Origin: a virus
Strand: one strand, 5' to 3'
Virus record (IMG/VR): IMGVR_UViG_3300037200_000151
Coordinates: 1 to 39,675 of that record
DNA length: 39,675 bases
Part shown: piece by piece, positions 1-39,675 of the stretch
Position numbering within the stretch: the stretch's first letter is position 1
How the letters are laid out: every line of letters starts with the position of its first letter
Notes under the pieces: model-generated
Database searches by the model: none
What the model was told of the DNA's origin: nothing
Seen by the model: only the letters and a program-made list of their open reading frames with translations
Program-made: the position numbers and the translations under genes

Positions 1-1588
1 AGTTTACGAAGACAAGCACCTTGCGATTGTTCAGATTCAGCGTCGTCGTTCCACCTACCAGCGTTGCAAGAGTCTGGTATGAGGTCGTGAGAAGAAGCTG
101 GGTTTGGTTGTTCGTCGGTGTGGCGAGAGAAAGGACGGACATCGGAGCGACCCCAAGTCTCGTCTGATCAATGAAAGCGGGTGGAATCCCGAGATAATCG
201 AAGGTCAGGAGGGTCAGGAAATTCGCGGATCCGTCTGTCACGATGCTTCCAACGCAGCGCCATGGCTTATACGGGTGATAGTAGCCAAGAAGCGAGCCCG
301 TGCTGTCATAGGGTCTTTGATCTGAGATGAACGGTTCACCATTTTGGGTCAGGTAAAGATAATAGGTTGAGGTGTCGCCAATCGTGACCCCGGTATCTAG
401 GTTCGCCGAAGCATTCCACTTCAGAGTCGTCCGGGTGAATTCAAATGAATTCCCATAGACGCTAATCCGGTTCCCCTGCCCAACCGACCAAACATCGGCA
501 GTGTCTTCCAGCTCAAGGCTGACCGTGTTTAGGTTTGAGAAAGAGCGATCGAAGTCTTTTGAGCGCGTGCCGATGACGGTCGAGCCATCCACGCAGGCCA
601 CACCGATGTAAATTCCATTGCCGTCGATGAATACGCCGCCGCTAAAAACCCTCCAGACCCCACCACTTGAAAGGTCGAGCCACCAATCCCCAGCATTGGG
701 AGAAGTCGGAGCGGTGAATGAAACGACCGGCTCGTTGTAGGTGACAGCGAGAGAATTTACGTTGGCCGGATTCGTGAAGAAAACATACGCAGCACGGCAA
801 AGCGTGATGTTGTCGGCATTGTTGATGGCAGTTCTTTTGATCGTTGTTCCCGTGTGATCGAAGAAATATCCGCGCTTGGCCTTGTCGATGCAGCCGACCG
901 TTGAATTGTAACGGCCAAAGAAATACTCGGTCGTGGATCCATCCACAATCTTCCATGCCTGATAAGAGCCATTGGCTGGAGCCGTGCCTGAAAGCGTTCC
1001 GATGAGGAGCTGCGTGCCGTTCTCCCCTTGGGTTTTTGAGGCAGCTTGGCCCGCCATCGTGGCATCGTTAACCTTGCAGGTGAAGGTCCCTGGACCCGAA
1101 AGCGTGGCAGTCAGGTTCGACGCGGCGGTGAAAATCGTGTTCTTGATATAGCCCTGAAGGTTCGTGACCGAGGCTGAAAGAAGGACTTCATTGTCGGATC
1201 CGGTATGCGGTAAAAGGAATGCAGGTTGGCCATCTGAATTGACTGCCCCCGACACAAGGCGATTGGGCGAGAAGGCCACGGCCGTTGCAAGGAGGGTGCT
1301 GAGCGATTCAAGAGAAGTGTTCGGGTTGTCGTACCAATAGGTGCCACCAACCGCTCGGCTGATCACAAAACGCAGCCGCTCTATCTCATCTGAAAGCGAA
1401 ACCCCTTGGTTTTCTGAGCCCTCAGATCCAGGATCGGTCTGGATCCGCATTTGGTTGACCGTAGCTTCATAGCCCACGATCGATTGGGGGATCATATTGT
1501 TTATGATGTTGTTGAACTCACCGTTCAAATCCGCTGACTTTAGGGTCTGATTTTTAGTCCAGACCGTGATTCTCGAAAAAAGCGACAT
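1..1588 (-). CDS. tail fibre protein, N-terminal 529 codons (continues across the window ends)
   Basis: The ORF starts at ATG 1588, behind a G-rich Shine-Dalgarno (GGGGG), and stays open to position 1. The N-terminal segment has a hydrophobic/aromatic stretch (TVWTKNQTLKSADLN) followed by EFNNIINNM, a pattern common at the virion-attached end of phage fibres. The rest is Ser/Thr/Asn/Gly-rich, predicted beta-rich sequence. The last codons here (VLVFVN) read smoothly into the open frame at 39670-39318 if the shared AGTTT ends are merged, giving one 646-residue fibre. It lies directly downstream of the nozzle gene on the same strand, as expected for a fibre attached to a short tail. The receptor and any enzymatic domain are not recognisable. 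An ATG at 1592 is in another frame and stops quickly. Confidence 0.8.
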   Translation of the reverse strand, partial: MSLFSRITVWTKNQTLKSADLNGEFNNIINNMIPQSIVGYEATVNQMRIQTDPGSEGSENQGVSLSDEIERLRFVISRAVGGTYWYDNPNTSLESLSTLLATAVAFSPNRLVSGAVNSDGQPAFLLPHTGSDNEVLLSASVTNLQGYIKNTIFTAASNLTATLSGPGTFTCKVNDATMAGQAASKTQGENGTQLLIGTLSGTAPANGSYQAWKIVDGSTTEYFFGRYNSTVGCIDKAKRGYFFDHTGTTIKRTAINNADNITLCRAAYVFFTNPANVNSLAVTYNEPVVSFTAPTSPNAGDWWLDLSSGGVWRVFSGGVFIDGNGIYIGVACVDGSTVIGTRSKDFDRSFSNLNTVSLELEDTADVWSVGQGNRISVYGNSFEFTRTTLKWNASANLDTGVTIGDTSTYYLYLTQNGEPFISDQRPYDSTGSLLGYYHPYKPWRCVGSIVTDGSANFLTLLTFDYLGIPPAFIDQTRLGVAPMSVLSLATPTNNQTQLLLTTSYQTLATLVGGTTTLNLNNRKVLVFVN

Positions 1589-1596
1589 TCATCCCC

Positions 1597-3204
1597 CTAC
1601 TTGCTGTCCTGCATCCCGGACATCTTATACCAAACCCGGAGCTTCGTTATTTTGAAAGTGTGTCCAGGCGTGTCGTCATAAAAACGGAAGGAGACTCGTT
1701 TCCCTAAGCCCTGGACCGGAAACAATGAAGTGACCTCGACCTCGGCCTCAGTCGTGCCAACATCAAGCACCATGCCAATATCGAGGTCACTCCGCCCTCC
1801 CACCTCGATCTGCCCCTTTTTGTGGTGCTTGCCATCGAGGTAAATATCAAAATTTATATTCCACTTTCCGCAGGGAACATACATGAGCTGAACGAATTCC
1901 CAGTTCTTGTTCGCATCTCCGAACGCAGGATTGCCCTGGGCAAGGTCAAAGTGCGGGGTCTGGAATTCATATTCATAGCCGTTTTCGACCGACTGATCGA
2001 TGGATCCAATCCAGGCGTTCGGCGAATCCATGAAGTAAAAATAGCCATCGTTGGCGCCATAAAACGGCCGCTCAACCCCCGTGATGTCCTTGCGAAGGAA
2101 AAGGCAGTTGGGCTGAACCGTGTCGCGCCAACATATCTTTGGGCTTGAGGCATTGGAGAAGTCGATCCCAAGGATCCAGTCATTTTGGATTGAGGTTCTT
2201 CCCCTGAAAACGAAATAGGCGATCTGCTTTTCAGCGAAGTAAATGCCCTGACGAATCCCTCGGCCCTCTTGAAGGATGAAATCCCTGACGAATTGCTTTA
2301 CGCGGAGCTGCGCGAAGATATCAGATGCCGTTACGTCGCCCGTGGCGTTTGTGGCCTGGAGGGACATGATGCCGCCATACTCAGTCGCCACGTAGGTATC
2401 GTTGAAGACTGGGACCGCGCAGCGGCCGCCCGGCGCTCCAAATGAACCCGTGACCTTCTGGAAATACCAATTCTGAGCAGAGGGATCCGTGTCGACGAGC
2501 GAGTAAAGCCCGCGAGGATACTTCAGGGCAAAGAGCTTCGTCCGGAAGACAAAGAGACAAGACACGCGCTCGCTTTCCCCTGGATACACGGAATAGGGGA
2601 GCGGGAAGCTTGCGAAGTCTTCATGATCGAGCGCCGACGAGGCATAAATATTGTGGCTATTGCGCAGGAACACAAAGAACATTCCCCGAAAGATCACCCC
2701 ATCAAGAGGCTGATTCGTTCCCGAGAAGTCACCGACCGGGTTTGAAATGTTATTTCTGACCGTGGAGTCAGATTCAATCGACTGGATGGGGTCATAGCCC
2801 GTCATCACAAAGATCTTCCGAGGATTGTTTCCCTGTTCGGCACCCCCCGTGACGAAGTTTCCAAACTGGCTCGTATTGAGCGTCAATGGAGCGCCGGTGC
2901 CTGGGGTTATCAGTCCTTGCACTTCCGGGTTGGTGTATCGATAAACGTTTCCGTCGAGCCCCAGTGCGATCAGCCGTTGGGTTTGATCGTCTGGCCACCA
3001 ATCAAGCCCGGCGCGAATTCCAACTCCAAGAGGCGACGAATTCCAGCGCATGGCGCCGACAGCTTTTTCGATCGCACCATTTTGATAATTGACGTTTCGA
3101 GCCCTGATCAGGTTTCCAGCCTGGAGGGCTGAATCGGGGTCATCGGTTTCAAGCCCGTTGATCCCGAGGGGAAGCTCGACAATCTGTCCATTGTATTGCG
3201 GCAT
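1597..3204 (-). CDS. tail nozzle protein (gp12/tail tubular protein B-like)
   Basis: This 535-residue protein starts with MPQYNGQIVELPLGINGLETDDPDSAL, then a long beta-rich body with repeated short beta elements (ALGLDGNVYRYT, GVIFRGMFFVF, ANDGYFYF). That pattern fits the beta-propeller-like nozzle proteins of podoviruses. It would form the distal end of the short tail tube and gate DNA exit. Its ATG overlaps the TGA of the adaptor gene (TGATG), implying translational coupling, and the fibre gene follows after 8 bp. The adaptor-nozzle-fibre order is the usual podovirus arrangement and is the main support, because similarity in this family is low. Length is smaller than T7 gp12 (about 790 aa) but within the range of P22/N4-type nozzle or stabilisation proteins. 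Confidence 0.6.
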   Translation of the reverse strand: MPQYNGQIVELPLGINGLETDDPDSALQAGNLIRARNVNYQNGAIEKAVGAMRWNSSPLGVGIRAGLDWWPDDQTQRLIALGLDGNVYRYTNPEVQGLITPGTGAPLTLNTSQFGNFVTGGAEQGNNPRKIFVMTGYDPIQSIESDSTVRNNISNPVGDFSGTNQPLDGVIFRGMFFVFLRNSHNIYASSALDHEDFASFPLPYSVYPGESERVSCLFVFRTKLFALKYPRGLYSLVDTDPSAQNWYFQKVTGSFGAPGGRCAVPVFNDTYVATEYGGIMSLQATNATGDVTASDIFAQLRVKQFVRDFILQEGRGIRQGIYFAEKQIAYFVFRGRTSIQNDWILGIDFSNASSPKICWRDTVQPNCLFLRKDITGVERPFYGANDGYFYFMDSPNAWIGSIDQSVENGYEYEFQTPHFDLAQGNPAFGDANKNWEFVQLMYVPCGKWNINFDIYLDGKHHKKGQIEVGGRSDLDIGMVLDVGTTEAEVEVTSLFPVQGLGKRVSFRFYDDTPGHTFKITKLRVWYKMSGMQDSK

Positions 3205-4175
3205 CAGTAGACTCCGCGATATCGATTCCGTCCGAGTTTGTCTTCCCGAGGCACCAAGGTTCCGCGTTGCCTATTGGCTTGAGTGATCTGACGAGCCCCT
3301 TCATTCTGCATTGCAACGATCATCTTTCGGGTCAGCTCAAAGAATTTGTCCGTGTCCTGGAGCTGCTTTTCTTGGCAGAGATAATAGGCCGTTGCGTACT
3401 CAAGCACCACACGCTTTTGCTTTGGAATGATCGGAATCGAATTCTGAGAGTCGATGAGATCGGTCGGCACGGGAATATAGTCCATGTCGATCTTGATCGG
3501 AATGTGGGTCCATTTGTTGAACCGGATCAGATACTCGGTCTCGCTTCGGTAAACGTCTGCGTAGCGGTCAGGAGTCCCGCTCACGAGCCGAATGATCGGC
3601 CATTTCTCGTCCATGGTATCGATGTCGATGGCGTAAATCTTGCCATCAGTATCGTCATCGAAGCTGTTGGATTGATAAATCCTGAAGGGTGCGCATAGAC
3701 GAAGGATATTCGTCGGGAGCGAGTAAATCATGTGATAGCAAGCGCAGCTCTGACCATTCTCTGAGTAAACGGCGAACGGAGCCTCAATAGTGGCGGTCGC
3801 GTCTCCCGCATTGTGAGCCGTGATTTTATAATAATCGTAGGTGCCTTCAGATTTGAAAAGCCAATCCTTGAGGCTCCCGATCGATGAAGCCGGCGGAGTC
3901 ACGAAGGTGATTGTTTCCGATCCTTGAGTTGTGTTTACCGAACTCCAGAAAGGGGGCTGCATGATGACGCTAATTGGATATCGCGATCTGGCCCATGCCC
4001 ACGGATCTCCGATGTCGCCACCCGAAAAATGTGAGCCGCCTGACAAAATATCAATATAGGCGTTGTTTAAGAATTTTAGCGCCAGCTCCTGATAAACCGA
4101 GGTGCCGTCAGTCTTCTCGCCGGCCTTTTGAAGTGCGCCCTTGAGGATGTCGGCTGCCGAATAACTTGAAGCCAT
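3204..4175 (-). CDS. head-tail adaptor protein (gp11/tail tubular protein A-like)
   Basis: The protein has 323 residues with an N-terminal helical segment (AADILKGALQKAGEK, LALKFLNNAYIDIL), a central beta insertion, and a C-terminal helical part (KRVVLEYATAYYLC, DKFFELTRKMIVAM). Podovirus adaptor proteins that form the ring below the portal have this helix-insert-helix plan, in which the C-terminal helices pack on the portal. Near the C-terminus it becomes basic (RQRGTLVPREDKLGRNRYRG). The start is ATG 4175 behind AAAGAAAGGATGG. It is immediately upstream of the nozzle gene. A gp4/gp11-like role is inferred from architecture and neighbours rather than from a diagnostic motif. Confidence 0.6.
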   Translation of the reverse strand: MASSYSAADILKGALQKAGEKTDGTSVYQELALKFLNNAYIDILSGGSHFSGGDIGDPWAWARSRYPISVIMQPPFWSSVNTTQGSETITFVTPPASSIGSLKDWLFKSEGTYDYYKITAHNAGDATATIEAPFAVYSENGQSCACYHMIYSLPTNILRLCAPFRIYQSNSFDDDTDGKIYAIDIDTMDEKWPIIRLVSGTPDRYADVYRSETEYLIRFNKWTHIPIKIDMDYIPVPTDLIDSQNSIPIIPKQKRVVLEYATAYYLCQEKQLQDTDKFFELTRKMIVAMQNEGARQITQANRQRGTLVPREDKLGRNRYRGVY

Positions 4176-4193
4176 TGGCCATCCTTTCTTGGG

Positions 4194-4934
4194 CTAGAGT
4201 GTCGAATAGGAAATAGTCATTCCATTCGCCGCTGCGGCTCCTCCGAAGTAGGGCATAATTCCTTCGCCGCCTTCGAGGATGTAGGGATGGAGGTAATCGA
4301 ACTCAAGCGACACGCCAGTGTTGTTTGCGATTGAGGCGTAATATTCAAGAAAAGCCCCCGCCCAAAGGTTGTTGACGATGATGGATGCTCCAGGAAGAGT
4401 CGTGGCTTTGACACGAATTGAATAGAGGTTCGATGAAAGTCCGGCAGGCCCACCAGCAACCCAGTCAACAGGAGGAAGGAAAGCAGTAACGATAGTTCCT
4501 GTTGAGGTGTACACTGGAACTGCGATCGTAGTGAGCGAACTCCATGCCGTGCCATTCCAATATTCATAGGTGTAAACCCCCGAGGATCCGTCTTGCGTGA
4601 TGGTAAATCCAAACAAGCCGGACTTATATTTCGATTGAATTACAAAGCCGTTTCCGATTGTTCCAGATGCATTGAAGATCGTGGCGGGATTCGATCCTGC
4701 CAACGGAGGAGGAAGAACAGCCGAATAGGTTGAGCTTCCGTCGTAGGTGTAAAGAGAAAAGCTTGCCGAAGAAAAGAGCTTTGCGATACCAACATCAACC
4801 GCAGATCCGGATCTGTTAAAAGCCCGAACCATGTTCAACGCGAGCTGAAGAGTGTTCGGAGCCATTAAGGCCGCAACGCCAGAAATATCCGGGTAGGCCG
4901 TAACTAAAACCTGGGTCGGTTGGTAAATATTCAT
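4194..4934 (-). CDS. putative virion structural protein
   Basis: This is a 246-residue Ala/Ser/Thr/Gly-rich, beta-type protein with no diagnostic catalytic motif. It contains a module around YEYWNGTAWSSL, a sequence style often seen in phage tail and decoration proteins. The position between a small conserved phage gene and the adaptor makes a head-decoration or tail-associated role likely. ATG 4934 overlaps the preceding stop by four bases (ATGA), so the two are translationally coupled. No signal peptide or transmembrane segment is visible. The function is not established. Confidence 0.7.
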   Translation of the reverse strand: MNIYQPTQVLVTAYPDISGVAALMAPNTLQLALNMVRAFNRSGSAVDVGIAKLFSSASFSLYTYDGSSTYSAVLPPPLAGSNPATIFNASGTIGNGFVIQSKYKSGLFGFTITQDGSSGVYTYEYWNGTAWSSLTTIAVPVYTSTGTIVTAFLPPVDWVAGGPAGLSSNLYSIRVKATTLPGASIIVNNLWAGAFLEYYASIANNTGVSLEFDYLHPYILEGGEGIMPYFGGAAAANGMTISYSTL

Positions 4935-5161
4935 TTCTCTTCACCCTTGGCAGAAGCTTTTTTTTGAGACGAAGGAGGGGTTTCTTGAACCTGAACCCGA
5001 TGGACCCGATCTCCATTTGCATGGAACTCGACCCCGTCGCGCTCGAACCGATAGCCATTCTCCTTTGAAATGTGCAACACATAGGGATTTGCCCTCATGA
5101 TCTTGCCTGTTTTTGCATCCCTATGGTGAACACGCAGGTCAAATGACTTTCTTTCTTCCAC
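4931..5161 (-). CDS. small conserved phage head-region protein
   Basis: The protein has 76 residues, starting at GTG 5161 behind GAGGGG. The middle reads YVLHISKENGYRFERDGVEFHANGDRV. This resembles small phage proteins found near coat genes that have an HIS/HVS...G...FERDG...NG pattern. The C-terminus is a Lys/Glu/Ser-rich tail (SSQKKASAKGEEK), probably disordered. It overlaps the next structural gene by ATGA. Its function is unknown; a head-assembly or minor structural role is inferred only from position. Confidence 0.6.
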   Translation of the reverse strand: MEERKSFDLRVHHRDAKTGKIMRANPYVLHISKENGYRFERDGVEFHANGDRVHRVQVQETPPSSQKKASAKGEEK

Positions 5162-5182
5162 GAACCCCTCCCTTGGTTTCCT

Positions 5183-5671
5183 CTACCAGCCGATGATCTC
5201 GGCCTTTAAAGTTGTAGCAGGAACCGCGAACCCTGTCGCAAATTCAGAAAGATCCGCTGCCGCAGCCTGTTGTACGCCGCCATTGGCGCCACCACCGGCC
5301 ACGGTAATGTCAGACCCTGTATTTGCTCCCAGAAGATTCGTTCCCGCATTCACTCGTGTCGTCGTGCCATCCACCACAGACGCATTCTTTAAAAGAAGCG
5401 AGTGCGAGTGAGCAGCCGAATTAAACAAGCGAAGTTTTTGATTGGTGTAGTCGAATTCTGCGTGGATACCTGCTCCAGCCGAATCGTAAACCACGACACT
5501 CTCAAGATTGACCGGACAGCCGAAAGCACCCCCAAGAATAGGGATGCCTCCAGCGGGATAGGTTAAGGTCCCATTGCCGAATGCAATCTGAACCTTGTTG
5601 TGTTTTCTTGCCTCAATACGGCGTTGCTGAATCAGCGTCACCGTGACGTTCGAGGCGACAAGTGCTGTCAT
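5183..5671 (-). CDS. putative head decoration/structural protein
   Basis: This 162-residue protein begins MTALVASNVTVTLIQQRR, starting at ATG 5671 behind GGGAGGG. It is rich in beta-forming and small residues. A histidine-containing stretch, SAAHSHSLLLKNA, is followed by a Gly-rich segment (ITVAGGGANGGV), as in several phage decoration or tail-associated proteins with HxH metal-site motifs. It lies two genes downstream of the coat gene in the same operon. The exact role is unknown, and a decoration protein is the most economical guess. Confidence 0.6.
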   Translation of the reverse strand: MTALVASNVTVTLIQQRRIEARKHNKVQIAFGNGTLTYPAGGIPILGGAFGCPVNLESVVVYDSAGAGIHAEFDYTNQKLRLFNSAAHSHSLLLKNASVVDGTTTRVNAGTNLLGANTGSDITVAGGGANGGVQQAAAADLSEFATGFAVPATTLKAEIIGW

Positions 5672-5696
5672 CTTTCAGGCCCTCCCTTTGCCTAAA

Positions 5697-6149
5697 TTAG
5701 GCGCTTAGGACCATGTTTGAAGAATCATCAGCCGATTCCGGAACGTCATCCAATTCAAAGCCGATAAGAGCTGCGCCAGCGGCGGAGCTTCCATCGACAG
5801 CTTGAGTTGAATGATCGAGCGCGATCTCGGTTCCCGGAACCAATTCAACGGGGCTGATGTCCTTATAGAGGACCGATCCAACTCCCTGAAGGTTCGGGAA
5901 GCTGAGGGTTCCGATCAGCACTTGACCGCTGGACGAGCCAGGAGTCGGACGCGCATAAATCGAAACTACCGGAGGCGTGACAGAAGCAGCGACCGCAGTC
6001 GTCACGCATCCCAAGAGACGCGATAACTGACATTTGCGCATGACGATATAGCTACCGTAAAACGCAGCGGCCGAAGCCAAGTTGCGAGGAGCAACAGTCG
6101 CGGTGTTGTTAATCGCGACTGCTGCGTGAAGAAGTTTACTTGTGTACAT
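5697..6149 (-). CDS. putative virion structural protein downstream of coat gene
   Basis: The protein has 150 residues, starting at ATG 6149 behind GAGAGGGG. It is an Ala/Ser/Val-rich beta-type protein without membrane segments beyond mild hydrophobicity near the N-terminus (LLHAAVAINNTATVAPRNL). It ends in an acidic, flexible tail (ELDDVPESADDSSN). It sits 27 bp after the major capsid gene, where cement or decoration proteins are frequently encoded. No family motif is recognisable, so the assignment rests on context. Confidence 0.6.
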   Translation of the reverse strand: MYTSKLLHAAVAINNTATVAPRNLASAAAFYGSYIVMRKCQLSRLLGCVTTAVAASVTPPVVSIYARPTPGSSSGQVLIGTLSFPNLQGVGSVLYKDISPVELVPGTEIALDHSTQAVDGSSAAGAALIGFELDDVPESADDSSNMVLSA

Positions 6150-6176
6150 TTTTTAATCCCCTCTCTTTCTTTTCTA

Positions 6177-7127
6177 TTAGGTGCTCGTGAAGTGAACGAC
6201 TCGGGCTTCACCAGGGTTTGCGGAATCAGCCCAGATCTGACCGAATTCCAAAATGCCGTACCAAGCCACCGACCGCGAACGGCCGAAGTCTTGGGGAATG
6301 GCTGCGCGAAGTTCAGGATCTTCAGCCGAGACGATTGCGACCGCGTCTGCTCCGAAGAACACTGCTTCACCGACCACACCGTTCAATCCGAGAGAACCGG
6401 AAAGGGCGCTAAGGTGATTGATTTCGATGAACCGAACGGACTCGAAACGACCGATTTCCGAATTGTATTTAGCTTCGGGATCGGTGTATCGGTGCCAAGG
6501 TTCCCAACCTGGATCCTGCATGATCCCTCGTTTGCCTTTCGTCGAGACGAGGCAAATATAATCGTCACCTTCATAAGCCGGAATGACGAGGTTCGAGAAC
6601 ATGTAATCGCGAATTTGCTCAACATGATAGGTGTTGAGGTTGGCGACTGCTTGACCAGAAGGAGTTCCATTGGTCGAAATCGACAAGGACGAAACGCCCG
6701 TTGCGACCGCTTTGATTTGCCCGGTCTTGAATGCGGCCGAAGCAGCATTGTCGAGAACGAGTTTCATTTGGTCTTTCAGGGTGCGTTGGATGATATTTTC
6801 AAGATCGAACTTGGAAAGATCTTTTGCCAAGCTCGTATAGGGAACCGACCGACCCCATTCAGAGACGGTGATCGCGATCGTGGTGATCACGAGATCGTCT
6901 TGCGGGATTTGTTGGTTCTCGGTGATTCTGCCATCAGACGGAACAGCGAGGTTAGAAACGCGGGTGATCGTGATCGATTCACCGGCATTCTTGCCATAGC
7001 CAGGTTCCGGAGAGACAAATTGCATGAATTTTGTTTCAGCAATTGCCGCTTGACGGAGCTGGGTGCTCATCGCGTGGCTTTTGTAGACCCCAGTCGGGGC
7101 GTCGTACGACCATGTAAACTGACTCAT
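6177..7127 (-). CDS. major capsid protein, N4-gp56-like (HK97 fold)
   Basis: This 316-residue protein starts at ATG 7127 behind AGGGAGG. Sequence features fit the N4-gp56 family of coat proteins. The N-terminal region includes FMQFVSPEPGYGKNAGESITITRVSNL, followed by VSEWGRSVPYTSLAKDLSKFDLE. The central segment contains VEQIRDYMFSNLVIPAYEGDDYICLVS, and the C-terminus has VVGEAVFFGADAVAIVSAEDPELRA and WYGILEFGQIW. The scaffold-coat order directly upstream supports the call. Length is near the lower end for the family (N4 gp56 is about 400 aa), so peripheral domains may be reduced. A large antisense ORF (6126-7130) covers the gene and is a shadow. Confidence 0.85.
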   Translation of the reverse strand: MSQFTWSYDAPTGVYKSHAMSTQLRQAAIAETKFMQFVSPEPGYGKNAGESITITRVSNLAVPSDGRITENQQIPQDDLVITTIAITVSEWGRSVPYTSLAKDLSKFDLENIIQRTLKDQMKLVLDNAASAAFKTGQIKAVATGVSSLSISTNGTPSGQAVANLNTYHVEQIRDYMFSNLVIPAYEGDDYICLVSTKGKRGIMQDPGWEPWHRYTDPEAKYNSEIGRFESVRFIEINHLSALSGSLGLNGVVGEAVFFGADAVAIVSAEDPELRAAIPQDFGRSRSVAWYGILEFGQIWADSANPGEARVVHFTST

Positions 7128-7150
7128 TGATTTGCCTCCCTATGAAATCC

Positions 7151-7921
7151 TCAGTGACGATTGCGTCGCTGGAACTTCTTTATCTGCGCCACGAACGACT
7201 CGGGCTCCCCTTGAGCCACCGCTATCGGCGGAGCACTTGCTCCAGATGCGGGTAAAGACGAGGCTGACGTCGGAGTTAATTCTTTGCGGGTGCCCGAAGG
7301 CGTTCGGATCTTTTCTACGAGTGCCCTTGTTTCCCCCGCTAAAATCTTCTCAGACTCAGCAAGTGGGAGGTTGGCGATCTCCGCCCACTTTTCCTTCACT
7401 ATTGATTTTACGATGCGATCAGCATTTTGCAAGTCTGGGTTTCTTTCATAGAACCCTTTCCAGAAAATTTGTTCTTGCTCTTTGGCGCCTAATTCGCGCA
7501 TGACATCGTCTCGCGCTTGCTGACGAAGCATCGAAACGGCCTTCTTTGGATCGGTAAAAAGAAGCTCATCAACGGCAGGACCTTCAATCTTTGGAGGTAC
7601 TTGCACCTGTTGGGTGTTCAGCGTGTTGGTATTTTGACCTGGCTTTTGAAGTCTTTCTGCGGCGAGTCTGGATTCGACAACTTGTCGCTCCATCTCCTTC
7701 GTGTATTCCGCCAAATCTTCGGCGGTGTGAAATTCCCTGCCGAACGTTTTGTAGATGGGTTTTGCTGCCGGCGTGCCTTCAGCGGGCGGAGTTTGAACTG
7801 GCGCCCCTGGATCACCTTCCATACCTGGCCCTCCTGCGGAGGCTGCTGCCTCTTGACGATATTGCTCCTGAAGAACTGCTGGATCTGTACCTTCCATTAA
7901 ATTTGGTGCGGCGGTCGCCAT
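7151..7921 (-). CDS. capsid scaffolding protein
   Basis: The 256-residue protein has a Pro/Gly/Ala-rich, probably disordered N-terminus (about 1-55). A helical charged middle follows, including KEMERQVVESRLAAERLQK and ARDDVMRELGAKEQEQI. A short basic C-terminal helix ends it (FVAQIKKFQRRNRH). An acidic helical body with a basic coat-binding C-terminus is typical of podovirus scaffolds, and it lies immediately upstream of the coat gene. ATG 7921 overlaps the stop of the preceding gene (TAATG) behind GAGGAGGGG. The call rests on composition, architecture and position. Confidence 0.75.
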   Translation of the reverse strand: MATAAPNLMEGTDPAVLQEQYRQEAAASAGGPGMEGDPGAPVQTPPAEGTPAAKPIYKTFGREFHTAEDLAEYTKEMERQVVESRLAAERLQKPGQNTNTLNTQQVQVPPKIEGPAVDELLFTDPKKAVSMLRQQARDDVMRELGAKEQEQIFWKGFYERNPDLQNADRIVKSIVKEKWAEIANLPLAESEKILAGETRALVEKIRTPSGTRKELTPTSASSLPASGASAPPIAVAQGEPESFVAQIKKFQRRNRH

Positions 7922-8187
7922 TAAACACTCCCCTCCTCATGCATTCTTTTTTCAATCTTAGCTGCCCCTCGAACTCGCGAGTTAAGCGTTTCCCCGAGAT
8001 CCTCTATAGCACAGAGTTCGGCGACTAACGCCGACAGCTTCATGTGATCGAGGTTTCCCTCGCGGTAAAGCATCTTCATTTTCTGCATCACACGCTTTTC
8101 ATGCTCCGAAAAAATCGGACGAAGATGTTGGAGCAGTGCGTGAGAAACTTGCCCCGATGCCGCGACAATAGCCTCGTTCTCGGTCAT
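7921..8187 (-). CDS. small helical protein between portal and scaffold
   Basis: This is an 88-residue, highly helical protein (HALLQHLRPIFSEHEKRVMQKMKMLYREGN, KLSALVAELCAIEDL) with mixed charge and no membrane segment. Its ATG directly follows the portal stop codon, and its TAA overlaps the scaffold start, so translation of the three genes is probably coupled. Small genes between portal and scaffold occur in many podoviruses. I do not recognise a family. An assembly-accessory role is only inferred from position. Confidence 0.7.
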   Translation of the reverse strand: MTENEAIVAASGQVSHALLQHLRPIFSEHEKRVMQKMKMLYREGNLDHMKLSALVAELCAIEDLGETLNSRVRGAAKIEKRMHEEGSV

Positions 8188-10161
8188 TTAAGTTCCCGGT
8201 CCATGCACATTTTGCTGAAGAAGTGCGTGTGGCATTGAGCTATTTGCCGCCATGTTTGCGACTTGAGGAATCTGAGACTGGGCATTCGGTCCAGTTCCAG
8301 GTTGTTGTCCGGGAGTCATTCCACTCGGAGGGCCTCCTGGCGCGCCCTGTCCACCACCTTGTTGAGCTTGTGCAGCTCCAGCGGCGGCCGCAGCGGCTTG
8401 CTGCTGCTGTTGCATTTGCTGCTTCTCTTGGTCAGTGAGTTCAAGCTTCTCGGTATCGATATCAAGTGCTTTCATGATTTCGCCCAAGAGAGAAGTGAAG
8501 GAATATTTTGCCTGGAACTGAGACATGAGAAGCGGAGATCCCGAGATCGTCTGAAGAAGTGAGGTTATTTTCCTGAAATCGTTCATGCGGCTCAAGAGCG
8601 TTGAAAGGCCGAAAACCTTGAACCTCACTCCATTTGCGATTTGCTGGAATCTCTTTTCCGGCTGAAGTGCCTTCGCAAGAGGAGCTTTGGCTCCCAAAAT
8701 ATTCGAGACGTCCGCTTCATCGAGGTCATCCATGAACTGAGCCATGGTGAGAAGTGCCTTCGTTAAAACACGTTCAAGGAAAGTTGTTTCGATGATTTTG
8801 ACTATGCCATTGAAAATCCCCGTTATTGATTGGTTGGCCGCGACGATCTCGGTCGCCTTTACCGCTCGTTGCGGAAGGTTTCCTTGAGTCGTTGAGTTTG
8901 AAAGCGAAGCCGACTGGAATTCCCTGTCGACGAGGTTGTACATATTCATGGTCTCGGGAGCTACGGCACCCGTGTCGACACGCTCAAGAACCTTGCCCAT
9001 CGGAGGAGCTGAGGCATTCAACAGAAGCGTCTCGCCGGCCATGATGCCATCTGAAACTTGGTTTGGATCCGATAGCCAGTTTTCGCGAAGCTGCTTGATT
9101 CCAAAAACGCTCATCATGCCGCCGTCGACCATAAGATTGTAAAGTTCGTTCAATGCCCGGTTGTGCATTGTCGGTGCATCCATGAGGGCTCGATGCCACA
9201 CGGAATGAGGCACGCGAATGATTGGACTCACCACGAACGGCGACTCCCCATGCCAGAAGGGATTGTCCCGAGGAGGACAAATCACCGTTCCGTTATCAGC
9301 GATCGTGCAAGTTCCGTGTTCCATGATCGGAAGGTGAGTGCCTGGATCCAAAATCGTTCCCCAAAGCTCATAGAGCCGCACTCGTTTCCTCGTTGCGTGC
9401 ATCGTGTTCGACTGGTTGGTCTCGCGCGCCTTGCGGCCCTCTTGCTCCATATCCATGTGGCCCTGGAGCTGCTCAATGGCCTGAATGTCATAAGTTCCAG
9501 GCTCTTTTTCGTTTACGCTTTTGGCGACCTCAAGAAGCCGATGATAGTCGATGTCGATGGCCTGGATCTCGTAAAGCCCATCCCCAGTGTCGTCCGGATA
9601 CCAATCTTCTTGGCGAACGAGATCGAGAACGAGTTCCCATGCATATTTATCATTGCGGAAAAGCTTCACTCGGCCCACGTTGTCACCCTGAAGAGCTTCG
9701 ATCTCAAACTTCGACTTCTTGCTCATTTGCCCATGGACCTTGCAGATCATGAGCGAGCCGAGCAGACCAAGCTTTAGGGCGTCGGCAATGAAGACCGAGG
9801 GGTCAATGCGATCGAGCTGGCGGTTTAAGAGTGATTTCCAGTCGCCGGCTTTTAAAACGACTGGATCGGCCTGTGTATCGACGCCGGGATTGTACTCAAT
9901 GTCGAACCATTCCTCGGTATCAACCAAGCCCTGTTGAAGAAATGAAACGATTTGCTCGACCGCCATTTGCTGCTTTCCGAGGAACTCGGTCGATTGCCCC
10001 TTTCTTTTGTGGGTCCAATCCGTGTTGAGGTGATAGCAATCAAAGTTCTGGCGATTCAGATCGATTCGACGGATCCGCGCTAGCTTGGCTTCGTTGACGT
10101 ATGAGAGAATCGCCTTTGCGGCTGGATCCATGTTCGGGCTTGAAGGGGCCGGGTTATCCAT
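8188..10161 (-). CDS. portal protein
   Basis: The protein has 657 residues, a usual size for podovirus portals. The N-terminus after about residue 20 is a helical DNA-packaging-type region (LARIRRIDLNRQNFDCYH, then KGQSTEFLGKQQMAVEQIVSFLQQGL). A wing/stem region with acidic patches follows. The C-terminus contains a Gln/Ala-rich low-complexity tract (QQQQQAAAAAAGAAQAQQ) and a Gly/Pro-rich tail. It lies between terminase and scaffold genes, the canonical position. The portal is the dodecameric channel through which TerL drives DNA. No clear Shine-Dalgarno precedes ATG 10161. Confidence 0.85.
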   Translation of the reverse strand: MDNPAPSSPNMDPAAKAILSYVNEAKLARIRRIDLNRQNFDCYHLNTDWTHKRKGQSTEFLGKQQMAVEQIVSFLQQGLVDTEEWFDIEYNPGVDTQADPVVLKAGDWKSLLNRQLDRIDPSVFIADALKLGLLGSLMICKVHGQMSKKSKFEIEALQGDNVGRVKLFRNDKYAWELVLDLVRQEDWYPDDTGDGLYEIQAIDIDYHRLLEVAKSVNEKEPGTYDIQAIEQLQGHMDMEQEGRKARETNQSNTMHATRKRVRLYELWGTILDPGTHLPIMEHGTCTIADNGTVICPPRDNPFWHGESPFVVSPIIRVPHSVWHRALMDAPTMHNRALNELYNLMVDGGMMSVFGIKQLRENWLSDPNQVSDGIMAGETLLLNASAPPMGKVLERVDTGAVAPETMNMYNLVDREFQSASLSNSTTQGNLPQRAVKATEIVAANQSITGIFNGIVKIIETTFLERVLTKALLTMAQFMDDLDEADVSNILGAKAPLAKALQPEKRFQQIANGVRFKVFGLSTLLSRMNDFRKITSLLQTISGSPLLMSQFQAKYSFTSLLGEIMKALDIDTEKLELTDQEKQQMQQQQQAAAAAAGAAQAQQGGGQGAPGGPPSGMTPGQQPGTGPNAQSQIPQVANMAANSSMPHALLQQNVHGPGT

Positions 10162-10173
10162 AATTAAACTGTA

Positions 10174-11028
10174 TCAGGGTTTTATGAAACCAAAAGCCGG
10201 TCTCGGCACCCTGACACTCCTATAGTTTTGACAGTTGGCGTTGACTCCCCACGCAAGATACTGAAGGGCATCATGAATGTGGGAGTAGATGTTTTTTATC
10301 GGGGACTGGCTCGTTTGCTCAATTTCGGCGGCTTTCTCGGGATATCTATAGCCCCCATCGAACCCCTTCGTGAGCACTGGGCATTCATTGATGTTGACCT
10401 GAAAGCCTGGATTTCCCCGGTACATCCTGCAAAGAAAGCTATCGACGGCTCCCCGTCGCGGTTCCCAGTTCACGGGTCCAGGGATCGGAAGAAAGCCCTT
10501 CGAATTCAGAATGCTCGCGCATGAATCCTCGTTCGTGTCTTTTCTGAAGTTCCCCGATGGATCGATAAAACAAAGCCAGTCTCGCCGGCGATCGTTCCAT
10601 TGTGGGAAAATCTGCTTCAGCTCGTGGACAACGTAGGTCGAGAAACGCTCGCACCCCATATTCACCGAGGTGAACTCTTTTAGAATATTGAGAGTACCCT
10701 CAACATACTGTCCAACCAAAGCAGCAGCACACAAACCAAAATCCCACCCAATAAGTAGGGGAAGGCCCAACTGAGGCTCCAGCGTAAAAGCCGACGCATG
10801 AATCTTCTTGTTCCAATCGCCATAAACCGGCATCCCCTGGTAGGTGACCCATTCGAGTTCATATTCCTGTTGAAACTTCCTTCGAGGCATCCCTGATTTT
10901 GCCGCATCCTTCCATTCTACAGATCTTTTCTCTTCATCGGCGGAATAATGAAGTTCAAAAACCGTGAAATGGTTTTTATCGTTCTCCCAGATTCGGACGC
11001 CCTGCATTGGTCTCTTTACTTCAGGCAT
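10174..11028 (-). CDS. terL: terminase large subunit, nuclease domain (separate ORF)
   Basis: This 284-residue ORF carries the RNase H-like nuclease half of TerL. Visible features are the first acidic motif LIGWDFG (Asp about 96), CFIDPSGNFR (Asp about 156), and the C-terminal HIHDALQYLAWG motif (Asp about 253), spaced as in TerL nucleases that cut concatemers at packaging start and end. The ATPase half is in the upstream ORF, which ends in TGA at 11023-11021. The two overlap by 8 bases, and this ORF is in the +1 frame relative to the ATPase ORF. ATG 11028 is the natural start, but the frame is open further upstream to about 11325. It could be expressed by coupled reinitiation or by +1 frameshifting at GCC-TGA. 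A sequencing error is also possible. Confidence 0.8.
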   Translation of the reverse strand: MPEVKRPMQGVRIWENDKNHFTVFELHYSADEEKRSVEWKDAAKSGMPRRKFQQEYELEWVTYQGMPVYGDWNKKIHASAFTLEPQLGLPLLIGWDFGLCAAALVGQYVEGTLNILKEFTSVNMGCERFSTYVVHELKQIFPQWNDRRRDWLCFIDPSGNFRKDTNEDSCASILNSKGFLPIPGPVNWEPRRGAVDSFLCRMYRGNPGFQVNINECPVLTKGFDGGYRYPEKAAEIEQTSQSPIKNIYSHIHDALQYLAWGVNANCQNYRSVRVPRPAFGFIKP

Positions 11029-11692
11029 CGCCGACCTCTTCAAAGGGCTCATCCAGCCTGTCAAAAACAAGGCGCTGAAAGAATCCTGGAGCGGGGCTTG
11101 AGATTCCGATAAACTTTCCCCCTTCGATTCCTTTCTTTCCTTCAATCGTCGGGAACGAAGCGGAGAACATCTGCTCGGCGTCATCCCAGAAGGCCATTTC
11201 ATCGGCGAGAATTCCTGAGAATGTAAATTGCCTGAGCTGATCGGCACCCGATGCAAATCCCGTAATCTGGGATGAGATTTCAGGGAACGTGAGCTTGCCG
11301 AAGATGGGTTCCCAGTTTGGAACAATGTCTTTTGGAATTACATCGTGGTTCATGTTTTCCAAGATGAATATCGCCCTCTTGATAAGCTCGTCTGAGTCGG
11401 TTTCCTTCTTGGAAACAAAGGCCCAGTTTCTCCCAGCGTGGAACATGGAGTCCCAAAGGGATAGCGCAATGCAGGTCCATGACATCGACATCCGTCTGGA
11501 CTTCGGAACAAGAATCAGACGCTTGCGCTGCCAGACGCGAACGAAGAGCTTCAAATATTCTCGATGAGTCGGGAAGTCCTTAATGGGGTTAGACCTATCG
11601 ACCTGATCTAAAGTCCTGCAGCCCTTCAAGAACTCCCATGGGTCATTTCTGATCTGACGGACTCGTTCGAGAGTGTCTCGATCCTGAATCAT
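11021..11692 (-). CDS. terL: terminase large subunit, ATPase domain (separate ORF)
   Basis: This 223-residue ORF carries the packaging ATPase half of TerL. It has a Walker A-like loop VPKSRRMSMSW (about residues 62-72), in the non-classical form common in phage TerL. Walker B is ILADEMAFW (about 161-169), with the catalytic Glu after Asp. A coupling motif GISSP (about 196-200) follows. It terminates at EEVGDA just where the inter-domain linker normally leads into the nuclease domain, which is encoded in the next ORF in a different frame. ATG 11692 overlaps the preceding stop (TGATG). Together the two ORFs make about 507 residues, a normal full TerL length. Confidence 0.85.
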   Translation of the reverse strand: MIQDRDTLERVRQIRNDPWEFLKGCRTLDQVDRSNPIKDFPTHREYLKLFVRVWQRKRLILVPKSRRMSMSWTCIALSLWDSMFHAGRNWAFVSKKETDSDELIKRAIFILENMNHDVIPKDIVPNWEPIFGKLTFPEISSQITGFASGADQLRQFTFSGILADEMAFWDDAEQMFSASFPTIEGKKGIEGGKFIGISSPAPGFFQRLVFDRLDEPFEEVGDA

Positions 11693-12114
11693 CAAATCAT
11701 CGAGGGGGGTTTTTTAAACGGCCTCTTTTTATTCGGCATTGTTCCAGCGGCTCCGATTCCAGAATCAATCTTCATTGCAGGCTTCTCGGGATCGCGAACG
11801 CCGAACTCAGAGAACGGCACCTTGACGCTGCTCGATTCGGAGGGCGAAGCCATGGAGGCAGAATATGAGGTCGGTCCCGGTTCTTCCGAGGGATCAATCT
11901 TCGGATTGCCAGAGCTTCCGGCGCTTGCCATTGGACTCCAGGTTGTTTCTCCGGGTTCGTCTGACATCGGAAGTTTGGGATTGCCGTTCTCCTTCGGCAT
12001 AGCCTCTACTCCCGTCCGGACCACCGGAGACGGTTTCGCGCCCTCGATTTCCCGATTCGTGAAGGCTTCGCTGCCGCCCATTCCGTTCTTGACCTGTTGC
12101 TTTACTGATCTCAT
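11692..12114 (-). CDS. disordered Pro/Ser/Glu-rich protein before terL
   Basis: This is a 140-residue protein of low complexity, rich in Pro, Ser, Gly and Glu, with no predicted folded core. A repeat-like pair appears as GETTWSPMASAGSSGNPKIDPSEEPG and GPTSYSASMASPSESS. The C-terminus is basic (NKKRPFKKPPSM). ATG 12114 follows GGGAGGAT, a good Shine-Dalgarno, and its TGA overlaps the terL ATPase start. It is probably translated as part of the terminase operon. The function is unknown. Disorder suggests a flexible partner-binding protein. Confidence 0.6.
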   Translation of the reverse strand: MRSVKQQVKNGMGGSEAFTNREIEGAKPSPVVRTGVEAMPKENGNPKLPMSDEPGETTWSPMASAGSSGNPKIDPSEEPGPTSYSASMASPSESSSVKVPFSEFGVRDPEKPAMKIDSGIGAAGTMPNKKRPFKKPPSMI

Positions 12115-12140
12115 TTTTCCGATCCTCCCTTTTCATTGAT

Positions 12141-14492
12141 CTATTGTTTCATTTCTTCGATAATGATGACCCCAGAACCAGATGCGCCCCCAGTTGAGAT
12201 TGTTCCGCCCACTCCTGCAACGCTGGCGCCCACTACATATGGATATGAGGCCGCAACGGATGTAATAAAACCTTCAAAATAAGCTCCGCTTCCGCCGCCG
12301 CCCGCTGCACTGTTTGCTGCATTTCCGCTACCGCCTCCGCCGCCTGCACCAGTATTGGCACCCCCAGCGCCACCAGTTCCACCTGAACCATAACCACCAG
12401 CTCCAGCGCCTCCCAAGGGGCCTTCTCCGCCAGCGCCTCCTTCAGCATTAACAACGTTTGGAGACGTGCCGCCCGGATCACCGACTAAATTTTTCAAAAT
12501 TACGACGTTTGCCGGACTGTTGGTTAGCGTGCTACCGCCAGTTCCACCCGATAATCCATTTCCGCCGCCGCCACCGCCGCCTGATCCGATTAGATTGGCT
12601 CCAAAGAACGATGGATTTCCGTTATTGCCAACCCCGGTCGTCGAGCCCCCTCCTGACCCACCACTTCCGACGACGATGACCCTCAAATATAAATTCGTCC
12701 CAGTTGGAGTATAGGTCGCCGTCGCAAGGGTAGCCGAAAAGGTGATTGATGAAGTTCCCGAACCCGAGGAACGCGTCAGGGTTGATCCTGACGTTGCGCC
12801 CGTTCCGCTCATGAAGAGAACCTGACCCGATTGAGCACTCAGCGCTCCTTGCACGGTGTAGGTGTTGCTGTTGTTCGTGTATGTGTCGCCCACTGCGCAG
12901 GTCGTGCTCGTTGAGATCGTGAACAGCCAACCTGTTTGAATGCCGGTTGACGTCAGAAGTTTTCCTGTCGGAACGCTAAGAGAAACGGCTGGCCCAGTCG
13001 GTCCCGTGGCTCCCGTCGGTCCAGTCGCGCCCGTTGCTCCGGCTGCTCCAGCGGCACCTGTTGCACCCGTGGCGCCGACTGCTCCCGTTGCCCCAGTTAA
13101 GCCCGTAGGACCCGTTGCGCCGGTCGCCCCAGTGGGGCCAGTAGCTCCAGTTGCGCCTGTTGCTCCGGAAACCCCCGCTGACCATGTGCCATCTCCTCGC
13201 CAGAAAGTAGAGGAACTGGCCGAAGTCCCGGAATTCAAATTCCCTACTGGAAGATTTCCAGAAACATCCGTCCCCAAAGCAACGGCTCCATAGGTTGGGG
13301 CGCCAGAAGCATTTCCATGAAGAACCGTTGTTGTGGTTCCAAGAGAACCCAATGCGGTTGGAGATGCTCCTGATCCACCTCCCAAAATGATTGCTTGGTT
13401 AGTGAGCAATGCACTTGATGACATTGCGGAGGTGCTTGAGAAATACGGGATGCCTCCTGAGGTTCCGCTAGTGAGGGAGGTCCCACCATGGGACACGGAA
13501 AGAGTTGGCGAGGAAACTAATCCATAGTTAGAAAGAGCAGTTCCGATGTCGCCCGTTTGTTGAGTGACAGGAGTGGCTCCAAACCAGGCTTGCTTATTTC
13601 CAGTTTGAACTTGCCACATGGTATTGTTCGAACCATCTAACGCGCTATATCCCCCTGCATAGTCGGTAACTAAGGCAGCGTTCGTCCCGTTTTGAAAACT
13701 GTAAACACTAGAAATAACTTTTGAGGTTGTGAGAATTCCGCCAGTGTCATTTAAGCCATCTTCCCCATCGAAAACCCATGAGCCAATTTGAGCGCTGTAA
13801 TTACTCACGTCTAAAGCGAGATCACTGCCGTCCCCCACGATTCCAAGACTAGCTGAACCACTATAACCGTGCACCGCGACCTGGTTACTAGCGTTCAAAG
13901 TGTCTGTGTAAATATTTCCACCGGAATCTGATAGAACATCTCCCCCATCGAAAGACCAGCCTCCGAAATAAGCGCTACCATTTCCATTGATTGTCCAGGT
14001 TGCAGAGTTTGGGCTAAGAACAGGATTCGTGGTCCCATCATTTTCCCCTGTGATAGAAAGATTATTTGAGCCAACGCCAAAAATTGCATTCCCGGCTGAA
14101 TCGTCTAGCGTATTATTCAAGGTCTTCACGCTTCCGTTGTAGGATACAGAGAGTGACGGTGTAGATGAGCTGATTCCTTGAGAGAACACATCCAAAGGAT
14201 CGGTCATGTTCGCTAAGCCGTTTATAATCACATTATTGGTAACAGCTAAGGCACCCGGATCAGTGAGCGTTGTGCCGTCCCAGTCTCCGAAGCCAGCGAT
14301 ATTTCCTGAATTATTATAAAGAACGTTTCCGCTGGAACCCAAACTTCCGCTGATGAAACAAGTCGTTCCATCCTGAAGGCAAATGCCTCCCTGTAAAAGA
14401 GTCGCGATGTTGTTTGCGCCCCAAATAAGAGGAGCTGCCGAGTTTGCTATCGTCGAAAAGAAAATTGCGAGAGTGAAGAGAATTTTCTTCAT
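12141..14492 (-). CDS. collagen-like, glycine-rich fibre/adhesin with N-terminal signal peptide
   Basis: The protein has 783 residues. It begins with a canonical Sec signal peptide: MKK, a hydrophobic core [13 protein letters not shown], and a likely cleavage site NSA-A near residue 19. Next come beta-rich Asn/Ser/Gly repeats ([16 protein letters not shown] modules), then a collagen-like GAT/GPT Gly-X-Y tract (about residues 440-505). The C-terminus is a polyglycine domain with long GGG runs, ending in [11 protein letters not shown]. Such Gly-rich C-terminal domains form receptor-binding tips of phage adhesins (T2/S16 gp38-like and related fibre domains). A signal peptide is unexpected for a virion fibre assembled in the cytoplasm. 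The gene could instead be a secreted surface protein, or the peptide could be a relic of a bacterial origin. The start is ATG 14492 behind GGAGGG. Confidence 0.75.
12991..13170 (-). repeat. collagen-like Gly-X-Y coding repeat
   Basis: Within the fibre gene, 9-base-type units encoding Gly-Ala-Thr and Gly-Pro-Thr are repeated about 20 times, with a few Gly-Leu-Thr, Gly-Ala-Val and Gly-Ala-Ala variants. Such tracts form trimeric collagen-like stalks in phage fibres and are prone to length change by recombination. Confidence 0.85.
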
Positions 14493-14494
14493 TA

Positions 14495-14917
14495 CTATCC
14501 CTCCAGGTTAACGGTGAGATATCCGCTGCTAGCGGTTGAGGCATTTAGTGATCTGACGAAAAGATGGGTTCCCGAGGCAAGAGCCACGTCAACAACCTGC
14601 GGTCCTTCACCTTGGTTTGCGACCCAAGCACGCGTCACCGATCCTGAGTTTGGGCCAACGCCGAATTCGATTGGAATACCGATCGTGGAAGACATCTGAA
14701 CCTTTTGGATGAGCTTTGACATCGCAGCTCCGGAACCAACAGCGGCCCATGATCCGCCGGCAGCATTGATTTCAGTTACCGAGCAGTCATGAAACTCGCC
14801 CTTCTGAACCGAGATCCCGCTTGCGATTGAAACTGGAAGCGGATTCGGGCCGACAACTTGAACGTTTACCGAAGCGGCACTCGACGAACCAAGCGATCCA
14901 GTGACTCGTGATCTCAT
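14495..14917 (-). CDS. putative virion structural protein between terS and fibre
   Basis: This is a 140-residue Ser/Gly/Val-rich protein with a beta-type pattern ([42 protein letters not shown]) ending in [11 protein letters not shown]. It resembles small phage decoration or fibre-associated beta-sandwich proteins in composition but has no diagnostic motif. ATG 14917 overlaps the small-terminase stop by four bases (ATGA). No signal peptide is seen, unlike the next gene downstream, so the two are not obviously a secreted pair. Confidence 0.6.
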
Positions 14918-15507
14918 TTGATGTTTTCCTCTATCCAGCTATCCACTTTATCTCCCATTGGTTTTTCAAATTCTCCCTCGATCACTCCATTATTGACCGA
15001 TTTTGCGTCTAACTGAATGGCCCGATCGACCCTATTTTGCTCCAACTGGTCAAGTGCCTGGAACAAATCGCGAATCATTGAAGAACCAACGTCGATATTT
15101 TGACTCGGCCGACCCATGGCGCGGTCCATCACCTGCGACGCAGCCGAAAGACGAATCCCTTCTTTTGAGCTGCTCAGCATTAAATCCCGCACGGTTTCGA
15201 CCGCATCGGGCATTAAATCTTTGAAAAGGTTTTGGAAGTCACGGTTTGCATAGCGCTTTTGAATCTCGAAGGCCTGATCTTTGATGCGGCGAAGGCCGAG
15301 GACCTTCTGCACTTCTTCAAAGGAAAGGCCGAGCATCGTGGCAATTTGGGGAGCTTCAGCTCCGCCGGCTCTTAAGTGGGCGATGGCTCGATAATGAAGG
15401 GGATCATTAAAGACTTGGGCTTTGACGGCATCCTGGATCGTCTCCATGGCGTCGCAGGCCGAATCAACGGGACGCTTGATCTCGGAAGCGTCAAAATTAT
15501 CCGACAT
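14914..15507 (-). CDS. terS: terminase small subunit
   Basis: The 197-residue protein contains a helix-turn-helix segment, APQIATMLGLSFEEVQKVLG (about 53-72). A central helical oligomerisation region follows (DLMPDAVETVRDLM). The sequence IRLSAASQVMDRAMGRPSQ (about 118-136) closely follows the 'R..AA..lldr.lGkp.q' signature common in phage packaging small subunits. The acidic C-terminus ([24 protein letters not shown]) may contact the large subunit. It would bind the packaging site and present DNA to TerL. ATG 15507 lies 10 bases after GGGGAGGG. It is separated from terL by three virion-type genes, which is not the textbook adjacency. Confidence 0.75.
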   Translation of the reverse strand: MSDNFDASEIKRPVDSACDAMETIQDAVKAQVFNDPLHYRAIAHLRAGGAEAPQIATMLGLSFEEVQKVLGLRRIKDQAFEIQKRYANRDFQNLFKDLMPDAVETVRDLMLSSSKEGIRLSAASQVMDRAMGRPSQNIDVGSSMIRDLFQALDQLEQNRVDRAIQLDAKSVNNGVIEGEFEKPMGDKVDSWIEENIK

Positions 15508-15535
15508 TTTAAAAGCGCCCTCCCCACGGCCCTTT

Positions 15536-15547
15536 ATTTCATGAAAT
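15536..15547. promoter_or_regulatory. 12-bp perfect palindrome between divergent genes
   Basis: ATTTCATGAAAT is a perfect palindrome. It lies in the 65-bp gap between the leftward terS gene and the rightward gene at 15573. Outside it, two of the next three base pairs also match. It is placed where a dimeric regulator could act on both directions. No convincing -35/-10 pair was found beside it, so operator function is inferred only from symmetry and position. Confidence 0.3.
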
Positions 15548-15572
15548 GAATCTTTAAGCTACACTCTAACTT

Positions 15573-15926
15573 ATGTCAGGTTCAATTCCCACTTGCACCA
15601 TAACCGGGTCACTGCGGTCGCTCACGGGTCTCGCTCCTGGCGATCTTTCCTCACTCAACGCCACGCTCTACATCAAAAACGAGCAATCGTTCATGTACAA
15701 CGATAACCTCATTGCTCCGTTTGAGCTAACAGCAGATTTTGACGGTAGCGGAAACGTCTCCTTGGCCTGCATGGAGACTGAAACGCCGGGTCAGAGACTA
15801 AATATCTTCGTGACGATCAGCGAGGGGCTTTCGACTAGAACAATTCTCTTTGATCCGGCAATAATTCCGAATACTGGGACGATTGATCTGGGATCGCTGA
15901 CTCAGGTTCGATTGCCGGTTTGGTAG
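15573..15926 (+). CDS. small beta-sandwich protein, fibre-domain-like
   Basis: This 117-residue protein is the only plus-strand gene in the left half of the genome. It reads like a single beta-sandwich with an 'ITGSLRSLTG...LNATLYIKNEQS' opening and a TADFDGSGNVSLACMETETPGQ centre. A LGSLTQVRLPVW ending follows, a plan typical of baseplate or tail-fibre accessory domains (t-D-x-x-G-x-a-x-l). Its 3' end overlaps the convergent gene at 15835 by 92 bp, so antisense interference is likely. No strong Shine-Dalgarno is visible. I regard it as real because of protein-like composition, but the function is unknown. Confidence 0.6.
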   Translation: MSGSIPTCTITGSLRSLTGLAPGDLSSLNATLYIKNEQSFMYNDNLIAPFELTADFDGSGNVSLACMETETPGQRLNIFVTISEGLSTRTILFDPAIIPNTGTIDLGSLTQVRLPVW

Positions 15927-16437
15927 AGGCCACCTTCGCAGCCAGATAAGCCACAAGTCGCGCCGGGTCTGATTTGTAGTTCGCGACTAGCGGATGAAGT
16001 TTGTTGTCATACCAAGCTTCGTAAATCGCCCAAAGCTGATCCAAATTGAAGCCCGAGAACTCGATCATGTTTTTCACGTACTCGCGGTCGATCGTGCCGC
16101 GAGAGAAGTGCTCGCAGAGTGCCTCTAGGATTGCAGGCATTCCCGGAACCTTTGTTGAAACCCAAAGCGGGTCTTTCTGGTAAAGGGCGAATTTGTGTTC
16201 GCCTCGTACTTCGCGGATGAGTTCGGCAAGGTCTTTCAGGCTTGGGAATGAGTCAAAGCGCACCGATGAAAGGTCAAGAACCCTTTTCACCACTGACAAG
16301 TCGGAGATCGGGTCGAGAAGGTTCACCACATGTCCCAAGAACTGGGCCGTTGGTTGTGAGCGGAATTTGGTCTTGAGTTCCGCCACCAATAAGTGGATTT
16401 GGTTTCGCCTGGATGTCTGCGTAGATTCTTGACTCAT
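15835..16437 (-). CDS. putative replication-associated protein (helicase-loader-like?)
   Basis: The 200-residue helical protein has an N-terminal part FLGHVVNLLDPISDLSVVKRVLDLSSVRFDSFPSLKDLAELIREV. This resembles the 'W/F..aL....  FPs..el..l' pattern seen near the N-terminus of phage lambda P-type loader proteins. The rest is helical with several Trp/Tyr (FNLDQLWAIYEAWYDNKLHPL), ending in a Ser/Glu/Gln-rich tail. It follows a coiled-coil gene that may be replication-related and overlaps its 3' end by 164 bp in another frame, unusually long. The loader idea is a weak inference from pattern and pairing, with no Walker motif present. Confidence 0.5.
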   Translation of the reverse strand: MSQESTQTSRRNQIHLLVAELKTKFRSQPTAQFLGHVVNLLDPISDLSVVKRVLDLSSVRFDSFPSLKDLAELIREVRGEHKFALYQKDPLWVSTKVPGMPAILEALCEHFSRGTIDREYVKNMIEFSGFNLDQLWAIYEAWYDNKLHPLVANYKSDPARLVAYLAAKVASTKPAIEPESAIPDQSSQYSELLPDQRELF

Positions 16438-16879
16438 GATCCTTCACCTTGTCGTTTATTTCGACGTTCTCCCGAGCCTTGATCCCTATTAGGCCATTCA
16501 CAATTTCCGGATAACGCTTCATGTGCGCGTCCAATTGCACGTAACGCTGAACGAGCAGCGAGAAAGGATGGCCAGCCTTGAAAACTGCGTAGTCCTTCCA
16601 GTGAGGGTAAATCAGCGCGTATTCCAGCGCCCTTTCCAGCGGAACCGACTTTAGCCATTGTCCCGCCATTCCGTTCTCTCGCGCGCCCCAACCAGGGTAA
16701 TCGTGGCCAAACACAGTCCTAAAGCTGCCCAAAAAGGCGTCGCGCACTTGCGCCCCAGGAGATTTAGTCTCTGACGCCACGGCTCCTTTGGCTCGACCGC
16801 TGCGAGTTTTCTTTGCCTCAAGCTTTGCCAGTCGTTCCTCAAGCTCTTTGACCTTTCCGATAAGTTCGTCATTCGTCAC
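16274..16879 (-). CDS. coiled-coil protein, possible replication initiator-like
   Basis: This 201-residue protein is read from GTG 16879, preceded by AGGAG at short spacing. The frame is open to an ATG at 17032, but that extension does not look protein-like. The N-terminus is a coiled coil (ELIGKVKELEERLAKLEAKK), then a basic linker. The next domain has FGHDYPGWGARENGMAGQWLKSV, LERALEYALIYPHWKDY and GHPFSLLVQRYVQLDAHM. The 'W.a.e...  L......e.a......yp.w..  GHPf..L..r' pattern occurs in C-terminal regions of phage replication proteins, but I hold this only as a suggestion. The last about 55 codons overlap the next gene in another frame and look unstructured. Confidence 0.5.
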   Translation of the reverse strand: MTNDELIGKVKELEERLAKLEAKKTRSGRAKGAVASETKSPGAQVRDAFLGSFRTVFGHDYPGWGARENGMAGQWLKSVPLERALEYALIYPHWKDYAVFKAGHPFSLLVQRYVQLDAHMKRYPEIVNGLIGIKARENVEINDKVKDHESRIYADIQAKPNPLIGGGTQDQIPLTTNGPVLGTCGEPSRPDLRLVSGEKGS

Positions 16880-17457
16880 GTCTCCTATCCCCCATCTTTG
16901 CGACCCCCGTCGCTTCTTTAAGTTTAACAGCCATCCAAAAGTTCCGCGAAGGATGAGCCGAAGGCGATCCTGAGCCACAAAGCCGAAGGCTGCGTGCAGT
17001 CCCAACCTCACCAGCAGACTATCAACGGACATGCATTGTCAGTACTGCGTTCGGATGGACAATACTGGGATTGGGGCTCTCAACGAACGTTCAACCTTTG
17101 GCCCCTAGCCGTTTAGAATCGACTCGCTGTACTCGGTCCGCACTTGGTGCCAACATCCCGAGCCCTTGGCGTCTTATCGACCCCAGTATCTTTATTGCGG
17201 CCGCCCTGTTTACGTTTGACTCATACGGGCGCAATTTCCACTCTCAGATGCGAAAATGAACCCTCCAATGAGAGTTCATTTTTCCTCTTGCTTTAGTAGT
17301 GGGAATCTGAGAGATTTGGCCCACTACCTGCCCACTACCTATCGTGTCGGTCTTCGCAACTCCGTCACTTGGTAAACTCCAGAAACCATAAAGTCGTCAA
17401 GACCTGAACCTGGAGTGCCCGTTTCTTTTTTTTCGATATGCGCATAATATGCACTTC
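16880..17457. other. gene-poor stretch with terminator, inverted and direct repeats
   Basis: I see no convincing protein gene in these 578 bases. The ORF at 17071-17259 lacks an RBS and protein-like composition. Contents are: ATTGTC (17035-17040) facing GACAAT (17058-17063); the hairpin terminator at 17253-17286; GTAGTGGG (17296-17303) facing two direct copies of CCCACTAC (17320-17327, 17331-17338); a T8 tract around 17426-17433; and the palindrome ATGCGCAT near 17438-17445. No tRNA cloverleaf was recognised. The repeats could be protein-binding sites or a recombination/packaging site. Confidence 0.4.
17253..17286 (+). terminator. rho-independent terminator, possibly bidirectional
   Basis: The stem AAAATGAAC/GTTCATTTT (17253-17261 and 17274-17282) is extended inward by CTC/GAG with a short loop around CAAT. 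It is followed by a T-run (TTTT) on the plus strand. The A-rich left arm gives a T-rich tail on the other strand as well, so it could act in both directions. It lies in a gene-free stretch. Confidence 0.5.
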
Positions 17458-17610
17458 ATGCCGTTTGTTTCGGAAGCTCAAAGACGAAAATTCGCTGAGT
17501 TAGTCAAACAGGGAAAGATTTCCCAAAAAGAATTCGACAAGTGGAACCACGAAACCGGCAAAGCCAAGCTCCCCGAGCGGGTCGGCAAAAAGAAAAAATC
17601 AACGTTTTAG
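17458..17610 (+). CDS. small conserved phage protein, MPFVSEAQRRKF type
   Basis: This 50-residue protein is below usual gene-caller limits. It begins MPFVSEAQRRKFAELVKQG and ends KAKLPERVGKKKKSTF. Small phage proteins with an N-terminal MPF-S-x-x-Q-R/Q and a C-terminal K-LPERV are widespread in tailed-phage genomes, usually of unknown function. The in-frame ATG at 17449 would add three residues, but MPF is the family-like start. No clear Shine-Dalgarno is present. A T-rich tract and ATGCGCAT palindrome lie just upstream. Its end overlaps the convergent HNH gene by 12 bp. Confidence 0.65.
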   Translation: MPFVSEAQRRKFAELVKQGKISQKEFDKWNHETGKAKLPERVGKKKKSTF

Positions 17611-17907
17611 CTTAAAGGTCCCGTCACCCAGGGGCTCAACTCGCCATCCACGAAGCTCAATTTCGTCCTTCAGGCGCGGGAATTTCGATATCATGAAGCC
17701 GAATCCCTTGGCGTGTTGGAGGTTGTGGCAACGGCGACACATGGGGAGCAGGTTCGCCCACTCGTCATGGCCTCCAGCGCCTCGGGATTTTATGTGGCAT
17801 GGATCTGACGGTCGCCCTTCGAGACAAGCCGCGCAGGGAAGGCTCCTGACCGACTCAAGAAGCTTTTTGTCGATCACTCTCGGTTTTTTCGGATTCGCGG
17901 CCATCAT
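17599..17907 (-). CDS. HNH endonuclease
   Basis: The 102-residue protein has a zinc/HNH core: C25-x2-C28, DPCH (His 38), NLLPMC-x2-CH (Asn 52, C57, C60, His 61) and a further His 65. These fit a betabetaalpha-metal nuclease with structural zinc. Small stand-alone HNH proteins in phages act in recombination (Rap/Ref-like) or as packaging-associated nucleases next to terminase. This gene is on the terminase strand but 2 kb upstream of terS. Start is either of two adjacent ATG codons (17907, 17904). Confidence 0.8.
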   Translation of the reverse strand: MMAANPKKPRVIDKKLLESVRSLPCAACLEGRPSDPCHIKSRGAGGHDEWANLLPMCRRCHNLQHAKGFGFMISKFPRLKDEIELRGWRVEPLGDGTFKLKR

Positions 17908-17913
17908 TAAAGT

Positions 17914-18003
17914 CTAACGTCTGAAGCAAAAAAAAACACCGACCAGGACGGCGGCAAAAACGATATCGAGATATTCGCATTTTAAGAATTCGTGCTGAGC
18001 CAT
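17914..18003 (-). CDS. possible 29-residue membrane peptide
   Basis: A short ORF ends just upstream of the HNH gene. It starts MAQHEFLKCEYLD and then has a hydrophobic segment (IVFAAVLVGVFFCF) with a basic end (RR). The length fits one membrane helix. No good Shine-Dalgarno is present, so it may be chance. It is listed because tiny membrane genes are frequent elsewhere in this genome. Confidence 0.25.
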   Translation of the reverse strand: MAQHEFLKCEYLDIVFAAVLVGVFFCFRR

Positions 18004-18126
18004 GATCGCGAGATTGTAACTCAGTGGGTCGCCGTTTGGAATGGGCACGGAGTGTGCAGGCGACATAAACGGAGCTGTCCCTTTGATCGGCAAAAAGTTA
18101 AACTGTGAAAATTCGGGAGGAATTTG

Positions 18127-18483
18127 ATGGAGATGGATAAATCGAATCTTGAGGCCATTCTTTGGGTTCTCAGCGTGAGCGGAACTATTATATCCATGAT
18201 GCTCGTCGTGATCGGGTTCTTTTTTAAGCGGCTTATCCACGAAGTCGATGAACACACCAGGGGCCTAAATGGCCTCACAAGGGAATTTGGCAGTTTTAAT
18301 CAAACAATCGTTCAACTTCAGAGGGATTCCCTGGCAAAATATGGGAGTGTCGACGAGAGACTCAACGAAACCCACCATGACCTTGAGAAGATCAAGGATC
18401 ACGCCAATCAGGTGGACATGCTCCTTGAGGCCATCAAAACCCAGGGCAAAATCAAAAACGGTTGGTCTTTTTCGGCCTCTTAA
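18127..18483 (+). CDS. membrane-anchored coiled-coil protein, probable lysis component
   Basis: The 118-residue protein starts at ATG 18127 behind GGGAGGAA. One N-terminal transmembrane helix (about residues 10-33, AILWVLSVSGTIISMMLVVIG) is followed by KR and a long charged coiled coil (LIHEVDEHTRGLNGLTREF to HANQVDMLLEAIK). This topology matches inner-membrane spanins (Rz-like) and some XhlA/holin-type proteins in reverse order. A lipobox lipoprotein three genes downstream on the same strand could be the outer-membrane partner. The role is inferred from topology and context. No family signature is present. Confidence 0.6.
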   Translation: MEMDKSNLEAILWVLSVSGTIISMMLVVIGFFFKRLIHEVDEHTRGLNGLTREFGSFNQTIVQLQRDSLAKYGSVDERLNETHHDLEKIKDHANQVDMLLEAIKTQGKIKNGWSFSAS

Positions 18484-18542
18484 GTCAGGATTTTGTCATG
18501 GCCGTATCTAAACACGGCTTTTGGACGATTTACTGGGCCATC

Positions 18543-18571
18543 TTGAGCACTCACCCTTTTGCCCTCATAAT
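18543..18571 (+). promoter_or_regulatory. sigma-70-type promoter before 18612 gene
   Basis: TTGAGC (18543-18548) and CATAAT (18566-18571) are separated by exactly 17 bases, matching 4/6 and 5/6 of the consensus boxes. Transcription would start about 18578, ahead of the strong AAAGGAG ribosome site of the 18612 gene. This supports the shorter start for that gene. Confidence 0.45.
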
Positions 18572-18611
18572 GGGTCTGCTAAATAGGCTTAAACTACAAA
18601 GGAGAAATAAA

Positions 18612-18953
18612 ATGTCAGTAACAACTGGAATCGACGCTCTTGCAAAAGTCGTGGCGGACGTGGCCGCAGGTGTCCGTGGCGCAATCGCCAATGGCTCAAA
18701 TCTCGCCGGAGATCTCGCACTTCTCATGCCCCTCTTCTCAGATGGCCCGGCTCTTTTGTCGGATGCTGGTTTGATCTTGCCTGAGTTCCAAGGTTTGGAC
18801 TCTGCAGGTCTCGCCGATGTTGGTTCACAAGCTGTCAGCATTTTGAGCGCGGTCGAAGGCGCCCCGGCCAGTGCTGTGATTCAGAATGACGTGAAACAGG
18901 TCATCAACATTCTGATCGCCGCTTATTCGATGATCAAGGGTCCGGCAGCTTAA
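18612..18953 (+). CDS. small Ala-rich protein of lysis island
   Basis: This 113-residue protein starts at ATG 18612 behind AAAGGAGAAATAAA. An upstream in-frame extension to 18498 or 18462 is less likely given this site and a promoter in between. The sequence (MSVTTGIDALAKVVADVAAG ... QVINILIAAYSMIKG) is helical, amphipathic and Ala/Gly/Leu-rich. Its hydrophobicity is moderate and not clearly transmembrane. Its TAA overlaps the start of the next gene (TAATG). No family is recognised. A membrane-associated lysis role is possible from context only. Confidence 0.6.
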   Translation: MSVTTGIDALAKVVADVAAGVRGAIANGSNLAGDLALLMPLFSDGPALLSDAGLILPEFQGLDSAGLADVGSQAVSILSAVEGAPASAVIQNDVKQVINILIAAYSMIKGPAA

Positions 18954-19216
18954 TGCTGACGACCATTATCTCGGGGATCGTCGCCTTTTTTCAGGCGATC
19001 CCCACTCTCGACAAATGGGCTCAGCAGTTCGCAGAAGCATATCTGGCCAAGCAGTTGGCGAATCACCAAACCGACATGGCGAATGCTCTGCTCTCAATTA
19101 TCAAAGATCAAAACCAAATCCTTCTTGAGCAGGCTATCGGATCTCCGAACGCAGGTGGAACGAGTTTAGATCAAACTGGCATCATCGATCGACCGATGCC
19201 TCCGGCGGGTTCATGA
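18953..19216 (+). CDS. small amphipathic protein of lysis island
   Basis: The 87-residue protein has a hydrophobic/amphipathic N-terminus (LTTIISGIVAFFQAIPTLDKW). A helical charged part follows (AYLAKQLANHQTDMANALLSIIKDQNQILLEQA), then a Gly/Pro tail. Its start overlaps the preceding stop and its stop overlaps the lipoprotein start (ATGA), so three genes are coupled. It could be a holin accessory or a peripheral membrane protein. It lacks a clear multi-span holin profile and I do not recognise a family. Confidence 0.6.
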   Translation: MLTTIISGIVAFFQAIPTLDKWAQQFAEAYLAKQLANHQTDMANALLSIIKDQNQILLEQAIGSPNAGGTSLDQTGIIDRPMPPAGS

Positions 19217-19539
19217 CTATTATTAGGCACATTTCATTCCTATTATTAGGCATCGTTTTGTCAGGATGCGTGACCCGTGCTCAGGTCATGGTGGACGTTT
19301 ATTTGAACGATGGAATTCCAGCCAACATCTGCAAGCAGTACCCAGCGGTTCAATCGTACGGGATGTACCGCGTGGTGAATTGCTCGGCGAAGCCAACCTC
19401 GGTCTACTGTCAGCACGGCGAAAAGCAGTTCCAGCAATTCCGCCCTTATTGCAATTCGGACACCAAGAATTATTTAAGCATGCTGAATTCAGACGTGGAC
19501 AAATGGATCGGTGCCGCTTCGACTCCTACCTCACCTTAA
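19213..19539 (+). CDS. lipoprotein, candidate outer-membrane lysis (o-spanin-like) protein
   Basis: The 108-residue protein has a lipoprotein signal: MTIIRHISFLLLGIVLSGC, with lipobox LSGC at residues 16-19, so the mature protein begins at Cys19. The mature part has five further Cys (ICKQY, VVNCSAKP, SVYCQHG and YCNSD), suggesting disulfides in the periplasm. This indicates a Gram-negative host. It is longer and less Pro-rich than typical Rz1. It follows a coupled set of small genes downstream of a membrane coiled-coil protein, which supports a spanin-pair reading. The gene contains a 13-base direct repeat in the signal-peptide region (19217-19229 and 19240-19252). Confidence 0.6.
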   Translation: MTIIRHISFLLLGIVLSGCVTRAQVMVDVYLNDGIPANICKQYPAVQSYGMYRVVNCSAKPTSVYCQHGEKQFQQFRPYCNSDTKNYLSMLNSDVDKWIGAASTPTSP

Positions 19540-19716
19540 GCGCGTATGAGGCCCGTAAAGGGCCACGGGGTGCCCCAATACATCGGCCACAAGACAGATC
19601 AAAACGATGACTAAGATCGCGTAGGCGACAACCTTGAACGGCTGCGGCATTGGGATCGCCGACACTGCCCAGGCAATAACCCCCAAAATTAAGACCGTGA
19701 TAAGTAAAGAAATCAT
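19531..19716 (-). CDS. Thivi_2564-like small two-helix membrane protein, holin candidate
   Basis: The 61-residue protein starts at ATG 19716 behind GGAGGG. Two hydrophobic helices (ISLLITVLILGVIAWAVSAI and VVAYAILVIVLICLVADVL) are separated by PMPQPFK. This resembles the small 'Thivi_2564 family' membrane proteins found in bacteria and phages (I-x-W-L/A-V-N/S-x-I-P-M motif). Two-helix topology and position beside the lysin also fit a class II holin, though this is inference. Its 3' end overlaps the convergent lipoprotein gene by 9 bp. Confidence 0.65.
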   Translation of the reverse strand: MISLLITVLILGVIAWAVSAIPMPQPFKVVAYAILVIVLICLVADVLGHPVALYGPHTRLR

Positions 19717-19776
19717 ATTTTCCCTCCTGAAATTGTCTTGCACGAAATGGGCCTAGATTGGAGGGGTGAACCTAAA

Positions 19777-20022
19777 TCAGCCGCCGGCTTTGGTAATTTG
19801 AGCGCTGAGCTGATCGACCTGAACCTTGCCATTGGCTGCTTGAGCTGCGCATTGGTCGATTTGAAGCTGAGACGGGGAGACCTGGGCCGCGCACATATCT
19901 GCATTTAGCGTGATCTGCGCCTGAAGGGCGGCAAGTCTATCCTGGAGGATTTTAAGTGCAGTGGGGACAGAAGCGAAAGCTGCCGATGAAACGAGGGCCA
20001 TGGTCATGATAATTTTTTTCAT
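19777..20022 (-). CDS. periplasmic coiled-coil protein with signal peptide
   Basis: This 81-residue protein has a Sec-type signal peptide: MKK, a hydrophobic IIMTMALVSSAAF and probable cleavage after AFA (about residue 17). The mature part is a short Ala/Gln-rich coiled coil (LKILQDRLAALQAQITLNADMCAAQ, LQIDQCAAQAANGKVQVDQLSAQI) with two similar Cys-Ala-Ala-Gln units, which could form an interchain disulfide. Position near the endolysin suggests lysis or envelope function, but the family is not recognised. The Shine-Dalgarno is weak. Confidence 0.55.
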   Translation of the reverse strand: MKKIIMTMALVSSAAFASVPTALKILQDRLAALQAQITLNADMCAAQVSPSQLQIDQCAAQAANGKVQVDQLSAQITKAGG

Positions 20023-20174
20023 GGCTCAAATCTTGGCATGGAGTTTTGGGAATGGCAATGGGGCAAGATTCGTGCGGAGGGAATTTTCACCCCCGTATAG
20101 GAGACCCTCCTTCGGCCACCGAAAAACAAACCGAAAGATGCCCTGCCACGCGCTGGCGACGCCGCACGAAAGCG

Positions 20175-20357
20175 TTATTTCTTCTTGAGCTTCTTCAGGG
20201 TTTTCGCGAGTCGAGCTTCCTTGCCAAGGACTCCGCCCTTTTTAGCAGCAGCAGCCAATTTCTTAGCTGGGATTTTTTCACCCTTTTTAACCCCTAGTTT
20301 TTTGTGAAGGGCACCTTTATTCTTTGTGGCGCCGGCGATCCAATGTTCTTTTTTCAT
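20175..20357 (-). CDS. small basic conserved phage protein
   Basis: The 60-residue protein starts at ATG 20357 behind AAAGGAGAACGAA; an upstream in-frame start adds only unlikely residues. It begins MKKEHWIAGATKNKGALHKKLGVKKGEKIPAKK and is Lys/Ala-rich to the end. Small basic proteins with 'WI.gA....GALhkkLGv..gekIPakkL' are widespread in phages, often among virion or late genes. The function is unknown; nucleic-acid binding is plausible from charge. It is probably co-transcribed upstream of the envelope genes. Confidence 0.65.
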   Translation of the reverse strand: MKKEHWIAGATKNKGALHKKLGVKKGEKIPAKKLAAAAKKGGVLGKEARLAKTLKKLKKK

Positions 20358-20408
20358 TTCGTTCTCCTTTTCAACAGTTCGCATTAGCCGATGGGCGAAC
20401 TTTAGTCA

Positions 20409-21119
20409 TCAGGGGAGAATCGAAGCCTTGTTGAAAGCAACGAGATCATCGGGCGAGCCGTAGAACCATTCCGCATCCATTTCACCTGACTGTGTGCTCG
20501 ACACACCCGGCACGGGATAGTTTCCGCTGAACTGCCAGAAGGTTCTTTTCGTCCACGGCGGAGGAGTCTTCACTTCAGACTCAGGGGCGTACCATGCCAA
20601 AAGGAAGGGATACCTTGCGAGGTGAACCATTACGCCCGGCTCATTCTCTGCGACTTGCAGCATCGTGTAGTAACCGCCGTAAAGAACCGGAAGCCTCTTC
20701 AGCCGAGCCTCGATCGTCTGGAGCATAAGGAGCCCCTTTGCTCCGTCGCCCATCACAACTCCACGGGTTTCGGGATCGTATTCCCAGTCAAACATCGGGC
20801 AGAAGTCCAGGGGATCGCTGGGACTCAGCCCACCCTGACTCTCGACGAGATCGCAAAAAGTGTTCGCTTGGGCGACCGGGTCCTGATCAAACATCGGGAA
20901 ATGGTAGGGGCCGGCCATGATCCAAGCAGCTTTTATCGCGGTTCTAAAGGCCAAGTATTGTGTTCCACCAAGATCCTGACGGCTGCCCTGGCAGACCTTG
21001 ACCCAACAAGCGGCCATGCCGAAAGCTTTGGCTTTGGGCCAACTGTCGACGATGTCACCGTCGTAAACGTCGCCAACTAGGGTTCTCGTTTGCGGACCTG
21101 AATCTCCAATTGAAAGCAT
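20409..21119 (-). CDS. endolysin, glycoside hydrolase family 25 (lysozyme)
   Basis: The 236-residue protein has a full GH25 plan. The N-terminal VGDVYDGDIVDSW contains Asp 17 on the first strand, followed by WVKVCQG and AGPYHF. The catalytic pair is MFDWEYDP (Asp 111/Glu 113), then PVLYGGYYTML and LLAWYAPE. The C-terminal TFWQFSGN ... DAEWFYGSPDDL motif follows. It would cleave the beta-1,4 bond between N-acetylmuramic acid and N-acetylglucosamine at host lysis. No signal peptide or cell-wall-binding repeat is visible, so export likely needs a holin. The start is ATG 21119 behind AGGAGG, with an inverted-repeat copy (21145-21170) just upstream. Confidence 0.85.
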   Translation of the reverse strand: MLSIGDSGPQTRTLVGDVYDGDIVDSWPKAKAFGMAACWVKVCQGSRQDLGGTQYLAFRTAIKAAWIMAGPYHFPMFDQDPVAQANTFCDLVESQGGLSPSDPLDFCPMFDWEYDPETRGVVMGDGAKGLLMLQTIEARLKRLPVLYGGYYTMLQVAENEPGVMVHLARYPFLLAWYAPESEVKTPPPWTKRTFWQFSGNYPVPGVSSTQSGEMDAEWFYGSPDDLVAFNKASILP

Positions 21120-21144
21120 TTTAATTCCTCCTGATGTTTATTTC

Positions 21145-21170
21145 GGTAACTATCCCTTGACGACAAGTAA
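21145..21170 (-). repeat. 26-bp inverted repeat flanking the methyltransferase gene, left copy
   Basis: Read on the minus strand, this copy contains TACTTGTCGTCAAGG followed by GATAGTTACC. It matches the plus-strand copy at 21960-21985 in 22 of 26 positions. The core CTTG-N4-CAAG is itself palindromic. It abuts the methyltransferase stop and sits 26 bp upstream of the endolysin start. Confidence 0.6.
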
Positions 21171-21935
21171 TTAAAGAAGTTTCGCATCGCCTATCCCCAA
21201 CCTTTCTTCGGCAATTTTGAAATACTTTGCATCTTTTTCGATGCCGATAAATTTTCTGTTGAGATTTTTACAGGCAACTCCAGTTGAGCCGCCTCCCATT
21301 GTGAAGTCGAGGACTGTTTCGCCCTCAATCGTGTAAGTTTTAATTAGGTATTCGAGAAGTGCAACGGGCTTTTGAGTGGGGTGATACCTGTTTGAACCTC
21401 GTTCACTTTTAAAATCAATTATCATACAGGGATTTTTCAATAAAGCATCGTAATTGTTTGGATCAATTTTGCCGGAAGTTGTAGTTGATATATTTCCAGC
21501 CGAACACAAAAAGGGCTTACCGGATTTTTGTCCCGCCAAAACTCTATCAATACCTTTTTGATCCCTTTTAATTTTTTGCCCGTAAAATGATGGGGGCTTT
21601 AGATAGAACGTAGATATTAACTCATGGTATTTTAGAGGCATAAATTTAGCACAAGCGATGTTTGAGGGGACCGTTTTTCTCCATATCCAATCATATTTAA
21701 ACTCTTTGATGTTGCTCATTCTAAGATGCGAACTAAACGGCTCACTTCCGAACAAACAGATAGCGGCATTGTCTTTACGAACACGTTTCAACTCTTTCCA
21801 CATCGGCTCAAACGGAACAACCGAGTCCCACTTGCACGCGGTGGTCCCATAAGGGGGGTCTGTTAAAACCATATCAATAGAACCGTCTTTTAGTGTTCGC
21901 ATAACCTCCAAGCAATCGCCCTCGTAAATCTCCAT
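21171..21935 (-). CDS. DNA adenine-N6 or cytosine-N4 methyltransferase (beta class)
   Basis: The 254-residue protein has the catalytic motif DPPY at residues 26-29. The SAM-binding segment VLDFTMGGGSTGVA (about 208-221) lies near the C-terminus, an order that defines beta-class amino-methyltransferases. HPTQKP precedes the SAM motif, also typical. It would methylate an amino group in a specific DNA sequence. No restriction partner is seen, so an orphan, restriction-evasion or regulatory role is likely. The coding sequence is visibly more AT-rich than its neighbours and is bracketed by an inverted repeat pair (21145-21170, 21960-21985), suggesting recent acquisition. The start is ATG 21935 with a weak RBS. 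Confidence 0.85.
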   Translation of the reverse strand: MEIYEGDCLEVMRTLKDGSIDMVLTDPPYGTTACKWDSVVPFEPMWKELKRVRKDNAAICLFGSEPFSSHLRMSNIKEFKYDWIWRKTVPSNIACAKFMPLKYHELISTFYLKPPSFYGQKIKRDQKGIDRVLAGQKSGKPFLCSAGNISTTTSGKIDPNNYDALLKNPCMIIDFKSERGSNRYHPTQKPVALLEYLIKTYTIEGETVLDFTMGGGSTGVACKNLNRKFIGIEKDAKYFKIAEERLGIGDAKLL

Positions 21936-21959
21936 TCTCTAGTCCCCTCTAACCCCTTG

Positions 21960-21985
21960 ATACTTGTCTCCAAGGTATAGTTACC
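21960..21985 (+). repeat. 26-bp inverted repeat flanking the methyltransferase gene, right copy
   Basis: The plus strand contains TACTTGTCTCCAAGG followed by TATAGTTACC, 22/26 identical to the minus-strand copy at 21145-21170. It lies 24 bp upstream of the methyltransferase start and just after the glycosyltransferase stop codon. Confidence 0.6.
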
Positions 21986-21994
21986 TTTATTTCT

Positions 21995-22996
21995 CTACTT
22001 GACGAATTGATACCATGCCGCCTGGGCTTTGCGCGAGTTCCACCTCAGATAAGCTTGGGTGATCCAGACGAGCGGTTGGCTCTTGTAAACGCGCCTCATG
22101 ACCGTGACGATATCGCTGATCGAATCATCCGTGGCCCTTGAAAAGAAGGGAAGCCATTTGATCTCTTTGGAGGCAACGACGGGAATTCCTGCGGTGACGT
22201 AATCGGCGCAGACCACGTTAAAAGTCTCAGAAAGCGAGACCTGCATGCCGATATCCATGGTCGAAAGTGAGTCGAGCAAAACCTCCGGCTCCATCCAGTC
22301 GCTTTCGATGAGAAAGGCATTGGGGTTGTCTTTGAAAAGGGCCCGTAGGTTTGTGAGGACAAGCTGTCCCCCAAGCTCGACACGGGAAGCGTTCACATAG
22401 AAGCAAAGCTTTTTGCCGAGTTCATTTGCGAATTGGATCGCTGCCATGGCCTGAAGCAGATGATTTTTTAGGGGGCGAATCGCGCCGTAACAAGCAATGT
22501 GAATGGAGTCGCTTTCAAGCCAAAGGTGTCTTCGCCTGGGCTTGCTCAGGTAAACGTTCGGCAGGAAAACGAGGCTTTCTGTCGGCACGACATTCAAAAG
22601 CGCCTCGTAACTTTCCTTGGAGTTTGCGATGAGCTTCACGCCCTGTTTTACGTAGCCCTTGATCCATTCGATTGAAATGCCTTCGATGGCCAGAAACGGC
22701 ATGTGGGAATGGAGGTGAACATACCAATCGACTTTGGGGTGCAGCTTTTGAAGGACGGGAAACTTCTCTGGCACGACCCAAAGAGCCTCGATCACGACGA
22801 TGTCAGGTTTGAATTTGGTGACTTCGCGGTCAATGTCATTATTGTCGACGACTTCGACGATATCGGCCTCAACACCCCTGGGTACAAGAGCCTCAACGAT
22901 GAAGCGGGTTGAGTTCCAAAGGCCTGCGCTCCGGCGCGTGTACGTCGTGAAGGAGTAGCACTCGTTCTTTTTCAGAATAAAAAGGATCTTCTTCAT
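21995..22996 (-). CDS. glycosyltransferase, GT-B fold (GT4-like)
   Basis: The 333-residue protein is read from ATG 22996, behind GAGGG at good spacing. The N-terminus is MKKILFILKKNECYSFTTY. The two-domain GT-B plan is indicated by VEALVPRGVEADIVEVVD, KFKPDIVVIEALWV and LIANSKESYEALL. Then come IACYGAIRPLKNHLLQAMA and the acceptor/donor motif SLSETFNVVCADYVTAGIPVVAS, an E-x7-type motif. It probably transfers a sugar from a nucleotide donor. In phages such enzymes modify DNA bases, host surface glycans or virion proteins, and the target here is unknown. It is next to the DNA methyltransferase, so DNA hypermodification is one possibility, but no modified-base pathway is seen. Confidence 0.75.
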   Translation of the reverse strand: MKKILFILKKNECYSFTTYTRRSAGLWNSTRFIVEALVPRGVEADIVEVVDNNDIDREVTKFKPDIVVIEALWVVPEKFPVLQKLHPKVDWYVHLHSHMPFLAIEGISIEWIKGYVKQGVKLIANSKESYEALLNVVPTESLVFLPNVYLSKPRRRHLWLESDSIHIACYGAIRPLKNHLLQAMAAIQFANELGKKLCFYVNASRVELGGQLVLTNLRALFKDNPNAFLIESDWMEPEVLLDSLSTMDIGMQVSLSETFNVVCADYVTAGIPVVASKEIKWLPFFSRATDDSISDIVTVMRRVYKSQPLVWITQAYLRWNSRKAQAAWYQFVK

Positions 22997-23105
22997 CTTG
23001 AGCATGCCCTCGAAAGCCCAATAATACAGCGAAAAAAACAAGGAGGATAGTTAAGAGCAGCGCGACAAAGTTAATTTGGCCTTCTTCTGGCTCGGCGGGT
23101 GTCAT
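22893..23105 (-). CDS. small single-span membrane protein
   Basis: This 70-residue protein starts at ATG 23105 behind GGAG. The acidic N-terminus MTPAEPEEGQ is followed by one hydrophobic helix (FVALLLTILLVFFAVLLGF, about 13-31). A charged tail follows that extends 104 bp into the glycosyltransferase gene in another frame. The overlap raises doubt about the tail, but the membrane helix lies before the overlap and has its own RBS. The function is unknown. Confidence 0.45.
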   Translation of the reverse strand: MTPAEPEEGQINFVALLLTILLVFFAVLLGFRGHAQDEEDPFYSEKERVLLLHDVHAPERRPLELNPLHR

Positions 23106-23127
23106 TCCAACTCCATGGCTAGGGTTT

Positions 23128-23349
23128 TCATTCTTCTTTCTTCATTTCCTTCATGGCCTTGAAAAGCCTTTTGTCGAGAGCAAGCATCGCGGCTTTTGTT
23201 TTGGGTGCGTCTTGGCGAAACTTGGCGACGAAAAATCTAAGTGCTGAGCGGACGTCCTCACACTCTTGGCCCTGCATTACCATGAAAAATTTCTCGCAGC
23301 ATTCGCCGCACTCGCTCCATCTAGGCGCGCAGACTTCACACTTTTTCAT
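23128..23349 (-). CDS. small Cys-rich protein
   Basis: The 73-residue protein starts at ATG 23349, overlapping the preceding stop (ATGA). The N-terminus has MKKCEVCAPRWSECGECCEKFF. Two C-x2-C type pairs suggest a zinc site, followed by a helical basic part ending in KEMKKEE. It belongs to the run of small early-type genes. The family is not recognised. Confidence 0.6.
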   Translation of the reverse strand: MKKCEVCAPRWSECGECCEKFFMVMQGQECEDVRSALRFFVAKFRQDAPKTKAAMLALDKRLFKAMKEMKKEE

Positions 23350-23690
23350 TCCAACTCCGCAAGCTTTTTATAGACTGAATCGAGGGTTTCTTGTGCCCTC
23401 GCTCCTAGGAATATATTGCTTTGATGATCTCCATCAGCAAGCCTAATTTCCATCATAGAATAACTTTCCAAAGCCTCAATCGCCTCCCGCATTGCCTCAA
23501 TGAGCTTTAATGCTTCATCCGGAGGAAAGAGTGCGTAGTGACGCAAGCCCGGTTCACGACAATCCATTTCAGCGGTTCGTGCCATCTTCTCCAGGCGCGA
23601 CAGGGTTTCGGTGAGGTTAGACATTAGATCATCTACAGAATGATTAAAAAAGTAGGAGCAAGAAATGGCTTTGGTTTTCGGCGTGGTCAT
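23346..23690 (-). CDS. small helical hypothetical protein
   Basis: This 114-residue protein is mostly helical and charged (DDLMSNLTETLSRLEKMARTAE, DEALKLIEAMREAIEALESY). The later part contains ADGDHQSNIFLGARAQETLDSVYKKLAELE. It has no membrane segment. Both ends overlap neighbours by four bases, so it is translationally coupled. Similar helical proteins are common in phage accessory operons. I assign no function. Confidence 0.6.
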   Translation of the reverse strand: MTTPKTKAISCSYFFNHSVDDLMSNLTETLSRLEKMARTAEMDCREPGLRHYALFPPDEALKLIEAMREAIEALESYSMMEIRLADGDHQSNIFLGARAQETLDSVYKKLAELE

Positions 23691-23902
23691 TCGTTAGCCT
23701 CCTCAACCTCTTCACGAGAGTATAAAAACTCATCCAACTGAACTTCATATTTTGAAAGCTTCAATTGCATCACTCCCTTAATCGGGGTTACTAAGCATCC
23801 AATCGATTGAACACCATTGTTCCAAATTCCAAAGGCATTTATCGCATCCCAATACCCGCAAAGGTATGCATGGGTTTCAGGGGGTAATTTATCTGACTTC
23901 AT
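23687..23902 (-). CDS. small hypothetical protein
   Basis: The 71-residue protein starts at ATG 23902. The open frame extends upstream to 24109, but that part lies wholly within the preceding gene in another frame. The sequence is MKSDKLPPETHAYLCGYWDAINAFGIW with an acidic end (REEVEEANE). It overlaps its upstream neighbour by 14 bases and its downstream neighbour by 4. The function is not recognised. Confidence 0.6.
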   Translation of the reverse strand: MKSDKLPPETHAYLCGYWDAINAFGIWNNGVQSIGCLVTPIKGVMQLKLSKYEVQLDEFLYSREEVEEANE

Positions 23903-24116
23903 TTTCTTCCTCCGATGGAAACGCGGCAAGAGCTTCTTTGAGCGGACCGGAAAGCATCCCGCACCTATCGCGCTCCCACTCCAAAGCAGGACGCGCGTGC
24001 AACAAAGCCCAGCGAGCCAAAAGAAATACGTCGTCCAAAACATCTTCTCTCCATGGGGTGCCTTTAAAATGTTCTCTAGTGGCTTGGTGAAGGCGTTCCA
24101 ATTCCCCAATCGTCAT
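23889..24116 (-). CDS. small helical hypothetical protein
   Basis: The 75-residue protein (MTIGELERLHQATREHFKG ... EALAAFPSEEENEVR) is helical, with Arg/His/Leu-rich segments and an acidic C-terminus. ATG 24116 overlaps the previous stop by four bases. It is part of a tightly packed run of small genes between the glycosyltransferase and the control region. No family is recognised. Confidence 0.6.
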   Translation of the reverse strand: MTIGELERLHQATREHFKGTPWREDVLDDVFLLARWALLHARPALEWERDRCGMLSGPLKEALAAFPSEEENEVR

Positions 24117-24334
24117 TTACATTCCTCCATAGGCTTGTCGATTTCTTTGAGTGCATCGTGAGCCGTGAATAGATCACTCATTGTTCCATGTGGGTAAGCC
24201 CTAATTTCTAATAGCGCTTCTCTTGCGATCCTAAAACGGCGGATGATCTCTTGGATTTTTGAAGGATAAATCTCCATCCAATGCTTCCTCTCGGCAAGCT
24301 TCTCAAGCTGGTCCAGTTCTTCAAGAAACGTCAC
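24113..24334 (-). CDS. small helical hypothetical protein
   Basis: The 73-residue protein is read from GTG 24334, which overlaps the upstream stop as GTGA and follows GAGGAAG. An upstream GTG at 24352 is open but would overlap the previous gene more. The sequence VTFLEELDQLEKLAERKHWM ... DLFTAHDALKEIDKPMEECK is helical and charged. The function is unknown. Confidence 0.6.
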   Translation of the reverse strand: MTFLEELDQLEKLAERKHWMEIYPSKIQEIIRRFRIAREALLEIRAYPHGTMSDLFTAHDALKEIDKPMEECK

Positions 24335-24507
24335 TCTACTTCCTCTTCCCACTTAAAATCATCGTGAAGATATATGGTCTGGTACTCGCCGCATAAAGAG
24401 CACTCGCCATTGCGGATGACGTTTGGGTGAAGTTTATCAAGCTCGCCATTTAAATCATCTGCGCATTGGATACAGAGGTACTTGTGAACTTCGTGCTCGG
24501 AGGTCAT
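24331..24507 (-). CDS. small zinc-ribbon-like protein
   Basis: This 58-residue ORF starts at ATG 24507 and was too short for standard thresholds. It has two C-x2-C knuckles: YLCIQCADD near residue 13 and GECSLCGEY near residue 38, the plan of a zinc ribbon. It ends DFKWEEEVE. The stop overlaps the next start (GTGA), confirming operon coupling. It could bind nucleic acid or protein. No family name is assigned. Confidence 0.6.
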   Translation of the reverse strand: MTSEHEVHKYLCIQCADDLNGELDKLHPNVIRNGECSLCGEYQTIYLHDDFKWEEEVE

Positions 24508-24508
24508 T

Positions 24509-24577
24509 TCATTTCCAAAATCCCAAGAGCGAGCCCCGCACCATGCGGTTTAGAGCGGGGAATAACAGGGCGCTCAT
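24509..24577 (-). CDS. possible 22-residue micro-ORF
   Basis: The ATG overlaps the stop of the upstream gene (ATGA), and the frame ends just before the zinc-ribbon gene. The peptide is hydrophobic and basic (MSALLFPALNRMVRGSLLGFWK), in line with other tiny genes here. The stretch also contains a CCCCGC/GCGGGG hairpin (24534-24539, 24555-24560), so it may instead be a coupling or processing element. Confidence 0.25.
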   Translation of the reverse strand: MSALLFPALNRMVRGSLLGFWK

Positions 24578-24960
24578 GGCTCACCCTTGGAACGTTCACG
24601 ATCTAACTCTTCCGTGAGGGCTTTTGCAAAATCGACGGCCGCATCTGGGGCCATGCATTTCAAAGTCACTTGACCGTTAGAAAGTATTCCCTGCAAAGCT
24701 TGTCCGGCGAACCACTCAAGCTTCGTGAGACCGCGCTTCTCGGGAGGCACCGATTCACTGGGTGCGGGAAAGGCGGGGTATTCCCAATACGGGCCGAGCG
24801 CGATTTCTATCATGCATGGGGAATAATTTGGCTTTGGAATCCTTGCAGCAGCCTCGCCCCGAACCTGAAGGAGAACATGAAAAATGTCAGTGCAGGTCCA
24901 AGCCCCGCGAGTGCCGGCGTAGATTTTCTCGGCGAGGATCTCAAGTTCTTTGTTAGTCAC
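24574..24960 (-). CDS. small conserved phage accessory protein
   Basis: The 128-residue protein starts at GTG 24960 behind AGGAGGAATTAG. The N-terminus is MTNKELEILAEKIYAG. The middle contains RGLTKLEWFAGQALQGIL, which matches a short 'GlTk.eWFAgqALqGll' motif found in many small phage proteins of unknown function. It ends in a charged helix. It overlaps the downstream micro-ORF start and the upstream membrane protein stop. The role is unknown. Confidence 0.65.
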   Translation of the reverse strand: MTNKELEILAEKIYAGTRGAWTCTDIFHVLLQVRGEAAARIPKPNYSPCMIEIALGPYWEYPAFPAPSESVPPEKRGLTKLEWFAGQALQGILSNGQVTLKCMAPDAAVDFAKALTEELDRERSKGEP

Positions 24961-25096
24961 CTAATTCCTCCTTTTTCAGGCGTCCAAAGATCCAAACGCC
25001 GAACCCCCAAAGCAATTGAGCCAACACGGCGCCAACGATCGCTCCGCAAACGAAGCCCGTGATTACAGCCAGCGAGTTTTGCCATGTGGAGATCAT
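24953..25096 (-). CDS. 47-residue small membrane protein
   Basis: This short ORF begins MISTWQNSLAVITGFVCG and has one long hydrophobic helix (LAVITGFVCGAIVGAVLAQLL) with an aromatic continuation (WGFGVWIFG). A charged end follows, RLKKEELGD. ATG 25096 overlaps the upstream stop (ATGA). A G-x3-G-x3 pattern in the helix suggests helix packing. The role is unknown. Confidence 0.55.
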   Translation of the reverse strand: MISTWQNSLAVITGFVCGAIVGAVLAQLLWGFGVWIFGRLKKEELGD

Positions 25097-25287
25097 GAAG
25101 ACTCTTCGGTTTCCATGTTTGTCATTTCCATGCTTTCGATGTGAAGCGAATCCTGAAGATATGTCTTTGTGAAAGAAATCACAGAAAAAAGCTCAAGTAG
25201 CGTAATTTTTCTAGCCTGTCCCCAGAGAAGAAGCTCCCTCATATGATTGATCGCGTCTTCTTGGCGCATTAAAACTTTTGTTTCCAT
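25093..25287 (-). CDS. small helical hypothetical protein
   Basis: This 64-residue protein (METKVLMRQEDAINHMREL ... MEMTNMETEESS) is helical and Met-rich with an acidic tail. It lies directly after the SEC-C gene and is coupled to the downstream membrane protein by ATGA. No family is recognised. Confidence 0.55.
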   Translation of the reverse strand: METKVLMRQEDAINHMRELLLWGQARKITLLELFSVISFTKTYLQDSLHIESMEMTNMETEESS

Positions 25288-25340
25288 CGCAACTCCTGAC
25301 CTCGGGCCTAATGCAGCAGTGAGTCACAAATCAAGGAAAA

Positions 25341-25580
25341 TCAGCGGCCAGCTTCTCGGACGACGTTCCGAAGCCCCAGCCAGTGTTTGGCTTCAACAAC
25401 GGAGGCGATTTTATCCAGGCAGCACTTCTTGAATTTGATCCCGGATCCGCACCAGCATTGATGATTCCGAGGGAAGCGGGAAAGGGGGTTCCACTTCATT
25501 CCTTCGGGCAATACTCGCCCGGCCCCTGCCTGAGATCGCAGCTTTCTGGCCCGTCGTCTGAAAAGGTTTCCCCACCCCAT
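25341..25580 (-). CDS. SEC-C zinc-binding motif protein
   Basis: The 79-residue protein contains NHQCWCGSGIKFKKCCLDK (about residues 39-57), a clear SEC-C motif (C-x-C-G-S-G-x3-K-x2-C-C) that binds zinc. The N-terminal half is very basic (FRRRARKLRSQ). SEC-C domains occur at the SecA C-terminus and in many stand-alone proteins, and suggest protein or nucleic-acid contact here. It is the first gene of the leftward block, adjacent to the control region, so it is probably expressed early. ATG 25580 directly follows a T-run. Confidence 0.7.
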   Translation of the reverse strand: MGWGNLFRRRARKLRSQAGAGRVLPEGMKWNPLSRFPRNHQCWCGSGIKFKKCCLDKIASVVEAKHWLGLRNVVREAGR

Positions 25581-25599
25581 AAAAAAGGCTTAGGCCGAA

Positions 25600-25640
25600 T
25601 ACGGTACTTTTGGCAAAAATAATTCGCAAATAGTACCGTA
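25600..25640. promoter_or_regulatory. operator-like inverted repeat TACGGTACT/AGTACCGTA
   Basis: Perfect 9-base arms at 25600-25608 and 25632-25640 are separated by 23 bases. A third partial copy, TTGGTACTGTAA, begins near 25718. The arms extend as TACGGTACTTTT and, on the other strand, TACGGTACTATT. Position just upstream of the leftward SEC-C gene suggests repressor or activator binding. Confidence 0.5.
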
Positions 25641-26104
25641 GCGGGTTAGGCCGATTTGTGGCAGATGCGTGGGAAGCTGTGACAAACTGGATTTGAATGA
25701 ATGAAAATTAGAAAATGTTGGTACTGTAAATCAGATGCCATTTTAACCCGTATACCTATAACACGGCGTGTAGAACCTCAAACTGCGTGAAATGGGGGGG
25801 AGGGACGTACGCAGCCAGCAGCAGGCTCGGCCACGGGGGTAGGGGGTCGAACTTTTCCCCGCCCTTTTTTCCCCTAATGTCCTAATAGTATCAACAACCT
25901 GCAATCAACAACCTAATCTGAATGCGTATAACTTGCCTTGGCCCTCCTTTGCCGCGGCGGTATCCTCATAGGTTGTACGTTGCAGGTCCCGTGCCGATGC
26001 GAGGACGCGTTTAAATGCCATTCCACGCCTGAAAGGTGTCTAAGGTTTGCTCATGTGTCGATATAACGATAGACAGTGGAAGGTTGACGGTGAGCCGATC
26101 CCTT

Positions 26105-26258
26105 CAACCTGCAACCTGCAACCTTCAAATAATGGCATATGAGCAGCCAAAGGCATGCGGGATAGAGCTCGAGCTCATGAGTGTCGCAGACCTTCAACCT
26201 ACTTTAAATGGCATTTGAGGCGTGCGGTGGACCTACAACCTACGCGGACGGGCATTTG
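26105..26258 (+). repeat. three composite elements CAACCT-N9-GGCAT
   Basis: CAACCT at 26119, 26195 and 26236 is followed in each case by GGCAT exactly 15 bases later (26134, 26210, 26251), then A/T-TGA. Two extra CAACCT copies (26105, 26112) precede the first unit. A degenerate fourth unit may begin at 25909. The conserved two-part spacing indicates recognition by one protein. Candidate roles are iterons of an origin or activator sites for the rightward operon. Confidence 0.6.
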
Positions 26259-26298
26259 ACGAGACTTTGGGCCATTTACATGCAACGATGTTGTCATA

Positions 26299-26667
26299 AT
26301 GGGAGATTTGAGAATCAAGGCGTTAGCGATGGACGTCACACGCGACGTATCCCAGCATTGGGAACGGTTTAAAGAGCCAATGAGCTTAACATCGGTGCAG
26401 TGTCGCTATTTGAGGCGTTTGGAGAGGGTTTTTGGAGTAGGGAATGGCTTCTCATGGTTTATCGATCAATTGAAAAAGGCGCGAGTTCTTCATTCAATTG
26501 AGACGCGCACGGGGAAGCGCTGGATGGTGCCGATTGAGGCTTGGAATGGCTTAGATTCAGCGGCACGGCTTAAGGTGGACGAATGGTGTCAGACCGCGGT
26601 TGATCCCCGCTATGAGCGAAGCGTGCAGCTTAGAGAAGAGCGTCTAAAGAATCGGCAGCCTGTCTAA
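26299..26667 (+). CDS. hypothetical protein, first gene of rightward operon
   Basis: This 122-residue basic protein may contain a winged-helix-type segment: SLTSVQCRYLRRLERVFGVG, FSWFIDQLKKARVLHSIETRTGKRWMVPIEAW. A turn-rich end follows, with a basic C-terminal helix (YERSVQLREERLKNRQ). The family is not recognised. Its position, about 40 bp after the composite repeats and first in the operon, would suit a regulator or origin-binding protein, but this is inference. No good RBS precedes ATG 26299. An in-frame ATG at 26329 is the alternative. Confidence 0.6.
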   Translation: MGDLRIKALAMDVTRDVSQHWERFKEPMSLTSVQCRYLRRLERVFGVGNGFSWFIDQLKKARVLHSIETRTGKRWMVPIEAWNGLDSAARLKVDEWCQTAVDPRYERSVQLREERLKNRQPV

Positions 26668-26728
26668 GAGATCGACAGGAGAACACAAGGCATCGAAAGC
26701 ATTGTGAGTGTCGCGCGAGTTTCACACG

Positions 26729-26737
26729 TTATCCACA
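26729..26737 (+). promoter_or_regulatory. DnaA box (TTATCCACA)
   Basis: A perfect consensus DnaA 9-mer lies in the 173-bp gap between the 26299 gene and the tiny membrane gene at 26841. A single box can occur by chance (another is inside a coding gene at 34621). Its non-coding location near the repeat array makes an origin role plausible. Confidence 0.3.
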
Positions 26738-26801
26738 AAACTGCATGAAAGTTCGACGATTGGTGGTTGGTGGTTTCGTCGTGAATTCGGCGATTTGTCG
26801 G

Positions 26802-26817
26802 TGGCACGCGAGGTGCA
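26802..26817 (+). promoter_or_regulatory. sigma-54-type promoter
   Basis: TGGCACGCGAGGTGCA matches the -24/-12 consensus (TGGCACRNNNNTTGCW) at every defined base but one, with correct GG-to-GC spacing. Transcription would begin near 26827, and a strong RBS (CGGAGGA) plus ATG 26841 follow. It would make this operon dependent on host RpoN and an enhancer-binding activator. An inverted repeat CGACGA/TCGTCG flanking a TGGTGGTTGGTGG tract (about 26754-26781) lies just upstream. Confidence 0.5.
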
Positions 26818-26840
26818 ATGTACTCTGTATCGGAGGAACG

Positions 26841-26888
26841 ATGGGAACGATGATTTTAGTCCTGATCTTAGTGATGTTTTTAAACTGA
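26841..26888 (+). CDS. 15-residue hydrophobic micropeptide
   Basis: MGTMILVLILVMFLN is encoded behind a strong Shine-Dalgarno (CGGAGGAACG) and directly downstream of the sigma-54-like promoter. It is nearly all hydrophobic, long enough for a short membrane helix. It may be functional, or it may be a leader peptide setting translation of the next gene (17 bp gap with its own AGGAG). It is listed because the RBS is better than for many known genes here. Confidence 0.4.
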   Translation: MGTMILVLILVMFLN

Positions 26889-26904
26889 ATAGGAGTTGCG
26901 AGTC

Positions 26905-27054
26905 ATGAAAAACTTAGAGCGTTCATTGTCCTTGTTACTTGTTGTTTTGATCGGCATGGTCATTGTGGAATCGGCCAAGATTCCGATGCTAAGCCAAACC
27001 GAAATCGCCTCGGCATTGCAGAATGCGAACCGAAGCCCGGCTGTCGTTCGATAG
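26905..27054 (+). CDS. 49-residue membrane-anchored small protein
   Basis: ATG 26905 follows AGGAG at good spacing. The N-terminus MKNLERS is followed by a hydrophobic helix (LSLLLVVLIGMVIVE) and a polar tail (KIPMLSQTEIASALQNANRS). The signal-anchor topology puts the tail in the periplasm if N-in. No family is recognised. Confidence 0.55.
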   Translation: MKNLERSLSLLLVVLIGMVIVESAKIPMLSQTEIASALQNANRSPAVVR

Positions 27055-27105
27055 CCAAAACTAACCCCAAAGCCACGGACGGCCTTCTTTAATTTAGGAG
27101 GTCTT

Positions 27106-27231
27106 ATGTTCTTTTTGTCGGTCGGTCTTTTGGGACTTTATTTTGGATGCCCGATATTTGGTGGGATATTTACGGTGCTTGGCCTTCTTGGCCTTGTCGC
27201 TGAATCTCATAATGCACGAGGTGGCCAATGA
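27106..27231 (+). CDS. 41-residue Gly-rich membrane protein
   Basis: ATG 27106 follows AGGAGG. The sequence MFFLSVGLLGLYFGCPIFGGIF continues with VLGLLGLVAESHNARGGQ. It is hydrophobic over about 30 residues with many Gly, consistent with one or two short membrane helices. The stop overlaps the next start (ATGA region), so it is coupled. The function is unknown. Confidence 0.55.
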   Translation: MFFLSVGLLGLYFGCPIFGGIFTVLGLLGLVAESHNARGGQ

Positions 27232-27443
27232 ACAAAATAACGATCTGGAACGACGTTGCTGCAAACTGCTGGATGTCTGAAACTATCACCAATGATTTTC
27301 CCGATGCTGACATGGTGAAACACTTGGGCACGCATATTTTGCCCACGGCATTCACTACACAAGCTGAAGGGGCGTACGTTGCTAAGCGATTAGAGGAACT
27401 CAATCCTGGTTATCAAGTCATGATTCGCATCAAATTGGCCTAA
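27228..27443 (+). CDS. small hypothetical protein
   Basis: The 71-residue soluble protein (MNKITIWNDVAANCWMSETITNDFPDADM ... NPGYQVMIRIKLA) has an alternating beta/alpha pattern. It is coupled to the preceding membrane gene and followed at 20 bp by the radical-SAM-like gene, which has its own AAGGAG site. The family is not recognised. Confidence 0.6.
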   Translation: MNKITIWNDVAANCWMSETITNDFPDADMVKHLGTHILPTAFTTQAEGAYVAKRLEELNPGYQVMIRIKLA

Positions 27444-27463
27444 ATCAAATTAAGGAGATCAAG

Positions 27464-28015
27464 ATGGAAATTTTAAAAACGATTCACAATCACGGGATGC
27501 AACGATATGAGGCTCGAATGGGTAAGAAGATTAGAGCGCAGCGATTGTATGGTTCAACGTTTTGTCCTTATATCGTGAAAAACGGTCGCGTCCAACTGAC
27601 TTCGTTCAATGACCTCAAGACGCTTTTAAAAGGCAACGTCGTTAACATTGGATCGATCGCTAAGTCGGGAAACGACATGGGGTTGTCAGACGCGTTTGCT
27701 TGGTTGGATCGTAAATATCAAATCACGCTTGCAGCGCTTGAACAACTTAACGAAGCAAGTGATCGCAAGACGATTGTTATCACCACGCAGTCTGACCTCA
27801 TTGGATGCGACGATTACGTCGACCGCTTGGCCGAATTGTCCACTAGACACGACGTCGAAATTCAAATCGTATATCCCAAAGGATTAGATGCGGACGATTT
27901 TCGAACTCTACTACCCGCATGCCCTTCACAACTTCGACTCGACAAAGCTATTGAGAAGCTTACCGATGCAGGATTGAACGTAGTGCGCTTGAATTTGTCA
28001 GGCAGGAAAATATGA
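27464..28015 (+). CDS. radical-SAM (SPL-like) barrel homolog without the cluster motif
   Basis: The 183-residue protein starts behind TAAGGAGATCAAG. From about residue 60 it follows the barrel pattern of SPL-like radical SAM proteins. VVNIGSIAKSGNDM corresponds to the 'v..G..tD.yq' strand. RKYQITLAALEQLNEASD, TIVITTQSDLIGCDDYVDRLAEL and DVEIQIVYPKGLDADDFRTLLPACPSQLRLDKAIEKLTDAGLNV follow the usual 'I.TKS.l..rD...L..L', strand and 'leP..ps...Rl.ai..L..aGi.v' elements. The N-terminus has only one Cys (34) and lacks the CX3CX2C iron-sulfur motif, so it cannot bind the usual cluster. It may be a binding or regulatory derivative. The match is by pattern only. Confidence 0.45.
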   Translation: MEILKTIHNHGMQRYEARMGKKIRAQRLYGSTFCPYIVKNGRVQLTSFNDLKTLLKGNVVNIGSIAKSGNDMGLSDAFAWLDRKYQITLAALEQLNEASDRKTIVITTQSDLIGCDDYVDRLAELSTRHDVEIQIVYPKGLDADDFRTLLPACPSQLRLDKAIEKLTDAGLNVVRLNLSGRKI

Positions 28016-28095
28016 TCCACCTCGAGCACCGCATCTTGCAACTATTCTGCACGCTAACCGTAACACTTGTGATCTATAGCGCGATAACCGCGTAA
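28012..28095 (+). CDS. 27-residue membrane micropeptide
   Basis: The ATG overlaps the preceding stop (ATATGA). MIHLEHRILQLF continues into a hydrophobic helix (CTLTVTLVIYSAITA). It is one of several tiny membrane genes in this operon. The stop codon overlaps the AAAGGAG site for the next gene. Confidence 0.4.
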   Translation: MIHLEHRILQLFCTLTVTLVIYSAITA

Positions 28096-28104
28096 AGGAG
28101 ACTT

Positions 28105-28233
28105 ATGAGCATATATGAAGCTTTAAAACTGAAACTTCGCCGCGAGCCAACTAATGCCGAAATTAAATTCGAAGTGAAACGCATAATCAGCGAAGCGACT
28201 TTAAAAGTCAAAATGAAGAAAGGTGACCTATGA
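28105..28233 (+). CDS. 42-residue basic small protein
   Basis: ATG 28105 follows AAAGGAG. The sequence MSIYEALKLKLRREPTNAEIKFEV ... ATLKVKMKKGDL is helical and basic. Its stop overlaps the next start (ATGA). It could bind nucleic acid, but nothing specific is visible. Confidence 0.55.
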   Translation: MSIYEALKLKLRREPTNAEIKFEVKRIISEATLKVKMKKGDL

Positions 28234-28523
28234 AACCTAAACACACGCCTGGACCGTGGATCTCTGAACCAAGAAATGAGTTAGCCGTCAACCTTGGAAA
28301 CGAGACGTTCTACGTGACCGCCAAGGAACTGCCTCACACTTTGGCTATGGTGAATGACGAAGCCAACGCCCGCCTAATCGCTGCGGCTCCTGATCTCTTA
28401 GAGGCGCTTGAAGTGGCGCTCGAATACATGGAGCAAGTTGTACGCTTAGACCCAACAAAATCGGCCGCTAAGAATCAAATTAAATGGATCGAAACCGCTA
28501 TCCGCAAAGCGAAAGGAGAATGA
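28230..28523 (+). CDS. conserved phage protein, HTPGPW/NARLIAAAPDLLEAL family
   Basis: The 97-residue protein carries two motifs that recur in many phage small proteins: an N-terminal HTPGPW and a central NARLIAAAPDLLEALEVALEYM. A short C-terminal helix follows. The family is abundant in phage early and accessory regions and has no established function. It overlaps the upstream gene by four bases. Confidence 0.75.
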   Translation: MKPKHTPGPWISEPRNELAVNLGNETFYVTAKELPHTLAMVNDEANARLIAAAPDLLEALEVALEYMEQVVRLDPTKSAAKNQIKWIETAIRKAKGE

Positions 28524-28525
28524 GA

Positions 28526-28594
28526 ATGGAACCGCTGATCGGAGCGATTTTGCTCCTTATGCTCGAAGTGATTTTGACCGAGATTCTTAGTTAG
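28526..28594 (+). CDS. 22-residue acidic membrane micropeptide
   Basis: MEPLIGAILLLMLEVILTEILS starts three bases after the previous stop, with AAAGGAG just upstream. It is almost fully hydrophobic with three Glu. A strong hairpin starts six bases after the stop. It is probably expressed, with the same style as 26841 and 28012. Confidence 0.4.
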   Translation: MEPLIGAILLLMLEVILTEILS

Positions 28595-28599
28595 AAAAA

Positions 28600-28636
28600 G
28601 AACCGGACGTCAAACCGTGAAGATGACGTCCGGTTC
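28600..28636 (-). terminator. perfect 13-bp hairpin with U-tract on the minus strand
   Basis: Arms GAACCGGACGTCA (28600-28612) and TGACGTCCGGTTC (28624-28636) are perfectly complementary with an 11-base loop. On the minus strand the stem is followed at once by TTTTT, which makes an intrinsic terminator for leftward transcription. On the plus strand only AAAT follows. It lies between two rightward genes, so it acts against their direction. Confidence 0.65.
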
Positions 28637-28669
28637 AAATAGCCAATACCCTGGAAGAGGTGAATGACC

Positions 28670-28930
28670 ATGAAAAACGATACAGATCTAAACAAAAAGC
28701 GTCAAGCGATTGAGGACTTCTTGGACGAAGTTCGCACGCATGAGCACCAGTTCAACGAAGCTTGCCCGTCCAAACTGTTAGCCGCTAAGTTCGGCAAGCG
28801 CGTGATTCCCTTTGGTGGATACCGGAACTTCATTAAGAACCTCGCGATCGACGGAACGATTGCCTTGGATCGAATTCAAACGGGAGGCGTGTTCATTTCG
28901 ATGCCGAAACGCACGCTGAAAGCCGTATGA
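28670..28930 (+). CDS. small hypothetical protein
   Basis: The 86-residue protein is read from ATG 28670 because GAAGAGG is at optimal distance; ATG 28664 is also possible. The sequence (DLNKKRQAIEDFLDEVRTHEHQFNEACPSKLLAAKFG ... GVFISMPKRTLKAV) is helical at the start with a basic end. It is coupled to the next gene by ATGA. The family is not recognised. Confidence 0.6.
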   Translation: MKNDTDLNKKRQAIEDFLDEVRTHEHQFNEACPSKLLAAKFGKRVIPFGGYRNFIKNLAIDGTIALDRIQTGGVFISMPKRTLKAV

Positions 28931-29130
28931 AGGACTTTCCGAATCGAATTCGGTGGGTTGTTCATTTTCAGGGTTTAAAATGGCCGAAACCCTGGGAGCA
29001 TCTCGACGAAGTTCCAAACATGTTTCAGTATATCGACAAGCCGGAATTGACGTGGGGATCGGGTATTTACTACGTCCAAACCAATGGCGATTTAGTCTTA
29101 GTCGAAGATGACTATGACTCAAGCGATTGA
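28927..29130 (+). CDS. small aromatic-rich hypothetical protein
   Basis: The 67-residue protein is rich in Trp/Tyr/Pro (MKDFPNRIRWVVHFQGLKWPKPWEHL, MFQYIDKPELTWGSGIYYVQ) and ends with an acidic tail (VEDDYDSSD). The acidic tail and small beta core resemble DNA-mimic or inhibitor-type phage proteins, but no family is recognised. Confidence 0.55.
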   Translation: MKDFPNRIRWVVHFQGLKWPKPWEHLDEVPNMFQYIDKPELTWGSGIYYVQTNGDLVLVEDDYDSSD

Positions 29131-29143
29131 AAGGGAAACCGAA

Positions 29144-29473
29144 ATGGGAAAAGAACTGATACTGCCGGGACAAAACAATGCTCACGCTGAATTCACGCGA
29201 CAAAGCGTGAAACCTCGTGAGGACGTGAATGCTGAACGTGCGAACTTCTATTTAAAGACCTGCGGTGAATCGATGACACCGCCCGGATGCGAGTACGTTG
29301 GCTCTTTTGCCTCACATATTTACAAGAACCGTTTGAATCCGATGGAATTCACCACGATTCAACAGGCACCGATTGGGAATGCCCATGAAGTGTGGACCGA
29401 TATCGCATGGAAAGAGATCAGGAAAGTCCTCATGGCCAAGTTCGGACGTAAAGAGCCCGCGAAACGGGCATAA
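29144..29473 (+). CDS. hypothetical protein upstream of exonuclease
   Basis: The 109-residue protein is read from ATG 29144 behind AAAGGG. The frame is open to 29108, but that would overlap the previous gene. It contains a TCGESMTPPGCEYVGSFASHIYKNRLNPMEF stretch and ends in a basic helix (EIRKVLMAKFGRKEPAKRA). Its position just before the recombination genes suggests DNA metabolism, without direct evidence. Confidence 0.55.
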   Translation: MGKELILPGQNNAHAEFTRQSVKPREDVNAERANFYLKTCGESMTPPGCEYVGSFASHIYKNRLNPMEFTTIQQAPIGNAHEVWTDIAWKEIRKVLMAKFGRKEPAKRA

Positions 29474-29488
29474 GAAAGGACCTAAACC

Positions 29489-30289
29489 GTGAAAAAATTA
29501 ACTTTAAACGAAGCAATCGAGCTTCACGCTGCTAAGCAATTGGTTGGCGTCTTCGAGATGACAAACCAAGAGTACCATGCAGCGCCTGGACTCTCGAAGT
29601 CGGCCTTGGACAATATCAACGAAAGCCCGTTCTATTATAAGTGGAAACTCGACAATCCGGACGATTTGTCCGAAGCGCTGATTTTTGGCTCGGCTTATCA
29701 TGCCAAAGTCTTGGAACCGCATTTGTTTCCAATCCTGTTTTTCCCGACCTCAACACAACCTCGCGCGCCGAAGCGCGATGCCCTAGGTCGAGCGCCGTTA
29801 TCTGAAGCCAACTCGGACAAAATAGATGCCATGGTCAAGCGCCTTAAGTCTTTACCGGGAGCCTCAAAGCTCATTGTGGGCCAACCCGAACTCTGCTTTT
29901 TCTGGACTGATATTGAGACCGGCATCCAATGCAAATGCAAAATCGACGTGCTTTCGCCGGCAGGTGTGGTTGTGGATCTCAAAACTTGCCAAGACGCGAG
30001 CCCTAAGAAGTTCTCGGCCACGATTCTTGACCGCCGCTACCAAGTTCAGGGAGCATGGATACTTGACGGCATTCGGAAAGCCGTTGAACAATCCGGAATC
30101 AGCTTTCCAATCCCCGACAGCTTCATTTTGCTAGCCCAAGAGAAGTCTGAACCTTTCCGCGTCGCCCAAGGTGAAGAGATGTACCGAAAGGACCTTGAAA
30201 CCTACGCTGAATGCGTGACCAAGAACGAATGGCCGGACTATCCCGACCAAGTCGTGGACATCGAATGCCCGATCTGGAGCTTCAAATGA
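29489..30289 (+). CDS. RecE-like PD-(D/E)XK 5'-3' exonuclease
   Basis: The 266-residue protein starts at GTG 29489 behind GAAAGGA. The family signature NQEYHAAPGLSKSALDNINESPFYY is followed by GSAYHAKVLEP (His 71) and QPELCFFW (Glu 134). CKIDVLSPAGVVVDLKTCQ contains the catalytic Asp 153 and Asp 163/Lys 165, and RRYQVQGAWILDGI supplies the Gln-x-x helix. This is the RecE C-terminal/DUF3799-type exonuclease that resects duplex DNA to leave 3' single strands. The following gene of the recombination module probably anneals them. Confidence 0.85.
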   Translation: MKKLTLNEAIELHAAKQLVGVFEMTNQEYHAAPGLSKSALDNINESPFYYKWKLDNPDDLSEALIFGSAYHAKVLEPHLFPILFFPTSTQPRAPKRDALGRAPLSEANSDKIDAMVKRLKSLPGASKLIVGQPELCFFWTDIETGIQCKCKIDVLSPAGVVVDLKTCQDASPKKFSATILDRRYQVQGAWILDGIRKAVEQSGISFPIPDSFILLAQEKSEPFRVAQGEEMYRKDLETYAECVTKNEWPDYPDQVVDIECPIWSFK

Positions 30290-30486
30290 GCGTATATACA
30301 AAACGTATTTACGCCAAAGTTCCGCTTTGGACAAAGTTCCTGCTACTCTTTAGGCGCACGAACCAAACCACGGGACAAACCGAGGGGACCGTCTGCACGA
30401 TTTACTGGAAGCACCTTTTTAAAAGGATCTACGTGTTAAAAGAAGAATTCAAACCGAAAGGAAACAGTCATGGACAACGAAAATAA
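30286..30486 (+). CDS. small basic hypothetical protein
   Basis: The 66-residue protein starts at ATG 30286, overlapping the exonuclease stop (ATGA). The sequence (MSVYTKRIYAKVPLWTKFLLLFRRTNQTTG ... YVLKEEFKPKG) is basic and aromatic. It overlaps the start of the next gene by 17 bases. It is inserted between exonuclease and annealing protein; the role is unknown. Confidence 0.55.
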   Translation: MSVYTKRIYAKVPLWTKFLLLFRRTNQTTGQTEGTVCTIYWKHLFKRIYVLKEEFKPKGNSHGQRK

Positions 30487-31612
30487 CCAACTACCACAAC
30501 GGTTCCAAGGCGATCACTTAGGCAATGCGCCGGCGATCATGCCAAAGGTGCCACAATCTGTTGAGTCTTCGCGGGCAATCGCTGAAGTTCAGGCGGCCGT
30601 GATCTCGGCTAAGAACTTTCCCCGCGATACTAATGCGGCCTTTGGGGCCGTCATTGAAGCCTGCAAGCGAAAGCGCGTGGCTGAGAATGCCATGTACGCT
30701 TATAAGCGCGGCGGAGCCATGGTCACGGGACCGTCTATCCGGATGGCTGAGATCCTTGCCCAAAACTACGGGAATCTGAGCTTCGGCATCGTGGAACTCG
30801 AACGCCGTCAAGGCGAAAGCCAAATGATGGCCTTTTGCCACGATCTCCAAAGCAATACCCGTCAAACGAGGGTCTTTGCCGTTCCTCATGCTAGAAGCTC
30901 CAAAGCCGCCGGTAGGGTTGAATTGACCGACGACCGCGACGTTTATGAGATGACAGCCAACCAAGGCGCCCGAAGACTTAGAGCCTGCATCCTTGGAATC
31001 ATCCCACCTGACTTCATTGACGGGGCCATTGAGCAGTGTGAGGCGACGTTAAAAGACGCCGACAAGAACGTGCCCATGGCGGATCGAATCAGGGGAATGC
31101 TTCAGGCTTTCAGCGAGCATGGAGTCAGCCAAGAGATGATCGAGAAGCGCCTGCAACACAAAGTCGACGCAATCAATGAGGCCGAACTTGTATCGCTTCG
31201 GAAGATTTACGGCTCAATCAAGGATGGGATTGCCTCGCGTGAAGAGTTCTTCTCGGTGAAGGAACAAGCATCGCAGCCCTCAAGCGTGAATGAAAGGCTT
31301 GCCGACATCAAAGTCCCTGAAGAAAAAACCGAAGTAAAAGAGCCCGAAAAATCGGCTCCAGTTGTCGAGGCTCCAAAGGCCGAAACGAAGGTCCCAAAGC
31401 CAAAAGCCAAACTTGAGCCAAAACCTGACCAGATTTCATACAAGTTCCCCGTGGGCCGGTATGAAGGGCAAGAGATCTCGACGATCTCGCTTGAGGACCT
31501 AAAGACGTATTTCTTCCAATTGAAGGGTCAGGCTAAGCTTGACGGCCCGAACGCTCATCGTGACGAGATGATCATGGCCATCGGTGACTTCATCGAGAAG
31601 GCGGCAAAATGA
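30470..31612 (+). CDS. conserved phage recombination protein, likely ssDNA-annealing
   Basis: This 380-residue protein starts at ATG 30470 behind GAAAGGAAACA. The conserved core includes AVISAKNFPRDTNAAFGAVIEACKR, YAYKRGGAMVTGPSIRMAEILAQNYGNL and TRQTRVFAVPHARSS. It ends with YEMTANQGARRLRACILGIIPPDFIDGA, a pattern seen in a widespread phage family encoded beside exonucleases. A charged Pro/Lys/Glu linker (about 265-325) leads to a C-terminal small domain (KFPVGRYEGQEISTISLEDLKTYFF). Single-strand annealing (RecT/Red-beta-like) is inferred from the exonuclease partner, since I see no proof of a RecT fold. Confidence 0.65.
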   Translation: MDNENNQLPQRFQGDHLGNAPAIMPKVPQSVESSRAIAEVQAAVISAKNFPRDTNAAFGAVIEACKRKRVAENAMYAYKRGGAMVTGPSIRMAEILAQNYGNLSFGIVELERRQGESQMMAFCHDLQSNTRQTRVFAVPHARSSKAAGRVELTDDRDVYEMTANQGARRLRACILGIIPPDFIDGAIEQCEATLKDADKNVPMADRIRGMLQAFSEHGVSQEMIEKRLQHKVDAINEAELVSLRKIYGSIKDGIASREEFFSVKEQASQPSSVNERLADIKVPEEKTEVKEPEKSAPVVEAPKAETKVPKPKAKLEPKPDQISYKFPVGRYEGQEISTISLEDLKTYFFQLKGQAKLDGPNAHRDEMIMAIGDFIEKAAK

Positions 31613-31836
31613 TTTCTCACGACAAGGTTAACGCCAAAGAGACTCTTGAAAGGCTGATTCCAAGAGAGATGAAACAGGTTTTGGCTGTGGTGATCATGGA
31701 GGATGGGAACGTTGAATGCCATTGGTCGACTATGCCGCCAGCCGACCTAATCCTCATGGAGAAGGTCTTGAATCGGAATATCAACCACACACTCGATCAG
31801 CTCGAAAAGAACAAAAAGGATCCAGCGATATCATGA
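31609..31836 (+). CDS. small hypothetical protein of recombination module
   Basis: The 75-residue protein (KQVLAVVIMEDGNVECHWSTMPPADLILMEKVLNRN) appears as a small beta-strand pair followed by helices. ATGA overlaps at both ends tie it to the recombination operon. No family is assigned. Confidence 0.6.
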   Translation: MISHDKVNAKETLERLIPREMKQVLAVVIMEDGNVECHWSTMPPADLILMEKVLNRNINHTLDQLEKNKKDPAIS

Positions 31837-32069
31837 CGTTGCAAGATAAGTTCGTTTTGCTCGTTCAAACTGAATGCCTGACCGAAGTCTTCTCGGGCGA
31901 TATGGCTCAACGGGAATGCTCTAAGCTCATGGCCGATGTATTCAGCGTATGGGAATGCGATATCGAGGAAGCTTTGCCAGAAAAGCGTCTTCACGAGCTT
32001 GCCATGGATTATATTTCGTGGAAACTTCACGAGTCGATACAGCCTAGCTGGATCAAAACTCACCCCTAA
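31833..32069 (+). CDS. small helical hypothetical protein
   Basis: The 78-residue helical, acidic protein (MTLQDKFVLLVQTECLTEVFSGDMAQRECSKLM ... SIQPSWIKTHP) overlaps the preceding stop. It lies 10 bp before the coiled-coil gene, which has its own AAAGGAG. The function is not recognised. Confidence 0.6.
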   Translation: MTLQDKFVLLVQTECLTEVFSGDMAQRECSKLMADVFSVWECDIEEALPEKRLHELAMDYISWKLHESIQPSWIKTHP

Positions 32070-32079
32070 AGGAGAAACC

Positions 32080-32604
32080 ATGGGACGTAAAAAAATTAAC
32101 CCAGACGCTAAAACTATCACCACAAAACGAGAGATTCTTTTTGATCTCACCGAGCAAGACCGTGCCGCGCGCCTTGAAGCCTGCAACACGCTTGAATCTC
32201 AAATCGAGAAAATCAATGCCGAGATCAAGGAATTCAAGGATTCTCGCAAAGAAGAAGTTCGATTGCTGACCATTGAGCGAACGAAAGTTCGCAGAGTTCT
32301 TGCCTCAAATAATGAAGCCCGAAGCGTGGTTTGCAAACAGATCATGGACTATCGCGCTGGCTCCGTGACGACGACCTATAAAGGCCGAATCACTGAAGTT
32401 CGCGAGATGCTCGATCATGAGCGCCAAACCGAGATTCCGGTGGAAACCAAGTCTGCCCGCAAAACCAAAGAAAAGACCGACGCTGAACCCAAAGCCAAGA
32501 AGACTCCGAAGAGCCGTAACCACGTTCAAGATATCGAAGCTCCGACTCCGATCTCCAACGCCGCTTTCTCTGCCAATCCGACCGTTCCTCATCCCGCCGC
32601 TTGA
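32080..32604 (+). CDS. coiled-coil conserved phage protein next to recombination genes
   Basis: The 174-residue protein starts at ATG 32080 behind AAAGGAG. A long coiled coil runs over about residues 20-85 (LEACNTLESQIEKINAEIKEFKDSRKEE). Then comes VVCKQIMDYRAGSVTTTYKGRITEVREMLDHERQTEIP, which follows the 'V.C....dy..g.v....G.i.e.R.m...ErQ' pattern of small coiled-coil proteins frequent beside phage recombinases. The C-terminus is basic and disordered. The function is unknown. The stop overlaps the resolvase start (TTGA). Confidence 0.6.
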   Translation: MGRKKINPDAKTITTKREILFDLTEQDRAARLEACNTLESQIEKINAEIKEFKDSRKEEVRLLTIERTKVRRVLASNNEARSVVCKQIMDYRAGSVTTTYKGRITEVREMLDHERQTEIPVETKSARKTKEKTDAEPKAKKTPKSRNHVQDIEAPTPISNAAFSANPTVPHPAA

Positions 32605-33092
32605 TCATCTTTGGAGTCGATCCAGGACTTTCTGGGAGCGTAGCGGCTGTCGGTGAAGGCATCGCAGCCGCCATTCCCTTCGAGCAGTCCAATGCGGGAA
32701 CTCTCGACTTCAAAGCAATCGCAGCCTTCTTAGATTCCTTCAAACAGTTTGAGTGCCGAGCTTTCGTGGAAGCCGTTCACGCTTTTCACAAGCAAGGCGT
32801 CAGTTCAGCCTTTACCTTTGGGCGAACGACTGGCCACATTGAGGGATTTCTTCTTGGACGTGGAATCATGGTGAGTAGAGTGCTTCCGAAGGTCTGGCAG
32901 GATTCAATGTATCTTAAGCTCAGACCTGAACTCGAAGGAAAAGAGCGCTCCATCCAGGCGGTGAAGGCTCTTTATCCTGATATTTCCATTAGGCGAACCG
33001 TGCGAACAACGACTGATCATTCTGGGATGGCTGACGCGCTTCTCATCGCCACCTACGGCCATCGTTTACTTAGCCTTGCGAAGCTCAAGTAA
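32601..33092 (+). CDS. RuvC-like Holliday junction resolvase
   Basis: The 163-residue protein starts at TTG 32601 overlapping the previous stop (TTGA). Motifs of the RuvC/RNase H fold are present: FGVDPGLSGS (Asp 7), AFVEAVHA (Glu 57), and TDHSGMADALLIATYG (Asp 139/His 140/Asp 145). Four acidic residues are thus in the expected places. It would resolve branched concatemers for packaging. It is the last gene of the rightward operon, and its end overlaps the convergent transglycosylase gene by 27 bp. Confidence 0.85.
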   Translation: MIIFGVDPGLSGSVAAVGEGIAAAIPFEQSNAGTLDFKAIAAFLDSFKQFECRAFVEAVHAFHKQGVSSAFTFGRTTGHIEGFLLGRGIMVSRVLPKVWQDSMYLKLRPELEGKERSIQAVKALYPDISIRRTVRTTTDHSGMADALLIATYGHRLLSLAKLK

Positions 33093-33557
33093 CTTGCGCT
33101 GAACCTTGTCCACATAATCCTGATTCACATAGCGCCCGGTATCGGGGTTCCGAAGAACATCGCCCAGGCCGTATGCTGCAATGGCGTCGTTTTCATCGGG
33201 AAACTTTTCAAATGTTTTAACCAGCATCTTGCAGCCCAATTCAGTCCCATCCCACATGCTGGAAAGGTTTTGAAGCGCACCTTTGTATCGAAGCTCACGT
33301 GCTACGGCGCCGGAGACTTGCATGAGGCCCCAGTCGATATGCTGGAAAAGCTTTTCTGTCTCGACTGTCGTATCGACGGTCTGTGCCCAGAATTCGGGAT
33401 CCACAAAGAGCTTATTTTCGCCGTAGTAAATGGCCTTGAGTGGATTCCATCCCGATTCAACCTCAATGATCGCCATGACTAAATTCGGATCGAGTTCAAA
33501 AGCCTTGGCTTGGGCTTTGGCTGCTTCGATGAGTTGTTTCTTGGTCTTTTCGTCCAT
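33066..33557 (-). CDS. lytic transglycosylase (SLT type), virion-associated
   Basis: The 163-residue protein shows AFELDPNLVMAIIEVESGWNP with catalytic Glu 34 in the E-S-G motif. HIDWGLMQVSG (about 73-83) and DENDAIAAYGLGDVLR follow, the three hallmark motifs of Slt/MltE-type transglycosylases. In T7 this activity is a domain of the internal protein gp16; here it is a free-standing gene adjoining three large ejection proteins. It would open peptidoglycan during DNA entry. The start is ATG 33557 behind GGAG. Confidence 0.85.
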   Translation of the reverse strand: MDEKTKKQLIEAAKAQAKAFELDPNLVMAIIEVESGWNPLKAIYYGENKLFVDPEFWAQTVDTTVETEKLFQHIDWGLMQVSGAVARELRYKGALQNLSSMWDGTELGCKMLVKTFEKFPDENDAIAAYGLGDVLRNPDTGRYVNQDYVDKVQRKLLELRKAK

Positions 33558-33560
33558 TCT

Positions 33561-36095
33561 CTATTCTCCAGGGTTTTGCTCTATTTGATTGTCTGGGACT
33601 GGGTTTGGCACACTCGGGGGCTGACTTGCAAGAGCATCCATGTTTTGTTGACCATTAGAAGCTTCAGCAGCAGCATTAAGACTTTTATTCTTAAAGGCAG
33701 CCGCGAATGTTCTCGCTGAGGCAGGAACAAGAATCTTCGTGACGGCATTTCCAACGCCACGTTTGACTGTTGCCAGCGTTGAATTGTCGACCATGGCCTC
33801 ATAAATCCCCATTCCTTGGACGATATTTGAAATTTGCTCTTCATTTGCCGCTCCTTTGATAAGAGCGCCGACTCCGTTGTTAGCCACATAATTGGCAAAT
33901 TCAGGAGATCCCCTCACAAGACGGTAAAGATCGCGAGCACCCCGAACAGGAGACATGGCAAGCCCGACGAGCGCACCGACGGCTTGAGTAGTTTTATCTG
34001 GATTCTCTTTCCAAAAATCGCTGGTCTGAATCAGTTTTGCTTGATTGGCGATTCCTTTTAGCTGATTCAATTGAGATGGATCAGGAGCAAGCGCACCCAT
34101 CATTTCAGGTCCCCATTTCCTTGCGTCTATTTCTCTCATGAAAACCTGCGGATCAAAGACGGGTTTCGCTGGATCAATCGAAGCATCGATCGCGTTAGAT
34201 ATCCAAAGTGACCTGATCTGCTGCATCTGCGGAGAATCGGCTCCAAATATTTGCTGAATCTTCAAAAGAGAAGACGGCTTTCCAGGAGTCAAAATCATTT
34301 GAGCGATATTGTCAGCGGCTTGGGGATTTTGGAATGCTCCCCCCAATTCTCCGATCTGGTTCATTTTATCGCTATAATTTTTAAATGCCTGATTCCAACT
34401 ATCTTCCATTGGCGTGCCTTTTAAAGATTCTGTCAATGCAGAGGCTTGATCTGCTCGGAAGGAACGCTGAATAGATTTGAAATTATTTAAAATCGTTTCA
34501 TTGGCCTGTCTTCCTGGGCCATCAAACTGGGAAAGATCGGCGAAAAAGGTTGTGGCATCATAAAGATCTTGAAGGGGCAATCCTCCATTTACCTTTGTGG
34601 TGGCGGAGTAAATATTATATTTATCCACAAGCTGTTTCAAGACGTTTTGGCCAGTGGGAGAACCCCATGCAGAGGTTTGAGAAGCGGCAAGCTGAGTATT
34701 GAGCTGTTCGCCCTCCAGCCCATCAAGAGTTGCCGAGCCGTTACTCCCGTCTAAAACAAGTTTCAATTCTCCCGTGGTGGGATCCTCGACGGCTTTATCG
34801 CCAATTATTTTTCGAAGCTGTCCAAGACCATTGTCGATCGTGAAAGAATTTATTCCCTGTTTCTGGGCATTCGCGATAGCTGTTGATTTTGCAAGTCCAA
34901 CTCTCTGACCAAGCTGGTCTTCAAGCGAATCCATTCCATTTTTTATCGATTGCCCCACTGAATATGCGGTCACTTCTCCCATTTCTGGATCAGGCATTCG
35001 AAGGGACGTGTGGATTTGATCTATTGCTCCCCTAATTCCAGCAGCGGCTTCTTGACGATAAGAAAGTGAACTCTTTGCAAGATCACTCATGAAGGCCCCG
35101 ATCTGACTAACGGCTTCGCCGCCGACAGAAAAAGCAGCCCCAAGTCCAGCCGATTCCATGAAGTCTTTTTTGTAATTGTAGCCGGCGGCCTCTTGGACAC
35201 CTGCCGCATAGTTGGCCGCCGCTCGACTCATTGAAGAAGCGGCCCATGCTGCGCCCTCAATTCCAGCCGTGGCTCCCACAAGAGCAGGTCCAGGATTCAT
35301 TGTAGCGGCAGCTCCGGCAACGAACGGAGCGGCAGCCAAAGCAGCGGCTCCTCCTTCTGCGATATTTGGGACCATGGCGGCGAAATCAAGACCTGCGGGT
35401 GCCACGGGATTCCAAGGAGCTTGTTCGTTGTCTCTATAAAAAAACTGATTTCCATCGTACTTGGCATTGTTGAAGCCATACAGCTTTTGGAACATGGAAA
35501 GCTGGCCTTCCCGAGTCTTTGGGATGGCTCCAATTACACGATCAAGAAATGGAGCTGGCTTGTTTCCTAAACCATTGTCTTGCTGCACGGCTTCGGGATC
35601 ATTTGATAAGTCGCTTCTGAAGGCGGCCTCAGCCATGTCCATTTGGTTTTTTTCATCGGCTGCCTGGAGATGTTCAACTGGCGTATTGCTTTTAATTTGT
35701 GCGAGATTCGCATCGGCAGATTGCTGATATGAGGGATTGGTTTGAGCATCGGCGGCTGCTTGAACTGCTGGACTTCTTTGGGGAGGAGTAGAGGGATTGG
35801 CTGACTGATCATCCATCGTTCCATCGTCTCCTCCCTGATCGCCTGGTTGTGGTGACTGCGAAGGAGGAGGTTGAGATGAGTCTTGTCCTTGAGGGGCCAT
35901 GGAAGGAACTGTTGAACCAAGAGTAGGTTGAGGATTTCCCTGAGCCAATGGTTGGCCAGCGGCAAGCTGCGTATTTGCAAGGGGTTTAAATTTCCCAAGA
36001 ACATTCTGGAGGGTTTGGCCCATGGTTCCTCCCGGAATTGGATTCCCAAGGTCTTGAGGTTGAGGATTCGCTGGAATATTGAAGCCTGCCATCAT
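33561..36095 (-). CDS. internal virion/ejection protein, large (gp16/gp15-like role)
   Basis: The 844-residue protein has a Pro/Gln/Ser-rich N-terminal 130 residues. A long helical body includes a hydrophobic Ala/Gly-rich region (AALAAAPFVAGAAATMNPGPALVGATAG, about 240-280) that could enter the host membrane. The C-terminus is helical and ends in a polar tail. It has no enzymatic motif; the transglycosylase is a separate downstream gene. Position and composition match the largest ejection protein of podoviruses, which forms a trans-envelope channel. Two adjacent ATG codons serve as start, overlapping the preceding stop. Confidence 0.6.
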   Translation of the reverse strand: MMAGFNIPANPQPQDLGNPIPGGTMGQTLQNVLGKFKPLANTQLAAGQPLAQGNPQPTLGSTVPSMAPQGQDSSQPPPSQSPQPGDQGGDDGTMDDQSANPSTPPQRSPAVQAAADAQTNPSYQQSADANLAQIKSNTPVEHLQAADEKNQMDMAEAAFRSDLSNDPEAVQQDNGLGNKPAPFLDRVIGAIPKTREGQLSMFQKLYGFNNAKYDGNQFFYRDNEQAPWNPVAPAGLDFAAMVPNIAEGGAAALAAAPFVAGAAATMNPGPALVGATAGIEGAAWAASSMSRAAANYAAGVQEAAGYNYKKDFMESAGLGAAFSVGGEAVSQIGAFMSDLAKSSLSYRQEAAAGIRGAIDQIHTSLRMPDPEMGEVTAYSVGQSIKNGMDSLEDQLGQRVGLAKSTAIANAQKQGINSFTIDNGLGQLRKIIGDKAVEDPTTGELKLVLDGSNGSATLDGLEGEQLNTQLAASQTSAWGSPTGQNVLKQLVDKYNIYSATTKVNGGLPLQDLYDATTFFADLSQFDGPGRQANETILNNFKSIQRSFRADQASALTESLKGTPMEDSWNQAFKNYSDKMNQIGELGGAFQNPQAADNIAQMILTPGKPSSLLKIQQIFGADSPQMQQIRSLWISNAIDASIDPAKPVFDPQVFMREIDARKWGPEMMGALAPDPSQLNQLKGIANQAKLIQTSDFWKENPDKTTQAVGALVGLAMSPVRGARDLYRLVRGSPEFANYVANNGVGALIKGAANEEQISNIVQGMGIYEAMVDNSTLATVKRGVGNAVTKILVPASARTFAAAFKNKSLNAAAEASNGQQNMDALASQPPSVPNPVPDNQIEQNPGE

Positions 36096-37513
36096 TGATC
36101 CATATCGTCATCGTCTGGCGTTGGCTGTTCGGTCGCGGTAGGTGCCGGCGAAGTTGAATCATCCGAATCATCTGGTTGACCGGGGCCTCCGCTCATCGCC
36201 GTACCAGAAGTGCTGGATGCTGCTGAAGGAGGCTGGGAGCTAGAAGGAGGCGCAGAAGACGGGGGAGGCGTTGCCGTTTGAGCAAAATAATCCTTCCATT
36301 GAGCTGCCTCGGCTGGACTCATGGGCTTTCGACCATTGGTGACGAGACCCTTATTTATGGCGGCAAGTGACCAGCCTTGGCCCATATATTTTTTGAGCGT
36401 GTTTTGTTCCATGGTCGTGCGCCCTGGCGGGGGCATCGGTGAATCATCATCGTTCTCGTCGTCCTGCGAACTCTGCGAACTATCCTTCGAGTTGGCGCCC
36501 TTCGCACCAAGCTGCGGATAAAGCCTATTTAGAGTATCCGGAGAAATAATTTGGCCGCCAAGAAGCTTTTGCCGCTGAACTCCATTTCCAAGAGCTTGAT
36601 TCACAACAGGATCCAAAAGAGATTTTGCCTCATTGGTGGAAGTGTTTTTCATCATTCCAAGAGCCTGAACCAATTGCCCTCGCACGTTGTCATCAAACCT
36701 AGTTCCATCTTGATATTTATTGGTTAATGCCGCAACTCGATCAACTGCCGAACCGATATTCGTGTTCGCATTAACGGCCGTTGGCGTGATTCGCTCATTC
36801 CCGAGCGAACGAATATAGAGCTGCATGGCCGCCTGATCTCCTGCGGCGGTTCCCTTTTGTAGAAGCGCGATGGCAAGATCAGGTTTCTGCATGAGCGGCT
36901 CATAGGTTTTTTCGATCTGACCTGCTTGTTTTGAAAGCGTCGTCGTGTCTTTATTGCCCACTTCTTGAGATTTGAGATCCAAGCTCTTGTTTTGGAAGTC
37001 GGCTTGTTGCTGAGCCTTCTGAGCCGCAAGCTGATCCTGGCCAGTCTTTGAAGTGATGCTCGCAAGCTTCGTCCAAGTCGAAGAATTGATCTGCCCCGAC
37101 ATTGTCGAAAGGGCAGCGTTTCTCGTCGCTGGGTCTGGGCTCGTTAGATTGGCCATTGCTTGGTTGATTTTCTGATCATAAGCCGGATCATTGCTTGTCG
37201 TAGCGGCCCAAAAGTCCGGAGAGATTGGAAGTCCGAAAAGCTGAGCCTTTTGCTGAGCCCCTTGAATTATCGCCTTGCGCACGCTTCCGGTTTCAGACAT
37301 CGCACGTTGAACGTCTTGAAAAACGCTCATGCCCTTTTGCATTTGAACCATGTCTTTTTGCTGTTGGTGTTGGTCTAGCTGGGCCTGCACCAATTGCTTT
37401 TGCTGATCGAGGTGCATTTTTACTTGAGCAAATTGAGTTCCATCCTTTACCGCATTCGGAATCCAGGAATAATCAACCTGCCCGGCTCTTAAGAGTGTTG
37501 GATCCAATGGCAT
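36092..37513 (-). CDS. internal virion/ejection protein, medium
   Basis: The 473-residue protein is helical and Gln-rich in its N-terminal part (VKMHLDQQKQLVQAQLDQHQQQKDMVQMQKG). Helical repeats follow, then an acidic Ser/Pro/Asp-rich disordered C-terminus after about residue 340 (DENDDDSPMPPPGR, PDDSDDSTSPAPT). This composition is typical of podovirus ejection proteins stored in the capsid. ATG 37513 follows GGAG. It is the middle member of a three-gene ejection set. Confidence 0.6.
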   Translation of the reverse strand: MPLDPTLLRAGQVDYSWIPNAVKDGTQFAQVKMHLDQQKQLVQAQLDQHQQQKDMVQMQKGMSVFQDVQRAMSETGSVRKAIIQGAQQKAQLFGLPISPDFWAATTSNDPAYDQKINQAMANLTSPDPATRNAALSTMSGQINSSTWTKLASITSKTGQDQLAAQKAQQQADFQNKSLDLKSQEVGNKDTTTLSKQAGQIEKTYEPLMQKPDLAIALLQKGTAAGDQAAMQLYIRSLGNERITPTAVNANTNIGSAVDRVAALTNKYQDGTRFDDNVRGQLVQALGMMKNTSTNEAKSLLDPVVNQALGNGVQRQKLLGGQIISPDTLNRLYPQLGAKGANSKDSSQSSQDDENDDDSPMPPPGRTTMEQNTLKKYMGQGWSLAAINKGLVTNGRKPMSPAEAAQWKDYFAQTATPPPSSAPPSSSQPPSAASSTSGTAMSGGPGQPDDSDDSTSPAPTATEQPTPDDDDMDQ

Positions 37514-37522
37514 CGTCTTCTC

Positions 37523-38521
37523 CTATGGTGTTGAACCGCTGAAGTTAAAGCCGCCTAGAGAATATCCGCCGCCAGCCATCATTGGGCTAGAGGCTGGCAT
37601 CGTTAATGGACTTGGTGAATTCAGCGCATCTTGTTGTGAAGGCGTTAAATAACTGCTGAGCGTGCTTGGAGTGGAAGGAGTTGAAAGTGCTGACATCATT
37701 CCCATGGTCATTCCAGATTGGCCGACAGCGCCCCCGAGTCCTGCGATGTTTTGGCCTTGAGAAATTTGACCTGCATATTGATTTCCGATCGTTCCCGCAA
37801 GCGTATTGCTGGCTCCGATGGCCTGAGCACTTCCACCGAGTAAAGTATTTGCTGATTGCATCTGGAGCTGTTGCTGGGTTGTCTGCATTCCGCTCGCGAG
37901 TCCAGTGAGGCTATTGGTTTGGCCCGAGACCCCCTGCATCAGGCTATTCGCCGTTCCGGCAAGCGAAGTCGTGGCAGAAACGGATTGATTGAAAGCCTGA
38001 AGCTGGGCATTCGCCATTGTCATGGTCGTATTGTTATCGAAGTTGTTCAAAGCCATGATACCGGCTGCTGTTGTGGCGTAGCCAGGACCCATGGTTGAGG
38101 CGAGTTGATTTTGAAGCTGAACCCTTTGGCGTGCGGCGTTCGCCTGTATTGGGGCCAAAATAGCGGCGGATTGTCCCTGAAGAAGTGCCGTCGTCTGATT
38201 TCCCGAAGCTACAATTGAGGGAGCAAGGGAGTTCAGGGTATTGAGGCCGGAATTGATCGCGCTCGACTGAGCCTGAAGAGCCTGCATGGAATTCCCTACG
38301 GTCTGATCCATGAGGTTAAGTTCTTGAGGAGACGGAATCGCGGCGGAAGAAGCGATCGCATAAGCTTGGTTTCGCGACTGCTCGGCATATTGAAGCCCCT
38401 GTTCGGCGACTCCGGCTTCCGCCTGCCCTGCGGCCTGGGCACCTTTGGAGGATTTGCTCCCACCGACGAGACTTCCGGCTAAGCCGGCTCCGCCCATGAT
38501 CACGCCTGCTGTTACTGGCAT
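37523..38521 (-). CDS. internal virion/ejection protein, small (gp14/gp7-like)
   Basis: The 332-residue protein begins MPVTAGVIMGGAGLAGSLVGGSKSSK. A coiled-coil region follows (AAGQAEAGVAEQGLQYAEQSRNQAYA), and the rest is an extended Gln/Ala/Ser/Asn-rich helical segment. The Gly-rich hydrophobic start plus helical Gln-rich body matches small ejection proteins that first reach the host envelope (T7 gp14, P22 gp7-type). The start is ATG 38521 behind GGGAGG. The call is from composition and neighbours. Confidence 0.6.
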   Translation of the reverse strand: MPVTAGVIMGGAGLAGSLVGGSKSSKGAQAAGQAEAGVAEQGLQYAEQSRNQAYAIASSAAIPSPQELNLMDQTVGNSMQALQAQSSAINSGLNTLNSLAPSIVASGNQTTALLQGQSAAILAPIQANAARQRVQLQNQLASTMGPGYATTAAGIMALNNFDNNTTMTMANAQLQAFNQSVSATTSLAGTANSLMQGVSGQTNSLTGLASGMQTTQQQLQMQSANTLLGGSAQAIGASNTLAGTIGNQYAGQISQGQNIAGLGGAVGQSGMTMGMMSALSTPSTPSTLSSYLTPSQQDALNSPSPLTMPASSPMMAGGGYSLGGFNFSGSTP

Positions 38522-38522
38522 T

Positions 38523-38918
38523 TTAAGCTTCCTCCCTTAAGAGTATCTTAAGCCCATTTTCCCGACCCACAAACCCATGCTTCTCGTACCGGGCCTGAAG
38601 TTTTGAATTGTTCGATGACGCAGTCACCAGTTTAAAGCCACATTGCCTAGAAAGCTCTAAAAGCCCCGTCAAAAGACAGTCGAGTGCCTGATCCCGCACT
38701 ACCGGATCGGTCGTGGGGTCACTCATGACACCCCCTATAAAAGCGAATTTGGCGTCAGTCCTAAAGAGAAAGCCTGAGCAGATGCGTCGGCCATCATGGA
38801 CGATGAGCATTCCACATTCGGGGTAGTATTGAGGATCCGGAAGGCCGAGCCCACGGGCTGAGGCCCAAAGAACAATGTGAGGAAAATCCTCAGCCTCAAT
38901 ATATTTCTTGATCTCCAT
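38523..38918 (-). CDS. GNAT-fold protein (paralogue 2)
   Basis: This 131-residue protein has acetyltransferase-type order. CGMLIVHDGRRICSGFLF forms the first strands, KFAFIGGVMSDP is the central strand, DQALDCLLTGLLELSRQCGFKLVTASS gives the helix and next strand, and LQARYEKHGFVGRENGLKILL is the typical C-terminal 'l...yek.GF' signature. The acetyl-CoA loop (R/Q-x-x-G-x-G/A) is not conserved. It closely parallels the upstream gene, so the two arose by duplication. T7 gp13-type core proteins have been compared with this fold. It may be a structural rather than enzymatic protein. Confidence 0.65.
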   Translation of the reverse strand: MEIKKYIEAEDFPHIVLWASARGLGLPDPQYYPECGMLIVHDGRRICSGFLFRTDAKFAFIGGVMSDPTTDPVVRDQALDCLLTGLLELSRQCGFKLVTASSNNSKLQARYEKHGFVGRENGLKILLREEA

Positions 38919-39321
38919 AGTTCAAACTCTCGACATGAAGCGAAAGCGAAGTGTGTTGTTCCATCGTTTGGAACCCCGCTTTCTGGAAAAGTTTAGTCAG
39001 AGCCGGCCTGTCAGAGTTGGAAACGATGATCCTCATCCCGACCTCTTTGGCTCTTGTGATCAAATACTGAATGGCAAGATTTAAGGAGTAGATCTTTTCT
39101 TTCGGCCGCGCCTTGGGATTTGCAACGGTGAAACCAATGTGGGCAAGCCTTGAGTTTCCCCAGTAGAGCCATGATGCGCAAATAGGTCTGCCATCTTCTG
39201 CGACCACGAGACATCCGTCGTCAGAGATTTGAGCAGGGTCCAAAGTGCGACCCGTTTGAGCGCGCCACCAGTGATAGACAATCGGATAATGGATTTCCGC
39301 GACATACTTCTCGATCCTCAC
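38896..39321 (-). CDS. GNAT-fold protein (paralogue 1)
   Basis: The 141-residue protein starts at GTG 39321, overlapping the fibre stop as GTGA. DGCLVVAEDGRPICASWLYW, RLAHIGFTVANP, LAIQYLITRAKEVGMRIIVSNS and LTKLFQKAGFQTMEQHTSL follow the same layout as the next gene. The residues K-Y, DGR-IC, IG and the K-x-GF motif are shared. It overlaps the downstream paralogue by 23 bases. Enzymatic acetyl transfer is possible, but the CoA-binding loop is poor (KARPKEKI). Position between fibre and ejection genes suggests a virion role. Confidence 0.65.
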   Translation of the reverse strand: MRIEKYVAEIHYPIVYHWWRAQTGRTLDPAQISDDGCLVVAEDGRPICASWLYWGNSRLAHIGFTVANPKARPKEKIYSLNLAIQYLITRAKEVGMRIIVSNSDRPALTKLFQKAGFQTMEQHTSLSLHVESLNYGDQEIY

Positions 39322-39675
39322 AACTCAACGACCTCCAGCATATTGATACCGCTGGCAGTCCCGTTCACGGCGCTTTGATTTCCGGCGAGTTTGGCAAATG
39401 AAGGAAAGGCAACAGACCCTAGGCCATCCGTCCCCGTCGCACCGATCGGCTGCATATAAACAACGGGAGATCCCGAAAGGCTTATATAAAGCGCTTGAAG
39501 CGAATATTCAGTCGATCCTTCGGCCCCCGAATCAAGGAAAACGTCGGAAATGTTACAACCGGCAAGAACTCCTGAAGACTCAATGAATTTCGCATAGGTC
39601 CTGACAACCGTTGATCCGCGAAGAACTTGGATCAGGACTTCAGCTTCTCCCGAACTATTGATTAGTGAGAAGTTT
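39318..39675 (-). CDS. tail fibre protein, C-terminal part (continues from position 1)
   Basis: The frame is open from the window end to TGA 39320-39318 and has no start inside. Translated from 39670 it reads FSLINSSGEAEVLIQVLRGS ... GNQSAVNGTASGINMLEVVEL. This joins in frame to the VLVFVN at position 2-4 if the terminal 5 bases (AGTTT) are counted once. The combined domain alternates short beta strands in the way C-terminal phage fibre domains do. If the ends are not joined, this is simply a fibre fragment of unknown start. The stop overlaps the GTG of the GNAT gene. Confidence 0.75.
   Translation of the reverse strand, partial: NFSLINSSGEAEVLIQVLRGSTVVRTYAKFIESSGVLAGCNISDVFLDSGAEGSTEYSLQALYISLSGSPVVYMQPIGATGTDGLGSVAFPSFAKLAGNQSAVNGTASGINMLEVVEL

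Follow-up and report, generated by a model that had tools for sequence, protein, structure and literature searches.

The window analysed here is the whole of one metagenome-type virus record, 39,675 bases long, and on its minus strand the large terminase subunit (TerL) is represented by two open reading frames, one carrying the ATPase core and the other a lid segment followed by an RNase H-type nuclease (Table 1). As reported in a preliminary description of this sequence, which named no strand, the two frames overlap by eight bases in a +1 relation, the overlap holding both the ATPase stop codon and the nuclease start codon. The portal gene starts 12 bases past the nuclease stop, and the ATPase start codon shares a base with the stop codon of the upstream ORF, so the two halves lie within a tightly packed gene row. 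Both are assigned to the terminase large subunit by PHROGs (ATPase ORF, phrog_2, E 4.1e-12; nuclease ORF, phrog_10250, E 1.4e-9), and a Pfam search with each half gave no family at E 0.1. The portal assignment comes from phrog_1216 (E 1.3e-11) and a match to SU10_portal (E 1.8e-6) that is under the curated cut-off; the upstream ORF has no family match in Pfam or PHROGs. The location beside portal and head genes that is expected of TerL is thus seen here, with the portal gene adjoining and the major capsid gene nearby. A tail-fibre-like gene of 783 aa stands between the ATPase gene and a likely small terminase gene (phrog_2538, E 1.6e-5), and elsewhere the window encodes a DNA methylase, an endolysin and a PDDEXK-like protein.

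Table 1. Coordinates of features in the window and in related loci
Feature	Locus	Coordinates	Strand	Details
TerL ATPase-core ORF	window	11021..11692	-	ATG 11692, TGA 11023-11021, 223 aa
TerL lid and RNase H-type nuclease ORF	window	10174..11028	-	ATG 11028, TGA 10176-10174, 284 aa
Lid (ATPase subdomain II) part	window	10850..11028	-	nuclease ORF residues ~1-60; approximate boundary
Overlap ATGCCTGA, 8 bases	window	11021..11028	-	nuclease start and ATPase stop, +1 relation
Shine-Dalgarno-like GAGG	window	11035..11038	-	6 nt 5' of nuclease ATG
Deviant Walker A	window	11479-11502	-	
Portal gene	window	8188..10161	-	next after nuclease; ATG 10161
Upstream ORF	window	11692..12114	-	TGATG, one base common to its TGA and the ATPase ATG
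Major capsid gene	window	6177-7127		
Likely small terminase gene	window	14914-15507	-	
GH25 lysozyme-type endolysin	window	20409-21119	-	
DNA methylase	window	21171-21935	-	N6_N4_Mtase
PDDEXK-like protein	window	29489-30289	+	DUF3799
Spacer between halves	L014	5624-5803		178 nt; inverted repeat (by eye)
Spacer between halves	L096	1561-2139		small ORFs
Spacer between halves	L097	2981-3496		small ORFs
Spacer between halves	L099	2205-2650		small ORFs
Region with gap after ATPase match	L166	6621-7096		~300 nt, short nuclease match
Region with gap after ATPase match	L168	3002-3553		~300 nt, short nuclease match
Region with intein-like insert	L045	1513-3372		split locus
Region with intein-like insert	L057	4959-7493		fused locus
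Region with intein-like insert	L076	146-2713		fused locus
Region with intein-like insert	L081	3-2561		fused locus

The preliminary description held that both halves keep their motifs, and this is confirmed. The ATPase ORF has the elements of an ASCE-type ATPase, with a Walker A-like segment of deviant form (KSRRMSMSW, residues 64-72), a Walker B (ILADEMAF, Asp164-Glu165) and a C-motif (SSPAP, Ser198-Ser199). The nuclease ORF has the three acidic residues of an RNase H/RuvC-like nuclease, Asp96 (WDFG), Asp156 (FIDPSG) and Asp253 (SHIHDALQ).

To place the break we used AlphaFold models of the single chains, which describe the fold of each chain and do not test binding between them. Mean pLDDT is 93.8 for the ATPase model and 89.1 for the nuclease model, and residues 1-60 of the nuclease ORF are modelled as strands with a pair of helices, at pLDDT 81-92. 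Residues 3-211 of the ATPase match T4 gp17 residues 102-300 (2o0j, Z 21.7, rmsd 2.3 over 196 residues), although the alignment end varies between rows and the last T4 row for this half (3cpe) spans 101-365. Nuclease residues 66-269 match T4 gp17 residues 361-561 (3cpe, Z 14.3, rmsd 3.1, 170 residues), whereas a longer segment, residues 1-265, matches residues 164-417 of the D6E large terminase (5oe8, Z 20.5, rmsd 5.0, 230 residues); the nuclease model also matches the P22 nuclease 4dkw (Z 17.2) and G20c 5m1f (Z 15.3). These matches come from the fold search; a profile search of the PDB returned nothing for the nuclease half. The fold and the order of the two halves are therefore those of T4 gp17 and the D6E large terminase, but in both of those the domains form one polypeptide. 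We take residues ~1-60 of the nuclease ORF to be the lid, and we also assume the T4 subdomain borders. Because these ~60 residues precede the nuclease domain and sit on the nuclease chain, the models place the break between the ATPase core and the lid, ~60 residues before the hinge and nuclease; its earlier placement exactly in the inter-domain linker is off by that distance. As the lid goes with the nuclease, the two chains are presumably joined non-covalently.

Relatives were collected in three viral_contigs scans and one genome_contigs scan, giving 170 loci (a further scan found none); of 137 relatives in the A1 scan the best 80 were kept, and of at least 594 in the A2 scan likewise the best 80. 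Profiles of both halves were run on 172 records. An ATPase match is present in 104 of these. Of the 68 lacking one on the strand given, 67 are distant nuclease loci (L098, L100-L165) and the last, L001, is the window itself. Counts of split and fused genes cover the records with an ATPase match, the distant nuclease loci lying outside them, and removal of L166 (no scored nuclease) and 17 duplicates leaves 86 distinct loci with both halves. Among the matches listed, 23 of the 86 (window included) are split and 63 are fused, so that in the window and 22 other loci the two domains are not on the one polypeptide usual for TerL. All of the splits break at one and the same connector, and comparison with related phages, which the preliminary description had proposed, finds the split recurring there, which is more than chance. 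Twenty-one of the 23 are clean; the other two, L168 with its truncated nuclease and L032 with no start codon ahead of the ATPase stop, may reflect errors or decay. Downstream, 18 of the 22 other split loci and 55 of the 63 fused loci have a portal homologue within 1.5 kb. We note that 41 phage records have a match to the nuclease half, and that in each of the ten examined a single annotated CDS covers the match.

Deep alignments were made with 67 of the 86 rows (21 split and 46 fused), leaving out L045, L168 and near-copies. Asp96, Asp156 and Asp253 are present in 67 of 67 aligned rows, and K64, R66, R67, E165, S198, D96, D156 and D253 are identical in all 21 split rows. Position 164 of Walker B is Asp in 19 split rows and Thr in two (44 and two, respectively, in fused rows), and position 199 is Ser in 20 split rows and Thr in one. 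The Walker A deviation is shared by all of the relatives. Lys64 is invariant and stands six residues ahead of the place of the P-loop lysine of T4, where the window has Met; T4 has the canonical lysine there, in contrast to the Met, Leu, Ile or Val of most rows of this family, and split rows resemble fused rows in this respect. Deviant Walker A motifs occur in terminases. Intein-like inserts of ~300 residues, judged from ORF length and the L045 sequence, are located in the nuclease near the first catalytic Asp in one split relative (L045) and three fused ones.

The unbroken gene in 63 of the 86 loci is what would be expected if a single gene in the window had been broken by a recent mutation or by a fault of sequencing or assembly, and L032 and L168 may be such cases. 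We nonetheless consider this very unlikely for the window, as 22 other loci, drawn from many metagenomes, are broken at the one connector and have start codons of their own that are often preceded by a Shine-Dalgarno-like motif, the sister loci L002 and L003 have different junction frames, and all key catalytic positions are kept. The preliminary description, which listed an assembly error among its options, regarded unbroken relatives as evidence against a natural split; such relatives do exist, but they do not refute it because the split also recurs.

The junctions vary in layout. The open frames overlap in 18 splits, ten in a +1 and eight in a -1 relation, and are apart in five (L014, 155 nt; L096, 545 nt; L097, 509 nt; L099, 439 nt; L168, 300 nt). 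An ATG in the nuclease frame lies 3-25 nt ahead of the end of the ATPase stop in 16 of the 18 overlapping splits: the junction is ATGA in seven (L002, L010, L013, L033, L045, L053 and L066) and ATGnnTGA in four (the window, L008, L025 and L069), and five have overlaps of 11-23 nt (L003, L004, L006, L016 and L170). The junction in L167 is GTGA, and L032 is the one without a start. In a control set of 387 virtual off-frame stops in fused connectors, which are not mutually independent, 45 have such an ATG. An ATG at -10 in L014, which is outside the 18, precedes the gap and is not the L014 start. A Shine-Dalgarno-like 4-mer stands ahead of 13 of 21 split starts and is absent from the other eight, compared with 1149 of 6387 control positions. 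These junctions fit separately started genes rather than a ribosomal shift or random error.

A programmed +1 shift at GCC-TGA, yielding a one-chain TerL, was suggested in the preliminary description, and in the window the nuclease frame is indeed +1 and stays open over at least 60 nt ahead of the ATPase stop. However, the relation is +1 in ten and -1 in eight of the 18 overlapping splits, the last sense codon before the stop varies (GCC, GGC, GAA, TCG, ACA, AAA and others), a slippery heptamer is present in just one of the eight -1 cases, and no shift can bridge the 155-545 nt between the open frames of the five separated splits. Neither shift site nor frame is conserved in the relatives. With separate ATGs in 16 of 18 overlapping splits as well, a programmed shift is not supported and is, in our estimation, highly improbable.

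Rejoining of the halves by an intron or intein has precedent, as introns or inteins in TerL have been reported for Jug phages (PMC12363816) and Mic1 (PMC7156551). In those phages the TerL coding sequence is likewise interrupted, but a single protein is restored by splicing, whereas the window ORFs overlap, leaving no room for an intron, and nothing is spliced. A search of the window and 13 loci gave no intron family at gathering score. Moreover, the connector between the anchors PGFF and xG is 24-40 residues long in fused proteins (median 28, 46 rows), and the tail and head of the split proteins together amount to 17-43 residues (median 27.5, 20 rows), which equals the fused linker length with no docking extension added. 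We give an intron or intein virtually no credence.

Among the separated splits, the nuclease of L014 has its own Shine-Dalgarno-like AGGAG. The spacers of L096, L097 and L099 are 445-578 nt long, with no Rfam match in these three, and indicate that other genes can stand between the halves. L166 and L168 are two Selenomonadales MAG contigs whose gaps may reflect decay, insertion or an assembly break. They offer some support for the view that the window, too, holds a decaying terminase in a defective element, yet the window halves are full length, have intact active sites and lie ahead of portal and capsid genes, and we regard this as exceedingly unlikely.

As judged from the sequences, the phylogenies show more than one origin of the split. 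Change counts, which do not tell gain from loss, are 12 in a quick tree of the 86 rows (at least seven forced by starred branches), nine in a careful tree of 59 of the 86 rows (at least five forced) and seven in the quick tree without L032 (at least three forced), and trees of the ATPase alone and the nuclease alone give nine and 11 changes (at least four forced in each). A single origin, with 15 split rows as one clade (L032 left out), was rejected, with lnL lower by 141 and p-AU 1.9e-6. Fused L005 and split L013 are a sister pair, 67% identical and starred in both the careful tree and the single-clade test tree; the pair of split L016 and fused L022 is starred only in the latter. The sister of the window in the careful tree is L008, which is also split (99/85), and in the single-clade test tree the window is in no starred set. 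The identities of the two halves correlate across pairs (r 0.60, 1711 pairs), and no clear swap of domains between halves was seen in these pairwise identities.

Separate genes for the ATPase and nuclease of one phage are also found in Arthrobacter phages of clusters AY and AT, and the window shares this arrangement. A two-gene TerL has been described for cluster AY phages (PMC12820723), and two genes related to TerL for KellEzio (PMC5513430). The preliminary remark that a two-polypeptide TerL would be unusual without an intron is fair, but publications on Arthrobacter phages already describe a two-gene TerL, and the kind is therefore known. BillyTP (PP978841) and BlueShadow of cluster AY, a cluster of isolated phages, resemble the window in having consecutive, overlapping ATPase and nuclease genes before the portal gene (overlap 1663-1679 in BillyTP). 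BillyTP differs in its TerL lineage (phrog_9) and in the sizes of its nuclease ORF (198 aa) and ATPase (359 aa); judged by eye, the nuclease ORF has little sequence ahead of its first likely catalytic Asp, which suggests that the lid has stayed with the ATPase and that the hinge is the site of the break. In KellEzio (cluster AT, KU647626) genes 4 and 10 are annotated in GenBank as 'terminase large subunit, ATPase domain' and 'nuclease domain', but five genes stand between them, the lineage is phrog_38, and the break is near or inside the lid. New here are a break between core and lid, an overlap that probably couples translation, and a change that has happened repeatedly in a single clade; no description of the core-lid break or its recurrence was found in the accessible parts of the literature searched for split TerL.

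We therefore propose that the large terminase of this phage is very probably encoded as two proteins, an ATPase core and a lid-hinge-nuclease; the recurrent split in relatives supports the natural two-subunit terminase that was among the initial suggestions. The ATPase core would be made first, and ribosomes ending at its stop codon would restart at the overlapping ATG to produce the lid-nuclease. Such coupled translation is most likely, and termination-reinitiation would give near-equal amounts of the two proteins. The chains would then bind without a covalent link through the core-lid surface, a contact that is inside the protein in a one-chain TerL, and together would form the usual packaging ring at the portal. 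In T4 gp17, the ATPase and nuclease domains no longer translocated DNA once they were separate and lacked the hinge (PMC9958956); the cut there was at another place, and the result is not directly contradicted because the hinge here stays intact on the nuclease chain. A further and distinctly speculative reading is that the motor is a ring of ATPase cores and a ring of lid-nucleases joined by a non-covalent, force-transmitting core-lid contact, that the clade has repeatedly swapped between one-chain and two-chain forms, and that the lid-nuclease, being free, could leave the motor or be exchanged between the packaging and cutting stages.

In the textbook TerL, ATP hydrolysis is coupled to DNA movement via one chain. 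Repeated natural breaks at the core-lid connector show covalent links that the motor seems able to spare, and sister pairs such as fused L005 and split L013 allow this to be tested directly. When such phages are annotated, a short 'half' terminase should be labelled neither a fragment nor an error nor a pseudogene.

Follow-up and report, generated by a model that had tools for sequence, protein, structure and literature searches.

Lambdoid phages control their early genes from divergent promoters with clustered repressor and activator sites, while iteron origins of the lambda ori type carry several direct repeats of about 20–30 bases in a non-coding stretch. In the Omega/ParB system of pSM19035, arrays of the 7-base unit WATCACW overlap promoters (PMC9499535). 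Beyond these Omega heptads, nothing relevant was found in the literature on phage elements built from two blocks at a fixed spacing. Like the lambdoid early control regions, the locus described here presents clustered short near-palindromic sites between divergent operons, beside the gene for a small DNA-binding-type protein, but it differs from them in combining two box types at a fixed spacing, and no repressor gene or integrase was recognised.

The window, that is the whole stretch of 39,675 bases that was analysed, is one viral record with a podophage-like gene set, in which the portal, capsid, split terminase and tail genes are encoded on the minus strand, while a rightward early operon codes for an exonuclease VIII family protein, a phrog_3657 protein and a RuvC-type resolvase. 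A non-coding gap of 718 bases (25581-26298) divides the leftward operon, the first gene of which encodes a SEC-C motif protein (25341-25580, minus strand), from the rightward operon. The 5-base sequence AGTTT is present at both ends of the record (1-5 and 39671-39675). Overlapping the ends there restores a tail gene in frame from its two halves, and the molecule, of about 39,670 bases, is therefore probably circular and complete. The gene for the large terminase (10174-11695, minus strand) is split into the overlapping frames 11021-11695 and 10174-11325, both of which match successive parts of one gene in relatives; the frameshift near 11.05-11.1 kb may be genuine or a sequencing error. Adjoining the terminase/portal block, a protein with a collagen-like G-x-y stretch is encoded at 12141-14492 on the minus strand. 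The phrog_3657 protein (30470-31612, plus strand), encoded next to the exonuclease VIII family gene, shares 44-50% identity with proteins from phages of Acinetobacter, Bordetella, Vibrio and Blautia; its position makes it a candidate for annealing or recombination. A possible operator or hairpin is found shortly before the leftward SEC-C gene, at 25600-25640, where arms of 18 bases (TACGGTACT and AGTACCGTA) form an inverted repeat around a loop of 5 bases. Near the candidate replication genes (15.8-17.6 kb), no clear iterons were found.

The composite motif CAACCT-N9-GGCAT, which the first-pass annotation had reported three times in the non-coding region ahead of the rightward operon, is indeed present as exact copies at 26119-26138, 26195-26214 and 26236-26255, all on the plus strand and between the genes that start leftward at 25580 and rightward at 26299. 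GGCAT starts 15 bases past the start of CAACCT and is followed by W-TGA in all three units, again as described. The conserved block is longer than had been noticed, namely RACCTNCAACCT-N9-GGCATWTGA, and the third unit ends at 26259, one base beyond the range originally given. In their extended form the plus-strand units comprise AACCTGCAACCTTCAAATAATGGCATATGA at 26113-26142, which consists of a doublet of a first box, the spacer of nine bases and a second box, GACCTTCAACCTACTTTAAATGGCATTTGA at 26189-26218 and GACCTACAACCTACGCGGACGGGCATTTGA at 26230-26259.

When the 30-mers starting at 26113, 26189 and 26230 are aligned, 20 of the 30 columns are invariant; dinucleotide shuffling of the intergenic region, repeated 300 times, gave no more than 15. 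CAACCT-N9-GGCAT-W-TGA is found at only these three positions in the whole record, even with one mismatch allowed, and the other 10 matches to CAACCT-N9-GGCAT with up to two mismatches in the window are at chance level. In a comparison of all non-coding stretches of 350 bases or more in the window and 17 relatives, 55 in number, the cluster is by far the strongest three-copy element (z 8.9, the next being 4.0). The distance from unit to unit is irregular (76 and 41 bases), and in the alignment the 9-base spacer is identical at 2 to 4 of 9 positions in pairwise comparison, which is about random. This preservation of the blocks next to a diverged spacer makes the blocks look selected and argues against a decaying or recent duplication. 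The cluster is a real and apparently selected element of the DNA level, and its three units are almost certainly sites to which protein binds.

A closer description of the region is that of two separable boxes, each clustered far beyond chance and each present on both strands. Box 1 consists of ACCT in tandem 7-base steps (ACCTNCA), and every composite unit carries a doublet of it. The additional CAACCT half-sites noted earlier in both orientations were recovered, with seven copies on the plus and two on the minus strand of the gap (9 observed versus 0.41 expected), while AATGGCAT was found four times (0.05 expected) and pairs of ACCT seven bases apart equally four times (0.009 expected). The most extended array, identified with Tandem Repeats Finder at 26101-26128 on the plus strand, holds four 7-base copies of CCTGCAA with three consecutive CAACCT and runs into unit 1. 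Further upstream, at 25895-25915 on the plus strand, two CAACCT 14 bases apart, equivalent to two 7-base steps, form a box 1 pair without box 2; an inverted copy of this pair, ACCTGCAACGTACAACCTA on the minus strand at 25969-25987, is 84% complementary to 25897-25915, and a single CAACCT lies on the minus strand at 26081-26086. The possible degenerate composite unit suggested at 25909 is not supported, as the bases 15 downstream, GCGTATAAC, are unlike GGCATWTGA; the positions 25895 and 25909 thus constitute a site of box 1 only.

Box 2 is the imperfect palindrome AATGGCATNTGA, of which three exact copies are present in the gap versus 0.0003 expected, two of them within units and the third at 25731 on the minus strand, with near copies at 26011 (minus strand) and in unit 3. 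Its core is an odd palindrome that is perfect in unit 2 (AAATG-G-CATTT), while 4/5 positions pair in the two minus-strand copies, 3/5 in unit 1 and 2/5 in unit 3. The two minus-strand copies stand alone, one, AATGGCATCTGA at 25731-25742, facing the leftward operon and the other, AATGGCATTTAA at 26011-26022, having one mismatch. The first-pass annotation had concluded from the constant spacing that a single protein binds. Since each box also occurs without the other, the fixed spacing rather suggests two cooperating DNA-binding modules in contact with each other, which need not belong to one protein.

Clustered sequence-specific sites thus occupy the gap between divergent operons, and it is operator-like that either box is found on either strand and also without the other. 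We therefore consider it probable, with some reservation, that the units and boxes constitute a multi-site operator/activator cluster of a divergent early control region. From the arrangement of the sites we infer protein binding, the involvement of two modules and an effect on transcription as follows. One DNA-binding protein or module would line up on the 7-base ACCTNCA steps of box 1, and a second protein or module, probably a dimer, would sit on the near-palindrome AATGGCATWT of box 2. At the three places with a fixed distance the bound proteins would touch and bind cooperatively, and cooperative binding would determine how active the rightward early (recombination) operon is, and perhaps the leftward operon, too. 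Several observations temper the assignment. In the gap no convincing sigma-70-type promoter was recognised, the best candidates ranking 28th to 431st genome-wide, and it was counted against the operator reading that the three units also coincide with the ends of open reading frames. To our knowledge, the box sequences are unlike those of described operators; the element is new by sequence and ordinary by kind.

The same features were weighed against other functions. A replication origin with iterons, at which an initiator protein would bind the repeated units and open the DNA beside them, shares with the lambda ori type several direct repeats of the same orientation in a non-coding stretch, and a cumulative GC-skew minimum at 25578, a perfect DnaA box, TTATCCACA, at 26729 and an AT-rich stretch at 25681-25780 seem to point in this direction. 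The skew, proposed beforehand as a check for an origin, nevertheless follows the coding strand and not the arm at fourfold-degenerate sites, and as minus-strand genes on both arms are equal in this respect (0.097 versus 0.109, p 0.77), the minimum is explained by gene orientation and does not constitute an origin signal. The DnaA box stands alone 0.5 kb downstream, the only other one, at 34621, is located inside a gene, no cluster as in a lambda-type origin is formed, and the AT-rich stretch, at a distance of 350-500 bases, is nothing unusual in this genome. Irregular spacing and boxes that are separable on both strands are, moreover, less typical for iterons, and no initiator gene was recognised near the site or elsewhere among the proteins tested against Pfam and PHROGs. 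An origin is consequently unlikely; of the initial proposal of a novel iteron/origin or activator site, the clustered putative binding region before the rightward operon is retained, while the origin part gained no positive evidence. Even less probable is a partition- or silencing-type array, in which an Omega-like ribbon-helix-helix protein would cover the 7-base steps and regulate the promoters on either side. Non-palindromic 7-base units in tandem and in both orientations ahead of genes are indeed common to the locus and to pSM19035, but 2 to 4 contiguous steps of ACCTNCA are found here as opposed to 7 to 10 of WATCACW there, the additional box 2 is left unexplained, and Pfam returned no ribbon-helix-helix family match among the small early proteins tested.

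On the other hand, the coincidence with open reading frames might indicate that the units encode the ends of three stacked short frames, for example leader peptides involved in stalling or coupling, with the shared C-terminus [DN]LQP[ST]xxGI-stop. In the frame of the TGA the units read NLQPSNNGI, DLQPTLNGI and DLQPTRTGI, each followed by the stop, the degenerate bases in the blocks (CTN, ATW) are wobble bases, and in the first frame an ATG at 26053 is preceded by AAGG at a distance of seven bases. Yet the wobble base is the same in all three units for each of the codons CAA (Gln), CCT (Pro) and GGC (Gly) though the spacer codons have diverged, and the variable columns fall on third positions in 5/10 cases, which is not significant (about 0.17 by a hypergeometric estimate). 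Coding is impossible for the copies of box 1 that lie outside the units and for minus-strand box 2, which is immediately preceded by an in-frame stop at 25742, a period of 7 is no codon period, and neither the second nor the third frame has a clear ribosome-binding site at its start. Coding is hence very unlikely, and we regard as just as improbable the combined version, in which stacked overlapping leader-peptide frames would control the early operon and the same DNA would double as binding sites. Finally, the position in a long leader and the plus orientation of all three units would be compatible with an RNA-level element of the rightward operon, such as a nut- or put-like antitermination site or an attenuator. 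However, neither for the units nor for the 211-base stretch as a whole were hairpins predicted beyond what shuffled sequences give (z -0.06, -1.08, 1.31 and 0.61), which favours a DNA-level element, no Rfam match was obtained and the boxes are also present on the opposite strand, leaving an RNA-level function highly improbable.

With respect to the binding protein presumed by the operator/activator reading, the nearest candidate binder or autoregulator is the product of the first gene of the rightward operon (26299-26667, plus strand), a predicted winged-helix protein. Its model, built from four sequences, has a winged-helix look (pLDDT 74), and the structure matches are mostly winged-helix domains over residues 1-84, the best with Z 8.1 over 73 residues, whereby Z values near 8 are common and Foldseek gave weak E-values for the match, none better than 0.05. 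The start at 26299 is without an evident ribosome-binding site, while the ATG at 26329, which follows AAGG at a distance of about eight bases, fits the homologues better and looks like the better start. An extended -10-like sequence, TGTCATAAT, is located at 26292-26300. Remote relatives of the protein, 21-25% identical over the alignment, were found in three phages, in two of which (G010 and G017) other rightward genes precede the homologous gene, and the motif is absent from all three.

A search for the motif in relatives that keep the flanking genes, suggested by the first-pass annotation, did not recover it; those with the 26299 gene are remote in this protein and have mostly other early genes. 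The capsid protein identified 65 loci, nearly all at 55-78% identity, the early genes of which are mostly unrelated to those of this phage. In 29 relatives found via the capsid protein only scattered two-mismatch matches to the motif occur, and no comparable three-copy element is present in the gaps of relatives. Searches of viral contigs with the two-unit pattern, of phage records for DNA similarity to the region and of genome contigs for relatives via the phrog_3657 protein were all negative, and viral-contig relatives sought via the 26299 protein, the phrog_3657 protein and the portal were none or remote. The strict 29-base pattern gave two matches in viral contigs, which coincide at one position within a terminase gene, and six in genome contigs, as against about seven that we estimate to arise by chance; both sets were judged to be chance matches. 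As the relatives are remote and their early genes mostly different, absence of the motif from them is not a fair refutation, and the evidence on conservation is limited by collections without close relatives of this phage.

Clusters of a different sequence are nevertheless found in equivalent positions. In G010, the corresponding gap between divergent operons (23587-24290) contains TGTAAT nine times on both strands, a density reached in 0/500 shuffles, and includes at 24213 the odd palindrome with a one-base centre TGTAAT-G-ATTACA (TGTAATGATTACA); a near copy of this palindrome is located at about 24250-24262. Location, a 6-mer on both strands and the one-base-centre odd palindrome are thus common to G010 and the present phage, whereas the sequence is unrelated and G010 is without two-block units. 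A weaker cluster is present in G011 (11/500 shuffles), while the early gaps of G002 and G003 show no comparable cluster. Two observations concern these records themselves: G011 has a long non-coding gap at 38489-40000 with repeated words of the CGCCAACAAACG and ATTAGCCG type, and G002, though classed as linear, is probably a complete circle, as its ends (1-128 and 38758-38885) overlap by about 128 bases. The clusters in the gaps of relatives indicate that site clusters in early gaps occur in the group with lineage-specific sequences.

If the operator/activator reading holds true, the locus would represent a small system, consisting of one 0.7 kb gap and a few early proteins, that forces two DNA-binding modules into register, and this among phages whose capsid proteins are 55-78% identical while their early control regions have almost no relationship. 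It would also show a fast replacement of early control sites while the structural genes stay the same.
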